A stretch of DNA of 10,628 nucleotides from Planctomycetia bacterium. GTDB taxonomy: Bacteria > Planctomycetota > Phycisphaerae > Phycisphaerales > SM1A02. The position numbers and the translations under genes are program-made. The notes under the pieces are model-generated. The model ran no database searches. It saw only the letters and a list, made by a program, of their open reading frames with translations, and had not been told where the DNA came from. Of the stretch, positions 1-10,628 are shown in pieces (the first letter of the stretch is position 1; each line of letters begins with the position of its first letter). The stretch spans positions 1 through 10,628 of the forward strand of contig JAACEA010000219.1 in NCBI GenBank assembly GCA_009936695.1, written 5' to 3'.

Positions 1-513
1 CAGGGAGTCGCGATCGCGGGTGACGGTCAGGTCACGCTGGGCGACGTCGTGGCGAAATCGTCCGCCTGCAAGATCCGTCGCATCCCCGAGGTGGGCGCGG
101 AACGTCGCGGCGTGCTCGCCGGCTTCGCGGGTGGTGCCGCGGATGCCTTCGCGCTGCTCGAGCGGTTCGAAGCCAAGCTGAAGGGATCGCCGGTCAATCT
201 CTTGAAGGCGGCCGCGGAACTCGCGCGAGACTGGCGGACCGATCGGGCCCTGCGACGGCTGGAGGCGATGATGATCGTGGCGGATCTCGAACGCACGCTC
301 GTGGTCAGCGGTCAGGGGGATCTCATCGAGCCGGACGACGGCGTCGCGGCGATCGGATCCGGAGGCAATCATGCCCTGGCCGCGGCCCGGGCCCTCCGGC
401 GCTGCACCGACCTCGGGCCGGCCGAGGTCTGTCGGGCGTCGATGACCATCGCGGGCGAGCTTTGCATCTACACCAACACCGAGATCTCACTCGAGGAGAT
501 CGTCGTCGCCTGA
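1..513 (+). CDS. hslV: HslV, ATP-dependent protease peptidase subunit (5' partial)
   Basis: Peptidase subunit of the HslVU (ClpYQ) cytoplasmic protease, a threonine-type proteasome relative that forms a double-ring core capped by the HslU unfoldase. Frame 1 is open from the first base and aligns along its whole length with the E. coli HslV I remember: [67 protein letters not shown]. The first visible residue corresponds to about residue 10 of the mature enzyme, so the start codon, any propeptide and catalytic Thr1 lie upstream. The active-site Lys33 equivalent is present in SACKIRR (window residue 24). The GTG at 49 is internal, not the start. HslU usually follows hslV directly; here the next gene is a convergent one, overlapping the last 27 bp. 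Identity is secure; whether the enzyme is active cannot be judged without the N-terminus. Confidence 0.95.
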
Positions 514-780
514 CGTCGTCTCGGAACGCGTGCCCGTCTGTCGATACGTCGCACGCCGGGCGGCGTAGGACTCGGGCGAGATCGGCAGATCGATCGTCTC
601 GCCCGCCTGCTTCATGGCGTGGAGCTTTCGAAGGAACGGCACGCACCACTGGCAACCGGTCCCCGCGCCGAGGCAGTCGGCGAGCCGACTCGCGACCGGC
701 GGGTCCTCGCGGTTCAGGAACGTCCGCACCTTGCGAAGGCTGACGCGAAAGCAGAGGCAGACGTGGTCATCCGGATCCAT
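487..780 (-). CDS. BFD-like [2Fe-2S]-binding protein
   Basis: A 97-residue protein whose first half resembles the bacterioferritin-associated ferredoxin (BFD-like) [2Fe-2S] fold. It has a C-x-C pair near the N-terminus (C8, C10 in HVCLCF) and a C-x2-C pair (C43, C46 in [10 protein letters not shown]) some 33 residues later, followed by a helix. A fifth cysteine, C36, sits between the pairs. BFD-type domains pass electrons to bacterioferritin to release iron, or act as cluster-binding modules in larger proteins; this is a stand-alone version. Residues 60-97 form a polar, probably disordered tail not expected in classical Bfd (about 64 residues). The ATG at 780-778 has a strong GAGGAG site 5 nt upstream (complement of 786-791). 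It lies 44 bp downstream of the leftward gene ending at 825, so the two are probably co-transcribed. Its 3' end overlaps hslV by 27 bp. The cluster assignment is good; the partner is unknown. Confidence 0.82.
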
Positions 781-824
781 GTTCGCTCCTCGGATGGCTG
801 CGGTGGTCGGTGCGCATCATGGAA

Positions 825-1628
825 TCAGGGGCTCGGGTTCGAGGCGTCCTCGGTCGCTCCGGCGATGCCGATGCGCGGAGAGAGTCCCTGGAAGTCGAAC
901 CGCCAGGTCAGTTCGGCCATCGCGCCGATGAAAGGCGGATTGTCGAAGGGACCGGGGCTGAAGCGATCGGCGTTGAAACGGAGTTCGGGAATGAAGACGC
1001 CACCAAGCAGCAAGGTGGGACTCGCATCATCGGCTCGCGGCCGATCCGCGCGTTCCACGGCTCGATTCGGTACCGCGATCTCGAAGGGACTTCCGACGGG
1101 TGCGTCCCGATCGATGTCCCAGGGCTGGAACGTCACGAACTGATCGATGTTCGACCGCGGTCGGCGATCGGTGATCCGGACCGGCCAGTCGACGCGATCG
1201 CGGAAGGCGCGGTTCGACGACGCGATCCACTTGTTCAGCCACCGGACGTAGCGGATTCGTTCATCCTCGTCGGACGTCGCGGTGGGAACGGGGTTGGGGT
1301 TCTTCGCGACGGCCGCGGCGAACGCCTTTCGAATCTCGGCGACGAGGCCGGCGGGGCTGGCCTGCGGCGGCGGCACGGGCGCCGAAGTCGCGGCCGGCAC
1401 GGCGGCGGCTCCGCCCGAGCTCGTCGCGGCGAGTGATTTCTCGAGGTCCGCGATCCTGGCGAGGGCGGCGGCGAGGGCGGTCTCGAGGTCGGTCACTCGG
1501 GCCTGAAGCCGTTCGTTCTCTCGAACGAGGTCCTCGTCCGTGGCTTGCGCAAAGGCCCGGGGAGCGTCTGCACCGGCGAGCAGGAGCCCGAGGCACAGCA
1601 CGAAGAGCGGACGAGTCGAAATGGGCAT
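825..1628 (-). CDS. Secreted coiled-coil protein of unknown function
   Basis: I do not recognise this 267-residue protein. The N-terminus is a clear Sec signal peptide: basic start, hydrophobic core LFVLCLGLLLAG, and a likely cleavage after AFA (residue 27). Residues about 30-68 are heptad-like (ENERLQARVTDLETAL...), predicting a short coiled coil that may oligomerise. An Ala/Pro-rich linker follows (about 70-93). The remaining C-terminal part, about 170 residues, contains YVRWLNKWIASSNRAF, FVTFQPWD and a final Phe/Trp-rich segment that could be beta-structured. It has no cysteines after the signal peptide and no enzymatic motif I can name. I chose ATG 1628 because GGAG lies 7 nt upstream and it gives a clean signal peptide; an in-frame TTG at 1661 would add 11 basic residues. 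It probably heads a two-gene leftward unit with the BFD-like gene and diverges from the large operon at 1843. An envelope role is inferred only from the signal peptide. Confidence 0.8.
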   Translation of the reverse strand: MPISTRPLFVLCLGLLLAGADAPRAFAQATDEDLVRENERLQARVTDLETALAAALARIADLEKSLAATSSGGAAAVPAATSAPVPPPQASPAGLVAEIRKAFAAAVAKNPNPVPTATSDEDERIRYVRWLNKWIASSNRAFRDRVDWPVRITDRRPRSNIDQFVTFQPWDIDRDAPVGSPFEIAVPNRAVERADRPRADDASPTLLLGGVFIPELRFNADRFSPGPFDNPPFIGAMAELTWRFDFQGLSPRIGIAGATEDASNPSP

Positions 1629-1635
1629 GGAGGTT

Positions 1636-1639
1636 CTCC
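1636..1639 (-). promoter_or_regulatory. Shine-Dalgarno site for the gene starting at 1628
   Basis: On the minus strand the sequence reads GGAG followed by 7 nt and ATG. This supports the 1628 start over the in-frame TTG at 1661. Confidence 0.6.
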
Positions 1640-1671
1640 GGACGCGGAATCGCGATTTCAACGCTGCCCGT

Positions 1672-1688
1672 CCGATACGTACGATCGG
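1672..1688. repeat. Inverted repeat CCGAT-N7-ATCGG
   Basis: Perfect 5 bp arms (1672-1676 and 1684-1688) flank ACGTACG, which itself contains the palindrome CGTACG. It lies in the divergent promoter region. It could be a regulator site or chance; arms this short are common in GC-rich DNA. Confidence 0.35.
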
Positions 1689-1699
1689 GCCGCTGGTTT

Positions 1700-1718
1700 G
1701 GGAATCGACCGGATTCCC
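1700..1718. repeat. Inverted repeat GGGAATC-N5-GATTCCC, possible operator
   Basis: Perfect 7 bp arms (1700-1706 and 1712-1718) around a 5 nt spacer, roughly 70 bp from the leftward start codon and 125 bp from the rightward one. The 19 bp symmetric layout fits a dimeric transcription regulator. It lacks a T-run, so it is unlikely to be a terminator. No regulator family can be named from it. Confidence 0.45.
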
Positions 1719-1746
1719 CTCCCAACTTCAGGGTCCGTCGATACTT

Positions 1747-1774
1747 GGCCTTCAAGGGTGGGCCTTCTGGAAGG
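1747..1774. repeat. GGCCTTC direct repeats with a CCTTC-TG-GAAGG palindrome
   Basis: GGCCTTC occurs at 1747-1753 and again at 1761-1767, 14 bp apart. Each copy is followed by an AAGG-type partner (CCTTCAAGG at 1749-1757, CCTTCTGGAAGG at 1763-1774), so each half is itself nearly palindromic. It sits just upstream of the candidate -10 box of the rightward operon, a location suited to a regulator. Significance is uncertain. Confidence 0.3.
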
Positions 1775-1842
1775 GGGATGAGGGTGCTATCCTTCATGCA
1801 GGCTGGAATTCATCCGATCCGTCTCCGAGGTACCCATCGCCG

Positions 1843-3642
1843 ATGACCGAGATCCAGAGCCTTATCCGAAGCGCCACCCGCCGGCTGACCCTGGCTCGCT
1901 TTCTCGAGACGCTCGCCGGGGGGGCCGTGATCGGTCTCGCCGTGCTGATGCTGTGGGCGCTCGCGACGAAGGCCGTTCCAGCGCTGGCGTCGCCATGGTG
2001 GATCCCGGCGTCCGTGACGGCTGGCCTGGTCTTGCTGCTCGCACTCGCGCGGGCCCTCGGTCCCGGTCGGGATCCCGTGTCGGTCGCCATCGCGATCGAC
2101 CAGCGGCTGGGCCTCGACGATCGACTGAGCACGGCCGTCCAGATTTCGGATCGGGACGATCCCTTCGCCGTCGCGGCGATCGCGGATGCCGCGGCCGCCG
2201 CGCAACGCCCCGACGTCCGGGGCCGGGTCGCACAGGCGTTCCGTCCGACGCCGCCGCGTGGCTGGTGGGTCTCGCCGATGCTTCTCCTCTTCGTGGTCGG
2301 GGTCTGGACGATCGTGCCGCAGGGGGATCTCTTCGGAAGCGTGCCGACGCAAGACGACACCGTCCTCGCGGAGGCCAACCAGCAGGTGGAGTCCGAGGTC
2401 GAGGAACTGATCGCGATCATCGACGAGAACGAGATGCTCGCGACGGAGATGGAAGGCACGCTGGAGGAAATGCTGGGTGGGCTGGAGGATAGCGACAAGC
2501 CCGAAGAGGCGCGGACTCCCGAAGAGGTGAAGCGGGAGGCCATCCGCCAGGTGACGGCGCTGCAGGATCGTCTGCAGGAGATCCTCGAGGGCGAGGATGC
2601 CCGGATGGACGCGACCCTTCGGGAGTCGCTTGCGGACCTGAAGAACGACGGTTCCGGTGACGCTGACGCGGACGAACTCGCGGAGGCGCTCGCGAAGGGG
2701 GACTTCAAGCAGGCGAAGGAGGCGTTCGAGCGTCTCGCGGAGCGCATGGAGTCCGGCGACATGTCGCCCGAGGAGGCGGAAGCCCTGAAGGCCGCGCTGG
2801 AGGATCTCGCACGGCAGCTGGAGGAAGCCGCCGACAAGCGGAAGGACCTCGAGGATGCGTTGAAGAACGCCGGGCTCGATCCCGATCTGGCGAAGAATCC
2901 CGAAGCGCTGGAGCAGGCGATCCAGAACGCATCGAATCTGAATGAGTCGCAGAAACAGGCGCTCCAGGAAGCCGCCAAGGCCCAGCAGCAGGCGTCCCAG
3001 GCGATGCAGCAGATGTCGCAGGCCATGCAGCAGATGGCGGAGGGCCAGTCGGAGGGGCAGCAGCAGGGCCAGGAGATGTTGAGCGAGATGGAACGCATGC
3101 AACAGATGCTCCAGCAGGCCCAGGCCGCGTCCGGACAGTGCCAGGGCGCCTGCGAGAAGATGGGGCAGGGGCTCTCCCAGTGGGCACAGAATCTCGCGCA
3201 GGGACAGGCCCAGAGCAGTTCGGAGGGCCAGGGCCAGGGCCAGGGTCAGGGTCAGGGCCAGGGTCAGGGTCAGGGGATGGGGGGCCGCGGTCAGGGCCAG
3301 GGTGGCCAGGCGCCGATCGCGCCAACGCCGACCGGAACCCAGATGCAGCGTGAAAAGGTCGAGAAGCGCGAGGGCGACATCATTGCGCGGGAGATGATCG
3401 AAGGCGAACCGGTGGTCGGCGAATCGAAGGCCCGGCTGCAGCGGATCTCCGATCGAATCGAACGCGGGTTCGAGGAAGGCCTTCGGGAGGATCCGATCCC
3501 GCCGCATCTTCGTGACGTCCATCAGCACTACTTCGGCGAGCTGAAGAAGCGAATCGACGCCGTGCCGAAGGGCGCGCCGGAAGAGAAGGCTCCGGCATCG
3601 CCCGCCGAGCCCGCGAAGGAAACCAAGCCCGAGGGGTCGTGA
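1843..3642 (+). CDS. DUF4175-like membrane-anchored coiled-coil protein with Gly-Gln run
   Basis: A 599-residue protein with two hydrophobic segments at about 24-41 and 52-69 and a third at about 142-162 (SPMLLLFVVGVWTIVP). Between them is a soluble stretch with DPVSVAIAIDQRLGLDDRLSTA. After the third segment about 430 residues follow that are strongly helical and charged (many E/K/R/A/L, heptad-like), then a Q/M-rich part (AMQQMSQAMQQMAEGQ), a dipeptide run of GQ at about 462-477 and a charged tail. This layout matches proteins annotated DUF4175 or 'planctomycetal hypothetical', whose function is not known to me. With three TM segments the coiled coil should be on the opposite side of the membrane from the N-terminus, most likely the periplasm. 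Two cysteines (SGQCQGACEK) lie in that part. First gene of the rightward operon; its TGA overlaps a GTG of the next gene. It may be a scaffold for the downstream VWA and MoxR proteins, but that is inference. Length is shorter than the roughly 800 residues I recall for alphaproteobacterial DUF4175 proteins. Confidence 0.85.
   Translation: MTEIQSLIRSATRRLTLARFLETLAGGAVIGLAVLMLWALATKAVPALASPWWIPASVTAGLVLLLALARALGPGRDPVSVAIAIDQRLGLDDRLSTAVQISDRDDPFAVAAIADAAAAAQRPDVRGRVAQAFRPTPPRGWWVSPMLLLFVVGVWTIVPQGDLFGSVPTQDDTVLAEANQQVESEVEELIAIIDENEMLATEMEGTLEEMLGGLEDSDKPEEARTPEEVKREAIRQVTALQDRLQEILEGEDARMDATLRESLADLKNDGSGDADADELAEALAKGDFKQAKEAFERLAERMESGDMSPEEAEALKAALEDLARQLEEAADKRKDLEDALKNAGLDPDLAKNPEALEQAIQNASNLNESQKQALQEAAKAQQQASQAMQQMSQAMQQMAEGQSEGQQQGQEMLSEMERMQQMLQQAQAASGQCQGACEKMGQGLSQWAQNLAQGQAQSSSEGQGQGQGQGQGQGQGQGMGGRGQGQGGQAPIAPTPTGTQMQREKVEKREGDIIAREMIEGEPVVGESKARLQRISDRIERGFEEGLREDPIPPHLRDVHQHYFGELKKRIDAVPKGAPEEKAPASPAEPAKETKPEGS
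3225..3275 (+). repeat. Hexanucleotide tandem repeat coding for (Gly-Gln)8
   Basis: About eight tandem copies of GGYCAG, with the third base varying between C and T, encode a Gly-Gln run inside the coiled-coil protein. A degenerate copy (GGTCAGGGCCAG) follows at about 3289-3300. As the unit is a multiple of three, copy-number changes would alter length without a frameshift. Confidence 0.85.
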
Positions 3643-3644
3643 GG
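3641..3644 (+). promoter_or_regulatory. Shine-Dalgarno site deciding the start of the binding-protein gene
   Basis: GAGG lies 9 nt before ATG 3654 but only 3 nt before ATG 3648. This favours 3654. The GTG at 3639, which overlaps the upstream stop, has only GAGGGG 2 nt away. Confidence 0.4.
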
Positions 3645-3653
3645 CGCATGCGG

Positions 3654-4823
3654 ATGACGCGTTCGTTCCACCCGACGCGCCGTTGGGTGGCGTCGATGGT
3701 GGCGCTCCTCGGCCTCGCGTCGGGAGCCGCTCTTTCGGGCTGCGAATCCCGATCAACGCAGCCGGTGGTCGCCTACATCTCGGTCGACGAGCAGATCGCG
3801 AGGCCGGTTCTGGCGGCGTTCACGGCACGCACCGGAATTCCCGTCAAGCCCCTCTTCGACACCGAGGCCACGAAGACGACCGCACTGGCGAGCCGTCTGC
3901 GTCGTGAAGCGGGTCGCCCGAGAGCGGATCTCTTCTGGAGCTCGGCGCCCTTCGAGGTGGAACGGCTCGCGACCGAGGAGATCCTCGTTCCCGCAGTCCA
4001 TCCGGAACTCGATGCCCACCCCGTCCGCTGGCGTCGGCCCGACGGTCGATGGTTCGCGTTCGCGGGTCGGGCGCGAGTGATCGTGTACGACCCGGAGGTG
4101 CTCGCTCCCTCCGAGGCGCCGACGCGGTGGACCGCGCTGGTCGAACCCAGGTTCCGGGATCGCGTCGTGATGGCGGATCCCCGCTTCGGCACGACGCGCG
4201 GGCACCTGGGGGCGATGGCCGTCTTCTGGAACCGGACCGCGATGCCCGGGTACTTCGACGCATGGCTCGACGGCCTCGCCGAGAACGGGGTGCGGATGCT
4301 CCCCGGTGGGAATGCAGCCACGGTGGACGCGGTGGTTCGCGGTGAGGCGCTCGTGGGGATGACCGACACCGATGATGTCGTGGCGGCGCAGCGCCGCGGA
4401 TTGCGGGTGGCGGCATCGATCCCTCGACACGGGCTGCCGGGAGAGAAGAATGCCGGCACGCTCGTCATTCCGAACGCGGCGGGGCTCGTCGGTGGTGGAT
4501 CCAACCCCGACGGCGCGACCCGTCTTCTCGCGTTTCTCGCCTCCGAAGAAGTCGAGCGGATGCTGTATGAGTCCGCCTCGCGCAACCTTCCGCTGGCGCA
4601 TCCGACGATCGAGATCGATCCGACGTTGCGGGTGGAGGAACCGCTTGCGGTGGCGATCCCCGAAGTCGCGACGGCGATGGATGCCGCAGTGGATCGAGCG
4701 ATGCGACGACTCGATCCCGAGCGGATCCGACGGCTTCGGGCGCCCGGGCCCGGTCGCTCGATCGGCGGCGCAGATCCATACGACGCGTCGGAAGGCGTCT
4801 CCGAGACGGGGCCCGATTCTTGA
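3654..4823 (+). CDS. Lipoprotein substrate-binding protein, Fe(III)-type ABC family
   Basis: A 389-residue extracellular solute-binding protein of the FbpA/AfuA-like family, which delivers ligand to an inner-membrane permease. The N-terminus is a lipoprotein signal: basic region, hydrophobic VASMVALLGLASG, lipobox LSGC with the lipidated Cys at about residue 30. The mature part starts VVAYISVDEQIARPVLAAF, then TGIPVKPLFDTEATKTTALASRL and RADLFWSS, a pattern I associate with a subfamily annotated as iron(III)-binding. GNAATVDAVVRGEALVGMTDTDD follows. In classical FbpA the iron-coordinating tyrosine pair lies about there; here the residues are Asp-Asp (240, 241), so iron as ligand is not assured. 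The C-terminal 40 residues are Arg/Pro/Gly-rich and look unstructured. Three starts are possible (GTG 3639, ATG 3648, ATG 3654); I prefer 3654 for Shine-Dalgarno spacing. The stop overlaps the TTG start of the permease, implying coupled translation. Confidence 0.88.
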   Translation: MTRSFHPTRRWVASMVALLGLASGAALSGCESRSTQPVVAYISVDEQIARPVLAAFTARTGIPVKPLFDTEATKTTALASRLRREAGRPRADLFWSSAPFEVERLATEEILVPAVHPELDAHPVRWRRPDGRWFAFAGRARVIVYDPEVLAPSEAPTRWTALVEPRFRDRVVMADPRFGTTRGHLGAMAVFWNRTAMPGYFDAWLDGLAENGVRMLPGGNAATVDAVVRGEALVGMTDTDDVVAAQRRGLRVAASIPRHGLPGEKNAGTLVIPNAAGLVGGGSNPDGATRLLAFLASEEVERMLYESASRNLPLAHPTIEIDPTLRVEEPLAVAIPEVATAMDAAVDRAMRRLDPERIRRLRAPGPGRSIGGADPYDASEGVSETGPDS

Positions 4824-7267
4824 TCCGCGGCCTTCGATGGCTGGCGACGATCTGGTGCGGCCTGGTGATCGTGCTGCTCGTGCCGACGCTGGTGGTTCCG
4901 GGCGCGATCGCGGTCGCCGGAGCGGCCACGTCGCCTGCGGAGATGGGATTCGACCCGGGACGGGTGATCATCGTCTCGGCCACCTGGTCGGCGGGCATCC
5001 CGACGCTCGCCGTGCTTCTCGGCTGGGGGCCCGGACCGTTCCTGGCAAGATCCGGAGCGCGTTGGGCGATGCTCGCGAGTCTGGTGCCGTTGGTGGTGCC
5101 GCCTTCACTCTTCTTCGACGCCTGGTGGCTCGAGACCGGGCCCGACGGCCCGATCGGTCGGGCCGCGGCGGTCGCCGGTGCGGTCCCGCGGCTGCGGGCG
5201 GCGGTGCTCGCGGTCGGACTGGCCTGCGTGGCCTGGCCGATCGTCGCCTGGTGCGTCGCGATCCGCGGTGTCGGACGTGACGATCAACTGTTGGAGCTCG
5301 ATCGGCCTCGTCTTCGGGATCGTCTTCGGGCGTCTCTTCGCCGGGACTGGAAGGTGCTGCTCCTCGGTTGGTCGATCACCTTCGCATGGGTCGCGTCGTT
5401 GACCGTCCCGTTCGACCTCGCGCAGGTCTCCTCGTGGGGCTTCGAGTTGCGGACCCTCGATGCCCGGGGCGCGACGCCGGCCACCGTGCTGCGAGCCGGT
5501 GTGCCGGCCCTGGTGCCCGCGATCATCGCGGGGATCTTGATCGCCTTCATGACGGGGCGCCGCGACGGGCCGGTCGTCCGCGCCTGCGTCGCCGCCCGGG
5601 GCGGCGTCTGGATGTGCGTCGTGGTGGTGTTGCTGGTCCTGCTTCCGCTCGGATTCCTGCTTCGTCGCGCGGCCTCCGCCGACGTCGGCACGACTTTCGA
5701 GGTCCACGGGGCCGCGATCGGCAACACCTTCCTGGTCTTCCTCGTGGCGGGCCTGATCGGCGGCGTGCTGGCCGCGGGAATCGCGGCCATCGGTCGCGAT
5801 CGACGGGGTCGGACCGTCGCCCGGATCGCGGTCCTCGGCTTCGCGGTGGTGCTTCTTCTTCCCGCGACGCTCGTCGCGGTCGGCGTCGAGGCGACCTGGA
5901 ATCACGCGATCGTCGGATGGGTCTACGACGCACCTCTCGGGATGCTCCTCGGGGTGACCGGGCGGGTGGGGCTCGTCGCGTGTCTCGTCGGCGTGGTCGT
6001 CGGTCGACGGATTCCCCCGGTCTTCGAGGCGGACGCGCCCCGACGGATGATCGACGTCCTGCGTGGACTCGCGCCGACGCTCCGGCGGGCCTCGATCGTG
6101 GGCGGTCTCGCGACCGGCGCGATGGCGGCGGGCGAGATCCCGGTCACGGCGCGGATCCAGCCTCCGGGCTTTCCCACCGTGACGTCCGCGCTGCTCAACG
6201 CGATGCACTACCAGTACGTGGATTCGGTGCTTCCGGCCGTCTTCGGTCTCGTGGCGCTGGCCCTGGTCGCGGCGGTCCTGCTCGCGTCGCTCGGCGCGGT
6301 CCCTCGCCTCCGCGGCGTCGTGGTCCGAGTGGTGCCGGCGTTCGTCGCGACGCTTCCGATCCTCGTCTTCGGGTGTTCGGACCGCGGGGATGGGGAAGGC
6401 GTTCGTCCGGTGCCCTCCGCGGTGGTGTTCGGACGGGCCGGGAACATCGACGGACGATTCGATTACCCGCGTGCGATCGGGCTCGATGCGGAGCGAGGTC
6501 GGATCTACGTGGTGGACAAGACGGCCCGGGTCCAGCGATTCGATCTCGAGGGGGTGTTCGAGCGATCCTGGGCGATGCCGCGTTCCGAGAACGGGAAGCC
6601 CACGGGGGTCACGATCGACGGGGACGGTCGAGTCGTGGTGGCGGACACCCACGAGCATCGAATCGCGATCTTCTCGCCGGACGGCGAGTTGCTCGAGACG
6701 TTCGGTGAGTACGGTGAGGGGCCCGGGCAGTTCATTTATCCGACGGACGTGGCGATCGCCTCCGACGGGACCTGGTTCGTCTCCGAATACGGGGGCAACG
6801 ACCGGGTCCAGCTCTTCGATTCGGACCGCCGCCCCATCGGCTCGATCGGCTTCATGGGACACGACGACGAAGGCGATTCTCCGGGACTGCTTCGGCCCCA
6901 GTCGATCGCGTGGGACGACGAGGCGGGGGAGCTCTACATCGCGGACGCCGTGAATCATCGAATCGTGGTGACCGATCGGGCGGGGAGGATGCGACGGGTG
7001 CTGGGGGGCGCGGGTGACGCGCCGGGGCGGCTCGCCTACCCCTACGGGATCGCGCTCGACGGCGAACGCAGCCTGATCGTGGCGGAGTATGGAAACAATC
7101 GAGTCCAGCGACTGGACCGACTCGACGGCGAATGTCTCGGGGTCTGGGGTGGTGCGGGAATCGAAGCGGGGCGACTTCGGTATCCTTGGGGCGTCGACGC
7201 CGGGGGTGGGATGATGGCGGTGCTGGATTCCGGCAACGATCGAGTCCAGGTCGGAGAACTGCCGTGA
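4820..7267 (+). CDS. Fe(III)-type ABC permease fused to an NHL beta-propeller
   Basis: An 815-residue two-part protein. Residues 1-500 have about twelve hydrophobic segments, the size and layout of FbpB-type permeases, which are two fused TMD halves. The second half has the recognisable GEIPVTARIQPPGFPTVTSALLNAM followed by a last TM (VFGLVALALVAAVLL), like the 'ELPATLLLRPPGF' region of Fe(III) permeases. The EAA loops that dock to the ATPase look degenerate. Residues about 530-815 are a six-blade NHL propeller, with blade starts YPRAIGLD, KPTGVTID, YPTDVAIA, RPQSIAWD, YPYGIALD and YPWGVDAG. Such propellers bind proteins or ligands and are often extracytoplasmic. The two parts are joined by RLRGVVVRVVPAFVATLPILVFGC, which looks like a lipoprotein signal peptide (separate entry). 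There is no stop or frame change between the parts. The start is TTG, overlapping the previous stop (TTGA); the next in-frame start, GTG 4865, would cut into TM1. No ABC ATPase gene follows. Ligand unknown. Confidence 0.85.
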   Translation: MIRGLRWLATIWCGLVIVLLVPTLVVPGAIAVAGAATSPAEMGFDPGRVIIVSATWSAGIPTLAVLLGWGPGPFLARSGARWAMLASLVPLVVPPSLFFDAWWLETGPDGPIGRAAAVAGAVPRLRAAVLAVGLACVAWPIVAWCVAIRGVGRDDQLLELDRPRLRDRLRASLRRDWKVLLLGWSITFAWVASLTVPFDLAQVSSWGFELRTLDARGATPATVLRAGVPALVPAIIAGILIAFMTGRRDGPVVRACVAARGGVWMCVVVVLLVLLPLGFLLRRAASADVGTTFEVHGAAIGNTFLVFLVAGLIGGVLAAGIAAIGRDRRGRTVARIAVLGFAVVLLLPATLVAVGVEATWNHAIVGWVYDAPLGMLLGVTGRVGLVACLVGVVVGRRIPPVFEADAPRRMIDVLRGLAPTLRRASIVGGLATGAMAAGEIPVTARIQPPGFPTVTSALLNAMHYQYVDSVLPAVFGLVALALVAAVLLASLGAVPRLRGVVVRVVPAFVATLPILVFGCSDRGDGEGVRPVPSAVVFGRAGNIDGRFDYPRAIGLDAERGRIYVVDKTARVQRFDLEGVFERSWAMPRSENGKPTGVTIDGDGRVVVADTHEHRIAIFSPDGELLETFGEYGEGPGQFIYPTDVAIASDGTWFVSEYGGNDRVQLFDSDRRPIGSIGFMGHDDEGDSPGLLRPQSIAWDDEAGELYIADAVNHRIVVTDRAGRMRRVLGGAGDAPGRLAYPYGIALDGERSLIVAEYGNNRVQRLDRLDGECLGVWGGAGIEAGRLRYPWGVDAGGGMMAVLDSGNDRVQVGELP
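6320..6376 (+). other. Embedded lipoprotein-like signal peptide at the fusion junction
   Basis: In frame within the permease-propeller gene, residues 501-519 carry a basic region (RLRGVVVR just upstream and into it), a hydrophobic core VVPAFVATLPIL and VFGC, then SD and a Gly/Asp-rich linker leading to the first NHL blade. This is the makeup of a type II signal peptide; -3 Val and -1 Gly fit the lipobox, -2 Phe is atypical. GTG codons at 6320, 6329 and 6332 could serve as starts of a separate lipoprotein, but I see no Shine-Dalgarno sequence before them. It may instead act as a thirteenth TM that places the propeller in the periplasm. Confidence 0.55.
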
Positions 7268-7315
7268 CGGACCGACCGTGGACCCGACACCACCGATTTC
7301 CAGGAGCCCTCTGGC

Positions 7316-10312
7316 ATGTTCGCTGACCTGCCCATCCAATTCGAGCATCCGGTGATGCTGCTGGTGCTCCTGTTGATCGTGCCGATCATCCTGCTCGCCC
7401 GGATGGGTGCGGCGGGTCAGGGACGGGGCAAGCTCATCGGCTCCGTCGTGGTCCGCACGATCCTGATCCTCCTGCTCGCGGTCTCGCTCGCCCGTCCGTC
7501 GGTCGTCGATCGAGGCGAGAGCGTGACGCTCATGGTCATCGCGGACGTGAGTCGGTCGATCCCACGGGAACTTCAACGGCAGAGTGGTCGCTTCCTCGAA
7601 CGCGTGGCCGATGCCAAGCGCAACGAGGAGGATCGGATCGGGGTGGTCACGGTCGCCGAGGAGTCGGAGATCCGCCAGACGCCCGACATGAACGCGGTGA
7701 TCCAGCTCGATCACGCCGGGGACCTCGCGGCGACGGATCTCGCGGGGGCGATGCGCACCGCGATCTCACTGCTTCCGACCGATACCGCGAATCGGATCCT
7801 GCTCGTCTCCGACGGCAACGAGACCGAGTCGAACCTCCTGGAAGCGGTGGAGCTTGCGCGGGCCAACGGCATCCCGGTGGACGTGCTCCCCATCGAATAC
7901 GAGTACGGCAGCGAAATCGTCTTCGAGCAGCTGCGGGCGCCGAATCGCGCGAGGATCGGGCAGTCCGTGGATCTCCGGGCGTTCCTGCGTTCATCGTCCG
8001 AGACGACCGGGGTGCTCCGAGTGTTTCAGAACGACGCGTTGATCGATCTCGATCCGGGTTCGACCGCCGACGGGATCCGCATCGAGCTCGAGCCGGGATC
8101 GAACACCGTTTCGATTCCGGTCACCCTCGAGTCCGGCGGCGCCCAGCGTTTTCGTGCCGAATTCTCGCCCGACGATCCCGACTCGGATGCGATCCTCGAG
8201 AACAACGTCTACGAGTCGGTGACCTTCGTCGCGTCCGACGGCCGCGCGCTGGTGATCGACGAAGGCGGGACCGAGACCACGGCGCTGGTGTCCGCCCTGC
8301 GGACCGGCGGCGTCGAGGTCGTCGTCGAACCGCCGTCGAGCCTGCTCGGCGGCATCGCGTACCTCAACGGTTTCGACACCGTGATCCTCGCCAACGTTCC
8401 ACGATGGTCGATCGATCAGGACGCGGACCGAAGCCTCCGCTCCTACGTCCACGATCTCGGCGGCGGACTCGTGATGATCGGTGGGGACGAGGGCTTCGGT
8501 GCCGGGGGCTGGATCGAATCCGAGACGGCCAAGGTGCTGCCGGTCCGACTCGATCCGCCGCAGGAGCGGCAGATGGTTCGCGGTGCGCTCGCCCTGATCA
8601 TGCACTCCTGCGAAATGGCGAAGGGGAACTACTGGGGGCAGCAGACCGCGATCGCGGCGATCGACGCCCTCAGCAGCCTCGACTACGTCGGCATCGTGAC
8701 CTTCAACTGGGGCCAGGGTGGTCAGGGCATCAACGGCTGCTCGTGGGCCTTTCCGATGCAACCCGCCGGCGACAAGTCCGCGGCGATCGCCGCGGCGAAG
8801 AAGATGGTCATCGGCGACATGCCCGACTTCGGCGCCTCCATGACGCTCTCGCGTCAGGGACTGAACGGGGTGAACGCGGGGCAGAAGCACGTGATCATCA
8901 TCTCGGACGGTGATGCGGTGCCGCCCAGCAAGACCTTGCTCGACCAATACGTCGCCGATGGCATCACCGTCACCACGGTGATGGTCGGCGGGCACGGCAC
9001 CCCCAAGGACCGCGAGAACATGCAGGGGGTCGCCGAGTTCACCGGCGGGACCTTCTACAACGTCACCAATCCGAAGATGCTTCCGAAGATCTTCATCAAG
9101 GAGGCGACGCTGGTCACCCGGACGCTTCTGATGGAGGGCGACTTCCGGCCGTCCGTCGCTCCGACCCTCGACGGTCCCACCCGTGGGGTCGGATCGGTGC
9201 CGGGCATCGGTGGTTTCGTGCTCACCGTCCCGAAGGAGGGGCTCGTGAAGATCCCCATGGTGGTTCCGACGGAGGAAGGCGAGGATCCTCTCCTCGCCTA
9301 CTGGAACTACGGGCTCGGCAAGAGCGTGGCCTTCACCAGCGATGCCGGAGGGCGATGGAGCACGACCTGGCCGGCCTGGGGTGGATTCCAGCCGTTCTGG
9401 GAGCAGATCGTCCGCTGGTCGATGCGTCCCTCTTCGCCGCCGAACCTCATGATTCGCGCCAGCACCGGCGAGAACGGGCGCGCGGTGGTCGAGGTCGAGG
9501 CGATGGCCGCCGACGGCGGAATGGCGAACTTCCTACAGGGACAGGCCCGGGTCATCGACCCGACGGGCGCTTCGGCCCCGGCGCCGCTGCAGCAGATCGG
9601 TCCGGGTCGGTACCGCACCGAATTCGATCTCGAGAAACAGGGGGCGTACCTCGTCAACGTCCTGTTCCCGGAAGGTGACGGAGAAGCGCGAGCCGCGGCG
9701 AGCATCCAGGCCGCGATCAGCGTGCCCTACGAACGGGAATTCTCCACCGTCCGGGACAATCGGGCGCTTCTGGAGTCGATCGCGGCGAAGACCGGCGGCA
9801 CCGTGTTCGGTCCCTCCACCGATTTCGAGATCGTCGACCCCTTCGATCGGGCGGGACTGGACATGCCGTCCTCGCCGACCCGGATCTGGGATCTTCTGGT
9901 GGTGGTCGCCGCCGGACTCTTCGTCGTCGACGTCGCGGTGCGACGGCTCACCTTCGATTCGCGGGCGGCCCGCGAGGCGGCGACGAAGGCCATGGCGCGC
10001 GGGACCAGCACCGCGGATTCGACCGTCGAAGCCTGGAAGACGGCGCGGAAGCGTGCCGGTCGCGGCCGCCGGGGTGCATCGGACGCCGCGACGCGGTTCG
10101 AAGCCGACGAGACCGTCGACGGGAACTTCTCCGTGAGCGACGACCTTTCGACCGCCGAGCGGACGAACGACGGGACCCGCCCGCCTCGACGAGAACGCTC
10201 GAATGAAGCGTCGACGACGTCGGACGAGGAGGCGGAGGACATGACCAGTCGGCTGCTTCGGGCCAAACGACGGGCCCGGGGTGGCGGAGACGACGGAGCC
10301 ACCGATGGGTGA
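7316..10312 (+). CDS. Large membrane VWA protein with two VWA domains and an amidotransferase-like domain
   Basis: A 998-residue inner-membrane protein. Order of parts: TM segments at about 13-28 and 41-59 (BatA-like N-terminus); VWA domain 1 at about 71-190 with an intact MIDAS start D77-V-S79-R-S81 and [10 protein letters not shown]; a beta-rich region at about 200-300; a GATase1-like domain at about 306-418 ([31 protein letters not shown]); VWA domain 2 at about 422-600, whose MIDAS position reads IMHSCEM (430-434) instead of D-x-S-x-S while [11 protein letters not shown] is kept; a region with [18 protein letters not shown] and [11 protein letters not shown]; a final TM at about 857-877; and a charged, probably disordered tail of about 120 residues ending [13 protein letters not shown]. 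The GATase-like domain has no evident catalytic Cys. ATG 7316 has AGGAG 9 nt upstream. It starts 48 bp after the permease and overlaps the MoxR gene by 8 bp. VWA proteins paired with MoxR are typical partners in assembly or metal insertion; substrate unknown. Confidence 0.9.
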
Positions 10313-10628
10313 ATTCGCGGAAGGCATGCGAACCCGTCTCGACGACGTGGAAACGGTGCAACGGGCCTGTGAACGCTTTCGTGGGGCCTTCGCCGCGCTG
10401 CGGGAACGGGTCGGGCTTCGCATCGTGGGGCAGGAGGCGGTGGTCGATCAGGCCTTGATCGCGCTCTTCGCCGGTGGGCACGTGCTGCTTGAAGGAGTCC
10501 CCGGGCTCGGGAAGACCCTCCTCGTCAGGACCCTCGCGGATTCGCTCGGGCTCGAGTTCAATCGCATCCAGTTCACGCCGGACCTGATGCCCGCGGACGT
10601 CACCGGGACCACGATCGTCGTCGAGGAC
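10305..10628 (+). CDS. MoxR-family AAA+ ATPase (3' partial)
   Basis: The N-terminal 108 residues of a MoxR-type AAA+ ATPase, open to the end of the window. Residues 36-58 ([23 protein letters not shown]) are the usual MoxR lead-in. [13 protein letters not shown] contains the Walker A motif, G64-x4-G69-K70-T71, and [16 protein letters not shown] (about 87-102) is a hallmark of the family. Walker B, sensor and arginine-finger regions lie outside. MoxR proteins act as ATP-driven chaperones in the cytoplasm, working with VWA proteins to mature or activate protein complexes. The ATG at 10305 has GGAG 6 nt upstream and overlaps the VWA gene's end by 8 bp, so translation is probably coupled and the two products likely work together. 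A DUF58 gene often follows in related operons; this cannot be seen here. Confidence 0.95.

Follow-up and report, generated by a model that had tools for sequence, protein, structure and literature searches.

The stretch of DNA analysed here (the window) is a contig of 10,628 nucleotides from a Planctomycetia bacterium of the Phycisphaerae type (JAACEA010000219.1). The presence of a permease half and a six-blade NHL propeller in a single frame at 4820..7267 (+) was confirmed, and this frame lies within a conserved operon with the following features:

1843..3642 (+): "COIL", a membrane and coiled-coil protein, first gene of the operon, start placed from relatives
3639..4823 (+): substrate-binding protein (SBP), FbpA/PhnS-like, PF13343, overlapping the next gene by TTGA
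4820..6292 (+): FbpB-type (ferric importer) permease half, about 12 membrane helices, residues 1-491
6017..6055 (+): cytoplasmic loop in the C-terminal half of the permease, expected site of the EAA motif, degenerate, with a 4-residue gap in 8/8 genomes of the genus
6305..6373 (+): internal lipoprotein signal, with a basic n-region (R496-R503) and a 15-residue uncharged h-region (504-518)
6374..6376 (+): lipobox Cys519, invariant in alignment A1 (56/56) and in the fused loci (57/57)
6377..6412 (+): variable linker following the cysteine
6413..7264 (+): six-blade NHL beta-propeller, residues 532-815, stop codon at 7265-7267
7316..10312 (+): protein of about 1000 aa with VWA and GATase1-like domains
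10281..10628 (+): MoxR AAA+ ATPase, cut by the contig end

Analyses of the two halves of the fusion supported the proposal of an earlier note on this DNA that a Fe(III)-type permease and an NHL propeller share one frame. A profile search against the PDB gave homology to the permease of FbpB-type (type I) ABC importers across the full membrane domain, the C-terminal half had the NHL repeats and six-blade fold of an NHL-repeat propeller, and the predicted model agreed with these assignments. With PF00528 there was no match to the window protein at E<=1, and among the 25 of 32 families listed at most one of 56 relatives matched; a relative of family f4 in genome G051 reached the PF00528 cut-off with 26.4 bits. 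The fusion was also missing from the 10 places matched by PF00528 in the window's own genome.

Gene neighbourhoods were studied at 20 places from a first set of matched genomes, at 19 more together with one own contig and, in further sets, at 40 places of 108 matched genomes and 40 places of 236 matched genomes. We worked with 68 propeller-linked permease loci of the window's class, 57 of them fused, and because places were picked by score, frame length and permease matches, this and the proportions below are not population estimates; contigs often end early and the rows share ancestry. Distant permeases are lost by the permease HMM, which was made from class members. The protein search scored 8000 candidates of 0.55-1.75 times the query length, a range in which split forms are under-seen, and identified a near-identical protein from another source. 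In a quick permease tree there were at least seven switches between the fused and split states.

The neighbours of the fusion recur with it. An SBP was present at 56 of the 68 class loci, VWA at 58 and MoxR at 52, and outside the class 24/37 loci had VWA no more than 500 bases from the propeller frame, which bears out the link to VWA/MoxR partners suggested earlier. The N-terminus of the SBP, read by eye, is lipobox-like. In relatives, genes for MoxR (AAA_3), DUF58 and BatA/VWA are found together in conserved order. At four loci of family f4 the fusion has no SBP, VWA or MoxR nearby.

As far as the contigs reach, no ABC ATPase match was found inside the operon in any of the 68 class loci. An ATPase lies between permease and propeller in eight loci outside the class (L191-L194, L196, L200, L208 and L221). 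The EAA motif, which in the excerpted texts of PMC3150292 and PMC7658222 is the contact of the permease for its ATPase, was not found in the window permease, whose expected site contains the gap listed above. Its strict form in the C-terminal half was identified in one of the 68 propeller-linked class permeases versus 7/10 readable ATPase-linked permeases (6/8 outside the class; inside it, L138 has the motif and L144 does not), a reading that left out ATPase-linked permeases below 60 bits (L203, L217, L220 and L226). The pattern E-x-[AGS] is kept in 12 of the 68. In a comparison set of ten permeases of the class that lack a linked propeller, two (L138 and L134) had the strict motif, and most of the other eight likewise had no ATPase match on the stretch fetched. 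The Fe(III)-type permease of the earlier note holds as far as FbpB-type homology goes, but the protein's own ATPase gene is missing and the docking motif has decayed. Based on these two observations, the window protein is probably not part of any normal ATP-driven importer having its own motor.

The same loci could encode an ordinary importer that borrows a shared ATPase in trans, as with MsmX, with the propeller as an extra periplasmic domain. Shared ATPases are documented in the excerpted text of PMC7658222, and candidates for such a trans-acting role were present in 7/7 genomes checked, as ATPases that scored above 300 bits with the FbpC-like profile A3 and lacked a nearby PF00528 match. 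Of 30 ATPase loci examined in the window's genome, two scored 295 and 265 bits against a comparable profile, both on short contigs with no PF00528 match, and the retention of the SBP at most class loci also fits real transport. However, the EAA motif is not strict in 67/68 class permeases and is partly deleted in the window's genus, whereas most readable ATPase-linked relatives keep it. We regard a shared motor as unlikely, if still a serious contender.

The junction of the two halves has the features of a bacterial lipoprotein signal, namely a basic n-region, an h-region and a [GAS]-Cys lipobox, located internally (residues 496-519) and not N-terminally as is usual for lipoproteins. The tethered propeller of the earlier note is correct in that the parts are joined in one frame, but what joins them is more than a plain tether. 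Against the invariant cysteine, the flanking linker contains 1.4% Cys (52 of 3670 residues) and is variable. Residue -1 was G, S or A, and the 11 residues preceding the cysteine were without charge, in 57/57 fused loci; for the class these counts were taken from the alignment, as the automatic lipobox filter missed rows owing to its thresholds and domain borders. In the 32 fusions examined the uncharged stretch was 12-21 residues long (median 16), and the 12 residues before it had 2-5 K/R and 0-1 D/E. Residue -2 was F or P, which is atypical of the textbook lipobox, in 14/32. LspA was identified in six of the eight genomes of the genus (G000 included) and Lgt in seven; LspA was not found in G007 (97% complete) or G003, nor Lgt in the MAG to which the window belongs (88% complete). 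The signal at the junction and its invariant cysteine make a lipoprotein the most likely form of the propeller, which may be released from the permease by cleavage.

Alternatively, the product could be a stable two-domain protein in which residues 495-516 form a 13th membrane anchor, with Cys519 lipidated and uncut, or not lipidated. The fused state is kept in most class loci and the predicted model does place a helix at 495-516, but with a confidence of about 50, and the shortness of the hydrophobic stretch, the variability of the linker apart from the lipobox and the repeated occurrence of split genes all argue against this reading; we consider an uncut protein about as unlikely as a shared motor. 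Less probable again is an internal in-frame start near the n-region, from which the propeller would mainly be made as its own lipoprotein. An in-frame ATG, GTG or TTG was present 12-45 codons upstream of the cysteine in 30/32 fusions, and the split locus L035 has an ATGA overlap between its two genes. However, only 15/32 fusions had an ATG in that interval, only 3/32 had a 4-base Shine-Dalgarno-like match at any such start, and the joined frames of the 57 fused loci would presumably be left without a reason. An assembly or sequencing artefact, conceivable for one contig of a 592-contig MAG, was rejected with hardly any reservation because the fusion recurs in 7/7 congeneric genomes, contradicting the earlier note's alternative of a stop between the parts in all close relatives and of an error or one-off, and is found in 57/68 class loci and in the near-identical protein of other source.

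The propeller also occurs as a separate gene or fused to the ATPase, indicating that the proposed capture of a ligand for the permease does not describe its role in general. By eye, split propellers within the class had a signal peptide and lipobox at the N-terminus (11/11), and the ATPase-propeller fusions also had an internal signal and lipobox (6/6). Of 30 separate propellers inspected outside the class, the automatic filter returned no lipobox in 11; among these, L205 has one by eye and L211 is truncated where its contig ends. A clear lipobox was missing from the printed stretch of the other nine (L193, L194, L201, L209, L213, L214, L216, L221 and L222), which include the ATPase-linked L193, L194 and L221. 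Lipidation is thus not a universal trait of the wider family. At L220 and L226, outside the class, the propeller is followed by an SBP, a weakly matching permease and an ATPase, an order that does not fit a simple history.

On balance we lean, with some reserve, towards the window protein being a lipoprotein polyprotein, in which an importer has been turned into a ligand-responsive scaffold presenting the propeller to MoxR-driven VWA/BatA proteins. The C-terminus of the 12-helix FbpB-type permease would run into the signal peptide of the NHL-propeller lipoprotein; with 12 helices and the N-terminus inside, the chain would come out on the cytoplasmic side, from where the short signal helix would take the propeller across. 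Cys519 would be lipidated and signal peptidase II would probably cut before it, yielding permease and membrane-anchored propeller in a 1:1 ratio. The origin was most likely a VWA/MoxR/DUF58/BatA operon in which a complete importer (SBP-permease-ATPase) stood beside the propeller gene. Within the window's class, the operon would have lost the ATPase gene, leaving the permease and propeller genes adjacent and repeatedly fused (or split), while the ATPase-docking loops decayed. Based on this loss and decay, pumping by the SBP and permease with an ATPase of their own has probably ceased, and the two most likely form the scaffold that shows the propeller to the VWA/BatA proteins. The sequences themselves show the fusion, the homologies, the conserved lipobox, the synteny, the missing ATPase gene and the decay of EAA, from which lipidation, cleavage, loss of pumping, a receptor or scaffold role and the direction of evolution are inferred. 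A conserved cluster without the importer's motor gene suggests that a transport complex has been converted to a component of a different cell-envelope machine. More speculatively, lipoprotein polyproteins may occur across Planctomycetes, a signal peptidase II site freeing the propeller from upstream partners unrelated to each other, either a polytopic permease or a cytosolic ATPase, together with a motorless, ligand-gated MoxR/VWA scaffold in Phycisphaerae.

These loci represent a natural replicate set of one lipoprotein in fused, split and swapped-partner versions. They make it testable whether Lgt/LspA can process a lipobox that lies within a polytopic or cytosolic chain, and whether an ABC importer without its ATPase can retain a conserved role. 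They also connect MoxR-DUF58-BatA/VWA operons with a binding protein, a scaffold in the membrane and a periplasmic propeller.

Among the closest known systems is the FbpBC ferric iron importer of Thermus thermophilus (PDB 9j4r), from which the window differs in its C-terminal lipoprotein propeller, its operon without an ATPase gene and its decayed EAA motif. The SBP of the window operon has DTDDV in place of the NHYYV of the ferric-binding chain 4elo, in which the tyrosines bind iron. The cytochrome b/c1 precursor FbcH of Bradyrhizobium is likewise a polytopic membrane protein and a periplasmic domain in a single chain that is cut at an internal signal. Its processing enzyme is signal peptidase I, whereas the lipobox at the window junction points to signal peptidase II. 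The NHL propellers of TRIM71, Thin and the PknD extracellular domain have the same repeat type, but the window propeller has a lipoprotein signal and a bacterial operon context, and no kinase or ubiquitin ligase. MoxR, DUF58 and BatA/VWA are shared with MoxR-DUF58-BatA/VWA operons (the window contig ends inside MoxR), to which a coiled-coil protein, an SBP and the permease-propeller have been added in front. No description of a permease-propeller fusion was found in the titles and opening abstract text of the open-access literature searched. The beta-propeller MoxR-vWA ternary conflict systems (Kaur et al. 2020, PMC7159879) also combine MoxR, vWA and a propeller per locus; as far as the excerpted text describes them, their propeller is fused to the vWA protein, whereas that of the window is fused to a permease, behind a lipoprotein signal. 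The MoxR proteins of L037 and L045 exceeded the bpMoxR (PF20030) cut-off of 27 bits, with 49.8 and 39.2 bits, and the window fragment scored 27 of 27, but that of L037 matched AAA_3 far better (E 1.7e-62 versus 3e-13), and on the architecture so described membership in these systems was ruled out. In GlnH-GlnX-PknG (PMC9769921, excerpted text), a binding lipoprotein and a membrane protein likewise serve as a sensor and not an importer; GlnX is a 4-TM receptor-like protein, whereas the partner in the window is an importer-type permease.

The earlier note described a permease fused to a propeller, and this arrangement was found again in related genomes: it occurred in all seven other genomes of the genus (7/7) and in 57 of the 79 permease rows collected in the class Phycisphaerae. 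The remaining rows comprised 11 with the propeller as a separate gene in the same locus, 10 without a linked propeller and one cut by a contig end. The junction was spanned by 44 of the 47 listed protein-search matches (P0002–P0045, 34–99% identity), including one from a different source that was 99% identical along its full length (P0002). The nearest named records (84% and 55–57% identity) were metagenome-assembled genomes (MAGs), among them MED708, TMED9 and ANT-54, labeled mostly Phycisphaerae, Phycisphaerales or Phycisphaera; CPC83, one of the nearest, bears the label Planctomycetaceae. A quick permease tree, with support by SH-aLRT only, required a minimum of seven changes between the fused and split states. 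Based on these counts and the at least seven changes, the fusion is widespread and was joined or separated several times. In one locus outside the class (L195) the permease of such a fusion was split over two frames, and two permease matches (G307:C5:804075-805754 and G302:C126:18777-20345) each had two in-frame stops, per the search.

The genes considered are:

1843..3642, membrane and coiled-coil protein (COIL)
3639..4823, substrate-binding protein (SBP)
4820..7267 (+), fusion of FbpB-type permease (residues 1–491) and six-blade NHL propeller (532–815), with the lipobox cysteine, Cys519, at 6374..6376
7316..10312, VWA protein
10281..10628, MoxR, cut at the contig end

Analyses of the junction indicated that Cys519 was conserved in 56/56 aligned sequences and in all 57 fused loci, within a linker that was variable and had a cysteine content of 1.4% (52/3670 residues). 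In the 57 fused loci Cys519 directly followed G (50), S (4) or A (3), and none of the 57 had a charged residue among the 11 positions ahead of it. In the 32 genome-derived fusions the uncharged stretch was 12–21 residues long and was preceded by 2–5 basic and 0–1 acidic residues. Judged from these residues, the pattern is that of a lipoprotein signal peptide within the chain, with a reservation regarding position -2, which was F or P in 14 of the 32. That the lipobox is a conserved feature is close to certain, and cleavage there is predicted as likely. All 11 split propellers of the class opened with such a signal, as read by eye; in one of them (L035) the permease and propeller genes share an ATGA overlap. 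Searches of the eight genomes of the genus identified LspA in six, including the window's own MAG (G000), with no match in G003 or in G007, which is 97% complete; Lgt was identified in seven and not found in G000, which is incomplete.

The recurring gene order in the fetched loci, as determined with home-made HMMs, was COIL-SBP-permease/propeller-VWA-MoxR-DUF58-BatA. Among the 68 loci with permease and propeller, several of which end at contig edges, the fetched stretch held COIL in 54, SBP in 56, the VWA protein in 58 and MoxR in 52; four (family f4: L043, L051, L175, L176) had the fusion as a lone gene without other operon genes, and in G051 an elongation factor P gene lies directly downstream of it. 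In L032 (7260-9704, genome G030) an 814-aa protein with Rax2 and DUF5122 matches and a small gene, on the opposite strand, separate permease and propeller.

No ABC ATPase match (HMM built from 12 own-genome ATPases, E<=1e-6) was identified inside the operon stretch of any of the 68 loci. Three (L046, L144, L151) had a match, but outside that stretch; the L144 ATPase belongs to an SBP-permease-ATPase trio without propeller (1937-5609), directly upstream of a motor-less propeller operon. The EAA motif is described as the ATPase contact in PMC3150292 and PMC7658222. A strict E-A-A in the C-terminal half was present in one of the 68 propeller-linked class permeases, and four residues were missing at this site in 8/8 genomes of the genus. 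Of the two ATPase-linked class permeases without propeller, that of L138 had a strict EAA and the one in L144 did not. Outside the class, leaving out permeases below 60 bits and the cut L196, the motif was strict in six of eight readable ATPase-linked permeases (L191, L192, L193, L194, L208 and L229, the last with no propeller on the fetched stretch) and one residue off in L200 and L221; the linkage of EAA and ATPase is a correlation rather than an independent count, because the rows are related by descent.

Forty places were fetched elsewhere in the phylum, 37 with a propeller. An ABC ATPase gene lay between permease and separate propeller in eight (L191, L192, L193, L194, L196, L200, L208, L221), and in six (L202, L203, L217, L218 and L223 of family f49; L224 of f101) ATPase and propeller formed a single frame, always with a lipobox and hydrophobic stretch between the parts (6/6). 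A clear lipobox was absent in 9 of 30 separate propellers. In 24/37 a VWA gene lay on the same strand at most 500 bases from the propeller frame, with three of the remainder at contig edges; in some places VWA and propeller were adjacent and no permease was detected (e.g., L198, L201, L213). A permease match was found in at least 13/37, a lower bound because the permease HMM was derived from class members. The propeller's association with VWA/MoxR seems steadier than that with the transporter. In L220 and L226 the order differed, with the propeller gene ahead of SBP, a weak permease match and ATPase.

Taken as one reading, the gene product is most likely a polyprotein with an FbpB-like membrane scaffold first and then a lipoprotein that Lgt and LspA would process; the importer part, having lost its own motor, would serve the VWA/MoxR machine as a ligand-responsive scaffold. 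Two observations support the predicted loss of pumping, the missing ATPase gene and the decayed EAA motif; its rival is a shared ATPase, encoded elsewhere, that would power the importer in trans. This rival stands because ATPases scoring above 300 bits with an FbpC-like profile, and without a PF00528 match close by, occurred in 7/7 genomes checked; in G000, a similar profile gave two of 30 examined ATPases scores of 295 and 265 bits.

The top PDB match of the window's SBP was the iron-binding protein 4elo (E 3.4e-18). Iron is not assured as the ligand because NHYYV of 4elo, whose tyrosines bind iron, is aligned with DTDDV in the window. NCBIfam 2-aminoethylphosphonate SBP models also hit this protein, with scores under their cut-offs. 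Near the operon in many relatives of family f1, and at 487-780 (-) in the window, is a divergent BFD-like [2Fe-2S] domain protein of ~100 aa, a possible iron link; PF04324 matched that of L037 at E 1.5e-5 (25.7 bits, cut-off 26). Window positions 1-513 hold a proteasome-fold peptidase fragment (PF00227, E 2e-11), cut by the contig start, that is HslV-like by our own reading.

The individual parts are already known. In the portions of the open-access literature covered, the combination of motor loss with an internal lipobox joining permease or ATPase to propeller was not found. The importer part may act as a receptor, for which GlnH-GlnX (PMC9769921) is a loose precedent.
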